A stretch of DNA of 64,000 bases, from the NCBI RefSeq assembly GCF_014633365.1, contig NC_068351.1, positions 15,134,907 through 15,198,906 of the forward strand, written 5' to 3'. Made by a program: the position numbers and the translations under genes. Source of the DNA: Diospyros lotus. Taxonomy: Eukaryota > Streptophyta > Magnoliopsida > Ericales > Ebenaceae. Below are positions 1-64,000 of this stretch, one piece after another (the first letter of the stretch is position 1; each line of letters starts with the position of its first letter). The notes beneath the pieces were generated by a model. It was not told where the DNA came from. It saw only the letters and a list, made by a program, of their open reading frames with translations, and made no database searches.

Positions 1-769
1 AATTGTCTTTCAGAAGTTCAGCTTATAAGTCTGGAGATTTTAGGTTAACAAAATGTTTAGGTAGCCAAAAATGATAAATGTCAAGTAGCAAAAGGGTAGA
101 GATTAACATTGAAAACAAATCTGTAAGATAGTTTGGAAGTTGAGGAGAATTTTAGCCAAAGAGGGTAAAGTTTTAGTAAATTCTTCAAGTTTGTCTGCCT
201 ATCCAAAACAGGAAACATTTGATTGATTATAAAAGATATTCATAGATGGAGACAAATATATATAAACCAATATATATAAACCAAATGCATGTGAAATGAA
301 TTCTTGTTAAAACAAATATTTAGAAAATAAATATTTTTAAAAAATGGTTTCATAAAATGCATTCATATCTAAAGTTCTTATTTTCTAAAAACATTTTTGT
401 CTAGGGGTTTGGTCAACCAAACTTATGCGGTGGGCGACTAAAGATAGAAAATAAGTCAACCCAATCATCCAATCGACCAAACTCAAATAGTATGTTTTTC
501 GTTAATTTTTTGCTCAATGACTTTAGTTGACGAAAGTGCAACTTTTAATCAACTAAAATCCTCTAAAATGCATCACGTCCATTCTTAAATCAGGTTTAGT
601 CGACCAATCCAATATCATAATTATTTAAAAGAAATTTTATTTTTGTTATCATCAAAACATGATTGTTCCTTTGAGGTTAATAGTAGCATTTTTTACAAAA
701 AAAAGTTTTAGATTAGTGGCCCAATCCTAATTTTGTCATTATCTATTTTATTAAGGTGAAATGCCAAAT
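1..769. other. AT-rich intergenic stretch
   Basis: No coding region, RNA gene or complete element was recognised. The stretch is AT-rich, with short direct repeats near 258-285 (tatataaacca twice) and scattered gtcgacc/gaccaa words near 400-620 that resemble the words in the 103-bp array further right. Confidence 0.5.
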
Positions 770-1960
770 TAATCATTATTCTTTGTCTTGGGGGCAAACT
801 GGTCAATAATACTTTGAAAATTTGGGTTAGGTTATGATATATTTGGTTAAATGTAAGGGTAAATTAATTGTTGTACTTTAAAAATAGCAAAATAGACCAA
901 TGTGCTTTAGATGTACTTTAGATAACATTTTAATTCCATTAATAGTGTTATTCCTAATCAAACCCCAATTCAAAAATTACACTCAAAATCACATTCCAAA
1001 TGTTCATGATCACAACCTAAGGTGACTAAGAGTGATGATGAGGAGAATGCCCTCCGTCCCATAATTACGCCAATGTCCCAGACAGATACCCAGTGGCGAT
1101 CAAGAGATACGTTTCCTAATAGGGAGTTTCGTCTGCGATCTTCTTGTTTAAATCTAGAAGACATGTGGCAGATAAGCACTGCCACGTCAATCGGATAGGC
1201 ACTCAGTAAAGAAATCTCCGAGATCGTAGGAATAGACTAACTCGCCGAAGGTCACGGAGGCAGCAGCTATCCCGAACTCCTCGAAGACGGATACTATTAT
1301 GAAATCCTTATCAGGAAGGTTCCGAAAAAGACGGAGGGGAGATCCCGAAGATCCCTCCATGATCCATGTCCCGAGAAAATGTTAAAAGGGGAGGCGAGGT
1401 AAGAGAAAGGGGATTCCTTTTCCTTTTCTTCAGCATGTAGTTTGAGTAAATACACTTAATCCTCAATTGAGAGATATCTGACTTAATCGTCGGAGGTTGA
1501 CCGGGGGAACAAGTCCCCGCCTCCATTGCAGGTACCTCTGAAGAGGCAAGAAGGGAACGTGCGACTACCACTTCATAAAATTAATCATCAAGTGACTATT
1601 TATTATAAGTTGAACAAGCAATATAAGAGTGATAATTTTGAGATCAAGAGTAAAGTGACTAAATCAAACCCCAGATCAAGATTTGAAAAACAACACATAA
1701 TCATAATCACCTCACAATGTGATAACTCTATATCACAATCATGTTCATTTGGAATGTAATTTTGAGTATAATTTTTAAATTAGAGTTTGATGGGAGATAT
1801 AGTTGATGTTGTTAATAGAATTAAAATACTGCCTATAACGTTAAAATGATATCTATTATGATGGCTAGTATGACCTCAAATCAGAAAATAACCCTTTTTA
1901 AAGTACAATAACTAATTTGACTCTTGAGCTAAAATACAATAGCTAATGTCTTTCATAATG
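770..1960. mobile_element. Element with long inverted arms (foldback or MULE-like)
   Basis: The sequence at about 840-1015 recurs in inverted, diverged form at about 1716-1920. Recognisable blocks shared by both arms are ttgtactttaaaaa, ttttaattc-attaa, and aaaaattacactcaaaatcacattcc against aaaaattatactcaaaattacattcc. The arms enclose a more GC-rich core at about 1020-1560. Such long arms suggest a foldback or Mutator-like element. The outer ends and target-site duplication were not resolved, so the limits are approximate. No transposase is encoded. Confidence 0.5.
1020..1560 (+). repeat. GC-rich core resembling a gypsy LTR fragment
   Basis: This core is clearly richer in G+C than its flanks. 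It carries words typical of the 3' part of some plant gypsy LTRs, notably 'tctgacttaatcgtcgga' followed by 'ttgcaggtacc' near 1476-1534. No second LTR, primer-binding site or coding domain is present. It may be an LTR fragment trapped between the inverted arms, or an unrelated captured segment. Confidence 0.35.
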
Positions 1961-2379
1961 GATAATGTGGACCAATATCTAAAAGTCTAGTGATTTATTT
2001 GCTCCCTTTTTGTTGAACTCTTGATTTTCATGCTTATTTCAAAACATATGATTAAGAATAATAAAAATAAAAATTAAAAATAGATAATTAATCGAGTAAC
2101 ACACTAAGTTAATAGATTAACATGATTTTACTCAAGTAATATTTTGTATTAGTTGAGTAATATCTTCGGAAGGTTCAAGATAAACTAACATTCAAAAAAT
2201 AGTCTAATAATAAGAATCATTTAATTGAGTAAAATATACGAAAAATTTAGAATTCAAAATCTTAATTGACTAATTATTTAAACTAGTCAAATAATTATGC
2301 ATTTAATTGAATAATGAAAATCTTTTGTTGAGTATCACTTATGTTAGTCAAGTATCATTCATCGAATACTTTTTGAACA
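1961..2379. other. AT-rich intergenic stretch with degenerate repeat words
   Basis: No gene is seen. Words such as ttgagtaat and aatcgagtaa recur irregularly and look like decayed relatives of the adjacent 103-bp repeat unit. Confidence 0.4.
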
Positions 2380-2735
2380 GTAAAGTACTTAAAAAGTTAA
2401 TCAACTAAGAGTTATTTTTAATTGAGTATTAACTTCTTTAGTTGAGTAACATAAATATTTAATCAAGTATTATTCTTGGATAGTAAGGTATTTAAAAAGT
2501 TAATCGACTAAGAGTTATTTTTAATTGAGTATTAACTTCTTTAGTCAAGTAACATAAATATTTAATCGAGTACTATTCTTGGGCAGAAAAGTACTTAAAA
2601 AGTTAATTAACTAAGAGTTATTCTTAATCGAATATTAACTTCTTTAGTAGAGTAACATAATAATTTAGTCTAGTATTATTCTTAGACAGAAAAGTACTTA
2701 AAAAGTTAATCGACTAAAAATTAATTTTAGTAAAG
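2380..2735 (+). repeat. 103-bp tandem repeat, about 3.5 copies
   Basis: Units begin at 2380, 2483, 2586 and 2689, a constant 103-bp period. Each starts with a variant of gtaaagtacttaaaaagttaa, followed by a 'cgactaagagttattttta' block, 'attaacttctttag' and 'gagtaacataaa'. The last copy is partial. Copies differ by a few substitutions each. The array is AT-rich and non-coding. Confidence 0.9.
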
Positions 2736-3429
2736 CTTATCGATTTGACCACTTATAATCTATTAGTGAAGCTTAAACGTTATATAGTTTAATTAGTTAC
2801 ACGTTTGTTAAAAATTAAAGAGTTTAAACATTGTCAAGTTTAAATGTTATTTGACAATGTTTTAGAAAATCTCCCCTTAGCTTTTCTCAAAATGTTGTAA
2901 TGGGAAAATAGAGTTGACTAAGTATTTTACAATTTTGTCTTCCAACAATTATGATATTTTAATATTAAAAAATTCAATTATAAACTATCATTGCCCTTCA
3001 TCGGTCTGCCCTTCTCTCTTTCGTCACCTCTCTTCATCTCTTTCATTACCACAATCAATTTATAATTTATTTTTATTAAAAATTAATATTTTTATGAATT
3101 TTATTTATATTATTCAATAACATGTCTATTTTAATATTTTTTTTAAATTTTGATATTTTATTAGTTTTTTCAAACTAAATACATAATTATATAAATGACA
3201 GCTTAAAATACATTTATCTAAATACAGTATCAACTTAAATGCTAATCAATTTTAAACCTTTACATAGTTTTTAAGTATACATTTTTGTTCTGTTGTCCGC
3301 ATTAGGTTTGCCCGACACAGGCATGTAAGGGGGGTGGGGCCTACGCCCCTCTCTAATTTTGCTTGCATCAGTTACCTAACGTAGACAAAAGAATGATTTC
3401 GTTTAAGTAGAAGGCTTAAAAGCCATCTT
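2736..3429. other. Intergenic, nothing recognised
   Basis: AT-rich sequence with no supported gene. A short GC-rich patch at about 3298-3355 (ggggggtggggcctacgcccc) stands out but matches nothing recognisable. Confidence 0.4.
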
Positions 3430-3716
3430 AAAAAAATAGGAAATTTGGAAAAGTAGGACTCCCGATACTAAACTTTGGAAAAATAGGACATTTTGAAAAT
3501 CTTTGCAAAACTAGGACTTTTAAAAATTGATTGGACAAAGATGCACTCACTTTAAATCAACGATAGGATATGTTGTCTTCTTTTCTTCTTTTTTCATGAA
3601 CATTCTCACTCGCCAAAGTGTTGATGGTTCTTCATCATTTTTCAAACCCATTGTTGTTCTTCTCTAAGTGTTGCTGCTTTCACACATTAATCATTTTCTC
3701 TCCATATAGGTAGAAC

Positions 3717-4367
3717 TTATTTAATCAAAGAATTACTTACATCAGATCGGAGCCAACTGTCTGGTGTGGAGAGGGGATAAAAAAACTCCTTGTCCATATC
3801 ACAATAGGAAGTTTCAATAATACTTGGTTTTTTGAGAAAACTTTGATACTCTTGTGGCCAATAACCATTTGGAACACCTTGGGAATTCAATTTCGAAAGG
3901 GTGGAGGTGAATGTGAATGTTTGTACTCCATCGTCCTTCTCCTTATTTTCACCAAGGGGCTTCATTATTGATTCCATGGTTGCTTTTCTTTTTTGCCCCC
4001 TTTGTGTACGTATCTTTTTAAATGTCTCCTTAACAGGAGTTATTGTTTTTATTTCTTCTAATGACATATTTATTGATTCTAAGGCCTTTGTCTCTTCCTC
4101 CACCTTCTCCTCACCCTTACCACCATCTTTCATCTCCTCCTTTCTATCCCCATTGACCTCATCTGTCTCCTCCATCCTCTCTACCTCGCCTTTCTTTGTC
4201 TCTTCCTCCTCCTTATTCTCCTCCATCATCTCTTCCTCAACCTCTTTCGTTTCCTCCATCCTCTCTACCTCGTTCTTCTTCGTTTTCTCCATCCTCTCTC
4301 CCTCCCACTTGCCCTCGCCCTCATTTATCTCTTCCTTCTCCTCAGTGACTATTGATTTGATTGACAA
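3717..4367 (-). pseudogene. Acidic Glu/Lys-rich ORF fragment of the MULE
   Basis: An open frame of 216 codons without an ATG at its upstream end, so probably an exon or a broken gene. Residues 1-115 are almost pure Glu/Lys/Met in an EEMKE-like imperfect repeat, which predicts a charged coiled coil or disordered segment. A basic patch (TQRGQKRKA) follows. The end reads FYPLSTPDSWLRSD, followed directly by GTAAGT, a good splice donor. In KI-MULE proteins I recall a similar W-rich stretch just upstream of a Ulp1 C48 peptidase domain. Here the left terminal repeat follows instead, so that domain appears deleted. Function unknown; assignment is inference. Confidence 0.4.
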
Positions 4368-5039
4368 TTGCTAGCATATTAATTAGATTCAACATACGCT
4401 TAATGTCATCGAGCTCGTTTCTCGCTTATCTTTTCACAACTTCCACAATTTTCATCATTAAACCATTAAGATAGTTCTTTATAGATTTTTTTTTCATATC
4501 AACACGCCTTGCTCCCACTTAGTATAATAACTCCACCTCCATAAAATGTCCATTTCTTTATTCTTAGAGCTTGAGAGTCTTCTTTATTTCTTTTAACAAC
4601 TCGGAAGTCAACCAAATGTGGCATGACCTTAAACATAAAAATCTGCATATTAGTGAAAATTAAGAAAACAAAGAATAGATTAGATGTCTTGTAATATTTT
4701 AAATTAGACATATCGGTTCAGAGAAGACGTGTCGATTAAAAGAATTGGCCAAATACCAATATGATATAACTGATATCCTTCCTAATGAAACATAACCAAT
4801 GCTTCACTAATATATAATAACCTATAAAATTATATATAAAATTATACCTATAAGGTAATTGGGAAACCTCTCATGTCATATGTCTTTTTATTCTTGTATT
4901 TTTGATTGAACGCGTTCAAAATATGAGTTCTGGCACCATTTTTGGTAGAGATAAATGAGTACAATCCATCTGGGAGAGGATGGTTAGGGGGGATGACTCT
5001 CATCTCCTAAAAAAAATCCTCTTTATTAGAGACTGAATT

Positions 5040-5740
5040 ATTCAGGTAGTGGGGTTCATTCCAGAGGCCATACAGATGATTCCGTCTTGGGACAGCTCAA
5101 GAAGCTTTTGCATCCAAGAGGCATATAACTTATTTAAAGTTAAGGGGCCAGGAGACAGTGGGTTGCGGATGTTTGGAGCAGTTGTATTACGCCAAAGCAT
5201 GCATTCATTCTCTGGGTATGTGCTAAGTCCAAACTTTTGACAAAGGACGGACTTCATTTCCTAGACATCGGCAAGACATGCCCTCTTTGTGAAGTTGTAC
5301 AGGAATCTGTGCAGCATTTGTTCTTTTAATGCACCTTTAGTGCTACTGTTTGGGGGCACATCAGAGCGTGGATGGGTATTTCTAGGGCCATATCCACCAT
5401 TGCTAGTGCCTTAAAGTGGTTCAAGAAAGAAGACCGAGGGACCTCTTGGCACAACAAAATGAAGAGAATTGTTCTCGCTTGCTCCGTTTATCAGATTTGG
5501 AACACGCGGAATAGGAAGGTTTTTGAGGTCTCAAGGCCTCACGTGGATTGTTTTATTCGTCTGATTAAAACATAATATAAAGTTATTTTTTCTTTGTATC
5601 CCCATATTTTAGTCCAGTATGAGTCTATTACTTTGGGGCATTAGTGGGCCCTTTTTATTCCTCTTGGGTATACCCAGTGTATTCTGTACAGTTTTGATCT
5701 TTATATATACATTTACCTTCAGATAAAAAAAAAAAAAAGT
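5040..5740 (+). mobile_element. 5'-truncated LINE 3' end (zf-RVT region)
   Basis: Plus-strand frames, broken by shifts and stops, show the C-terminal zinc-binding region of plant L1-type reverse transcriptase: a CPLCEVV segment near 5279-5300, then HLFF and VWGHIRAW near 5316-5370. The piece ends in an A-run at 5726-5739, as expected for target-primed integration. Only the last ~700 bp of a LINE are present. It lies inside the MULE and is therefore younger than it. Confidence 0.65.
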
Positions 5741-5887
5741 CATTTGCTCAAGGAAAACTGTTGGCCTCTTCCCAATGAGAAGTTAGGTGAAAATATCTAA
5801 TATTCACTTTTGTGGCACGAAACTTGGAATTGATTTCATTGATGATCATCAAATATGACAAAGAGAGAAAATTTTCATTAGAACATT

Positions 5888-6360
5888 TCACCTTACAGCT
5901 AGCATGTTTGTCCTAAAGAACTTTCTCAACCTGGCTCCTAAAACACCTTTCTTAAGGTTACAGTCAAGAAAAAACTTGGCAAACAATGTAGGAGTTCCCA
6001 CCACCTTGATTTTCCTCTTTGGTGATTCGTTGTTGTCAAACTTCAACCCCGTTATCAGAGCAAACTCTTCCATCCCAAAATTTACCTCATTTCCATAAAG
6101 TTTGAAGCACAAAAAGCCTTCCTTATCCTTGTCTTATCTCTTCAACAGCCTTAACAGTAGATTGTGAACTAACTGATTGTTCCATGTTACTCTCTCTACT
6201 CCGTAAACAAGATGGTCAAGAGCAGAATTCTTAAACTAGTCCTCTAAGGCAGGCTTCTTCTTCAATGCCTTCCTAATTAAATCAGCAATGGTATTAAAAT
6301 GATCAAGTCTAGTTATTCTGGCATGGAAAAACTTCTTAATCTCCAATTTATCATCTAAGC
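5888..6360 (-). pseudogene. DUF1985-like fragment
   Basis: Minus-strand translation around 6112-5888 contains VNFGMEEFALITGLKF, the signature of the plant DUF1985 domain, which is found mainly in proteins of Mutator-related KI-MULE elements with a C-terminal Ulp1 peptidase. Upstream (about 6360-6120) a related frame continues with ARITRLDHFNTIADLI and a stop near 6138. The fragment has no ATG and cannot give a whole protein. DUF1985 has no known biochemical activity. Its presence between inverted repeats is the main support for calling the surrounding 5.3 kb a MULE. Confidence 0.6.
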
Positions 6361-6429
6361 TTTATAACAAATAGAGAAAACAATATTAATTAAAGAAACA
6401 ATAAATAGGATGTCTTATAATGTTTTAAC

Positions 6430-8290
6430 TTAGCTATATTGGTGAGGAGAAGACATGTTAGTTATAAAACATTGGACAATTACATATATCATATAACCGA
6501 TATAGGTTACCCCATATCAATACTCTACCGATATATGTTAACAAATTATCCTTTAACAAAAAAATTAGCCTTTAATCGATATGGGCTACTCCACCGATAT
6601 ATGTTAACAAATCATGTTTTCCCGCTTATTAGTTAATCTTGTCACAAACCCTAAGTCAGTTTTTTGTTCTATTTCAAACCAATCGCTACCAACATTGTCA
6701 AAACAGGACAAAATAACAAAACAAATGTTCTAAAGTTCTTTGTCGTCATCTTCTCGCTCTTGTTATTCGCCGTCTTCGCCTTTTTTTCGCTTGTATTCTT
6801 CTCAAACGACACATGACGTGAGCGAGCCATTTTCAGTAATATGGATCGAGGAAATGACAAGATTACAAAGCAAAAATTTGAAAGACACAAGATAACGAGA
6901 GCAATGAGACACGTTTTACTCAACAAGAAGACATAGTAATTAGAGAGATAAATAATGTAAAGAAACTAGAGCAACATGGCAAATAGAAAGTTACAAAGGT
7001 ACATGTAGTAGGCAGGAAGGACATTTTTGTCCAAAGAAAAATGAAAAGTCATATTGGTATAGACATTGGGAACTGCAAAGGATATTTTTTTTTTAAAAAA
7101 AAAAAAAAACAGGTCTCATTGCATTATTAATAGAAATTGTGTGCTAATCAATATCGGTAGAACCGATATTTCTATTTCTATTAAGTTTCTGTTTACATTG
7201 CAATTTATACATATCGGTTATATAAATGAATTATGTCAACCGATAATAGCAGATGCAAAGGATATCTGTCAAAACATATCGGTTTATAACCGATACAGAA
7301 TAATCGATATTATTATGGAAATATTATATTTCTGTTTACATTGCAATTTATACATAGATTTCAGTTATATAAACGTAAACCGATGATAGTAGATGCAAAG
7401 GATATCAGTTTCTCTTTGTCATGTCCAACCTCAGCATCAGCCTCACCTCATTGATTAGTTTGTAGAGCCAACAGTTGCATCCTCTGTTGCCCCATCGACA
7501 ACATTGTCCGCTATTTCTTTCTGAATCTCTTATGACACAACAATTTCTCCATCTTTCTCTATCATAATAACTTCCCCACATTTTTCATCTTCGACCTCTT
7601 TTGCTGCTATAACAACTTCTCGATCTTTTTCATCTTCAATCTCTTCTCCTACAACCATTTCTCTCCCTACATCATTTTTTGCCACAACTACTACAATTTC
7701 ATCTTCTTTCACATCTTTTGCCACAACCACGTGTTTTTGACCCCTGTTATGAACATTCAACACTTTCTTATTGAAGGTTCCAACTTGACACAACTCACAC
7801 CAAAAACTAAACTTCTGACATCTTGCCTCATACGAGTTCTTGTTCTTCATGTTGATCATGTACAAAGATATATCAGTCACGTACTTATATTATTTCACAT
7901 CAACATCATAATGCCACTAACCTCCATACATCACAGGTACAAAAATAGGTCTCGAAGTGTCATTCCTATAATATAAATTGAATCAATTTCTAAATTAAAT
8001 ACAAACATATCGGTTCTGTAAGTATAAAAATATATTGGTTGTTTAAGGTTATATCGGTTTCTTAATATCGGTCGCGTAATGATATGTCAGTTAATAGATA
8101 TCGATTTACATAAGATCTCAATCGATAACATGCTATCGATATATTAATTGAGAAATGATTAGTACATACATTTTTCATGATCGATATAGAAACAGATATA
8201 AAACATTTTTCATGATACTTCCTATGTTTGAACCTATATCAGTTGAAATATATCATGACGTAAATTGTCAATATATCAACTGATTATATT
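6430..8290. repeat. Dispersed ATATCGGT/ACCGATAT word clusters
   Basis: The octamer atatcggt, its complement accgatat and one-base variants recur densely at about 6480-6610, 7150-7390 and 7985-8280, with a further copy at 4710. Spacing is irregular and both orientations occur. A longer direct repeat links 4680-4780 with 6408-6510 (gatgtctta-taat, then gagaagac-tgt, then atcatataac-gatat). No coding explanation is apparent. Confidence 0.6.
7530..7880 (-). pseudogene. U1/JAZ-type C2H2 zinc-finger fragment
   Basis: Minus-strand frame of 116 codons. Residues about 26-50 contain WCELCQVGTFNKKVLNVHNRGQKH, a C-x2-C-x12-H-x5-H finger of the U1/matrin type used in RNA- and dsRNA-binding proteins. The rest is a Val/Glu/Lys-rich low-complexity tail (VVVAKNDV, EVVIAAKEVEDE). 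No second finger or other domain is present. It probably represents a host exon carried inside the MULE (Pack-MULE behaviour) or part of the element's own gene; the sequence alone does not decide. Confidence 0.5.
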
Positions 8291-8755
8291 CAAACCAATG
8301 AAATGCATACTCTTAACTCAATCAAGCTTTTGAATGAAGAACCATAGTCAAGTTCATTTATGTTTTAATTCAAAAACTAGCAAATGAAAAGGTTAAAATT
8401 CTTTGAAATTATTCAAACTACTAAGACTCATTGGCCATGTTTTTCGAAGATAAAGAAATGAATACATACCTAGTGTGGAGACAAGCTACCGAACCTGCAA
8501 AGAGAAGAACAACAACGGCTTTGAAGAAGCAATAACACTTAGATGGAGAGAAAGAAAGACGAGCGAAAGAGATTGACGGCGGACGAGTGATAATGTTCGT
8601 GAAAGAAGAAAAGAAGATAGGATCCTATTGATGATTTAAAATGCGAGCATTTTTGTCTAATTAATTTTTTAAAATTTTAATTTTGTAAAGATTTTCGAAG
8701 TGTCATATTTTTCTAACGTTTAGTACCGAGAGAGTCCTATTTTTCCAAATTTCCC

Positions 8756-9342
8756 CAAAAAAACACGGCAAGCCAAACATCCTCTCTTATCCATGTGATG
8801 TCAAAGATCTTCCAACATTTCTGATTCATCTTTCCAGATCAATCGTGCAAACACACTCGCCGCCCGCATAGAACCAATCATACTAGCATACACTCCCCTA
8901 GTTCGCCCAAAATTCTTCTTCTCTTTCAGCTCCGTCGTCTTGGAGGAGTGGAGGGGAGGGGAGGGATCACTAACAGTCCAACCTATCCAGGTTTTCATCT
9001 TTCTGCTGGAGTGGACTGGAGACTGATTGCTCCGTTTTCTGTTTACATCACAAATTCTCGAATCTGATCTTCGGAGGATACCGGTGTTCGTGCGTGTGAA
9101 GAAGAAATCAACAGGTTGGGGCCAATCTCCTGTTGATTATTCCGGAGAACCAGAGCGAATAACATAGCCAACGCCCTCCCTTGGATGATTGATTCTCGAA
9201 CCCTAGGCTTCTTTCTTTTGGGCGGGAAATCAATGAAAAGATCTTTGTTCTTGAATTTGGTGAAGAACTTGAGATATTGGCGCCGAATCGAGATGCAGTT
9301 AGCTGTGACTTTTTTTGATTGACAAAGTGCGATTGTCGTTGA
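8756..9342 (+). promoter_or_regulatory. Promoter and 5' leader of the proline-rich gene
   Basis: Composition changes sharply from AT-rich element sequence to balanced sequence after about 8760. No long frame is supported. The stretch to the ATG at 9343 is best read as promoter plus untranslated leader. No convincing TATA box was singled out. Confidence 0.4.
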
Positions 9343-9939
9343 ATGGAGTCGCCGTTGTTGACATTGTTCTTCGTTGTCCTTGGGGTTTTCTTGGGCTTTT
9401 TGGCTCCGTTGGTGATGTCACAGGCAAATGTTTATCCTGGAGATCGATCTCAACAACCATCATCACCTACTCAGCACCCCCCGCCGCCGCCGCCTCCGAC
9501 ACTTTCGTCACCTCCTCCACCGGCGCCACCAATTCCGTCCCCACCTTCCCCGCCGCCGCGATCGCCTCATCCTTCTTCCCCGCCGCCGCGATCGCCTCAT
9601 CCTTCTTCCCCGCCGCCGCGATCGCCTCATCCTTCTCCCCCGCCGCCGCGATTGCCTCATCCTTCTCCCCTGCCGCCCCGATCGCCAACGCCTCGTTCAT
9701 CCTCTCCCCGTCCCCCGCGATGGCCCGGGAGGCCCCCTCCTTTGGCAGCGAGATCGCCGCATCCGTCAAACTTCACAAGACGCCACGGGAAAGCCAGCCC
9801 ACCGCCTAAGCAGAAGCTCAATTTGGGGAAAAAAATCGGGTTGGCGTTTGCGGGGATTGAGCTGATCTTGCAAGTTGGCGTAGTAGCATTCTTGGTAATG
9901 AAGAGGCGGCAACTGTTGAAGAACGATGACGGATATTAG
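9343..9939 (+). CDS. Proline-rich membrane-anchored (extensin-like) protein
   Basis: Intronless frame of 198 codons starting at the first ATG. Residues 1-27 form a signal peptide or anchor (LLTLFFVVLGVFLGFLAPLV). Residues 38-150 are Pro/Ser/His-rich, with a 10-residue unit SPPPRSPHPS repeated about four times (30-nt DNA period, about 9550-9690). Residues 158-168 are Lys-rich, residues 168-187 form a second hydrophobic segment (IGLAFAGIELILQVGVVAFLV), and the basic end is KRRQLL. SPPP blocks are typical of hydroxyproline-rich cell-wall proteins, but SPPPP extensin repeats and Tyr cross-linking motifs are absent. A likely role is a wall- or apoplast-facing membrane protein. The family was not identified. 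Both hydrophobic segments and the balanced base composition support a real gene. Confidence 0.7.
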   Translation: MESPLLTLFFVVLGVFLGFLAPLVMSQANVYPGDRSQQPSSPTQHPPPPPPPTLSSPPPPAPPIPSPPSPPPRSPHPSSPPPRSPHPSSPPPRSPHPSPPPPRLPHPSPLPPRSPTPRSSSPRPPRWPGRPPPLAARSPHPSNFTRRHGKASPPPKQKLNLGKKIGLAFAGIELILQVGVVAFLVMKRRQLLKNDDGY

Positions 9940-11479
9940 AATACCATTGTATGTGAATGATGATGATCTGCCATTCTCACCGTCCCTGTTGCCTCTATGG
10001 AGCATATTGATTCAATGAGCGCATTGACGGATTTTACAAATTATGGCTCGATCAGGGTGTTGTCTCCTTTGAGGTTATTGCAGTTGTAAATGGGTATATT
10101 TTTTAGTGGGATTCAATTTTTTTTTTTTTCATTCCCCTTATTTTCTCTTTCTTCAACAATTCGTTTATTTGTTCTTCTGTTAATTTTCTCATTTTAGTTC
10201 CATCTACACCTGCTGTCCTTGACTCTTTTCTTTTCTTTGGACATGCTCTTGCTCCTTTCTTTTCCTTTTGGCTAACCTGTATGACTCTATTAATCTTAGG
10301 AGTTTGTGGATTCTATTCTTCTTTTCCTTTTGGCTTACCTGCGTGATTCTATTAATCTTAGGAGTTTGTGGATTCATCTTTAATTCCTCATGTTTCTGAT
10401 TCACCTGGTTACTTTCCTTGGTGGATCTAACTTGGAAATATGCATGCCACTTCTAATTCTTTATTATGTGAATCTGTTCAAATTTCTATTGACAGGTGTG
10501 AATGTCAATAAAGCAAATAAATATGTTAGATGAGGAGTGTTATCCCAGAGAGGATGGGTTATCAGAGTGTTTGAGCATCTAAAGTAGTTTGTCTTGATTT
10601 GCATGGTCATTAGTAGTGTCATTCTGTTTCCGTTTCCTTTGGAGGCACTTGTTCTATAACTTCGGATTGTGGCAGTTGACACTGACATGCATACATCAAT
10701 TGAATTGTTAATAACTTGATTGCTAGAGGTTGACAACTATGGTTAATCGAACTCTTTTCTGACCTAGTTTACTTGTCATCTGGGGCTACCTTTATTTTGA
10801 ACTTTTCTGTTTTATGGTTTTAGGAAGTCTGCCTATAGAAATTTGGTATCTTGTTCCTGATTCCAGATTATGCAGAACATTTTAGGAATTTAGTTTGACA
10901 TTCTATTGTAATGATCTCCTCTTGTTTGGAATTACTGCTCTACATATTGAGACTGCACTAATAATATCATGAGGAGAATGCCCTCAATTGATGTCCTGTA
11001 GCAAGCAACATCTGGTATTTGTAGAAACAAAATTCAAGTGAAAAAGAAGAATTTTGAAGGATAGAAAGGAAAGAAAACACTGAGCAGCAGTAGAGCATAG
11101 CAAAGAGAAAAGAAGAATCCCAGAGGATTGCATCAATTGTGGCCATGTATGCCCTCAGCCTCAGGATTAAGAAAATGAAAGTTTTAGGGTTGATCAAAGG
11201 CTTTTGGGTTGGGACTAGAGAGGGGGCCATCTCCATGTCACACATCCTCACAGATGATGTAGTCCTCTCTTATGGTGCTTAGATTTGGGAATTATGTTGT
11301 CTGTGTGTTTTGCTTAGTTCTGAAGCTCAGTCTGGGCTTTGTAGCAAAAAATGAAAATTTCCAGGCAGGTCATGTAGCTAACTGGGATGTATTTGACAGG
11401 ACTTTCAACTGCAATTTTGGCATGCCACCAACTATTTAGTTAGCCTCCCACTATTTCTCAAGTTTATGTATTAACACAT
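9940..11479. other. 3' flank of the proline-rich gene, non-coding
   Basis: Apart from the short tandem duplication at 10259, no gene or element with clear ends was seen. Short frames on both strands here lack recognisable motifs. Confidence 0.4.
10259..10381 (+). repeat. 62-bp tandem duplication
   Basis: Two adjacent copies starting at 10259 and 10321. Each opens with cttttccttttggct and contains attaatcttaggagtttgtg. They differ at a handful of positions. Confidence 0.85.
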
Positions 11480-12530
11480 TGTGGGATGGGGTTGTGGAGA
11501 AATGTGAAAGAAGTTAGCCTCATTGAAGAGGCAATAACTTTCAAGACGGGGGATATTAACATTAAAAAAGTTCATGTCAGAAACATGCCTACCTATCCCG
11601 TATCACTTTTCCTGGCCCCTGTTTCAATCATTAGACTTCCTTTGAGAGGTGGCATTGGTGATGAGTTCTAAGTATCATCTTGTGAACTGAAATAAAGTTT
11701 GTAATCCTATTAGGGGTGGTGGTCTAGGAATTAGTAAAGCTTGACCTTTTCGAGAAAGCTTTACTGGACAAGTGGGCTGTGGAGATTGTTAGTCGATACT
11801 AAGAATTCTTTGGAGAAGGGTAGTTGCTGATAGGTGTGATTATTCTTGTGGTATTGTGGTGTGGGCATAGGCCTTTCTGTGAAGTGTTTCTGGACCTTTT
11901 TGAAATAGCCATAGGATGTGACTGTTAAGTCCCTCTTTGACCTAGGTGGACATTGTTTGTTTGCCACTTTTTTAGGTGCGATCTTCATGCTTGTAGAATT
12001 GACTCCTTATTTGTACTTTTTTGGAATACTTCATGACAATCTAATGACCAGCCTTGGGGAGGATAGTTGAATACGGTGCTAATCAGGAGAGGGAATTTCA
12101 CTACCTGGTCTTTGTATGATGTGCTATTTGGAAGGCAAAAGCATCTCGAGAGTGGCTTTCTTAATTTGATTGCCTCTCTGGGTTCTGTTTTACCATATAT
12201 TAACGTGAGGAAGAGAGGACATACTGTGGGAGATTGGTGCTTTTTGTGTAAGGAGAAAGGGGAATCAGTTTTATCATATTTTTCTACACTATCGTGTGGC
12301 ACATCAGTTATAGTTTGCTGTTCTGAATTTTCTAGGGGTTACTTGGGTGATTCCCACTTCGCTTTTGGACATTTTTCAGTCCTGGAGTTGTCCAATGAAG
12401 AATCTTAGATTGGTTCGCAACATCTCAACTTTTTTGTATTGTGTGGTGTTTCTGGAGCAAAAGGAACAAGAGAGCCTTCGAAATTGTTGCTCCAACATTT
12501 TTTAATGGAACACTTTTTTTTTTTTTTTTT
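11480..12530 (+). mobile_element. LINE remnant (RT C-terminus and zf-RVT)
   Basis: Broken plus-strand frames carry features of the end of a plant L1-type ORF2. Near 11586-11640 is a YPVSLFLAPVSIIR-like segment matching the C-terminal RT motif. Near 12215-12300 is HTVGDWCFLCKEKGES, the Cys pair of the zf-RVT domain. Frameshifts and stops separate the pieces. A T-run follows at about 12508-12531. No intact ORF remains. Confidence 0.55.
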
Positions 12531-13680
12531 TTGGTGCGCTAAATAAACACTTGTTTTTTTGTTTTGTTTTTGTGGCCAAAAGAGGATTCCTCTTTTGTTG
12601 GTGAGCACTGCTGTCATCTCCCAATACAATTGGCTTATAAAACAATACGAATGACAAAGAAAGAAAGAACCGACAGGAACATTACAGGAAAACGTCCCAA
12701 ATATCTGTCCCGATTGCCCCCTTTTGAGGCTTGAATATTCAACTTCTGTCGATAATTGGGTGTTTCATTGGGCAGATCGTTCTTCAGAAATGTATTTGGT
12801 TGAATCATGGATACGCATGCCTGCCTCGTTCTTGGGAGATGTTTTTGGTTGAATCACTGTGTGCGCATGCCGGTCCCTTCTCTTGAGAGTTGGAAATCAA
12901 AGAAGGGATACATACAAAAGCCATTATGATGATATGGATCGAACAGGGTATAACCTTAACGAAAAATGTATTGATTTGTCATACTGGCAATGCATGGTTT
13001 CAACTTGTGGGTGGTTTCTTTTGTAAGAAATAGATTGTTTGGGTGCATTAGACATAACGATTTGATGGTTTAGAGTGTGTCCGTGTATGCCATACTGTTC
13101 AAATTTGATGCCGTTGCTCTGCTTTGAACTTGGGATGGTCAAACATTATATTGCCCGGTGGAAGGAACCGTCCTAAAATGAAGCGGCGCTCCAACTAGAT
13201 TTAAATCTTGGTATGGTTGGGTGTGAGTGAAAAAGATGGGAGTGGGTGATACTGACTGATTCGGAGGCAAATATGCTTTTAAGAAAATAACAGAATTCAT
13301 CCCGTCAATTAAGTCGCACATGACACTTGGCGTTCTGTTTTTGAATACAGAAAATGTTCATTAGCCTCTAGAGCCATCTGCAAAGTTCAGTCCAACTAAA
13401 GCAACTTATACCGAAGAATTGATGAAGATGTATCTAGTTCTGTAAATGAGGGAACGTTCACCCCGATTTCAAGGAGCATGGTAATCCAATTAAAGACCCA
13501 AAGACAGTAAATTAAGATTCACGAAAATGCTAGAGACAAATAAAATGCTATGTTCGAGTTCAAAGCATCTAAAAACCATTACGAAAAAGAAAAAGGGAAT
13601 ATATCTCTGAACTACAATAGGGCAATATATATCAAGGCTTGGAACAACGATTTGGTTGGAATCTCTGGAGTTTTCTTCTA
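12531..13680 (-). other. Probable 3' UTR and flank of the RRM gene
   Basis: This lies immediately downstream of the stop codon (13681-13683) of the minus-strand RRM gene. No coding sequence is supported. Two similar ~45-bp blocks (ttggttgaatca, then cgcatgcc) lie at about 12791 and 12846. The polyadenylation site was not fixed. Confidence 0.4.
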
Positions 13681-14721
13681 TTATGACTTCCTCATTTTGG
13701 ACCTTGCATACCTGTAAAGTATCACCACTGAACAATATCACCTTGCTGCAGACATATTAGATTAGAATATTCAGAAAACCATAAAAAAAGATGCAAGTTG
13801 GGAAAGGGTGTACTCTATATGCATCCCGCCCCGGTCTGACGATGGTAGCAAGCTTGCCTGAAGAGCATCCATGGCCGTGGTAGCTTGTTCAACCTCCTGC
13901 AAAGGGAAAATATTTCAGCAGGACTCGGAGTATCATACACATTATATGCAAGGAATCCCACCCCCAGTCAAGGAGTGAGGCACCCCGCCTATAGAATTGC
14001 TTGAACTTTGGGAGAGGTTGTCACTGGCCAACAAACCATATCTCATACTGTATCTAAAAAGAATTCAGCTTGAGTGGAATTATCTAAAATTTGGAAGCCT
14101 CTTGCAGATGGGGTGACCCCCAACTAACATTGCCCTTTGCCTTCCCTTCTCTTTGTTTTTGACAAGGAACTAGAAGCCATCCCTTGCTGGACGCGAAGCA
14201 GGATTTGGCCTCTGAACACGATATTATATTTCTTAAGTCGTACAACATATCATTAGAAAAAGTGTTCTTTTTTAATTTTAGCCAGAAAATACCTAAAAGC
14301 AAGGGTTCTGAACATGCCTTTCTTTAGAATATTACAACATATATGGTGGTTATGTTAGTAGTTGGATACCTCAAAATCAGCAAATGCAACTGGCATTCCA
14401 CCTCTAGCACGCACCTTCAGCACCTTAAACCCAGAATATCTACATCAAGGAATATGCAAACCCATTATTAACGAAACATTGATTTACTTTACACTTGAAG
14501 CAAACTACAGGTAACATGGCAGTATGGCACTAACAAGCCCAAGAAGAGTAATGTGTGTATATTGTGCATGTTATATTAAACGCAATTCACTAATAATAAA
14601 AATCCAAGATAACTTACTGAGATAGAACTTGCTTCAGCTCATTCTCAGTGCAATTTGGACCTAGATTTGCAATGAATAATGTGGAACATGGCAAGACACC
14701 ATCAACGACCTTTTCTGTCTC
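13681..14721 (-). CDS. RRM gene exons 7-10 (second RRM)
   Basis: Exon 7 (14721-14618) encodes [19 protein letters not shown]. Exon 8 (14439-14370) encodes [20 protein letters not shown]. Exon 9 (13896-13814) encodes [13 protein letters not shown] and SDRGGMHI. Exon 10 (13711-13681) gives [10 protein letters not shown] and TAA. Introns are 178, 473 and 102 bp. Together they form an intact C-terminal RRM. Confidence 0.9.
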
Positions 14722-17700
14722 CTGCAATATCCAATGACATGAGGAACTGAGTTGGACTGAGGTTACTAAAGCAAATACCTAGGCAATTTATAAATTAACA
14801 TGCCAATAAGGTGAATTCTACAATCCAAAACAATCCTAAAGAACTTTAAACTTATTCCCATAAAAGTTTCCCTAGAAAGGGGGGAAAGGACTAAATATAA
14901 TGGATTCTACTCCAAGAAGGATGAAATTTTATATGAGAAAATGAAAAAAGAAAAAAGAAAAAAGAAAAAAGGTGGCTTCATTTTCCTAGAACTATAATTT
15001 CATTCAATTGAATAAAAAAATTACATTATAATACTATAATGAACAAAGAGTATTTCTCCGAAATTGTGTTTTGAACAAAGGGAGCTTCTCAATTTATACT
15101 TGAGAGAGAGCTCAGAAAAAGGAAAGAACAGTCAAATCTCAAATTAATCCTAAAATCATGCTTATAATCAAATCAATCCTAAAATCATGCCTGCAATCAA
15201 ATTCTTGGAGCCTATAGTTGTACAATTGATATGATTTAGGGTCAATCCCTTAAATCATGCTACCACACACCTTCCATAAGTCGTACAACATATCATTAGA
15301 AAAAGTGTTCTTTTTTAATTTTAGCCAGAAAATACCTAAAAGCAAGGGTTCTGAACATGCCTTTCTTTAGAATATTACAACATATATGGTGGTTATGTTA
15401 GTAGTTGGATACCTCAAAATCAGCTATAGCTGTACAATTGATATGATTTAGGGTCAATCCCTTAAGTGAGGGGCAGACATAAATTGACTGACTAAATGAA
15501 CTGCATATGCAATATCAGGCCGAATCATGATAAGATAGACTAGACTTCCAGCAAGCTGGTGATAAAGAGTAGGATCATCAAGAGGGGTGCCATCAATAGG
15601 AGTAAGTTTGACAATAGATTCTAAAGGAGTGGACACAAACTTTGTTGTCCGTGATTTCGACCCGAGAAAGCAGATCTTAAGCATACTTGGCCTGAGAGAG
15701 ATAATACCCATCAGGTGTGGAGGAAACTTCAAGACCAAGAAAATAACTGAGAAAACCAAGATCCTTCATCTCAAAATACTGATTGAGATACTGTTGCAAG
15801 TCAGAAATACATTTTGCATCATCACCCGTGATGATCATATTGTTAATGTAAAGTAACAAAATATCAAAAATATGATCAGTGCCATGAATGAATAAAGTAG
15901 AATCATGAGGATTAGAGCTAAAACCAAATTAAGTAATAAGGATTAGAGCTAAAACCAAATTAAGTGATAGTATAACTGAAATTTTGCAAACTAGGCCCTT
16001 GGAGCTTGTTTCAAGCCATATAAAGCTCGTTGGAGACGACAGACCTTATAGGGAGGATGAGAATAGCTAGGTGGAGGATGCATATAAACTTCTTCCTAGT
16101 CATTTTTCATGAATGCATTATTAACATCCATCTGAAGAAGAGGCCAACGTTTCACTGTTGCAATGGCTAATAGACTGTGAATAGAAGTTAATCGAGCCAC
16201 AGAAGCAAAGATTTCTTCATAGTCAATGCCATACTCTTGAGTGTAACCCTTAGCACTAATTGGGCCTTATAATGCTCAATGGATCCATCAGATTGGGTTT
16301 TAATCTTACAAATCCATTTGCAACCAATGGGAGTCTTACCAGTAGGAAGATCAACCAAATCCCAAGTATTGAGTTTTCTCTAGAGCCTGAAGCTCTTCAA
16401 CCATAGCTTGCTGCCAGAAGGGGTCAGTACCGGCTCATGATAAGAGTGAGGCCCATGTAAGTTACAATAGCAGAAAAACAATGGTAGTCATACAGATGAA
16501 GGGGAGTTTCTCTTACCTGAGTGGAATGATGAAGATGGGAGTGGCTTCAGGAGTAGTATCAGCAATCGGAACATCCTCTACAAGAAGAGGTGCAGAGATA
16601 GGAGGATTACGGAGCACTTCAGAGCTAGCGGTATCAGAACTTGGGAACAACTCAACATATCAGTGAAGAATGGAGAGGGAATAGTGAAAGACTGATGGAA
16701 ATTTGACGAGGAGGAAAACATGGTATGTTCCCAGAAGGTGACATGTTTGGAGATACGTAAATGATTGGAGATAGGATCCCAACAACAATAACCTTTATGT
16801 TCTACCCCATAACCAAGAAAACAACAGACGAGCCCAAGGTTCTAATTTTGTATGTTCATAAAGTTGTAAAAGGACAAAACAAGCACAACCGAAAGGTCTG
16901 AGAACAAAGTAATCAGGAGGTTGACCATATAAGCATTCAAAAGGAGACAAATTTTAAAGGAGCTGAGTAGGAATGCAGTTAATGGCATATACAACATTTA
17001 AAGCTGCTTCTCCCAAAACTTTTCAGGACAAAAGGTAGAAAGAAGAAGAGCATGGACAGAATCTAAAATGTGACGATGTTTACGTTCAACCCTTCCATTT
17101 TGTTGGGAAGTATGAGGGCAAGAATGCTGAAAAATAGTACCCTGTTGATGAAGAAATTGGAGAAGAGAAGAATCTTAATATTCCATACAATCGTCACTGC
17201 ACAGAATTTGAATGGTATGGGAAAACTGAGTTTTGATCATTGTGGCAATTAATGTAAATTTGTGGTAACTCAGATTTCTGTTTCAGAAAATAAATCCAAG
17301 CAAGAATAATCATCAATGAACAAAACATAATAACAATAACTGTTCACAAAACAAACAGGGGAAGGACCCCAAATATCAAAATGAGCAAGACCAAAAGGGA
17401 TGTTAAAAATAGCATCATTATTATTGTCAACAATGAAGGACCAGATCTTGTCCTAATTCTCAGACAAGATCAAATCAGTGTTGATTGGCACTAGTTATTA
17501 TGTGTTTCCTAAACAGGGAATGTATCTTCTAGATTTAGATTGCTGCATCTTTATGTTATTAGCTATATCTTTCCATTAGTTGTTGTATCCTAAAGTTGTA
17601 TAAGTTTCCAAAACTAGATTTAGAAGCTTTCTTATTTAGTTTTTTAAGAACTTCCTAATTTAGAGAGGAAGTTTGTATATAATTTGATCTACCCATCAAA

Positions 17701-20700
17701 GGGGAATAAGATTGAAAAACCTTCTTTCTCATGTCTTTCTGGACATGGTATCAAAGCCACAGGATCTTAGTCACCGTTTTCTTTGGGACTATTGTGGCTT
17801 TTTCAATCTTCTTCGCAAGACATCATGTCTACTACCCAAAATCCTATACCAGACTTGACTGATTCCAGCAATACGATGGAAATTCCGTTTACTGGAACTA
17901 GCAATGGGGGCTCAAGGGGAGAATTGCAAAACTTTCAGGTAGCTTACTGATTGAATGGTAAGAACTACTTGAAGTGGTCCCAATTGATCTGCACCTTCCT
18001 AAAGGGAAAAGGAAAGCTCAACCATTTATTAAGAACCGGTCCTAAGGAGGGGGATCTAGCATTTGCAGTGTGGGATGAGAAAGATTCCTTAATGATGTCC
18101 TGACTATGAAACTCCATGGTTCCAGAGATACAGTAATGTTCTTGACAACAGCCAAGGACATTTGGGAAGCAATAAACCTTACCTACTCCAAGGTTCGTGA
18201 TGCTTATGAGATAAGGGCTAAAGTGGCGGCAACCAAGCAAGGTACAAAGTCTACCACACAATATGCAAACCTGTTGCAAACTCTATGGCAAGAACTAGAT
18301 CACCATCAATGCAGTGATGATGTTGCATTGCATAAAAGGTTTGTGGAGAAGGATAGGACGTACGACTTCCTAGCTGGACTCAACATAGAGTTTGACGTGG
18401 TAAGGGTACAAATCCTTGGTAAGGAGGATTTGCCTTCCTTAAATGAAGTGATTTCTCTAGTTCGTGCAGAAGAAGGGAGAATGGGAGTCATGCTGGAAAC
18501 TTGCCCAGTGGAAAGTTCTACCCTGGTATCCTTGAAAGCTCACAATCAGTGCAAAGGACCAAGAGAAGAAAAGAAAGCTGTGGACAGAGACTCCCTATAG
18601 TGTACCTATGGCAAAAAGCGTAAGCACACCATAGAGAAGTGTTGGAAGCTCCATGGAAGGCCACCCAAAGGAGGACTGTTGAGTTATATGGTTATATTTA
18701 TATAGTACACATAGGGTTAATCTTATGTTAGAACTCGTGGCCCATGGCCCATTGTATTTTGTATATATATATGTGTATAGTCTATGAGTTTAATTAATGG
18801 AATATACATATTAATAGCTAGGGTTTTCTTCCTAAGTTTCACATGGTATTAGAGCCAAAATACAAACCTTAGTTGCCACCATACAAACCCTAGTCGCTGT
18901 CGCCGCCCACATCACCAACGACCACCGCGTTGCCACCTACCGTTGCAGTCTTTGCCGCCACCCACATCACCGACGACCACCGCGTTGCCACCTACCGTTG
19001 CAGTCTTTGCCGCCACCCACATCACTGACGACCACCGTCGATCGCGTTGCCACCTACTGCCACAACTCGTCGTGGCCACCGCCGTCGCCGCCCAGTGTGT
19101 TCCCGCCGCTCGCGCTACTGGTCTGCAACGATTCTTCACCGTCTGGCCACCGATCATGCACACAGCCACCGTCATTGCATTTGCCGGCCTTCGATCTATC
19201 GACCCCCGGAGGCCCATCACCGTTGCCACCGCCACGCGCCGCCTCTCTCGCACTTTTCATAGAGACGTTTTTGCTTCGATCTCTCTCTCCAGTGCTCCGA
19301 TCGCAACGCCGTCTTCACCATTGGACTCGCCTCCTTCAGTCCATCCGAATCCCAGTGGTTTCGTCGCCATCCGCCGCCGCTAGTCACCGGCATTCGCCGT
19401 TTGCCGTCTGCCTTTGCTCCAGCACGCCTCTACGCTTCATTCTCTGTGCTGGATCATCCAACCTTTCTTTTTGGCTTATTTAACCCCTTTTGTTTCAGAT
19501 CTGTTGATCTTGTAGGGCTCCCTTTTGTCCACCATGACTGGTACCAGTAAATCTGTCTCCTTCTCTGGTATTCTGTCTCCTTTTCCAGCCATTGTTATTG
19601 AAAAGTTGATGGGCAGTTCCAATTATATCTCTTAGTCCAAGGCGGTTGAATTATGGTGTATGGGTCAAGGTTTACAGGATCATCTAACTACCAAGGCCGA
19701 GAATGTGACCACAGATAAAATTGAGTGGCAGAGAGCTGATGCTCTGTTGTGCAGTCTCCTGTGGCAGTCAATTAATCCTTCTCTTCATTTGATCTATGCT
19801 AACTATATCACATGCTGTGAATTGTGGGCTCATGCCAAGGCGCTATACACTAATGACATTCAACACCTGTATTCAGTGGTGTCTAATCTACTCAGTTTAC
19901 GACAGCAGAGTATAACTCTTCCTAATTTTCTTGGTCGGATGGCCTCTATTAAAGCTGAATTTAACTCCTTGTTACCTGCTGGTAAGACTACTGCAGAGGA
20001 TCTAGCTCACCAGGATAAGTTCTTCATGGTGTGTACTCTTGCTGCCATTGGTTCTGAGCTTGCTCCTGTTTGTGATCAGATTCTTGCTAGTCCTACTGTA
20101 CCTACTATGGATGAAGTGCATTCTCGTCTTCTTCGGGTTTCATTTGTTCCTATAGTGCCTCCATCTTCTGTAGATGAGCATTCAATTATGGCTTCACAGG
20201 TTCAGAATAATAGCGAATAGGGAGGAGATCGTGGTAATCAAGGCAAACGCCCCAAGTGTAACTACTGTCACAAGTGGGGGCATACTAAGGAATAGTGTTA
20301 TAAGTTGCATGGCCGCCCTCCTCGTGTTAATGTTGCTTATGCTGATGGTTCTCGATCTGAGTCATTTGATGGTTATCCACCTCAATTTGTCCTTCTTAGT
20401 GGGGCTGACTATGATGAGTATCTCAAGTATAAGATGTCCCAGCAATCCTCATCCATAGTTGCTTCTATCGCCCACTCTGGTGATTCCACTCTCGCTTAGT
20501 CATCATCTTTAGGACCATGGGTTTTGGACTCAGGTGCTTCTAACCATATCTCTGGTAATCCCCATTTGTTCTCTCATTTTACTAACTCTATTTCTTTACT
20601 TTTTGTAACATTAGCTAATGGGTCTAAAATGGTTGCTAAAGCTGTTGGCACTGCCAAACCCTTACCTTCTCTACCTTTAGATTATGTCCTTTATCTTCCT

Positions 20701-23700
20701 CATTGTCCCTTTAATCTTGTCTTTGTTAGTAAACTTGTGCGTGCCTTAAATTGTTCTATCACCTTTGATAATCATTTTGTTACTATCCAGGATCGCGGTA
20801 TGGGACAGATGACTGGCGTCGGATGTGAGTCGCAAGGTCTCTATCATCTCAATCTTCCTGCATCTCCTGTTGCTTGCTCGGTGACTGAGTCTCTTGCTCT
20901 TCTCCACAATCGTTTTGGACATCCTAGTTTGGCTAAGTTTCAGAAGATGGTCCCCAGTTTGTCTAGTTTGTTGTCTTTTCATTGTGAGTCTTGTCAACTT
21001 GGAAAATAATCTCGCACTTCTTTTCCAAAGCGTGTCAATAATCGAGCTGTGTCCCCGTTTGCTTTAGTTCATTCCGATGTCTGGGGTCCTAGTCGTGTTG
21101 TGTCCGTTTTGGGTTTTCAATATTTTGTAACGTTTATCGACGATTATTCTCATTGCATATGGTTATATTTAATGAAAAATTGTTCTGAGTTATTCTCAAT
21201 TTTTGAATCCTTTTGTACTGAAATCAAAATGCAATTTCATACCTCTGTTCAAGTATTACGTAGTGATAATGCCCCTGAATATTTTTCTATTCCCTTTAAT
21301 ACCTTTATGTCTTCTCAGGGGATCTTGCATCAGTCGTCTTGTGCATATACACCATAGCAGAATGGGGTTGTTGAGCGTAAAAATAGACATTTGATTGAAA
21401 CTGCTTGCACTCTTCTTCTACATCATCATGTCCCTTTTCGATTTTGGGCTGAAGTTGTCCTCGCTGCTTGCTATCTCATTAACAAGATGTCCTCCTCAGT
21501 TCTTCAACACCAGATTCCTCACTCTCTCTGGTTTCCTGATCAACCATTATATATTCTTCCTTCCCGTGTCTTTGGTTGCACCTGCTTTGTCCATAACCTG
21601 TCTCCAAGTCAAGATAAATTGTCTGCTTGGTCCATTAAGTGCATTTTTCTTGATTACTCTCGCCTTCAGAAGGGTTATCGGTGTTATTATCCTGACACCC
21701 GCTACTATTTTCTTTTAGCGGATGTTACCTTTTTTGAGTCGTCTCCTTTCTACTCTTTGCCTCATTCCGAGTGTCAACCCATTTCTGAGGCAATCCCTCT
21801 TCCTGCGAGTCCTCCTGCTCCTATTCTCCCTGTTCCTTCTTCTAACCCATTGCAGGTTTATCATCGACGTCATCAACCTCGATCTCCTCCCGGTGGAGAT
21901 GTTGCTCATGCGCCTTCTCTCGTGTCTCCACCTATTTCAGCGACTCCTGCTGCCTCACATCCTACTCCAGTCTCTCCACCTGCTGCGGTCCTACCTTCTG
22001 AGGATCTACTTCCTATTGCCTTTCGGAAAGGTACCTATTCTTCTCGCAATCCTCACCCCATTTATAATTTTCTTAGCTATCACCATCTCTCGTCTCCTTT
22101 TTGTGCTTTGGTGTCTTCCTTATCCTTTGTTTCAGTACCTAAGACTGTTAGGGAGACACTTTCTGATCTGGGGTGGCAACAAGCAATGGTGGATGAGATG
22201 ACTGCTTTACATTCCAATGGTACTTGGGATTTGGTTTCCAATGGTACTTGGGATTTGGTTCCTTTACCCCCAGGGAAATCTCTTGTCGGCTATCGATGGA
22301 TCTGTATTGTCAAGGTGGGTCCTGATGGGTAGGTTGATTGCCTTAAGACCCGTTAGGTTGCCAAGGAGTATACTCAGGTTTATGGTCTTGACTATGGTGA
22401 CACTTTTTCCCCTATTGTTAAGATGTCCTCTGTGCATTTGTTTCTCTCTATCGCAGCTATGCGCCGCTAGCCGTTGTATCAACTAGACATTAAGAATGCC
22501 TTCTTACATGGTGAGCTTCAAGAGGAGATTTATATGGAGCAACCTCCTAGGTTTGTTGCTTAGGGGGAGTCTGGGCTGGTTTGTAGACTCTATCGCTCAC
22601 TATATGGGTTGAAGCAATCTCTTTGAGTCTGGTTTGGTCACTTCAGTGCTATCATTCAAGACTTTGGTATGACTCGTAGTGAGTTTGATCATTCGATTTT
22701 TTATAAACACACATCACAAGGGAGGTGTATATACTTGATTGTCTATGTGGATGATATTGTTATTACATGTGATGATCAGGATGGTATTGTTCAGTTGAAG
22801 AAACATCGTTTCCATCATTTTCAGACTAAGGACTTGGGGTTACTTAAATACTTTCTTGGCATAGAAGTTGCTCAGTCCAGTTTTGGTGTTGTTATCTCTC
22901 AACGAAAGTATGTGTTAGACATTCTGGAAGAAACTAGGATGCTTGATTGTAAACCTATAGATTCTCCTATGGACCCTAATGTAAAACTCTTACCAAGATA
23001 GGGGGAGCCTCTTACTGATCCTGGGAGATACCGCAGGCTAGTTGGAAAACTTAATTATCTCACTATCACTCGCCCAGACATTTCTTTCTCAGTCAGTGTT
23101 GTCAGTCAATTTTTACAATCTCCTTGCGATAACCACTAGAATATAGTAGTTCGGATTCTCAGGTATATTAAGGGAGCTCCAGGTAGAGGACTATTGTATG
23201 AGGACAGAGGTCATACTCAAGTAGTTAGATATTCTGATGCTGATTGGGTAGGTTCTCCCTTTGATAAACGGTCTACTTCAGGTTATTGTGTTCTGATTGG
23301 AGGAAACCTAATATCTTGGAAAAGTAAGAAGCAAGAGGTTGTTGCTAGGTTGAGTGCAAAAGCAGAATATCGCGATATGGCCTTGGCAACGTGTGAATTT
23401 ATCTGGTTAAAACAATTACTTCAAGAGCTCAAGTTTGGGAAGATATCACAGATGAGATTAATTTGCGACAATCAAGCTGCATTACATATTGCTTCCAATC
23501 CAGTCTTTCATGAGAGGACCAAACATATCGAGATAGATTGTCACTTCATCTGAGAGAAGATTTTATCTGGATGTATTACCACAAATTTTGTCAATTCTAA
23601 TGACCAGTTAGCAGATGTCTTCACTAAGTCTCTCAAGGGTCATCGAATTGAGTATATTTGTAGCAAGGTTGGTGTATATAATATATATGCTCCAGCTTGA

Positions 23701-26700
23701 GGGGGAGTGTTGAGTTATATGGTTATATTTATATAGTACACCTAGGGTTAATCTTATGTTAGAGCCCGTGACCAGGGCTAGCCCTGAAATTATAGGGGCC
23801 CTAAGCTAAATTTTTTATCGGGCCCTCTATGACTATATTTAAAAATAAAATTAATATAAATAAAAAATTATTATATAAAATTCATAATATTTCACTTTAA
23901 ATTTACTTTTTTAGTAGTTTTAGATGAAAAATCAATAATTAAACAATTATAATTAATTTATTCCAACATATGTTTTTCAATAGACATAACGTCAATCCAT
24001 TAGTGTAGATTCACTAATAAGAGAGTGATCACAAATATTGAAATATAAACACAAAATTAATTGGTAATTTAAGGGCTAATAAAAAAAATCAAAAGACATA
24101 ACTGATAAATCACACAACGGGATGATGAGGACGAAAATGGAATCACTAAAGAGAACGCTTAATTATGAAATCAATTGGATTGAGGACCTACACCTGTGTA
24201 AATTGATGGCAGATGCAGTGATAATGGATGGATAAATAATTGAGAATGAGTGAAACTTAGGAAGACATAGAGTTGCGACCACAGCCAAATGCATAAAAAT
24301 AGTTGTGATACAATCATATAAGGGAGAGATTGAGATTAATTAAAAATGCATGGAATAGTTGTAAGGGGATGGGTACTACTACCATACGCATATGAATGAA
24401 ATTGATTATTAATAAAGGAAGGTGAGAAATTGAGATTAATTAAAAATTATATTGATACTCATGGGATTAATTATTGATAAAAGAAAGGTTAGAGATTGAG
24501 ATTAATTAAAAATTTACAATGGTTTAAAATAGGCATGGCCGCTAACGTATTTTTTATTTTTAAATTTATTATTTTTAATTAATTTTATTTTATAAATTAA
24601 TTTAAAATTTGAAAATTAAAATGGACATGGCCCCCCTGCTAGCTGAAAATGGGCATGGGCCCTAGGCTGCTGCCTAGGCAGCCTATGCCCAGGGCCAGCC
24701 CTGCTCGTGACCCATGGCCCATTGTATTTTGTATATATATAGGTGTATAGTCTATAAGTTTAATTAATGGAATATACATATTAACCACTAGGGTTTTCTT
24801 CTTAAGTTTCACAAGGACCATTAAGGAGCCAAGGGCAAGGATACGTATATATGGCTAGCAGCCACCAATAATCTAAACCAAAAGATTTAGATCAAGGAGA
24901 TGCCCTGGAGCTCAACAGGGCAGCAATTGAAAGATTAAGGAATTTTTTAGGATCCCTTGACAAGAAGGCTAAAAAAGGTACTTGCTCTTTTGCCCTTATG
25001 GGTACTTTTTCTTCTTTTTCCCTACATGCTTCAGAAATTGTGTACCAAAATTCTTGGATTCTAGATTCTGAAGCTTCAAATCATATGACCCATTTTTCAC
25101 ACTTTTTCATCACCTATAATCCTTCCCCTAGCTCCAGAAAGATTACAATGGAAGATGGTTCTTAAACTACTGTTGCTGGTCAAGGAGATGTTCTTCTTAA
25201 TGAACATCTCACCCTTAAAAAATGTTCTTCATGTTCCTAAACTATTTACAAATCTCATATCTATTCAAAAACTCATTGAGGACACTAATTTCAGTGTTAT
25301 TTTTCATTCAAACATATGTGAGATACAAGAACAGGGCATGAAAAGGATGATTGGGCTTGCTAGGGCTAGGGCTGGACTTTATCTTGAGGAACCGGGTAAG
25401 CATGACAAAAAGAACACCCCTCTCATGTTATGCCTAACTTAGTCCAACAGAGACTAATTGTGGTTACACCATTACCGACTTGGTCATCCTTCTTTCCTAA
25501 CTCTTAGGGTGATGTTTCCTGAATTATCTAAAGGTCTAGACATTAAGAATTTCCATTGTGCTGTGTGTGAGTTTACAAAACACAAAAAGGATGTCTTTTC
25601 CTTTATCTAATAAAAGAATTGAGTTTCTTTTTTCTCTAATTCATAGTGATATTTGGGGTCCATCAAATGTCCCTAATATTTCTAGGGCATGATGGTTTGT
25701 TATTTTTGTGGATGATTGTACAAGGGCAGTGTGCTAATATTTGTTGAAAACAAAGTCTGAAGTAAGCAATGTTTTCCCTATATTCTACAACATGATCAAG
25801 AATCAATTTAGGGTAGAAATAAAACGATTTAGGTCTGAAAATGCTAAAGATTTTTTCAATCAATCCCTAACTATTTTTTTTCAACAGAAGGGCATCATTC
25901 ATGAGTCTTCTTGCCCTGACACTCCTCAACAAAATAGAGTGACCGAGAGAAAGAATGGCCACCACCTAGCTGTTGTGAGAGCTCTCTTATTCCATCATAA
26001 TGTTCCTAAACATTATTGCAGGGAAGCAGCTCTAACAGCCACCTTCCTTATCAACAGATTGCCCTAAAAAACTCGAATCTCATAGTCCAATTCAATTGTT
26101 AACCAAACACTTTCCTGATTTTCATGTGACTGGCTATTGGAACCTCTTCGAGTGTGTAGCCTATGTTCATATCCCTACAGTCAATAGAGGAAAATTAGAT
26201 CCTCATGCTCTAAAGTGTGTGTTCATTGGATACTCCCCTACTCAAAAAGGTTACCGATGCTATCATCCTCCTTTAAAGAAATTCTTTGTGTTAGCAAATG
26301 TCACCTCTACAGAGAGTGATTCCTATTTTAGACACTCTAATGCACATGAACAAAACCTATCTTTGTTTAATAGGGATTACCCTCCTATTCTTGATCCTGA
26401 CCTATCATCCTTCTCAATCCCATCCCTTATTCTGAAAGATTCACTGGGTATGACATCAGAGGAGCCTTCTCCAGAGACTCCTCAACCACTGTAGGTGTAT
26501 TCAAGGAGGAAAAGACTAGGATCTACTCCTATGCAAGCCTCAACATTCGAGGCTAGCCTTGATCCTACTACAAATAGCACTAACAATTCAACCAACTCTT
26601 TTGAATCATCACTAGGTAGTTCCTTTGCAAATCCTAACACCTAATGATAGCCCTATTGAACCTACTGAACCCATACTTGAAACATACATCTCTAAGTGTG

Positions 26701-29700
26701 ATCTTGATTGGCCTATTGTACTTAGGAGGGGAACCAAAACCTACACCAAACATCCCTTGCACCTATTCCTTTCATATTCTAAGTTGTCATCCACCCACAA
26801 GACCTTTCTTACCAATCTCCATACCGTTCCTATCCTCAAAACCTTTTATGAAGCAATAGGGAATAAGAATTGGAAGGATGCCATGGAGGCTGAGATGGCA
26901 ACCCTAGAAAAGAACTAGACGTGGAAACTTGTGCAGTTGCCTAAAGGAAAACATCCAGTGGGCTGTAAATGGGTGTATACGGCGAAGTACAAGTCTGATG
27001 GGTCATTGGATAGGTATAAAGCAAGGGTGGTGGCTAAGGAGTATACACAAGTGCATGGGGTAGACTATCTAGATACCTTCGCACCTGTTGCAAAGTTGAA
27101 TACAGTCAGGGTTCTCCTATCTTTGGCTGTTAATCTAAGCTAGTCACTACAACAATTTGATGTAAAAAATGCATTTTTGCATGGGAATCTAGAGGAAGAG
27201 GTTTACATGGAAGTACCACCAGGATATGACCCAACACCACAAGAAAAGGTAGTATGTAAACTGAGGAAGGTCCTTTAGGGACTAAAGCAGTCCCCAAGGG
27301 CATGGTTTGGTTAGCATGGGATATAGGCAAAGCCAAGGGGATCATACCCTATTCATCCATTACTTGGCCACAAGGGGAGTGGAGTGACAATTCTCATAGT
27401 GTAAGTGGATGACATTGTTGTCACCGGAAATGATGAGGAAGGCATAATGAGTCAGCTAAAGGAGTGTTTGGTTAGGGAATTTGAGATTAAAGATTTGGGG
27501 AGGTTGAAATACTTTTTGGGGATAGAAGTGGCTCACTCAAAAGAGGGAATCTTCATCTCTCAGCAGAAGTATATAGTAGATCTCCTAAATGAAACTGGAC
27601 TGCTTGGTTGCAAGGTAGCCGAAACTCCCATTGAACCAAATCACAAGTTAAGAGAGGCATTAGAAGATAGTATGGTTGACAAGGGGTCCTACCAAAGGTT
27701 GGTTGGGAAGTTAATTTATCTAGCCCACACTTGGCTAGGCATAGACTATGCAGTGGGAGCAGTCAGCCAATTTATGCACAATCCAAGGGAGACTCATCTA
27801 AGAGCAGTGTATAGGATCCTACATTACTTAAAGGGGACATTTAGGAAAGGCATTTTATTCAAGAAAGGAGAAGTCATGTCAATAGAGGCTTACACGAATG
27901 CTGACTATGTAGGATCCATTATGGATAGGAGGTCAACATCAAGCTATTGCACCTTGTTAGGAGGTAATTTGGTGACATGGAGAAGCAAAAAACTAAGTGT
28001 GGTTGCCTGGTCAAGTGCAGAGGTTGAATTTATGTCCATGGCCCTAGGGATGTGTGAACTACCGTGGTTGAAAATACTATTAGATGATCTCAAGATTAAA
28101 TGGACAGCACCTATGAAGCTTTACTGAGATAACAAATCAACGATTAGTATTGTCCATAATCCAGTTCAACATGAAAGAATAAAGCATGTTGAAGTGGACA
28201 GACATTTCATAAAGGAGAAATTGGACACTGGCTTGATTTGTACTCCTTATATCTCCTCAATTGATCAACTAGCAAATGTGCTAACTAAGGGACTTCCTGC
28301 AGTTATGTTCCATAGGATGATGAGCAAGATTGGGATGATATCCATTCCCAATCTTGAGGGGGGTGTCAACAATGAACGACCAGATCTTGTCCTTATTCTC
28401 GGACAAGATCAAATCAGCGTTGATTGGCACTAGTTATTATGTGTTTCCTAAATAGAGAATGTATCTTCTAGATTTAGATTGCTGTATCTTTCTGTTATTG
28501 GCTGTATTTTTCCATTAGTTGTTGTATCCTAAAGTTGTATAAGTTTCCAAAACTAGATTTGGAAGCTTTCTTATTTAGTTTTTTAGGAACTTCCTAATTT
28601 AGAGAGGAAGTTTGTATATAATTTGATCTACCCGTCAAAGGGGAATAAGATTGAAAAACCTTCTTTCCCACGTCTTTCTTGACAATTATTAAAGGACAAA
28701 GCTGGTTGTTTTGCAAGCTGACAGTCTAAAGAATCAAAAGACTCAGATTTTGTAGAACCCAACAGAAAATAAAGAACAAAGTTTATTAGTAGAGGCATGA
28801 CCTAGACGAAGATGCCACTAATACATGCTTGTGAGGTAGATGAAGAGAGCGAAGCTCAAATAAGCTTCCCACCTTGCAACATGTCCAAAGAGTTTGCCCT
28901 ATCAGTGGATCTTGAACTTGGCAGCCAGAAGAAGAGAAAATAACAGTAAGGCCAAGATCACACAGTTGACTAATGGAGATAAGGTTAAAAGCTAAATTAG
29001 GAAAAAGGTATGTATTAGGAAGACTAATATTTGGAGCCGATGTGTAACCAGTCTGAGTGATGAACATGTTTGTACCATTAGCAATGCGAATGGGGGGAAG
29101 AGAATAGACAGGTGTTTTGGCAGACAAGATAGAGGAATTAGAAGTCATATGATTACAATATGATTACAACAAGCAGAGTCATAGAGCCAAGAGGAGTTAA
29201 CCGGAATGGCAGATAATGTAGTGGGGGAAGGAGAACTGGAAGAGATAACCTGTTTGAGCAGAGTGTCAAGATCTCTCATGGTGATGGCAGTAGATCCCTC
29301 TGTGGTAGCAGCAGCAGCAAAGGAGGAAGATCCAGACTTAGAAGACTGCTTAGTGTTAGAAGATCCTCCTTTAGGTCTAGGTGGGTGAATGGGACAGTTC
29401 TCAAATACATGCCCAAGCTCATGGCAGTATTTGCATTCTACAGTAGAAATAGAGAAATTGTGACCATTTTGATGACAATTCTTATAGAATTTGGCTCCTG
29501 ATTTTTGATTGGATGGCCTGGAGTGGGCAGTAGCAAAAGTGCCTTCAGACTGAGGGGTTGTATCCAGGTTAAGGTGTGTCTCCTCAAAGATGATCTCCTG
29601 AATTGCAGTATCCAATGTAGGGAGAGGATGTCAATGTAACAGAGATGCCCTAACAGCTTCATATTCTGGATGAAGGGACATAAGAACCTGAATAAGATGC

Positions 29701-32700
29701 AGATGATCTTCACTGATTTTGGCTTGAGATAGCTGATTCCAGATAGGTTAGACTTGGGCCAAGAAATCATTCACTGATCGACCAGATTTGTGCTTAAGAT
29801 TATGAAGAGTCCATAATTGATAATAATGTGCAAGTCCAGTAGTTTGATACCGATTGGCCAGAAAATCCCAAATCTCTTTTGCAGTGTCATAATCTGAAAA
29901 CTGGAAATGGATAAAGGGAAGAGAGGTGTTACGGAACCAGGTGATGATCTAATGACTTTTGCTGTCTGAATCCTCGCGTCAATCCTCAAACTTGAATCCG
30001 TCTCATCCTCTTCCTGCATTGGCTTGAGGATATTGCCAGTGACAATACACCAAAGCTTGCGCCCAATCAAAAACACTTTTCATACCTTGAAACCAGGGAT
30101 TGTAGTTGGAACCAGTCAAAACAGTGACAATAGCCTTGGAAACTTCAAATTTCTCCATTTGAGAAGGTGGCAGATTTGATGACGTGGCAGGGAGATTTGG
30201 CAAGCAGACAGATCAAGATTTTGGGGAGGGGAGGAGCAGTATGTTTGTTGGAAACAGAGGATTAAACAAAAGAAACAAAGGAATCTGGGTTTATCACAAG
30301 AGCAACAGAGTTTTGCTAGCAGGAGATTAGCAAGCACATGGACACATCATGAGAAGAATGGAAGAAATTAGAGCCTTAGCTCTGATACCATATTATGAAC
30401 AAAGAGTGTAGTTTCTCCAAATTTGTTGTCAGATCCTGAATCTGACAGTGAGAATTCTCTCTGGTTAAGAGAGAAACTTGCAGGAATTAAGAGGGAAGAT
30501 AGAGTCGAGAATTGGGAGGGAAAGTTAGAGAGAGAACGAAAGAGAATTGAGAGGGAAATAATACTGATTCAAATATCCAAGAGTGATTGCAATTGGGCTG
30601 AAGTAGGGTAGTTATACTGCTCAGCTGGGGAATAGGTGCCAAAACGGTTGCCCAAATGCCTTCTAGAAATCAGCAACTTGCCTACCCACTTGTAGGCGTT
30701 AGCTTTGCCGCACATGCTGCCAGCAAGCTCAACCCTCTTCTAACCAACGAAATAGCTACAACTATAGCTACTAATTATTACAATATATCCCATGTAGCAG
30801 CTAGGTACATGACATTTGTGTTTTGAACAAAGGGAGCTTCTCAATTTATACGTGAGAGAGCTCAGAAAAAGGAAAGAACAATCAATCTCAAATCAATCCT
30901 AAAAACATGCCTACAATCAATTCTTGGAGCCTATAGCTGCACAATTGATCTGATTTAGGGTCAATCCCTAAAATCATGCTAACAAATACCATCAGGTGTT
31001 TAATTATAAAGAAAATTTGTTCTAGAAATACCTTATATTGTAATATATTTTATACAAGTCTGCTTACGTTGTACTCGTAAGATTCCAATCCAGGTCACAG
31101 CATCCTACAACTTTATTATAGAGAGTTTGGTGAAATAAATCCAGAATCTATTGGAAATAAGATCTTACCATGAAACATCCACACACTAAGGGGAATGGGA
31201 AGGTTCGAACCCATGATCTCATGCTTACCATGAAAGATGGGTCACCACCTGAGCCACCCTTGGGGACATAGGATCTTACAATTTCAGTATAGAATATTAT
31301 TAGACCGTAAATAATTCAATTTTAAAATTTATTTGACTTGATATATTGACTTTCTTTTTCTAAATCTCTATGGTTTTAGCTTAATATTCATTTTACACAC
31401 TTAAATCAAGTAACAATATGGACTATCAAATCAAATATGAGGAAAAAAATCAAAAGCCAATTCATTGCTATGTTTAGAAAAGCACTAAAGCAGCATGGTT
31501 AATAACTAAAGGGAACAGTATGTAATTGAAGCCTCTCACCCTTTTCTACAACCTGTTTTTACTTTTCAATAATGTTTCATTAACGCCTCTCTCTCTATGC
31601 ATACACACAAACACATGGTATAGTAGATCATTGTACTACAAATTTTTCATTTTCCTCTTTTTAATTAATCAAATGACTCAAATCTATTTACTTTTGTGCT
31701 CTCTTCATGTTTATTTCTTAAAAATGCCTCTTTTATCACTCCTTAGATTTTATCAACTCTTTTCTCTTTTCAATTGTTTAGTCGCAACCATATATATTAA
31801 ACTTCAAGTCTTTTCTCCAATCTTTCTTTTTTTTAATATTTCCCTTTTTAAGTATTGTAATTAGAATGTAAGTTTCAGTAAAAATATAAGTGTGGATGAT
31901 ATTATGATTAGACTTGAAGATCAAGTCATCCCAAGAAAGATTAGTTTAGATATCTTGGATCAATCACCCAAACAAATGGAGAGATGAATGAGGCTATTCC
32001 CCATGGAATTAAGGTATGAATATGGTTAAAAAGAAAAAGTGCATCCAACATTTTATGTGAAAGAAAAATTCCATTGAAGTTAAAACTTAAAAGAAAGGAA
32101 ATTTATAGGGTGGTTATGAGGTCCACTTTGTTGTATGGAACGAAATGTTGACTAATAAAACATCAGCATGGGCAAAATATGAGCACAATGAGTATGAGGG
32201 TGTTACAATGGATATACATGACCATACAAGAAAAGATAGAACTAAAAATGGATTGTTATTAACAAGGTTGGAGTGGCTTCAACTGAAGATAAGTTGCATC
32301 AGCCATGATGAGTTTCTATGAGGAGAGTGGATGGAGTGGACCAAGCCCTTTGCAAAAGATGTAGAAAAAGACAAAAATTTGGTGAGAAACTCTTAGATAT
32401 GATGAGTTATAAACTATAAAGGTCTTATAGAAGATATGACCATAGATAGAGATGATTAGTAAGCTAAAATTCATATAGTTGATCCCACCTAGTGGGACTA
32501 GGGCTTGATATCTTACTGTTAATTATTGCAATAAACAACTCTTATCTTCTTTTAAGGAGTTCTGGAAATAATTTTTTTACTACCTTCATTTTAGCTATCG
32601 GTATGGAAATGCAACTAAAGAAAAGTTTTTGTTTTATGGTAATAAACCTCTATGTTTGTCTATTTCTTAGCTCTTGCCTATCTTTGCATGTATAACTGTT

Positions 32701-35700
32701 TTGTATCCTTCGTAACATTTTTTCTTTATTCATACATGCAAAATGATTTACTATCAAAATCTTCTTCTTAACCTCTTTTTTCCAATTAATTGCGAGACTT
32801 TGGCACTTAAGATTTCTCTTATATTACATTTTAGCATTGCAGTTTATTATGTTATTTTTGCATACTTTGTTTATTCTTTTTTGTATAGTTAGACTCATTT
32901 CATGTTTAATTCTAGCAGATATATATTATTATACTAATACAATTTGTCCTTATATTTTATAGAATTCCATGATATTTGATTAGATTCCACAATTCGATTG
33001 TCTAAAGCTCCTCCAGTAGTCCAATGTAGATCCTTGATTTTGACAACCTTGCTTTATAACATCTGGTGAATCACATTCCTGTTCTTGGTTCACGTACCAA
33101 AATGATCCATGTTTCAATTGATATAAAGTTGTACTAAGGGTGCTCCAGTGCATGACACTCCCCTTTTCCAAGGGTTAGGGCAGAGTCATTATTGTACACA
33201 ACCTTACCCTACCCTTGTAAAGAGGCTGCTTCCGCAGCTTGAACCCATGACATTTCAGTCTCAAAAGAATAACCTTAAAGCTGCTATTCAGGCTCACTCT
33301 CTAATATAACGTTATGGTTGTCAAGATTGCAATCCTATGTAGCAATGGTGGAGTCTTCTTGATTAGATCATGGGATTGGATTGAGCATCACAAGATCCCA
33401 CAAAAACAAAAACAGAAGTCTAGTAATTTTGTATAATACAGTAAATACATCAACTATAAGAGGAACAAGTCTAAGTTAGACAAGCCAATAAGTATAAGCT
33501 CAATAGTATTGTAGCTATGTTGCAGTATTATGACAAATTGCTAGTCAGCAAAGAATGTGGCTGCTGCAGCAAGAAGCATAGCAGCAGCAGCAGAACAGAA
33601 CTGTTGCTGCTCTGATTAGCAGAAGAAGGAAGAACTACAGAGTAGAGGAGAAGAGATGGAGGAGGAGGAAAAGGCAAAAAGAAGCCAACAAAAAGATATA
33701 CACGGTGGCTGCTAAGTACACTTGGATCTAAAGCTTAGACAGAAACAGAAAGAATTGCCTGGGAATTGGATTCAGAAATCTGCAGAACTTCATCTTCTTT
33801 ATTTAGAATATCCCTTTAGCATAAAAGGTCACAAGCTCAAGAAAATAACAGATTCAGTCCAAAAATGTGTTAAGTAGGATTGTGATCCCACATGACCTTT
33901 ACAAGGGAATTATTTAATCCAGACCAGTTCATGAAAATTAGATCACATGATATTAGTAGCTATTAGTTATTCATCAGATGCTTTTCATCTTACCTTTATA
34001 TAACCTTCTAAATTTCCTTCCCAAAAGCACAATTAAAGGGTCAATTTTTGGAGGCACAGAACAAAAATCTTCATCAACACATGCACAGAACATCTACAAA
34101 TAAACAATTCATATGATACAAAAGGCAGTTTTCATTTTCCCCTTTCTATGTCATGCACCATCTGTTTAGCGTCTTCCAATAACCAATCTAAGGTTTTCAA
34201 ACTTCTTATGTTGCAAAAGCAGTCCTTATCTCTATAGTATTGTCTGAACTGCAAAGCGATCAAATAGATAGAAAAAAATTAAAAAAAAAAGAAAAAAGCA
34301 ATTACAATCCTGTCATTTTTTCTGATGGCATATACATGTCCCCAGTGAATAAATAAGAGACCAGAAGAAAGGAAAAAGAGATATTTTATAAATTTTCACT
34401 CACTTTCTTGGAGGCTACAGCATTTTCAGGATCAACTACTGTCTCACCACTGTCAATTACAAGACCAAATTGAGTTAGGGATAGCAAGAATGATTGTAGT
34501 ACACAAACAAACATAAAAAATCAATTTGCTAGTGGTTGCTGAAATTGGAAAGATTGTATACTGCAAGCACACAATTTTTATGTTCTCAACCTTTTTGCAA
34601 TTGCTAAATCACTTTTGTCCCCAGAATCAGGTTCATTGGTCCCAGAAGGTTCATCAAATTCGCTATCACCTGAAGGTGCAAAAGGTGCCAATTTGTGCGA
34701 GTTGTAATCATTTGTTAGAGCCTCTTCTAATTTAAGTATAAAATAGAGCATTGTCTGATGACAAAAAGTGGAAAAATTAGTAGCAAAGAAAGTTGCAATA
34801 TCACAGACTACAGGGCATAGTTGTCCGAGAAACAAGGTGCACTCAGGCATAAAGGGTTGCTTGGAGTATGGTGTAGGTGCATGCCTCTAACACACGAGCA
34901 CACATCTATCCAAAATATTTATAAAATGCTTATATACCTTTCTCTATCTTATGGCATGGGAAAGTATATCAAAACCTAAGAAGATATCACAATCTATCTC
35001 TTTGGTTCTTCACATTAAGTTATTTAGACAATTAAACTAGTGACAGCTTAGGTTTTGTCAGGTTAATTAGAATATAAGTTATTAGATATTGTGTTTGAAC
35101 ATATTGAAAGGTTGGAGACCACGTCTCCATGATTGTGAAAATCTTTTCTTGGTGAGGTTGGGGCAGCCCAACCCACCTGCATTTATGTATCAAATCATCT
35201 TCACATTTTGTTCATACGTCAATCAAATTATCAAAGTACTCCCTGATATAAGTAAAAAAGAAACTTTTAGTACTCACAACTGGAAAAGTAGCCTCCAGAC
35301 CATGGTCCTTGAAAAAAAAAAAAAAAAAGAAGGAAGAAAGAATAGCAGTCCCTCATTCTATCTCCGTCTAGAAGGAAACATTGTTGGAGCAAGAGAACTA
35401 CCTGCGAGTCTGGCCAACAAAATCTAGTTGCCGGAAAAATTATCCGCACCCCCCCCCCCCCCCGCGCGAGTGACAGTCTGCCCTGCAGATAAAGCTCATT
35501 TGCCAAAGTCCCTCGACAGACAATGACCCCAGATGACTGTCAGGACCCTACAGTTGTATTAGGGGTATTTTTATCCTTTGGGGTTACATTTGTAAGGTAG
35601 TTAGTAGCTGTTGTGCTTACACAGCTGTTGGAAGTTGTATCTTGGATAACCGCCAGTTAAGTTGGCACCAAGGAGAAGCTATAAAAGGCTTCTCAACTAA

Positions 35701-38145
35701 TTGAGAAGCATCGATGAATATTCATAGCACCTAATTTTCTCTCTCTCACTCAATTTCTCTACCTCTTGATCCCTCTAATATCTCATCTGCTTGGTCCTAT
35801 CTCTCTCTCTCTGCATTCTTCTCTCATCCTGCCCTAATTCTCTTCCTCACAAGAGAATTTCCATTGTCAGTCATGAGGTCCTGACACTGACCTCCAGTCA
35901 CTCTTCTCTGACCCACTTCCTTCTAATCTACTACCTTGTGGTCTTATCAGGCAGTTTAAGACAATGTACTGTATGAGTTTTCAGGCCCAACACAGCAAGT
36001 AACTGGTGTTGACAAAGATGCACAAAAACAAAAGACTAGACAGTCTAGGAAATAATTGCTGAAATAAAATAACAGGGTTCGTCTCTCCATTTCAACGCAG
36101 GTAAAAAGAGGAGAACAACAAGGTGAAGTAACAACAATCACAAGCCCTTAATCCCACTAGGTGGGGTCAACTATATGAATTCAAGATCTCCAAAGTCACC
36201 ACTTGGAAGACCCAAGGATAAGGATAGCAATGGATCCCCAATTACCCATTTAAAATTAAAACAAGTATAAAAACTGAGATATACGCATAAGGTTTATTTG
36301 AAAATTTGTTAAAACAAATATGTAAATGGATAAATGGGTGACACATTGCCATCCCTAACCAAGAAGGCTATTGGCTGCCTCTGTAAATGATAAAGAGTAA
36401 TCTTGATAGAAGGTATTACTTCTTCTTTGTTTGAGCAGGTCGGGGTGTTAAACCATGTTAACAACAACCACCACCACCACAAACCTTAATTCCACTAGCT
36501 GGGGATGGCTCCAACCATCTCTTAAACCACAACAATTTTCTCATTTGTCTAGAATTCATGAAGTTTGATCTGATGAGTTTTACACTGGTTGTTGGCTACC
36601 TAATGCAACCCTGCTACTTTATCCAAGCTTGTGACCAGCTATAAATAGAAGGAACACCTTCAACGCTAGAATTGTTGAGGGGACTGCTCAACCCACAAGC
36701 AGAGTTGGGGTTAAATCCATGTATTTATCTTAATTTGTCGTGGAAAATCAATAGCCAAGAATTAGTCTCATGAAAAAATAAATAAACAAACAAATCCAAT
36801 AGTTCAATAAAACTTAAACAAGAAAACGTATATCAACAAGGGAAGGGAATGCACTTGTGGGCCTAGCCACATGCCTTCTAGATGGTGCTTCACCAACCAC
36901 TTGTTGAGGTGCATCTCTATAGGCCTAGATGTGCCCCAAACTAGGTGATCCTCAAGTGCACCTTTGACAACTATGCTGCAGGAATATTACATTCCCCCCT
37001 TCTATAAATACTGGATATTCAGAGAGAGGGTGGGGGTGGGGGAGTGGGGGGACACATCTAAAGGTCAAGGAGGACAGTTGAATGTTATCAATATTTATTT
37101 ATTTATTTCAATAGGCTCAATAGCTTGAAACACATTACCATCACTTGATGTTTCATGGGCATCACTTGAGGTTTTTGTTCTATTGTCAATGACAACATAG
37201 GCTCCACTTCCTGTGAACAACAAAACAGTTTTAACCAACCATCTCAGCTCACAGAGAAAACTGTAAACAATACAATTTTGCATGCACTTAGTAAACATCT
37301 TGCCACATTAGGATTGATCACATCAAATAGAATTGCATACCTGGTTTCCTTTTTCTCCTTGAATTTGATCTGGCCAATTCAATATGGAGAACAGAACCAG
37401 TTTGAGGATCAAATTTTACACCCTGAAAAGGATCTTTGTGAACACCAGATTCAAAGTTACAAAAGATTTGAGAATGCATCAGATACATCCATTCAAATGC
37501 ATATGTGATGGAGATCAAAACTTTTGGTTCATTTAGAAACTTCAGGAAATTTAGAGTAACTTCAATTTAGTCCTTTTATGGTAGTCTTCCCTATTTTATT
37601 TTTGGATTGCATAAAGAGACTGAAAGGCAATAGCCTCACTTTCTATACCTTCAGCAATGCCAAAGACTTACATTTTAACTTTAGAAAAAGAAAAACATCT
37701 AGGACTACCTATTCAGGAAGTCCAATGATCAAACTTTACACCCTTAAAAAGATCACAATAAGCACTCAATTAAATGTTATCTATGAGTTGAAACTGCACC
37801 TACCACATTCCTCGTTCAAATATAACTGACATAGTAAAATTTCAATATGTAGGACTGCTATTATAGAGAATTATAGAGTATCTTTGATTTTTTTCTGTTT
37901 AGTAATGTTTCCTATTATACTTTAGGAATGTAAAAATGCAAAAAGAGATCAAAAGGGCACCTACACTCTCCAGACCCTTCAACTTTCAGGACCCTTCACT
38001 ACATTTTACCTTTACAATATTCAATGCTACCTATTTTGACTAGATAATCATGATTTGAAAATACCTACGATATATAAGCTTACATGGTTAGTTGAACATT
38101 TAGAAGAGCCCTTGGATTTTTTTTTCCCCTTTTTTGGGGGGAGCT

Positions 38146-38176
<31 letters not shown>

Positions 38177-41100
38177 GGGGGAGGGATTGGAAATACTGCA
38201 ATTATTACCCATCAGCCAACTGATGCTGGGCTATTGTTGGCATCTGTCACTTTCCCATTCAATCCAGTTACTGTGGATTTAATCAAAAATTCAACATTAG
38301 AAGATTGAGTTATGAAATTTGGAACTTGACAGAACTGTATGTCACGATCCCAAGGATATAATAGTCATTGTATAACAGATGTATTCCTTTGTTGTTGTAT
38401 TTTGTTGCTTTCCCTGTTTGTACCTTTCAGTTGTTCTAATAACTGAAAGCCTAGAAAGCCTATAAATAGGCTAGAACATAGAGGATTGAGGAGTTGATGA
38501 ATGATAACAGATTGTTCTCTCTCAAATTCTCTCCCTTTCTCTCAGTTCTCCCTGATCTCTCTCTGTTCTCTCTGAATTTCTCCCTCCCTTTCTGATCTAT
38601 CTCCCCCGATTTCTTCCAAATTCAACCTAGGTGCATGACACTGTAAGCTTTGAGTTTTATTCTAGCAATGCATTCCAAGCACTTCTTACTCAAGCCAATG
38701 AACTCTTACATATCCACGTTGAGTATATAAACTTCAATCTCATTTTGTTGATGGGAACTTGATTACTAATCATTAATCAATGCATCTCTAAACAGCTTAC
38801 AGTTCCCAATAAAATTGTCATACAGCCAGCATTCCTTTGACATCTATTCTAACTCATATGCCACTACTGCAATTCCTACTGAAACATTAAGATGCAATTG
38901 GATATGTTATGTAGTCTGGGTGTTTTATTCACATAAATTCTCAAGATATGTATAATTATAATAGAATGAAGAAATGATGACTTCAATGTCACTCTAACTT
39001 CTTAAGACAATTTAAAAGGTGAAATGAAAGTTATTTTCAAGAAAAAAAAGAGGGAAAATGCTATTGGTACACCTTTGTGTACACCTTGGGCTACACAAAG
39101 GTGTATCAATGACAAAAATATCCCTCTGAGGCGCATAGAGGCGCGTGAAGCGCATGGAGAGGCGCAGGGTATTTTTGTCATTGATACACCTTGTGTAGCC
39201 TAAGATGTACAAAAATGATGTACATGTAGCATGACTCAAAAAAGAGTGTCAGAAAAAAGTGCCTTGTGCAAGGTCAGACAAATCTAACATGGAAGGGGAT
39301 GGCTACAACTATTCTAGAGGAATAGAAGCTATTTTAGGAGAGTCAAAAAGGGAAGCTCCAAACCGAAAGGAGTCATGGAGTTGGAGTGAGGTAAAAGAAA
39401 AAACAAGACCAAAAAAATTTGCTATAAGATTTGGCATACATGCCCTAATGAGGAAATTGGAAGATGTATATTTTAGCCAAAAAAGAGGGGGAAAAGGCCA
39501 TCAAAGAAACAATATCAAATGCTTCTGAAAAATTGTATGACCAACTTGACACAAAAAGACAGAGAAAGAAATATATATTAGTTGGATAAAGAAAGAGAAA
39601 GAAAAACAAGATATTTAAGCAAAGTAAATTATTTAAAAGGTAACAACCAACAGGTACTGATAGAGAAGGGGCAATAAAGAAAAGATGGAAGGAATATGTC
39701 TCGAAGCTATTCATGTCCATGTGTGATCAGTAGTTTTACCATTGGGAGTAGCTTAGTAGAACTCTGGTGCTGACAACAGTACTGCTGGCCAAAGTGTAAT
39801 ACGTAGGCAAATGACTCGGATTTACTCAGTGTCCGTATTGGTACACATGGCCTATTGTATGATGTAAGTAGTTGAAAGACACTGTCACTCATGGACTAAA
39901 GCACCACTTGCTCTTCTCGTGTTTTATTAGATATTTTCTTTACACAAACATGATAGAGATGTTTTCTTTATGTTAATAATTATATTAAGTTACCCTCACA
40001 TGTCACATCATTTCTTGTTCACTTGGCTCTTTTACTCTGCATCATCTTTACCCTAGTGGCATAGTATACCTGTTTATTACTGGATCCTTGTAACTCACCC
40101 CACATAACCATTATTTCTTTTCAGGTTTTTTCCCTGTTTCTAGTAACAGTATCGTCTTTGTACAGTTTTTCCTTGACCATCAAGTACATTCTTGCATAGG
40201 CATGCTCTGGGATGTAAATACATTTTGTTAGGAGAGACCATTTATCCACTTGTACATATTCTGACTTCTATACATTTTAAATTTTCATATATGAGACATG
40301 GCGAGTTTCCTCACCCAGATATCATGTATATACAGTTTCCCATTTCTATGCATGGCTTACAGATTTCTCTTCTGAGAGATGTGCATGATGCATTTAGCTC
40401 ATAGCTTATCTCCTTATGCCTTAATGTATTTCCTCATCAAAGATTACAAATGGTAGATCCTCAGATCACATTTTGTGAATCCTATATCATATATTCACTG
40501 CCTTATGTGGAGTAAGTGAATCACAGTTCATTCCTAAACCATATAAGTCTGACAACTTAGTAGCAAAGGATTTCATTCAAGTTTTACGTTTGTGAAAAAC
40601 ATTTCTATTGAAGTGGATAAGTTTACCCAGCTGAGGTTCAATACACGTGGGATCCATCCAATTCTCTCAGTTATATAATCACTTTGCTATTGTCTCATTA
40701 GTAGGTCACATTTTAGAGAAGTTAAGAGTACCCTTAAGTCTCCACCTCATATATCTTTATCCACTTCTAGATTGTCCTCACAATAGGTTTGTTGAACCCA
40801 TGGTGGGTCCCATGCTTATATCAAGATCAAAGTCAATCATGGACCCCATTTCTAGGTTGTATGTAAGTACTAGCCTTTTCTAGTAACAAAACCATTACAT
40901 GAATGGCTAGGCAGGTGAGCTAGACAGATGGGCTCTGATGGAATCAATTGTCATATACCTGGGGGCATACTGTAATAAATAAAATAGTGGGAAGACGACG
41001 CTATAAATCATTGTATAGGGGCAGTAGTGAGCTATGTACTTAGGCGGTTATTTTGGTGGGAGATGTAGCATGTGAAGGAAGGCTGTAAATTGTGGCCGAC

Positions 41101-44100
41101 CTTATTCTTTGGGGCTATGGAGAATTTTGAATGAGAATTTGAATTTCCCTCTCAATCTACTTCTCCATTTCTGTCCCTATTCTTCTAATTCTTTCCCTCC
41201 CTTTTGCAAGATTCTTCTCGTTCTTGCTGTGATCTCTACCATTCGAAAGAGATCAGTTCTTAAAACATTGTCGGATCCATGCAGGTCTAACAATTTGGTA
41301 TCAGAGCCGAATTCTGGGACTCGCGAGCAACAAAGACGACAATGGCTGAAGGCACACGAATGAAAGGACTGGAGGCTCAAGTGCAGCAACATGGATCCTC
41401 AATGGTGGGTAGATCAATTGGAGTTGGGATCGAATAGGAACCATGAGGCGATCATATGGATAGGAAACTAGATGTGGTGGTAACACAGATCTAAGAGGAG
41501 CTACAAGGATTTATGGTGATGTTTGCAAGGCAGCATCAGGTGAGCATTCCACCTAATTTTCCCCCTCGAGAGAGGACAGATTCGATTCTACTCGAACAAG
41601 GCGGAACGAATCCTATGATACCAGGGAGAAGAAGGAATCCGAGGACCACTGAGACGTCGGTTGGGGAAGAAGATCAGGGTGAACTAGGGGAACAGTGATC
41701 AGGGTCGAAACAGCGACAAAAGGCGCCGGTAAACCACAATCCGCATGGTTTACCCATGCCGAGGCTAGAAATTCCCTTGTTCGATGGGACCAATCTCCGT
41801 TGGTGGATTAGGAGGTGTGACAGGGTGTTCGAGTGGTATGGAGTGGCAGAGAGGCAAAAGATAGCAATAGCAGCAGTGTATCTTAACGATGCCAGGGACG
41901 CTTGGTATCAAGGGTGGTCCAAGGTCTAGGAATTCTACGGGTGGGAAGAATTTGTAGAAGAATTTTGCGAGAGATTTGGAGATCGGGAGCTATCTGATGT
42001 GGTTAAAGAATTTAATAAAATCAAACAAGTTGGAACGGTGATGGAGTACCAACTTAGGTTTGAAGAGTTGAAGGCCTTAATGCTCAACCACAACCCCTTC
42101 TTGACCGAGGCTTATTTTGTCTCAAGCTTTATAAGTGGCTTGAATGAGGAATTGAGACCCCTAGTGAAAGTGCTAAGGCCACATACCCTCAAGCATGTTG
42201 CTGACAGTGCTAGGCTACATGAGGTGGTGATGGAAGCACTGATAAAGAAGCAACGAGCAGTGAATAGGAGTGTTGCCCCAATGAATTCACTGCCTGGCAA
42301 GAGTTTTACCAAGGAGTGGGGACGGGGATCCCCGGGCATGAAGAACTTGGCGCTACCGGCCCCCAACTCCCAAGGAGGGAAAACCATGGAACAAATGAGA
42401 CAAATGATATGACCCTAGGGATTGGCTAGGGTTTAGGAAGGGAATTTGGAAGATATGGAGGGAGATTAGACTGAAAGAGAGGAAGAAATAGCAAGTGTTG
42501 GAGAAGATTTACAAAGAGAAAGAGAGAGAATGGAGGGAAATTGAGAGAGGGAAAATGGAATTCAATTCATTCATTAGCTCACTTCCTCTAACTACTCAAG
42601 CCTATTTATAGGCTTACCATTGAAGATGCTAACAACAACAACAACAACAGAAAATGCAACTAATAAGGAAAATACATGATATGTATTACTAATATATTTT
42701 TAGGGTTCCTTGGGGTCGTGACAATCCCCACCCCTTCAAGCAATTCTTGTCCCCAAGAATTGACAGTTGTTGACCACGCTCCTCAGCCGATTCCAGCTTT
42801 AACAATGTGGTTTCTTCTTCACCTTTTCTTGTACTTATCTCGTATTCTCCTTTTCTTTTGCCTTTCCCTGTCTTTTTTTCCAAAAATAGTAGTATTAGGA
42901 TTTGTTGCAACACCTATTTCAGCCATCCACCCATTCCTTGTTGCTCTCAAAATTAATTCTAGTTGATCGGTCACGCCTTCCACCCTATCCTCTCCAACAG
43001 TAGAGAGTAATTTGAACTACTTTGCAGGCCAAAACCTGATTCAATGCTACTACTCTCCCATGGAAATATAAACAAGCAAAGCAGCAAGAGCCTCGTTTCT
43101 TTCCACAAAAAATTCCTCCACCATCTCCCCAGCATCTGCTCCTTCCTCATCTTCAGTAGAGGTCTCCTTTATTGGGGTATCTCTTCCTTCCTGCACATAT
43201 AAACTGTGATTCCCACCTACCTCCTTGCTAGATTTTTTTGTTACAATTGGCTGGTCCAACTCCAAGTTTTCCTCAAATTCGTGTTCGACCTGATTTGTAG
43301 CCATAGAGGCTCCTCCAATCTGTTGGCTGCTCTCAGTAGATCTGTTAGGTTGTAGTTCATTCTTTCTAAATATGGCTTCCAAGGCTCGTTCTTGATCTCT
43401 TGCTTTCTCAACCGCTTGTTTCACAGTTGCAAGCATCATCATCTTAACCAATGGTCTCAATTCGTCCTTCAGACCTCTAATAAAATTGGAGACAAAGTAT
43501 CTCTCCGTTAACGCAGGTTGCAAGGTCAACATCAAAGACCTTAATTCTTCAAACTTGTCCTGATACTCCATCACCGATCCGACCTGTTTAAGTTTATGAA
43601 ATTTGTCAATCGCTTTAGTCATTAACTTCTCTCCAAACTGGTCACCTCGATCCTCCACAAACTCAATCCAATTAACCTCCATTTTAGTTGAAATACTGAC
43701 CAGATACATCCTAGCAAGCCAAACCAGCATTTCATCCATTTGATCCAGCGTTTGCTTGAAGTTAGCGCAACTTTTCTCCCATGATTGCACATCAGTTTCC
43801 TCAGTTCCTCTTGAGTTGAATCCAGCAGATCTTCCCATAGAGAAATGCTGAGACTGCATCATAGATATACTATTATCATGAAGCTGTTCTTTTTGGTACA
43901 AGTCCATGGCATAATCAGCATTGCCACCTATGAATCCTGGTAAAGCCGGAAAATCTTCATTGCTGAACTCTTGGTTTTGCTGCACAATGGGACTAACTCC
44001 AAGGCCTTGTTTACAAAGTGAACCCAATTGTCCTTGAGACCCTCCAGTAGAACTAGGATGGCTGGTTAGCAAGACATGGCTTTGAGATAATGGCCCCCCA

Positions 44101-47100
44101 GCAGTTGGATAGGAGTTTCCTAGCATAGAGATCACCTGCGAAGAAGCTTGTTGAAGTACACCACTAATTAATCTGTTAGGGACTTGAATACTTAAATTTC
44201 CAGAGCCACTGTTGGCAACTAAATTTAGGCGAGAAGCAAGACCAAGCATAGATAATCCTCCACCATAACTCATGCTTCTCCCGATGCTTCCTCCACCTGC
44301 CCTATTTCTCATTGAACTAATTATTCGAGGACCAGCATTTCTCAGAATTGGAGACATTCCAAGTCCTGGAATAGCACTACGGTTACCCATCGCAATTGGT
44401 AGAATGCTAGGCATAGAACCACCAACTCCATTATTGCTGCTACTATATCCAGGGCTTCCAACAACACCAATTCCACCTCTATTTGGCATGCTTGTGTGAC
44501 CATGTGAGCTTCCAATTACCTCATTACAACAGCCTCTTGATCAGCTTCCAAGGACCACTCCGGAAACTTATTCCGGTACTCAAATTCAGCAACCTTAGAT
44601 TCCAAAAGGCTGGATCTGAATCAGCCTTTAGTTGCTGCTGATGGCCTCCAAATCAATTACCCTTCAAACAACCTGCTGGCTCCGGTTCATTTCAGCAGAC
44701 AACCTGTCCTAATCAGTTGTTGATTGAATCTGTTCAGCCTCCAAATTCACCGGAACACTGAAATTGCTTCAATAAATCGCCAAGACCGACTAATAATCGA
44801 TCGCTTCCAATCCACAACCTTAGCAGCTTCAAGTTCAGTCAATCTAACTTCGCTGGAATCTAAATTCAGCAACCTACTCCGCCTCAATCACTGCTAAGAT
44901 AGCTTTGGGAGCTGCCGGAATTCCGCCAAATTGCCTAAATTCACCCCTCGATCGTTTTCGATCGCACCTTCCTTCCCACCTCGGTCCCATGTAGTGACCT
45001 AGACCGGTTCCGAGAGTCGCTTCCCTTGCGTTGCCTGCAATTTCGACCCTCACTGATCTGCCGAGGACCATCAGATCTGTTGTGGCTAAGTTGTCACGAT
45101 CCTGCTTTGCTGCAATCTTCCTAAGGATATGATTGGTTTTTGTGGCTGCCAAAAATCAATCGGAATACGTTGATCAATGTCGGAACTCTCCCGACCCGCG
45201 TCGTCTACAATTCCGAGCCGAAATTGCTTTGATCGACTTTGCCTTCCCAATCCGAGTTCAACTCCGGCTTGCAACTGGTCGCTATCTACTCACAACCAAC
45301 GCCAGTCAAGATCCGCAGTGGATTCGCCACCCAATCACCGTCCACTTCAGCTTGCATCGTCGAAAATCGTTGCTTCTTCCCAAACTTACTGCCAAGGATT
45401 GTCGGAATCAACGCCACTTCCGAAAACACATACTGCCTTGATCAGTTCTGCAATCTATCGTCTAAAATCGCCTGCTGCTATCGGATTCCATAGTAGCCTT
45501 CAAATTTCAAGAGTTAACCTCCGTGGGACAGCAGATGTCGATCCATCAGAGATTAATCAATAAAGAAAGCCGCCGAGAAACGGTGGCTCTGATACCAAAT
45601 GATATGACCCTAGGGTTTGGCTAGGGTTTAGGAAGGGAATTTGGAAGATATGGAAGGAGATTAGACTGAAAGAGAAGAAGAAATAGCAAGTGTTGGAGAA
45701 GATTTACAAAGAGAGAAAGAGAGAGAGAGAATGGAAGGAAATTGAGAGAGGGAAAATAGAATTCAATTCATTCATTAGCTCACTTCCTCTAACTACTCAA
45801 GCCTATTTATAGGCTTACCATTGAAGATGCTAACAAGAACAACAACAACAAAAAATGCAACTAATAAGGAAAATACATGATATGTATTACTAATATATTC
45901 TTAGGGTTCCTTGGGGTCGTGACACATGCGAGCCTCTGTTTCAAGTGTGGAGATAAGTACTATGTGGGACATCAATGCAGGAAACAACTCTGGTTATTAG
46001 AAAGGAAGGAAGGGGATTCAGTGGAAGAGGAGGAAACAACACACACACAAGAAGAAGAAGCAGACAATGGGGAGATATCCCTACATGCCCTTGAGGGACT
46101 CACCAACAATGAGATAATTAAGGTGGAAAGGCAAGTGGAGGAGAGTAAGCTGATGATCTTAACTGATAGTGGGAGTACCCACAGTTTCTTGGATGAGAGG
46201 ACGGCTAAGAGGTTGAAATGCCCCTTGATTCCCACTCAACCATTAACAGTGACAGTGGCTAATGGGAATAAGGTGATGACAAAGTCTGCGTGTGCAGGGT
46301 TCTGTTGGAATGTGCAGGGAGAGGGATTCGAGGCCGATTTAAGGCTACTAAAATTAGGCTACTAAAAATGTTAGCCCAATTTGTTTTGACTTTAACAAAA
46401 TGGAGGGGACATTCGAGAAAGAGGCAAGGAAGATGACACTTAAAGGCAACAAGGAGGTGGGGGTATGCAAGATGATTACGGGCAAGGGGTTACAGAGGCT
46501 ATTCAAACACAAGATGAACCAAGTGGCTCAGTTGTTCTTTGTTCAGGCCACGGAGGAAGGAGAAGAGGAGCTAATTACAGAAGAGGGGTTCATATTAACC
46601 ATCAAAAGTTCATCCACATCCAACACTAAGGTACATCATTTTGATCTACTTAATATACTCCTAGTTGAATTTGAGAATTTATTTGTAGAGCCTCAATCTT
46701 TACCCCTAAATTGAGCCATTGACCACACCATCAACCTAAAACCCCACACAGAACCTGTTAACATTCATGCCTACCGATACCCTTCTAACCAGAAAACTAA
46801 GATTGAAAAATCGATTAAGGAGATGCTCCACAAATCCCTCATAAGACCCAGCCACAGCCTTTTGCATCCCCAGTGTTGCTGGTGAAAAAAAAAAAAAAGA
46901 TGGTTCCTGACAATTTTGTATTAATTACCACCAACTTAACGAAATAATCATCAAAAACAAATTTCCCATCCCACTCATTAATGACCTACCAGATGAACTT
47001 AACCATGCCACTATCTTCTCTAAATTGAACCTGAGATCTAGATACCATCAAATCTGGATAAACCCAATGGGCATTTCCAAAACCGCATTTAGAACACATC

Positions 47101-50100
47101 AAGGCCATTATGAGTTCCTTGTCATGCCCTTTGGGTTAACAAATGCCCCGGCCACTTTTTAATCTCTAATGAACCAAATTTTCGAGCCATACCTCAGAGA
47201 TTTTATTCTTGTATTCTTTGATGATATACTTATATACAACCCAACCTTTGAACTCCACCTAAAACATTTGAGGACTAAATTTGAAATTCTTAAGATCAAC
47301 AAGTTGTATATTAAGAGATCAAAGTGTGCCTTTACACAAAGCCAGATGGAGTATTTGGGATATATCATATCGGGCCAAGGAGTGAGTACGGATCCAAAAA
47401 AAGTGGCTACCATGACCAACTGGCCAAGACCGACGACTATTAAGGCCCTAAGGGGTTTTTTGGGATTAATCGGTTATTATAGAAGGTTTGTGAAGGGGTA
47501 TGGTGGCATAAGTAGGCCACTTATAGATTTATTAAAAAAGGATAGCTTTGAGTGGAATCATAAGGCAGAAGCCGCTTTTGAATCACTAAAGAGAGCTATG
47601 AGTGAGGCCCCAATGCTCGGTCTGCCTAACTTTAGCAAAACATTTGTCCTGGAGACAGATGCGAGTGGAATGAGCATAGGGGCAGTGCTCATGCAAGAAG
47701 GCAAACCCTTAGCATTCACAAGTCAGGCCCTAGCTCCAAAACATATGGGTCTCGGTGTGTATGAAAAGGAGTTGTTAGCCGTTATTTTTGCAGTAGAAAA
47801 ATGGAGGCATTATTTGGAGGGAAACCAGTTTATTATAAAAATAGATCATGAGAGTTTGAAGTTTCTACTACAACAAAAACTTCACACCCACTTGCAGAGG
47901 AAGGGGATGACTAAACTAATGGGCTTGGACTACACAATACAGTACAAGAAGGGGAAGGAAAACATTGCGGCAGATGCCTTGTCTAGATGCCCTGAAGACG
48001 AGACAGTTGCTGCTATCTCAGCTCTGGTTCCAGAGTGGTGTCAAGAGATGGCTAAGAGTTATGAAGGGGACAAGTAGACCAAAACTCTTTTGGAACAACT
48101 AATAATTGCTCATGCAAGTAAAGTGGGGTATATGCTGACAAATGGGGTGATCAGATTCAAAGGTAGACTGGTGGTTGGAAACAGCATAGAACTGAAGCAT
48201 AGGATACTGCAAGCCTTACATGAATGCCCCCTTGGTGGCCACTCCGAGGTCCAAAATATTTATCACATGGTGAAGCAACTGTTTAGGTGGCCTAAGTTGA
48301 AAGAGGAGGTGATGAAGTTTGTCATTGCATGTGATGTGTGCAAGAGATGTAAATATGAGACTGTGGCCTATCCAGGGCTTTTGCAACCACTGAACATTTC
48401 GGGGCAGGCATGGGAGAGTGTTTCCACGGACTTCATTAAAGGGCTTTCAAGGTCGGAGGGGAAGGACTGCATATTTGTGGTGGTGGACAGGTTCTCCAAA
48501 TTTGCCTACTTTATGGCCCTTACTGACCCTTACACAACACACGAAGTAGCTCGGGTTTTCTTAGATCAAGTGGTGAAGGTGCATAGGGTACCAAAGACCA
48601 TAGTGTCAGGCCGAGACAAGGTTTTCACTAGCCTTCTATGGCAGTTGCTAATGAAATCATTGGGAGCTAAGCTAAACCTCTCTTCTGCCTATCATCCTCA
48701 AACTGATGGGCGGACCGAGAGAATTAATCAATGACTCGAAACATACCTCAAGTGCCTTTGTTTCACGCACCCAAAAGGCTAGCATAAGTGGATCTTAGTC
48801 GCATAGTGGTGGTATAACTCCTCCTACCACAGTGCCATTAAAATGACACCCTTCGAGGCCCTCTTTGGCTACCAACCACCCTTATTACCAGCCCTTTCAA
48901 GATCTACCAGCGTGGTTGCGGTGGATGAACACCTGCAGCAAAGGCAACAAGTCCTTTAACAACTAAAAAGGGACTTAGCCATGGCCCAAAATCGGATAAA
49001 ACAAATGACGGACAAAGGAAGGAGTGAGAGAACATTCAATGTGGGTGAGACAGTCTACCTTAAGCTAAAGGGACCCCATCTCAAATCCTTAACTACAGGC
49101 CCTATCTCTAAGTTGAGCCCCAGATACTTTGGTCCCTTTCCCATTTTGGCTAAGATGGGACATGTAGCCTATAAACTACAACTACCGGGGGGAACTCAAA
49201 TCCACCCAGTATTTCATGTGTCGCTGCTGAAGAAGTTGGTGGAGAATCAACCGATCAGTGCCCAATTACCCCAGAACACCCTTGACTCTGAATTACCCCC
49301 AGAACCAGCTACCATTGTAGATCACAGAGTCATTTATCAACATGGAGCCCCAATCATGCAAATGATGGTACAATGGTCCAGCATGCCAACCAATAATAGT
49401 ACTTGGGAATACCTCGCGGACTTACTTAAGCAGTTTCCAAGAGCTGCTAGTCTCCTAACTATTTCTTGAGGACAAGAAATGTCTCAAGGGGAGGGTATTT
49501 GTCATGTACCTGGGGGTATACTGTAATAAATAAAAATAGTGGGAAGAAGACGCTATAAATCGTTGTATAGGGTAGTAGTGAGCTGTGTACTTAGGCAGTT
49601 ATTTTGGCGGGTGATGTAGCATGTGAAGGAAGGCTATTAATTGTGGTTGACCTTATTCTTTGGGGCTATCGAGAATTTTGAATGAGAATATGAATTTCCT
49701 TCTCAATCTACTTCTCCATTTCTCTCCCTATTCTTCTAATTCTTTCCCTCCCTTTTGCGAGATTCTTCTCGTTCTTGTTGTGATCTCTACCACTCGGAAG
49801 AGATCAATTCTTAAAACATTGCCAGATCCTTGCGAGTCTGACATCAATCTACTCAAAAAAAGGGTGCACTCAAATGAAGAATTCGCACAGTACAGTTGCT
49901 CCAAGCTTATGTTATTGCATGACCTCTAAATGCAAGCAGTGCATGTGTTTCGTCGAGCTAGAGATTATGCTGGCAATCTGCCTGCCAAATGACAAGGCAA
50001 ACACATGGGTGCATATGGAGAATTTCATGGCATAGGAGGCTGACCAAAAACAATCATGGCAGAGTCACCCACATTGAACTATCCAGCAAAGCAGTGCTCA

Positions 50101-53100
50101 GACTAGATAACAATGATGACTTTGGTTTCCTTTCCTTTCCTTTCTTTTTTTCCTATTTGACAAATTGTAGAGTGACATGGAAGACATCAAGTGCACACTA
50201 TACATGTATAAGTGATCAACCAAAAAAAAAAAAAAAATCAAATTGCTATAAAAAAATAAGCTCTAGTCTTCAAAGAAGCACCACCACCACCAATAACAAC
50301 ACCAATCCTTAATCCCACAGAAGCACCAAACTAGTCTTTTCTTTTCTTCCCTTTTATTCTATTCATGTTACTTATTTCTACATATTTCTCTTGTTCCTAC
50401 GAACTAGTATGTCTCCACAGGTTTCTAGAGGAAATTTTACTCCCATTGGCAATGAAAAACACTTTCAAAGCAATAAAAAAGAAAAAAATCATTCTAATCC
50501 AAACAGAAACAAATCTTTTCACACTTGAAATAAAGCAAAATGTTTTTGCACATTTCTCTTATTCCAATACGTTACTATTTCTGTGTAGGTTTCTAGTCGA
50601 AATGTCACTCCCATAAACAATGACAAACAGTTCAATAGGGCATCCCAGGCTCTCCGTTTTGTGAGAGTCAAGAGAGAATTGTATTCCTACGTAGTCTCAC
50701 CCTTGCTTTGAAATGATATTGTCTCCACAACTTAAACCAGTGACCTCCCAGTCATAAACAAGTAACCTTACCATTGCTACCAAGGCTCACCCTCATATCA
50801 AACAGAACAATATCATTTGAGTTCAAATAGAAACATAAGTTTTCACTAGAAATGTTCTGAAAATTATAATCATTAACCTCATACCGAAGAACATTTTTGT
50901 GACTGGTATGGTGTTTAAAGAATAATGATATTGATGCATTTCACCATACCATTTTAGAGTCATCACTATTAATATTGTGTACTTAAAGGCAAGTACAAAA
51001 ATTTAGTTACATAATTTGATATCATGTAATTTTCCTCAAGCACAAATATATTCTAGTTTTAATGCATTATCTAATACATATTATTCACTGCAAATATATT
51101 CTAAAAGATTTTAAAGCAATATATAATTTACCACGAGGATATTAAGAAATTAAATCATAAAAATGATGTTGAGAATAAAATAATAGTACAACAAATAAAG
51201 TTAACTCTCTATCTAACAACTTAAGCTTTTAGATGAGATAGTGGTTAACAATTCAACATGGTATCAGAGCAGGCATAAGTCCTGAGTTCAAACCTCACTG
51301 CCAACCCAATGTTTAAATTATTACACGTTGTTTGACTAGTTATTAGTGAAGCCTAGCCACACTTGAGGGGACACATTGAGAGTAAACTAATAGTATAAAA
51401 GGTAAATTTAACCCTCTATCTAACACCTTAACCTTTTAGATGAGATGGTAGTTAACAATTCAACAAAAACAAACTGGCTCCACAAATCTAATAGTACTTT
51501 TTTTCTTAAGTCCACCTTTCTACTTGGACGAATATGATATAATTGTTCCTATCATTTGTAATACTTATGGAATGCTAGTTTATTCAAATGGCTTGTGACC
51601 TCCATATATGAGTGTGTGTATATATAAGGTTGGACCCAGCACGTTTGATGTGTGGCTATACAGTAGGCACGCAATACTGGAATTTGTTTCCACTTTTTAT
51701 AGTGGCTGCATGTTGGACAGAGTTAGAATCATGAATTCCTAGAGTTTAGCTAGATTATTCAGTGGAAGGGAGTCCAAAAGTGAGACCCGCAAGAAATAGA
51801 CCCTACCTTTCAAACAACTTGTCAATTTACTTGTTGCCAGTATCACTCCAAAACTGTCTGGAGCAGCCAGAATAGTTTGTAAGAGCTGGTAAAATAGCAG
51901 GGATGCGCAGGGAGGCAAGGAGAGGGTTGGGAAAACAGAGAGTTTGATGATATTTCCTCAGTTTGTTTCGTTACATGAATGTTCACTTGCAGAAAAATGT
52001 ACAATCTAAATATATCACCATGGTCAAATAAGAAATGAGAAATAAGAATCTTATCAGGTAATGAAGCTATCCTCACATTCAGTGCATGCAGAGCTGCCAT
52101 TGCTGATTGATGATTAACAAAGGTGGCAAAAGCAACAACCTGCAAAAACATGAAATGAAACCTTCAAGGGGCTATCTCCCAATATAAACTCCAGACTAGC
52201 AATTGAAGCTTGGAATATATATTTACATGTTTGAGAAAAAAAGGAAAGGAAAATGTACAAACAAGACAAATCACTTTAGAGATAAGAGATTGTACTGGAG
52301 AAATAAACAAATTAGGCATGGTTAGAACTAATGGAGCTTCCTCTAGCGGAGTCTAAAATAAAATATCAAACAATATTCCTAGACGAGTGAAAATGCAAAT
52401 TCATTTAATAACATCTAAGAAAAACCTTATCATAAAGCATCCGACAAAGTGAAACACATCTAAATGAATGAAGAAAAGTTTATATACATAAATATTATAT
52501 GTTTGCCCAAAAGAAAATAGTCAATGAACTTTGCATATGAAACTGAAGGTTTGCAATTATTCCAACAGGTTTGGATAAATTTTGTGTAGCTGTCAAATGT
52601 TATTCTTTTTTTCTTTTTTCTTTTTTTTTTTTTTTTTTTTTTGGGGGGGGGGGGGAGAGTGGGGGAGAGTTATTTGACATAAGAACCTGTCAAGTTTGGA
52701 ACAAGTTTTTTTCCATTTATTTATTTGATATAATAATCTGTGACCAGCAAAAAAGCTTAAAATATCAAGAACAGTGAGAAACTGCCTCCCTACATCTTAC
52801 TGCATATTCAATAAATCAAGAAAAAGTATGTTTCTTTGGCATGCTAAAATGTTATTACTTTGTGGCAACTCTCATCATGTCTAGATTGGTCAATTTCTGT
52901 TACCTTTATAAGGCTTGCCCCCATTTTGGCATTTTTTTTCCTAGTACGTTTTGTTTATCAAAGAAAAAAATTAAATTGACTTTCCCAATCACACCCCACA
53001 TAGTGGGGTAAAGACTTGGTATGTATGTTGTTGACCTTCCGAATCATAAATTGATAGTGCAGGTGTCGTGTGATCAATGTCCAGCAACAATGCTAAGAAC

Positions 53101-53790
53101 TAAAAGAGGTCTAAGCAGATTGCTTGGTTCTGCAAAACAAAGATTCAACTGCAACAAACAATGGTGGATAATACTTGTAGTATTACATTCAGTCTTCCAT
53201 TTTCATGTGGTAATAGAAGGCAGGGTACTACTCATCTTGGTTTGTAAAAGAAGCCAGACTACTTGAACTAGATTGACATTCGACTCCATAAAAACTGGTT
53301 TGGACTTGGCTCATTGTGTGAAGAAATTAAGATTGATCACATTTCAGAACTTGCTGATTTTTTAAACCATCGTCATAATCAACTCAGTATGGTACAAGAA
53401 ACCAAGTGAAGTTCATATTTATCTTGGTGTCATATAAAAAACCAAGCTAGGCGAGATCATACTCAATGCAGTATAGCAGGAACAACAACCCAGTAGAGCT
53501 CTACTTTGATCAGCTCAAGTAAAGCTCATTAGCCACCAGCTCTAAAGCTTGAAAAGTGATAACAAGATTGAACAAGTTTTTAAACTCCTTAAAGTTATTG
53601 TAGTAAGCTTGAACAGCACATTATTTGGTCCATTTGCAACCCTACATTCAACCAGCAGCTGGTACATAGATAGAAGTATGCAAACACATTTACGAGATGC
53701 TCAATTACGGGTTAATCTACAGAAAAAGTGCCATCCACTAAACAATGCAAAATGACCAGTTAATAATTATAAAAATACATACAAGAAAAC

Positions 53791-53827
<37 letters not shown>

Positions 53828-54264
53828 CAATGTTCTTTTGGCATTCGCTGATCAAATAGTTATTTACACTACATTATCCTCTCGCAATAAACCAACAGAG
53901 CTAAGCCCCAAAACTAACTAAACACTAAACAACCTCGATTGACGATCGTACATCAGCTATTAATCTGAGTAAATGTAAAATTTTCCAAGAAAACAGGGTA
54001 AGAAAGCAGCTAGGTGTTAGTGGATTGCCGAATAGAGGAGAAAGAGGTGTGAGAAACCTGATTGCCGCGGCCAGTATACTTGAGCTGGCAAAAATCGAAG
54101 CCAGGACGGCGACGAAAGAGGTTGTGAATCTCGCGGGCTTTGACGTCGTCGGGAAGGCCCGACACGAACAGCGTGTTGATGTCTTTATTGAATCCCCCGC
54201 CGTACTCCGCCCCTTGTTGGTTCTGGTGGAGGTAGTATGAATCGTACGGCGGTGGGTATGCCAT
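13681..54264 (-). CDS. Two-RRM RNA-binding protein (Scw1/RBPMS-like), ten exons over 40.6 kb
   Basis: Exons in coding order: 54264-54058, 52139-52077, 37422-37341, 37210-37139, 34669-34591, 34449-34404, 14721-14618, 14439-14370, 13896-13814, 13711-13681. Every junction has GT donor and AG acceptor with matching phase. The total of 837 nt gives 278 aa plus TAA, with no internal stop. RRM1 (about residues 29-115) has RNP2 LFVSGL and RNP1 VVAFATFV, split by introns 1 and 2. An acidic Ser-rich linker follows. RRM2 (about 190-270) has RNP2 LFIANL and RNP1 MPVAFADF. The C-terminus is ARSKMRKS. It resembles Arabidopsis At3g21215-type proteins and the yeast Scw1 / animal RBPMS class, which bind mRNA; the plant role is poorly known. 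The ATG at 54264 is the first in frame. Introns 2 and 6 are filled with nested retrotransposons. The exon model is by eye but internally consistent. Confidence 0.88.
14234..14381 (+). repeat. 148-bp duplicated segment, source copy (intron 8/exon 8 edge)
   Basis: This segment covers intron 8 sequence plus the last 12 coding bases of exon 8. Read by eye it is identical over 148 bp to 15277-15424. The source assignment follows from its having a place in the gene. Confidence 0.9.
15035..15265 (-). repeat. Copia A 3' LTR, internally deleted
   Basis: About 231 bp, matching both ends of the 594-bp right LTR but lacking a block equivalent to about 30424-30815. Likely produced by recombination between the two gaacaaag repeats. 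It is preceded on the minus strand by a purine-rich GGAAGGTGTG. Confidence 0.75.
15277..15424 (+). repeat. 148-bp duplicated segment, displaced copy inside copia A
   Basis: A perfect copy of 14234-14381 in the same orientation, inserted between the left LTR of copia A (ends near 15265) and a ~40-bp LTR-like fragment (15424-15464) that precedes its RT region. See the finding on filler DNA. Confidence 0.9.
15454..17424 (-). pseudogene. Copia A integrase and reverse transcriptase remains
   Basis: Minus strand, continuing from the other side of copia B. The integrase start is [10 protein letters not shown] near 17375. Downstream come RT pieces [16 protein letters not shown] (15859-15810, the YVDDM box altered to YINNM), [16 protein letters not shown], and [23 protein letters not shown] (15550-15480). 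RNase H is largely missing: the frame stops at the LTR-like fragment near 15464. Many stops and shifts. Confidence 0.8.
17425..17745 (+). repeat. Copia B 5' LTR
   Basis: 321 bp, TGTCAACAAT...GACA, followed immediately by tggtatcaaagc. Confidence 0.92.
17824..18676 (+). pseudogene. Copia B GAG
   Basis: Starts at ATG 17824 ([11 protein letters not shown]). A UBN2-type GAG follows, with an intact stretch at 18106-18600 ([37 protein letters not shown]). Stops occur near 17950 and 18598. The zinc-knuckle region ([14 protein letters not shown], about 18628-18668) is cut by copia C at 18677 and resumes at 24819. Confidence 0.8.
18677..18843 (+). repeat. Copia C 5' LTR
   Basis: 167 bp, TGTTGAGTTA...TTCACA, with ttttgtatatatatatg and gggttttctt blocks shared with the 3' copy. 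Confidence 0.92.
18901..19040 (+). repeat. 55-bp GC-rich tandem repeat in the copia C leader
   Basis: Units start at 18901, 18956 and 19011 (third partial), each cgccacccacatcac followed by gacgaccaccg and gttgcagtctttgc. The surrounding leader to about 19480 is much richer in G+C than the coding part. Long frames here on both strands are composition effects. Confidence 0.85.
19533..23700 (+). pseudogene. Copia C GAG-POL remains
   Basis: GAG starts at ATG 19533 ([12 protein letters not shown]). A CCHC-like knuckle CNYCHKWGH is at about 20259, its last Cys lying past a stop. Protease [12 protein letters not shown] is at about 20518, with intact DSG. GAG_pre-integrase [12 protein letters not shown] is at about 20908. 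Integrase is at 21067-21560 ([25 protein letters not shown]). RT is at about 22150-22960 ([36 protein letters not shown]). RNase H is at about 23220-23690 ([16 protein letters not shown]). The frame is nearly collinear and mainly broken by point-mutation stops, including 20218, 20497, 21007, 21355, 22330, 22999 and 23551. Confidence 0.9.
23708..24813 (+). repeat. Copia C 3' LTR, split by a hAT insertion
   Basis: The two halves, 23708-23772 and 24712-24813, together give 167 bp once the 931-bp hAT element and one 8-bp duplication are removed, exactly the length of the 5' LTR. Confidence 0.92.
23773..24703. mobile_element. Non-autonomous hAT-type element in the copia C LTR
   Basis: 931 bp beginning cagggctagccctg and ending cagggccagccctg, so the termini are inverted repeats and each is itself nearly palindromic. 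It is flanked by an 8-bp target duplication, cccgtgac (23765-23772) and ctcgtgac (24704-24711), seven of eight matching. CAGGG termini with 8-bp duplications are typical of hAT elements. The interior is AT-rich without a transposase. Confidence 0.88.
24819..28350 (+). pseudogene. Copia B polyprotein remains (PR-IN-RT-RNase H)
   Basis: Domains in copia order. Protease context [13 protein letters not shown] near 25053 has Asp-Ser-Glu instead of Asp-Ser-Gly. A GAG_pre-integrase stretch ends near 25560. Integrase is at about 25640-26080 ([11 protein letters not shown], then [16 protein letters not shown]). RT is at about 26850-27620 ([65 protein letters not shown]). RNase H is at about 27890-28240 ([27 protein letters not shown]). 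At least eight stops or frameshifts. Not functional. Confidence 0.85.
28364..28684 (+). repeat. Copia B 3' LTR
   Basis: 321 bp, same length as its partner, ending GACA before the attat duplication. Confidence 0.92.
28685..30203 (-). pseudogene. Copia A GAG, zinc knuckle and protease remains
   Basis: Minus-strand frames show a UBN2-type GAG start ([16 protein letters not shown], near 30120), a CCHC knuckle [14 protein letters not shown] (about 29440-29400), and protease context ([12 protein letters not shown], near 29180), where the usual Asp-Ser-Gly is changed to DSA. The GAG_pre-integrase region ([13 protein letters not shown]) follows. Frames are split by shifts at about 30000-29770 and 29620. 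The sequence runs into the copia B insertion at 28684. Confidence 0.8.
30391..30984 (-). repeat. Copia A 5' LTR
   Basis: 594 bp, beginning TGTTAGCATG and ending ATAATA on the minus strand, directly followed by the primer-binding site. It contains an internal near-repeat of its own end (gaacaaagggagctt near 30823 against gaacaaagagtgtagtt near 30396), absent as a separate block from the shorter partner LTR. Confidence 0.85.
31150..31270 (-). mobile_element. tRNA-derived SINE-like piece
   Basis: On the minus strand, GGTGGCTCAGGTGGTGACC resembles a polymerase III A box and GGGTTCGAACC, about 40 bp on, a B box. The spacing fits a tRNA-derived SINE head. Ends were not resolved. Confidence 0.45.
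31860..32520 (+). mobile_element. RTE-type LINE 3' fragment
   Basis: Broken plus-strand frames give the end of an RTE-class [15 protein letters not shown] near 31940, then [15 protein letters not shown] near 32046-32090, and [20 protein letters not shown] near 32131-32190. The piece ends with ttgatcccacctagtgggac near 32479, the typical RTE tail in plants. 5'-truncated, with multiple stops. Confidence 0.75.
33165..33301 (-). mobile_element. Au-type SINE
   Basis: The minus strand reads GAGTGAGCCTGAATAGCAG, then GGTTATTCTTTTGAG, then CATGGGTTCAAGCTGCGGAA, then CAGCCTCTTTACAAGGGTAG and GGTAAGGTTGTGTACA. This order of words is that of plant Au SINEs (GAGCC head, GGTTC B box, CAGCCTCTTGC, AGGGTAAGGCTGCGTACA tail). 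Confidence 0.7.
34404..34669 (-). CDS. RRM gene exons 5 and 6 (acidic linker)
   Basis: Exon 5 (34669-34591, 79 nt) encodes [18 protein letters not shown]. Exon 6 (34449-34404, 46 nt) encodes [15 protein letters not shown]. The intron between them is 141 bp. Low-complexity linker exons are less certain than RRM exons, but both splice phases fit and acceptors and donors are canonical. Confidence 0.72.
35449..35463 (+). repeat. C-homopolymer in intron 4
   Basis: About fifteen consecutive C, followed by gcgcgag. Confidence 0.9.
35538..35886 (+). mobile_element. Solo LTR in intron 4
   Basis: 349 bp starting TGTCAGGACCC and ending GGTCCTGACA, so it has a terminal inverted repeat and TG...CA ends. 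It contains a TATA-like ctataaaaggcttctc and a CT-rich 3' half, as in functional LTR promoters. Flanks are atgac and ctgac (four of five matching). No primer site or coding sequence adjoins, so it is a solo LTR left by recombination. Superfamily unknown; layout resembles the gypsy LTRs in this window. Confidence 0.7.
36127..36530 (-). repeat. Two short RTE-LINE tail pieces
   Basis: At 36127-36180 (acaacaatcacaagccctta, then atcccactaggtggggtcaa) and at 36460-36520 (caaccaccaccacc, then cttaattccactagctgggg) the sequence is the reverse complement of RTE 3' ends, comparable to 32479 on the plus strand. The intervening DNA is unassigned. Confidence 0.5.
37028..37051 (+). other. G-quadruplex-forming sequence in intron 4
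   Basis: Four G-runs of at least three in 24 bases (gggtgggggtgggggagtgggg), meeting the usual G4 pattern. It lies on the template strand of the RRM gene, about 90 bp downstream of exon 4. Confidence 0.7.
37139..37422 (-). CDS. RRM gene exons 3 and 4
   Basis: Exon 3 (37422-37341, 82 nt) encodes [20 protein letters not shown] and a basic stretch, the end of RRM1. Exon 4 (37210-37139, 72 nt) encodes [10 protein letters not shown] and the start of the acidic linker. They are separated by a 130-bp intron, and both junctions keep phase 1. Confidence 0.87.
38145..38181 (+). repeat. Poly(T)-poly(G) tract in intron 2
   Basis: About eleven T followed by about twenty-six G (38156-38181). A similar T-run then G-run occurs at 52621-52655. 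Run length may be imprecise in the assembly. Confidence 0.85.
38340..38640 (+). mobile_element. Solo LTR with perfect target duplication, related to element E
   Basis: 301 bp, TGTCACGATCCCAAGG...CATGACA, flanked by ctgta at 38335-38339 and 38641-38645. It shares with the LTR of element E the start TGTCACGA-CCCAAGG, a gcctataaataggct TATA region and a CT-rich end. No internal domain is left, so it is a solo LTR in intron 2 of the RRM gene. Confidence 0.88.
39050..39247. mobile_element. Palindromic MITE
   Basis: The arms ctacacaaaggtgtatcaat at about 39092 and the inverted attgatacaccttgtgtag at about 39180 enclose a short spacer with several gaggcgc words. Outer ends carry gtacacc/ggtgtac-type repeats, and aaaaaagag occurs on both sides, a possible 9-bp target duplication. 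Small, non-coding and self-complementary. Confidence 0.7.
39248..40948. other. Intron 2 sequence, nothing recognised
   Basis: Between the MITE and gypsy F. No coding domain, SINE or LTR pair was recognised. The composition is that of ordinary intron. Confidence 0.4.
40949..41292 (+). repeat. Gypsy F 5' LTR
   Basis: 344 bp, TGTCATATACC...TCTAACA, three bases before the primer site. Confidence 0.92.
41343..42404 (+). pseudogene. Gypsy F GAG, N-terminal part
   Basis: Starts at ATG 41343 ([18 protein letters not shown]). Retrotrans_gag features follow: [14 protein letters not shown] near 41769, then [12 protein letters not shown] and [19 protein letters not shown] at 42044-42170. Stops occur near 41437, 41448, 41490, 41696 and 41928. 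The reading is cut at about 42404 by element E, and the zinc knuckle lies beyond it at about 45936. Confidence 0.85.
42405..42723 (-). repeat. Element E 3' LTR
   Basis: 319 bp; the difference from its partner is mainly in GA-dinucleotide and CAA-repeat counts. Confidence 0.9.
43050..44489 (-). CDS. Chimeric NOT2/VIP2-GAG protein of element E
   Basis: Intact 479-codon frame from ATG at 44489. Residues 1-226 match my recollection of the N-terminal half of plant NOT2 (VIP2), a CCR4-NOT deadenylase scaffold subunit: [66 protein letters not shown] and [10 protein letters not shown]. At residue ~139 a stretch known in NOT2 appears missing. No intron interrupts this part. The NOT2-like reading continues a few codons upstream of the ATG (GSSHGHTS). 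The conserved C-terminal NOT2/3/5 box is absent. Residues ~270-380 are a Ty3/gypsy GAG ([39 protein letters not shown]), close to the GAG of gypsy F. The tail to 479 is acidic. It would be expressed from the element's LTR. Function unknown. Confidence 0.85.
   Translation of the reverse strand: MPNRGGIGVVGSPGYSSSNNGVGGSMPSILPIAMGNRSAIPGLGMSPILRNAGPRIISSMRNRAGGGSIGRSMSYGGGLSMLGLASRLNLVANSGSGNLSIQVPNRLISGVLQQASSQVISMLGNSYPTAGGPLSQSHVLLTSHPSSTGGSQGQLGSLCKQGLGVSPIVQQNQEFSNEDFPALPGFIGGNADYAMDLYQKEQLHDNSISMMQSQHFSMGRSAGFNSRGTEETDVQSWEKSCANFKQTLDQMDEMLVWLARMYLVSISTKMEVNWIEFVEDRGDQFGEKLMTKAIDKFHKLKQVGSVMEYQDKFEELRSLMLTLQPALTERYFVSNFIRGLKDELRPLVKMMMLATVKQAVEKARDQERALEAIFRKNELQPNRSTESSQQIGGASMATNQVEHEFEENLELDQPIVTKKSSKEVGGNHSLYVQEGRDTPIKETSTEDEEGADAGEMVEEFFVERNEALAALLVYISMGE
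44490..45584 (-). other. Leader of element E
   Basis: About 1.1 kb between the primer site and the ORF. It is less AT-rich than the flanking introns. Open frames on the plus strand at 45133-45563 have no recognisable motif and oppose the element's direction. Several ATGs precede the main ORF, so leaky scanning or splicing would be needed to reach 44489. Confidence 0.55.
45600..45924 (-). repeat. Element E 5' LTR
   Basis: 325 bp, followed on the minus strand by the tRNA-iMet primer site. It contains GCCTATAAATAGGC, a likely promoter, as in the solo LTR at 38340. Confidence 0.9.
45925..46715 (+). pseudogene. Gypsy F zinc knuckle and protease
   Basis: [15 protein letters not shown], a CCHC knuckle, lies at about 45936-45980. 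The retropepsin motif [14 protein letters not shown] is at about 46155-46195 with intact Asp-Ser-Gly. The spacer to RT (46380-46715) is frameshifted and stop-rich. Confidence 0.85.
46780..48076 (+). pseudogene. Gypsy F reverse transcriptase and RNase H
   Basis: RT starts near 46780 in broken frame ([34 protein letters not shown]). A stop lies at 47160. From 47169 a 302-codon open frame carries VFFDDILIY (the FxDD catalytic box), [33 protein letters not shown], and RNase H with [33 protein letters not shown] and [13 protein letters not shown]. An A-run at 46886-46899 (gaaaaaaaaaaaaaag) disturbs the RT frame. Confidence 0.9.
48077..49469 (+). pseudogene. Gypsy F integrase and chromodomain-like tail
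   Basis: H2C2 zinc finger region [10 protein letters not shown] near 48208, with CDVCKRCK near 48332. The DDE core starts at [11 protein letters not shown] near 48421 and continues through [12 protein letters not shown] and [16 protein letters not shown] at about 48685. Stops lie at 48733, near 48780 and near 48958. From 48981 a 162-codon frame gives [29 protein letters not shown] and [11 protein letters not shown], then a chromodomain-like end with [17 protein letters not shown]. Confidence 0.88.
49500..49843 (+). repeat. Gypsy F 3' LTR
   Basis: 344 bp, TGTCATGTACC...TCTGACA, followed by the tcaat duplication. Confidence 0.92.
50685..50794 (-). mobile_element. Au-type SINE
   Basis: The minus strand reads GTGAGCCTTGGTAGCAATGG, then AAGGTTACTTG, then GACTGGGAGGTCACTGGTTT, then AAGTTGTGGAGACAATATC and GCAAGGGTGAGACTACG. 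The head, A-box and B-box layout is that of plant Au SINEs. Confidence 0.72.
51167..51465 (+). mobile_element. TRIM: miniature LTR retrotransposon
   Basis: Two 92-bp direct repeats, 51167-51258 and 51374-51465, both ending gttaacaattcaaca. The first is followed directly by tggtatcagagc (tRNA-iMet primer site) and the second is preceded by a purine tract (acttgaggggaca). The interior is only 115 bp and non-coding. This is the architecture of a TRIM. A target duplication was not evident (aatga and aaaac). Confidence 0.75.
52077..52139 (-). CDS. RRM gene exon 2
   Basis: 63 nt, 21 codons, carrying RNP1 of the first RRM ([11 protein letters not shown]). The acceptor is TTTTTGCAG|GTT and the donor is AAT|GTGAGG. 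It is isolated by a 1.9-kb intron upstream and a 14.7-kb intron downstream. Confidence 0.85.
52621..52655 (+). repeat. Poly(T)-poly(G) tract in intron 1 side of exon 2
   Basis: About 22 T followed by 13 G, then gagagtgggggagag. Same design as 38145-38181. Confidence 0.85.
53793..53824 (+). repeat. (GA)n microsatellite
   Basis: About sixteen GA units. Confidence 0.95.
54058..54264 (-). CDS. RRM gene exon 1
   Basis: 207 nt, 69 codons, phase 0 at the end. It begins [13 protein letters not shown] and runs into RRM1 ([20 protein letters not shown]). The donor is CAG|GTTTCT. The frame extends 21 codons upstream without another ATG, so 54264 is the natural start. Confidence 0.88.
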
Positions 54265-54444
54265 CGCCGGCTGCGTCACACAGAGACTAGAGAGCGAAGT
54301 TTGGGGGGAAGGAACGAAGCCGTCCAATTTAACAGCGCGTCTAGACCTGTGGACCTACTTTGCCCACTCGCTTTTTGGGCCATTTTGACCCGATTTGTTA
54401 TTGTAACGAATGAGTTATATGCTATGTAGTACGGAAGCACTCTG

Positions 54445-54625
54445 GAGGAGAAAATGTTATTATACATTATTGTGTATATATTAGGTTATATTATTAATAT
54501 TTAAAATATCCTCACCTAAAGTGATGAGCACAATGAGGACGAAGGATATTTATGTTATTTATGTGTCTTGTGTAACTCAAAGTGTACATAAATAATGTAC
54601 AAGTAACAAAATCTTTTTTGAGGCG
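54445..54625. mobile_element. MITE-like repeat upstream of the RRM gene
   Basis: Ends gaaaatgttattatacatta and, inverted, taatgtacaagtaacaaaatc-type sequence resemble the ends of the palindromic MITE at 39050. The interior carries gatgagcacaatgaggacg. Decayed. It lies about 180 bp upstream of the RRM start codon and so may overlap the promoter. Confidence 0.45.
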
Positions 54626-54949
54626 TCATTTTAACCTTTTTGAACTATTTTTTATTTTAAAAATGATAAAAATGACTTGAAATAATTTTTAGGCCATTTC
54701 AAAAATGGCAAAGACAGCCCAAAACGACTCGTATGCTTACTATCTTGCTCTATTTCTCTCTCTAAGTTACTTGACTTTGTTCAATATATTGTTGTTTCTC
54801 TCTTGATATTTCTCTCTTCCTATTGCTCAATTTCTTACTTTGTACACTAGTGTTTTGTTATTTTTATTATTTTTCATTATTGATATTTTTTTCATCCTCT
54901 GAAATTTAAAATCTTTAATTATTTGATTAACATATTATTATTGCAAACA

Positions 54950-56470
54950 TTTATTTGCTATCATGTCTAGTTTTTGTCGATCCCAAACTACCTCTGAAAA
55001 TATGTCCCCTAACCAAATTAATACACCTTTCATAGATGTCCATTGGGTCTCTACATCATATACAAATTCTTAACCCCCTCGGCCTCAATTTTCATTCTCT
55101 AGTGATTTTTTTTTTAATGATTAGAGTGGCATCAAGTGGAGACGAATGCACCCATCACTTAATTTCACCAAATAAGAAATGCAACTCCCAAAATCATAAG
55201 ATTAACCAATATGTTTGATCACTCTCACCCCTATCAAATGAGCAATTGCCACCTCTCCAATGCTTAACAACTAATTAAGGATTTGTCTACCTCGACACAT
55301 AAGTCCAAATACAGGAGAACAAGTAACGTCTAGAGTGTATTTGAGATTATTAAGATAGTTAATAAAGTTCAAAGAGTATTGTGCAAATTTTGCAAAAAAA
55401 AAGAAAACTATACATGTCAATTACAATAGGGGACTAGACACATGCTCAACACATGCTAAGAAATATGATAATGGTAGCCTCAACGCACCATAGTCACAAC
55501 TACAATCTGACAAAGATATGATATTTCAAAACAACTGTAAACTTGATAAATTTAGTTTAGTAAAGTTGATAATTAAAACAAAATGCTAATTTTTATTTGG
55601 AGATGATGAAATATTCAAATGGTATTGTGACAACATCTGACCATATGCAGCATGTCACAATCTATTAGATATTAATGAAGAACAGGAAATTCAAAAAAGA
55701 GCAATTAATAGATTTCATTTGTTGGTATAACAAAGTAAGGATAGTTTAATTGTAAATAAAATTAAAAAGACTAGCTATGATTACGACATCAACAATAAGA
55801 TGACAATCTCATTTAATAATGCTATGAACAATAGTTCTACTATTAAGCGTTTAAAATGTGATTTTTCATTATTTTTAAACGAAATCTTAAGATTATATAT
55901 GCAGAATAATTTGTAAATGTACAAGAAAGCATTAGTTAAAATAAGGGATTTTTCGTCCCTAGTAGTAATGATACTCATATGTAAGAATGGAAACAACTAG
56001 TTATTGGATTTGATCTACCATATAAATGATTTTTCGACAAATGTTCAAACTAGGTGAAAATTTATCTTTTTATCGATACAAAAAATAACACCTTATAAAC
56101 AATTATTCGAATTATTTTAGAATAAGGAAATCGTAGTTACGAGGAACCTACAAGATAGTAATTGGGAACAACTTGACGTTATTATACATATATTAGGCAC
56201 ATTTATAGTGCAACGAAAACATTTGTTCACTTTAAATATTCTACAATATATTTTTATTGGTGAAATATTTTCAATTATCAATTGTTTTACAAAATATATA
56301 AGGCATTAGAAATGCATGGACAACTTATAACCCAATGAAAATAGAATTTAGAAAATATTGTATTGATATCCCAATGCTATATATTGCGACAGTTGTATTA
56401 AAAATATTATTTATAATTCATATAATATAAAGTTAAGAAATTAAAAAAATTAAATGTTTTATTTTCTAAT
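54950..56470 (+). pseudogene. Probable hAT transposase relic
   Basis: Very stop-rich plus-strand sequence. In translation it keeps a BED-finger-like spacing near 55375-55460 (VLCKFCKKKENYTC, then a GT and an H/C pair downstream) and, near 56150-56260, a segment like the hAT region preceding the dimerisation domain (SNWEQLDVIIHILGTF). No termini or target duplications were recognised. It is AT-rich and clearly dead; the family call is tentative. Confidence 0.4.
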
Positions 56471-56689
56471 AAAAGATTCAATTATTTAATATAAAATTGG
56501 CATTAAAAAATAAAAAATATTTTTTAGAATTGAACCGACCTTAATTAGTTATAAAATTGGTTAAGAGTTACAACAATATAGCATATTTTGCTGCATTAAT
56601 TATTCCATTAATGACTTTGTAGGAGACTACATATATATACACGCACATATATATATATAGTAGTGTGAATTAATATACATAAATATATA

Positions 56690-57090
56690 TAGGAAAATGT
56701 TTCTTGTACAAATAATTGGAGATGTCAAATGATAAAAATACCCTAACCCAATTTATAGATTCACTACCCCTGCCCTTGGTCGCCTCCTCTCTCCTCTACC
56801 ATGACGGCCTCCAGCAAGCTCCGCCTTATCTCATCGCCTCATCATCGCTCTGCGTCGCCTTATCGATTGCCGATGCATCGTCTTGTCGTTTTACTACAAC
56901 GCCTCACTCGATCACTGTTGCATCTTGTCGTCACCCTACTACAGTGCCTCACGTGATTGCCGTTTTATCTTGCTGTCACCTTTGGATGAAGCCGCGGGTT
57001 TCATTTGCGGATGAAACCCAATCATGATTGAATGAAGTCCGATTCAATTATCGGACATGTCATCCAGTCAGTACATGTAGCAGGGTATAT
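56690..57090. mobile_element. MITE-like segment with GC-richer core
   Basis: It opens with aggaaaatgtttcttgtac and closes with gtacatgtagcaggg, echoing the ends of the MITEs at 39050 and 54445. The core at 56760-57000 has repeated ccgt/ctgtcgtcaccctactaca-type blocks and a frame of 103 codons without known motifs. Confidence 0.35.
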
Positions 57091-57282
57091 ATATATATAT
57101 ATATAATAGTCTGAATTAATCATAATGAATGGATAAAAAAGATGAAAGAGTAGAAAGACTTTTGATCAGTTGGATTTGTGTTGACAACAAGGAGAGGAGA
57201 AGTGTGATTGGAGAGCAAGAAACTTCAACTTAAAGCATATAACTTAATTAAGGGTAGGTAGAAGAGAGAGAGTGGAACTTGG

Positions 57283-57390
57283 GGGTTGCCTCTAAGACTA
57301 GAAATGAGATTTTCCCAAGCCTTTCCATCGTTTGATGGGTTGCCTCTAAGACTGGAAATGAGATTTTCCCAAGCCTTTCCATCCTTTTAT
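57283..57390 (+). repeat. 54-bp tandem duplication upstream of phospholipase D
   Basis: Copies start at 57283 and 57337, each gggttgcctctaagact followed by gaaatgagattttcccaagc and ctttccatc. They differ at two or three positions. Located about 190-290 bp upstream of the start codon, in the likely promoter. Confidence 0.9.
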
Positions 57391-57466
57391 CAATTGCATT
57401 CAATTCCAAGCAAGCAAGCATACGCATCTTCCTCCCATTAATGTTCTGTCTCTGTATATATGTGTG

Positions 57467-57515
57467 TATTTATAACACAAATGATCAACACCTCTCTCTC
57501 TCTCTCTCTCTCTCT
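57467..57515 (+). promoter_or_regulatory. TATA-like box and CT-rich leader of phospholipase D
   Basis: tatttataa at 57467-57475 lies 100 bp before the ATG, followed by a (CT)n run at 57492-57515 and CTG repeats at about 57520-57538. A TATA box plus Y-patch leader is common in plant promoters. The transcription start is not known. Confidence 0.55.
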
Positions 57516-57574
57516 GTGAGCTGCTGCTGCTGCTGCTGATGAAATCAAAGACCGAGTGCTGCGCATTAATAGAG

Positions 57575-60500
57575 ATGGAGGGAAAGCACTGCAGCTGCTT
57601 CCTGCATGGAACGCTTGAAGCTACCATCTTCCATGCCACACCTTATGCACCACCACCTTTTCCCTTCAATGCACGTAGCTACTGCTCTGCTCCCTTTAAC
57701 TACGCACCTCCTCTTAATTTCCCATCATTTTCTATTTTATTATTATTATTATTCTATGTATGAAATCGTTCACTATCTTACCCATTTCGTTTCCTGTAAT
57801 AACTCACCAAATCACCTTAACCCACAAAAATCTGCATCTCAAGTCATTCTCAAATAAATTAATTTGAAATACCATCTTAAATAGACTATAAACCATCTTA
57901 CCACCAAAGTATTCTTAATTAAAATTGATTATATTATTATTATTGTTGTTATATTTTAATGAATTATAGTTTAATACCGTAGTCTTAGAATTAATTGGAC
58001 TTTTTGAAGGTGCATTATATGATAAAAAAATTTCAAAAAATAATTTATAAATGTAAAAATTACACTTGTGCAGTGTATGTTTGGGACGGGGAAGCCGGCG
58101 TACGTGACCATCAAGATCGGCGACAAGACAGTAGCGAGAACGAGCCAGGAGAGTGACCGGATATGGAACCAAACCTTCCAAATCCTCTGTGCCCATTCAT
58201 CCGACTCCATCGTCACCATCACCTTGAAGACAAACTGCCATGTCTTGGGAAAATTTCACATGCCGGCCCGTCAGATTCTGAGCGAAGCAAGTCTGATCAA
58301 TGGCTTCTTCCCCCTGACTGCAGAAAATGGAAACCCTAATTCGGGGCTCGAATTGAGATTTATGTTGTGGTTTAAACCCGCCAAACTCGAACCTTCCTGG
58401 GGAAAATTACTCAGCAGTGGCGGATTCGAGGGATCCAAGAATGCTGCTTTTCCTCAGCGCTCCAATTGCGTTGTTCGGCTGTATCAAGATGCGCATCATC
58501 GCCCTGGCTTTCAACCGCCTTTTGAGATTTGCGGCAGGCCGAGGAAGCTCTGGGAGGATGTGTTCAAAGCCATGGAGGATGCGAAGCATTTGATTTACAT
58601 TGCGGGGTGGTCTTTCAACCCTAACATCGTGCTGGTAAATTCTGAACTATGAAATGAATTTCTCAGTTTTGAAACATACAGAGATTGGGCTTTTTTTATG
58701 GAAATCACGGCTGGAGATTAGATTAGAATTGGCATTTTTTATGCCAACTTTTGAACTGTACAAATGCATGTGGTCAATTTTGTGTGCATATATGACGGTG
58801 CTTTCTGTCTGGTAAGATCAGAATCATATCAAATTTGGATTAGGCGTATTTATTTAAGATATTTTGAGTTTAACTCTTGATTTGATTATGTTATAGGCCT
58901 ATTTTTATCCTTTAGGTTTCTTGATAGGTTAATCGCCTTGTGTACTTCTCTTTAGAAATGGCTGCTTACTGCTATGCATGATAGCCATAAAATTTGAGTC
59001 CCGTGTTTGAGCCCCGTCCCGTGTTTCTTCCAACACTTTCAAATAGGTGCGTGACCCTGAGACAGAGATTCAGCATGCTCGTGGAGTGAAGCTGGGCGAA
59101 TTGTTGAAGCGGAAAGCAGAGGAAGGCGTAGCTGTGAGAATAATGCTTTGGGATGATCAAACTTCCTTACCAATCATCAAGAACAAGGGGCTGATGAGAA
59201 CGCATGATCAAGATGCCTTGGCCTACTTCAAATACACCAGAGTGGTATGCAGATTGTGCCCCCGGCTGCATCATAAGTTCCCGACAGTCTTTGCTCACCA
59301 TCAGAAAACCATCACTGTGGATGCCAGGTTAGAGCCCTTCTCTTCTGGCAACCGCGAAATCATGAGTTTTCTTGGCGGATTAGATCTGTGTGACGGCCGC
59401 TATGACACTGAGGAACATTCGCCCTTTCGGACCCTTAACACAGAATCTCACAGCCATGATTTTTACCAGACAAGCCTTGCCGGAGCTAGCCTCCAGAGAG
59501 GCGGTCCAAGAGAGCCATGGCATGATACTCATGCTTGTATTGTTGGTGAAGCTGCCTGGGATGTCCTGAGAAATTTTGAGCAAAGGTGGAGGAAGCAATG
59601 TGATCCATCATTACTGGTCCCTGTAAATACAATCTCAGAACTCTGTCACCAGCCTACTCCGCCAAGGATTTCCAGCAAAAAGGACTGGAAAGTTCAAGTG
59701 TTTCGGTCAATTGACCATGTATCGGCTACCCAAATGCCTGAAAACCTTCGTGTAGAGCAGAGCATTCATGAAGCTTATGTAGAAGCAATAAGGCGTGCTG
59801 AGAGGTTTATATACATAGAAAACCAATACTTCATAGGAGGTTGTCATCTGTGGGAGAAAGATCAACATTGTGGCTGCAGAAACTTGATCCCTCTTGAGAT
59901 TGCACTTAAGGTGGCAAGTAAAATCAAAGCAAAAGAGAGGTTTGCAGTGTATATTTTGATCCCAATGTGGCCGGAAGGATTGCCAGAGAGTGAGCCAGTG
60001 CAGGACATATTGCATTGGACTCGAGAAACAATGTCAATGATGTACAAATTGATTGGAGAAGCAATAAGAGAGAGTGGTGAAGACAGCCATCCAAGAGATT
60101 ACTTGAACTTCTTCTGCCTCGCTAATAGGGAGGAGCAGGGCGAAGGGGAATTTGTTCCACAGAGTTCTCCTCATCCTGGGACACACTACTGGAATGCCCA
60201 AAAGCATAGGAGATTCATGGTTTATGTTCATTCCAAGCTAATGATAGGTAAGAATATAACTGACATGAATATAGCTCTTAACTTGTTATTTTATTTGAAG
60301 TATTCTTTTGCCCCTAAACAACAAAATATCAATCAAATGCAAGACAACATCATCTAATACGAGAGTGATTCAATGTTGCTAATGAGTCTTTTGCCGGTTT
60401 CATTCTTCAGTGGACGACATGTACATGTTGATAGGATCTGCAAATGTGAACCAAAGGTCCATGGATGGGCAGCGAGACACTGAAATTGCAATAGGGTGCT

Positions 60501-60844
60501 ACCAACTGAGAGACGGGGAGAAGAAGATTAGTCGCGGGGATATTCATGCATACCGCATGTCGCTGTGGTACGAGCATACTGGACGAGCTGAAGAAGTGTT
60601 TCGAGAGCCTCGCACCTTAGAATGCATGCGGAGTATGGATTCTATCGGGCAGCAGATGTGGAAGATCTACCATGGAGAAGAAGTTGTGGACATGCAAGGT
60701 GTCCATTTAGTTAGCTACCCTCTAAGTGTAACCAACAATGGTTCTGTTGAGGATCTGGAGGATGGCGGCTGTTACTTTCCGGATACAAAATCTCCAATCA
60801 AGGGTAACAGATCAAAAATCTTGCCACCTATAATTACCACTTGA
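57575..60844 (+). CDS. PLDALPHA4: Phospholipase D alpha4/epsilon type, four exons
   Basis: Hydrolyses phospholipids to phosphatidic acid and a free head group at membranes; the Arabidopsis alpha4/epsilon form is tied to nitrogen signalling and growth. Exons are 57575-57670, 58074-58634, 59047-60247 and 60411-60844, giving 763 aa, the family's usual length. The short C2 domain (residues 1-~130) starts FLHGTLEATIFHATPY and includes RIWNQTFQILCAH. First HKD motif: H304-x-K306-x4-D311 (HQKTITVD). Second: H614-x-K616-x4-D621 (HSKLMIVD), split by intron 3. IYIENQYF lies between. The end is KILPPIITT. Introns 2 and 3 are canonical. Intron 1 keeps the frame only with a GC donor after AAT at 57670; the nearby GT at 57675 shifts the frame into a stop. 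An in-frame ATG at 57539 would add 12 residues; homology favours 57575. Confidence 0.92.
57671..58073 (+). other. PLD intron 1 with apparent GC-AG borders
   Basis: 403 bp. The acceptor is ttgtgcag|TGT. The in-frame donor reads TTCAAT|GCACGTAG, a GC donor; the only GT nearby (57675) is out of phase with exon 2. Confidence 0.55.
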
Positions 60845-63239
60845 TACAAAAATGGAAGATTGTTTAGTTTCTGATTCAAACACTTGATTCTGACTAAATC
60901 ATTTACACTCAGGCCATCTTTTTCTCCTGCATTCATATGACCAGTATGATATGATATTGTACAGTGTAAGTGTTCTGTAATAGTTAACTTGAACAGCAAG
61001 AAGGTGCAACTCAGCCGTTTAATTACTTTGTAGCCATTATAACAACAGGGGAAGTGACTGAAAACATAGAAAACAACATGGGTGTTTTTCTAATATTAAT
61101 AGGCAATGAAATTAACCAGGTTTGTTTGTCTCTTTGGCCACACATCATTCTTGGATTTATTGAGTAAGTGCATTCATTAATGGACTCGGATTTATTATGG
61201 AAAAATAGGTTAAAAGGAGAGGAAATAACGGAAGAAGTTTACAGTGATTTAAGAAATTTATATCAATTATATTAATTTTGTCTTTGGGTTTAATTATGAT
61301 ACTATTAATTATAATTTTGTGTTACTAACTAATTGGTAGTCTTTTGAATTATACTATTTATATTGAAGCTAAAATTTATTATTTATTTATATTAATTTTA
61401 GCTGTTGCAACAATAATAGCGGAAAAAACATTTTACCATTAAAGATAGTTAAAAATGAATTGTGTAATCCAATAGTTGATGGTTGGATGAATGATTGTTT
61501 GACAAGATGCATTGAAAGGGATGTAGTCGATTGCATTAATTATAAGGTTTAGACTTTTATTGTAAAAAAAAAAAATAGTCAATTCTTTTCATTTGAAAAA
61601 AATACAAAAATTACCCTTAAAGTGTAATAAAATATTATAATTAACCCTCTAATATTAGTTAACACTAGTTAAATATTAACCACCCCCATTTTTAGTTCAC
61701 GATGAATAGCACAAGGCATAGCCCACTAAGATCTGTGCCTAGACCCTCAAGAAGATTCTCCAAAATCTAATAATTAATTATTTAAAATTTATTTTTCTTA
61801 TTTTTTGAGATACAAAATCACTAATTTTATTTTATCATAATTTTTTATTTAAATTTATATTCTATTTATTTTATTATTCCATTTAGACTAGAAGGTCCCC
61901 AATTTCCAAGTTCACATATCATTTTTTAATATTATATAGTAAATAGTAAGATATCATTTATACGAGGAGACTCTTAATTCCCCAACTACATGAATCATTT
62001 TTCAATATTAGGCAATAAATAATGAGTTGTAAATCAGTAATGTAAAGAAAAAAATGCAAGAAGTGGAGTTATTTTAAGAGAACAATTTGATAAAACGATT
62101 ATTTAAATAGTGAAAATTTTATCTAGTGAATCCACGTTGATTTGACATTAAAAAAATAAATAAATCAATGACTTTTTAATTTGTAGGGCCTATCTATAGA
62201 CCCTCCACTTTTCTTACTTATTCAACTTTTATGTTTTCAAATCTTTCATCTTATCTATATTATCAATTTAAAAATATTTATTTTTTAAACTTGAATATTT
62301 AAAAAATAAAAAAATAAAAAAATTTAATATTTATTTATATTATTAAAACTAATGGATCACCCATGCGATGCATGGATGAATGGATATCGTAAAAAAAAAA
62401 AAAATTGTTAAAGTAAAAATTATATAATTTAATAGTTACAATAAATGAAAATCACAATAAAGAAGTAAAAATAAATAAAATAATTGTGTTACAATCATGA
62501 AAATACAACAAAAAGATTATAGATTTTGAAAGATTTTCTTATATGCATTCAAGGGTAGACAAACAATTAAAAGCACATAACTCTATCCCGAAACCATGTA
62601 AAAATAAACTTAAATTAACATGTAATACAATAAGCAATGCGTAAAAAATAAAAAAAATTACACAATAACAGGAAAAAAAAATGATAACCAACCTCTTTAT
62701 TTTGAAATATGCATTCAAGGGTAGACTTTTTCTGGGGGGGATTTTTACGTGTATTTGTCTCATATGTGCATACCACACGAACCCTCAAGGCCTAATTTTT
62801 CTTAGTTGCATTCACATCACTCACTTGACAGAATAGTGGTGCTATGTTACACTAGAAGATCAAATTGGGTAAAAAAATACGGTTAAAATTTACTAAATAA
62901 AAGTAAAGAAGAAGAGAAAATTTGAGAAGAATAATCGAAAAATGAGAAGAGAAGAAATGGAAGGGTTGAACGGGAATGGAGAGAAAGAAGAGAGAGAGAT
63001 ATTTACTTTCTTTTATTAATTTCTCTTCATTCAAATTCTCCTATTTTTCTCAATTTATCAAATCACATACCACCATTAAGTTTCTCTTTTTTCCCACGCT
63101 TTGCCACACAATTTGAATCTTACTCACTTAACATAATTTTCAAAATACAAATTTAATTTGCATTTAATTTCTCCAAGTCTAACATATAACACATCTTTAG
63201 TGTAGACTAATGGGAAAAAGGAAAATTAAATAAATGACA
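60845..63239. other. AT-rich 3' flank, no gene recognised
   Basis: Contains the PLD 3' UTR, then AT-rich intergenic DNA. A short direct repeat (atatgcattcaagggtagac) occurs near 62540 and 62708. No transposon ends were recognised. Confidence 0.45.
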
Positions 63240-64000
63240 ATAATCAATTAAGTTGAAAAATAAAATTATGACATTTAAAATTATAAAAAATAAATTTAAA
63301 TTAATTAAATTGTATGTAAAATAAAGATAATTTAAATAATCAATTAATTATATAAAATAATAATAATCAAATTTTCAAAATTGATTATCCATACATGACT
63401 TTACATATTTCTCCTAACAATTAATTATCACATTTAAGACATGTCAAATTTTTAAGGAAGAAAAAATAAAATTTAAAAATAAAATTATAACATTTAAGTT
63501 ATATATAAAATTATAATATTTAAAATTATAAGAAAAATAATTTAAATTAATTAAACTATATATAAAATAAAGACAATTTAAATAATCAATTAATTGTATA
63601 AATGATAATAATCAAAATTTTAAAATTGATTATCCATGACTTTATATATTTCTCCTCGTAATCAATTACCACATTTAAGACAAGTCAAATTTTTAAGAAA
63701 GTAACCAAAAAAAAGTTAAAAAAAAAAAATTATAATATTTAAATTATATATAAAATTATAACATTTAAAATTTTAAAAAATAAATTTAAATTAATTAAAC
63801 TATATATAAAATAAGAATAATTTAAATAATCAATTAATTATATAAATGATAATAATCAAATTTTCAAAATTAATTATTCATACATGACTTTACATATTTC
63901 TTCTGATAATCAATTATCATATTAAGACAGATCAAATTTTTAAGAAAGCAACAAAAAAATAAAGTTTAAAAATAAAATTATAACATTTAAGTTATATATA
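63240..64000 (+). repeat. AT-rich tandem array, ~245-bp unit, running off the window
   Basis: The block ttgattatccatacatgac and its variants recur at 63381, 63626 and 63870, spacing 245 and 244. Other blocks (aaatttaaattaattaaa, ataatcaattaatta, aagaca-gtcaaatttttaag) recur with the same period. At least three units, roughly 85-90% alike by eye. A satellite-like array that continues beyond 64000. Confidence 0.88.

Follow-up and report, generated by a model that had tools for sequence, protein, structure and literature searches.

Analysis of a 64,000-nucleotide window of Diospyros lotus DNA supports the capture of part of the host gene NOT2a from spliced RNA by an LTR element, in which the captured piece is fused in frame to gag (Table 1). 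We consider it probable that the element is a member of a TR-GAG-like Ty3/gypsy family of D. lotus that is non-autonomous and encodes only gag, and that the element's NOT2 half is mainly a passenger. The element is best filed as TR-GAG-like with a Bs1-like gene capture.

Table 1. Features located in the window and the basis of each assignment
Feature	Positions	Strand	Basis
Outer degenerate Ty3/gypsy element	40948..49843	+	LTRs 40948-41292 and 49499-49843, 91%
Whole inner non-autonomous LTR element (copy L001)	42405..45924	-	LTR pair, primer site, polypurine tract, copies, mosaic similarity
5' LTR of inner element	45600..45924	-	312/326 alignment columns identical to other LTR
Putative primer binding site, TGGTATCAGAGCC	45585..45597	-	Read from sequence
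Leader, group-B type	44541..45599	-	Similarity among copies
Captured NOT2a piece, intronless, host residues about 106-374 of 666	43803..44514	-	Protein and DNA alignment to host
Fusion ORF, single long ORF of 479 codons: NOT2a fragment, gag remnant and tail	43050..44489	-	ORF listing, sequence
Joint lacking 87 nt (29 codons) of host exon B	44069..44070	-	Copy and host alignment
Coiled gag N-terminal remnant	43671..43808	-	Alignment with P0122; long helix in model, pLDDT 71-81
Predicted capsid C-lobe (CA-CTD)	43338..43670	-	Pfam; AlphaFold model; Foldseek
Low-complexity acidic tail, replaces zinc knuckle	43053..43337	-	Common to related gag-only elements
Putative polypurine tract, adjoins 3' LTR	42724..42739	-	Read from sequence
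3' LTR of inner element	42405..42723	-	LTR pair alignment

The best protein match of the fusion was D. lotus VIP2 (NOT2), with an E-value of 4.3e-101 and 75% identity over 47% of the query. Chance similarity was rejected at these values, and the NOT2/VIP2 likeness that the first-pass annotation had seen in the first half was confirmed. In a tree of 43 sequences, the captured piece was sister to D. lotus NOT2a with an ultrafast bootstrap of 100. The introns that the host gene has after residues about 229, 301, and 335 were missing from the copies rather than present as remnants; because at least three NOT2a introns are absent, the source was spliced RNA, in agreement with the earlier proposal. 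The NOT2 homology starts 8 codons upstream of the ATG of the fusion ORF, and this start, 8 nt into host exon A, was common to 13 of the 15 copies aligned, while the local alignments of L003 and L010 to the host start 13-15 nt later. Homology across the host junction upstream of exon A, indicated by tblastn ranges from residues 94-97, was rejected because the DNA alignment starts inside exon A. Copy L055 has the same 5' NOT2 joint as the rest of the family, though its gag differs.

The internal block first reported as lacking near residue 139 (ATG numbering) is indeed missing. An exon-skipped source mRNA, one form of the alternative splicing suggested along with it, is not supported because the block lies inside a single host exon and is present in copy L029. 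Splicing within the exon, of either the captured mRNA or the element RNA, is a serious candidate for the origin of the gap as opposed to a random deletion, although we lean slightly against it. Two distinct deletions have a common 3' end (before CTAACC); in the host sequence, CAG precedes the start of each, which is GT in one and GC in the other. A protein from Morus is also without almost this same block. However, template jumping is compatible with CAG at both ends of the gap too, and the retention in L029 also counts against splicing.

The inner element is 3.5 kb in size, has LTRs of 320 bp, and is inserted in the gag of the outer element. We take the two short sites next to its LTRs to be a primer binding site, presumably of the tRNA-iMet type, and a polypurine tract. 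Inspection of the flanks revealed no clean target-site duplication of the window copy; a target duplication, CTCTG, was observed at L055. No pol ORF was present between the LTRs in the ORF list, in which no ORF was large enough for pol domains, and protease, reverse transcriptase, RNase H, and integrase were not found on the basis of ORF sizes and Pfam searches of the ORFs. Neither of two short plus-strand ORFs between the LTRs had a Pfam match. An autonomous Ty3/gypsy element was rejected because no ORF between the LTRs is of pol size. The fusion ORF is the only long ORF of the inner element: as annotated earlier, it is an uninterrupted minus-strand frame of 479 codons (ATG at 44489, stop at 43050-43052), and it is open upstream to 44540. 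Eight ATGs occur in the leader within 1085 bases scanned (44514-45598). A solved-structure search with the fusion protein gave no significant match (best E 1.1).

The second half had been described as a gypsy GAG, and its gag homology stood in Pfam, homologue, and fold comparisons, but only the capsid C-lobe appears to be represented. Pfam matches were Ty3_capsid (E 3.5e-6) and Retrotrans_gag (E 1.6e-4), both slightly below the Pfam cut-off, and homologues numbered 1 in one search and 57 in another. AlphaFold pLDDT was 85-96 over model residues 61-150 and 76-81 immediately before. The best Foldseek matches of the C-lobe model were the CA-CTDs of PEG10, Ty3, Arc, and Ty1, with a best E-value of 0.0035 and none at or below 0.001; Ty1 p22 (E 0.83) and Drt2 restriction factors were also matched. 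These models and weak E-values point to a CA-CTD fold that lacks the N-lobe. A full-length GAG that has both an N-lobe and a CCHC knuckle was not found in the inner element.

About 20 family-1 copies were grouped, and a search with the LTR and tail gave 41 matches. All five related gag elements fetched lack NOT2, and no autonomous helper was identified among the LTR and tail relatives. The window copy appears from its mosaic similarity to belong to a recombinant lineage: its leader is 88-96% similar to L003 and L005 and 74-82% to L002 and L004, while its 3' end is 73-87% similar to the former pair and 92-96% to the latter. A second capture, of the paralog NOT2b, was found in a related element family (family 2) at 16 of about 23 loci examined. 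It is separate from and independent of the NOT2a capture, and the order of fusion differs, with NOT2a ahead of the capsid C-lobe in family 1 and NOT2b behind the gag N-terminus in family 2.

These observations suggest a course of events in which element RNA and spliced NOT2a mRNA would have been packaged together in the particle of a helper. A template switch by reverse transcriptase would then have replaced the older gag N-terminus with NOT2a residues about 106-374. Helper proteins presumably mobilised the fusion element in trans, and further template switching may have reshuffled the family copies. The NOT2 half would have been mainly a passenger, perhaps partly constrained during the spread of the family.

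We compared the copies for decay and selection. Omega, divergence, and stop counts ignore columns that are insertions relative to the reference copy; the all-pairs medians take in only pairs with more than 15 changes; and the divergence, codon-position, stop, and shared/private tests used sites covered by at least 8 copies in family 1 or 6 in family 2. Divergence from host NOT2a was 5.7-9.0% across 19 copies. NOT2 and gag were free of stops and net frameshifts in 3 of 20 copies (the window copy, L004, and L055). The first-pass annotation had named stops in most copies as evidence against it, and this holds in part: stops alone occurred within the NOT2 part of 8 of 19 copies, a minority, whereas a stop, frameshift, or insertion was tallied in 13. 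In-frame stops over the 19 copies numbered 11 at 8 positions in NOT2 and 29 at 17 positions in gag. L001 reads CAG, CAA, or CGA at 20 of the 25 stop positions, as expected of methylcytosine decay, so the copies are probably silenced. Nonsense counts per change relative to L001 (NOT2, 25 vs 34.0 expected; gag, 55 vs 53.6) were discarded because multi-change codons were split and changes in the reference copy were counted repeatedly.

The Ka/Ks comparison of the NOT2 part proposed earlier gave a divided answer. The all-pairs omega was 0.93 (342 ordered pairs, 19 copies), against 0.27 in the host control; host NOT2a and NOT2b differed by 12/6/37 changes by codon position (p 3.6e-7). L055, which lies outside the family-1 alignment and was compared apart, had an omega of 1.05 against the 19 copies. 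When changes were polarised by the host, omega was 0.55 for those shared by several copies and 1.29 for private ones (Fisher p 0.009). The shared changes comprised 62 nonsynonymous, 35 synonymous, and 0 stop changes against 70.9, 22.2, and 3.9 expected, where the expectations ignore sequence context (methylated cytosines) and recurrent changes may count as shared. Thus, the NOT2 half decays freely in changes private to single copies, and the omega of shared changes suggests that partial constraint during the spread of the family is possible. The pattern was not seen in the gag half (shared 1.27, private 0.75).

A reading that adds, to the independent captures of NOT2 paralogs as in-frame Gag partners by two related gag-only families, a retention of NOT2a by selection during spread is rather unlikely, whether for an RNA-level cause or as a low-complexity module aiding the Gag stub. 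RNA-level options under such selection include preferential packaging of NOT2 mRNA with element RNA and small-RNA shielding by near-identity.

If the protein has any function, the capsid C-lobe is the part most likely to be involved; it appears from omega values to be constrained between subfamilies. In pairs with L055 or L001, CA-CTD omega was 0.44-0.50 and that of the tail 0.72-1.12; in the pair L055-L001, it was 0.46 against 1.24 for NOT2. Co-assembly of the C-lobe with helper Gag, which might aid packaging or, as yeast Ty1 p22 does, block it, would fit these values and a fold restricted to the CA-CTD with p22 and Drt2 factors among its matches. We nevertheless judge it unlikely: the Foldseek E-values are weak, the constraint may be older than the loss of the N-lobe, and within the family CA-CTD omega was 0.73 pooled over all pairs and 0.80 for shared changes, with no codon-position bias. 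The within-family value depends on the reference (0.55 with L001, 1.07 with L002), and the all-pairs value is preferred.

Camouflage at the RNA level, in which close identity with an important host mRNA would make it costly for the host to silence the element by small RNAs and would favour repeated capture of both NOT2 paralogs, is improbable, although the captured NOT2 is in sense orientation, two paralogs were captured, and each of 19 copies shares 32-176 21-mers with host NOT2a exons A-C (longest run 103 nt). The idea has been published for gene-capturing elements, according to the accessible part of PMC13317346. Against it, the copies are probably silenced, chance may explain two captures, and family-2 copies have fewer 21-mers in common with NOT2b exons (7-84).

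A working NOT2-Gag protein whose NOT2 half draws CCR4-NOT or decay partners to the particle, or interferes with the degradation of element RNA by the host, is very unlikely despite the three intact frames and the low omega and missing stops of shared NOT2 changes, given that such frames are so few, all-pairs omega is near neutral, the gag half is unconstrained in shared changes, and the shared omega of the NOT2b family is 1.28. Recruitment of CCR4-NOT, as put forward in the first-pass annotation, is unlikely because the captured piece lacks the NOT1-anchor/NOT-box region: Pfam and structure mapping revealed no NOT2_3_5 C-terminal domain or NOT1-anchor region in it, solved structures of CNOT2 correspond to residues 489-664 in the Diospyros protein, and VirE2 binding is located in the C-terminal NOT domain in the part of PMC6751215 available.

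The element is a datable host-mRNA capture for which a single genome contains the donor gene with its introns, the breakpoint, the copies, and the recombinants. With captures from two paralogs, it becomes possible to test directly why particular host genes are taken up, and separating shared from private changes allows one to examine whether a captured piece had a use during the time in which the element was mobile. A literature search of openly accessible papers found no published LTR element carrying NOT2. New here are the second, independent capture in a related family and the apparently recombinant lineage of the window copy.

Among known systems, TR-GAG elements of plants have two LTRs, a single gag ORF, and no pol, and one transposed in an Arabidopsis ddm1 mutant, as described in the accessible part of PMC8704663. 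The inner element resembles them in these features and has a primer site and polypurine tract, but its gag consists of the predicted capsid C-lobe and tail, with the N-terminus swapped for a host gene piece. Maize Bs1, in the portion of PMC13317346 seen, is likewise an LTR element whose hybrid ORF includes pieces of host genes, and host coding sequence from spliced RNA is present in a hybrid ORF between the LTRs here; in contrast to Bs1, one host gene was captured rather than three, the gag relatives are Ty3/gypsy, and about 20 copies exist. Sirevirus, Helitron, and Pack-MULE captures of maize, outlined in the same portion, similarly place host sequence on mobile elements with possible small-RNA conflict, whereas the present captures are intronless, in frame with gag, and were made twice from paralogs. 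The Ty1 p22/p18 and Drt2 restriction factors, so far as the sources available describe them, share the stand-alone CA-CTD fold predicted here; the present protein differs in its Ty3/gypsy lineage and its fusion to a low-complexity NOT2 piece.

The frame that the first-pass annotation had described as NOT2/VIP2 fused to a GAG lies in a non-autonomous LTR element (copy L001). An ORF scan found no pol ORF between its LTRs, and the two further ORFs of at least 100 aa wholly within it (102 and 128 aa, plus strand) had no Pfam match. It is nested in a degenerate Ty3/gypsy element on the plus strand (LTRs 91% identical), the insertion lying within the gag of the latter. Elsewhere in the window, 38456-38623 is approximately 71% like the inner element's LTR and is a possible old relative, and a 90-nt direct repeat pair (51169-51258 and 51376-51465, spacing 207) is 87% identical.

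Coordinates of the fusion ORF, its element, the donor gene and the loci of the second capture
Feature	Location	Details
ORF, 479 codons	43050-44489, open upstream to 44540	minus strand; ORF scan
LTR element, 3.5 kb, holding the 479-codon ORF	42405-45924	312/326 LTR columns identical; primer site adjoining 45600; polypurine tract adjoining 42723
Donor gene NOT2a	C3:29256543-29267487	
Second-capture loci examined: L053, L054, L056-L068, L046	C2, C12, C9, others	NOT2b residues ~6-192 joined to gag N-terminus

The top protein match of 744 for the ORF was D. lotus VIP2 (P0002; 75% identity, E 4.3e-101), bearing out the NOT2/VIP2 similarity of its first half, and the informative names among the best 120 were all plant NOT2/VIP2. 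No protein among these 120 holds the whole fusion, since each covers at most 49% of the query. A 43-sequence tree placed the captured piece as sister to P0002 (ultrafast bootstrap 100), with a branch of 0.157 versus 0.008 for the host protein. No intron interrupts the piece where host NOT2a exons A, B and C end (residues ~229, 301 and 335), as expected of the intronless capture first proposed; a cotton study reports 10-15 exons in class I NOT2_3_5 genes (PMC8198034). Thirteen of the 15 aligned copies have their 5' edge of homology 8 nt within exon A, and local alignments of the other two start 13-15 nt later.

An internal block had also been reported missing, and the same 87 nt are absent from 14 of the 18 copies besides L001. 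Three others (L011, L013 and L017) lack a longer stretch with an identical 3' end, and L029 retains the block. In host NOT2a the block lies within a single exon, which argues against exon skipping as the alternatively spliced source that had been suggested. The joint reads CAG/CTAACC in 13 copies, with TAG in one and TTG in L001. Both deletions begin after CAG in the host sequence and share their 3' end, and a Morus protein shows almost the same gap. Within-exon splicing and template jumping between CAG repeats are both compatible with these observations.

The gag half proved to be gag-derived but not a full GAG: its Pfam match covers positions 74-188 of the 198 in Ty3_capsid, the capsid C-lobe only (CA-CTD). 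An AlphaFold model of this part had pLDDT 85-96 over residues 61-150. Foldseek gave no match at E <= 0.001; the best were the CA-CTD of PEG10 (0.0035) and Ty3 (0.13), followed by Arc and Ty1 capsid lobes, Ty1 p22 (0.83) and Drt2 (1.3). Missing from the window gag half are the N-lobe stretch seen in the related D. lotus proteins P0134 and P0138 and the CCHC knuckle of P0128 and P0138. Because all five gag-only relatives fetched share the acidic tail and 3' end without NOT2, comparison suggests that the NOT2 piece replaced an older gag N-terminus.

Searching the 630-Mb D. lotus assembly returned at least 96 matches, of which the NOT2-bearing ones were grouped by hand into about 20 loci, so the fusion does have further copies. 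Three of 20 copies keep the NOT2-gag frame without a stop or a net frameshift: L001, L004 (minus-4 and plus-1 gaps, together frame-preserving) and L055. Stops occur in most copies for the gag part (29, in 14 of 19) but not for the NOT2 part alone (11, in 8 of 19). Twenty of 25 stop positions are CAG, CAA or CGA in L001, some across several subfamilies, a pattern expected from methylcytosine decay. At rates of 1.3e-8 and 7e-9 per site per year, LTR ages were 1.1-2.0 (L001), 0.75-1.4 (L002), 0.4-0.7 (L004) and 1.1-2.0 (L055) million years. L055 (C8:4734025) has an open frame of 560 codons, 97% identical LTRs, a 5-bp target duplication (CTCTG) and minus-strand gypsy ORFs on either side; it shares the NOT2a 5' joint and carries a different gag subfamily. 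Two NOT2-bearing copies are split by further sequence, L017 by 885 nt and C14:27159206-27163983 into pieces ~3.3 kb apart.

Comparison in 200-base windows revealed that the L001 leader (positions 401-1400) is 88-96% like L003/L005 versus 74-82% like L002/L004, the latter alignable only in part in each window, whereas at its 3' end (2801-3521) similarity is 92-96% to L002/L004 and 73-87% to L003/L005. As L006 is 88-95% like L001 along both stretches, the two indicate a recombinant lineage with a group-B leader and a group-A 3' end. In a tree of the NOT2 half, L001 joined L006 and the L003 group (support 100); in one of the gag half, it joined L008 and the L002 group (support 91).

About 23 further loci of the same genome, grouped by hand, carry NOT2 residues within about 6-205, and 16 were examined. 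L053 (LTRs 91% identical over 376 columns) and L054 have a single ORF of gag N-terminus, NOT2 and tail. Alignment to L053 begins in the first 8 nt of the ORF and continues across the gag-NOT2 joint in 13 of 15 loci; in L059 and L065 it begins at nt 236 and 274. All six loci compared with both paralogs were closer to NOT2b (pieces 82-97%) than to NOT2a (71-89%). Two host introns are plainly missing in five of the six; in L046 the first is blurred by a tandem repeat. These comparisons indicate that a related family captured NOT2b independently of the NOT2a capture. Separate capture of two paralogs by related families is our most surprising result, for which coincidence and cause are alike possible.

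Pooled over 342 ordered pairs of the NOT2a family, NOT2 had an omega of 0.93, gag 0.98, the CA-CTD 0.73 and the tail 1.42, and shared variants at codon positions 1/2/3 numbered 34/38/41 (NOT2) and 54/49/44 (gag). The control, host NOT2a versus NOT2b exon A, gave 12/6/37 (p 3.6e-7, omega 0.27). Averaged over copies, constraint is thus absent. NOT2 omega of L055 against 19 copies was 1.05. Host-polarised changes in the NOT2 half of 19 copies differed by class: private ones gave omega 1.29 (100 N, 25 S, 5 stops; expected 93.8, 30.2, 6.0), whereas shared ones gave 0.55 (62 N, 35 S, 0 stops; expected 70.9, 22.2, 3.9; Fisher p 0.009). Without polarising, the values were 1.43 and 0.54 (p 0.0009). This difference suggests possible partial constraint on the NOT2 half during family spread; once inserted, that half decays freely. 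The contrast is a hint against a plain passenger, as several classes were tested and cytosine context lies outside the model. In the gag half the pattern was reversed, with 0.75 for private and 1.27 for shared changes (p 0.18). The NOT2b family showed no contrast (1.22 and 1.28, p 0.62) and no third-position excess in NOT2, with a deficit instead (p 0.006). Between subfamilies, omega was 0.44-0.50 for CA-CTD in pairs with L055 or L001, 0.32-0.77 in other pairs and 0.72-1.80 for the tail, indicating a constrained CA-CTD and an unconstrained tail.

The proposal that the NOT2 part brings CCR4-NOT partners to the element is unlikely, because the captured part does not include host residues 489-664, the counterpart of the solved CNOT2 NOT module, and VirE2 binding is reported for the C-terminal domain too (PMC6751215). 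These points do not tell against another role for the low-complexity piece. Among known systems, Bs1 is counted among the first plant gene-capture cases in a review that also names camouflage as a possible benefit of capture (PMC13317346). Two other papers report transposition of TR-GAG (PMC8704663) and additional ORFs and captures (PMC7264820).
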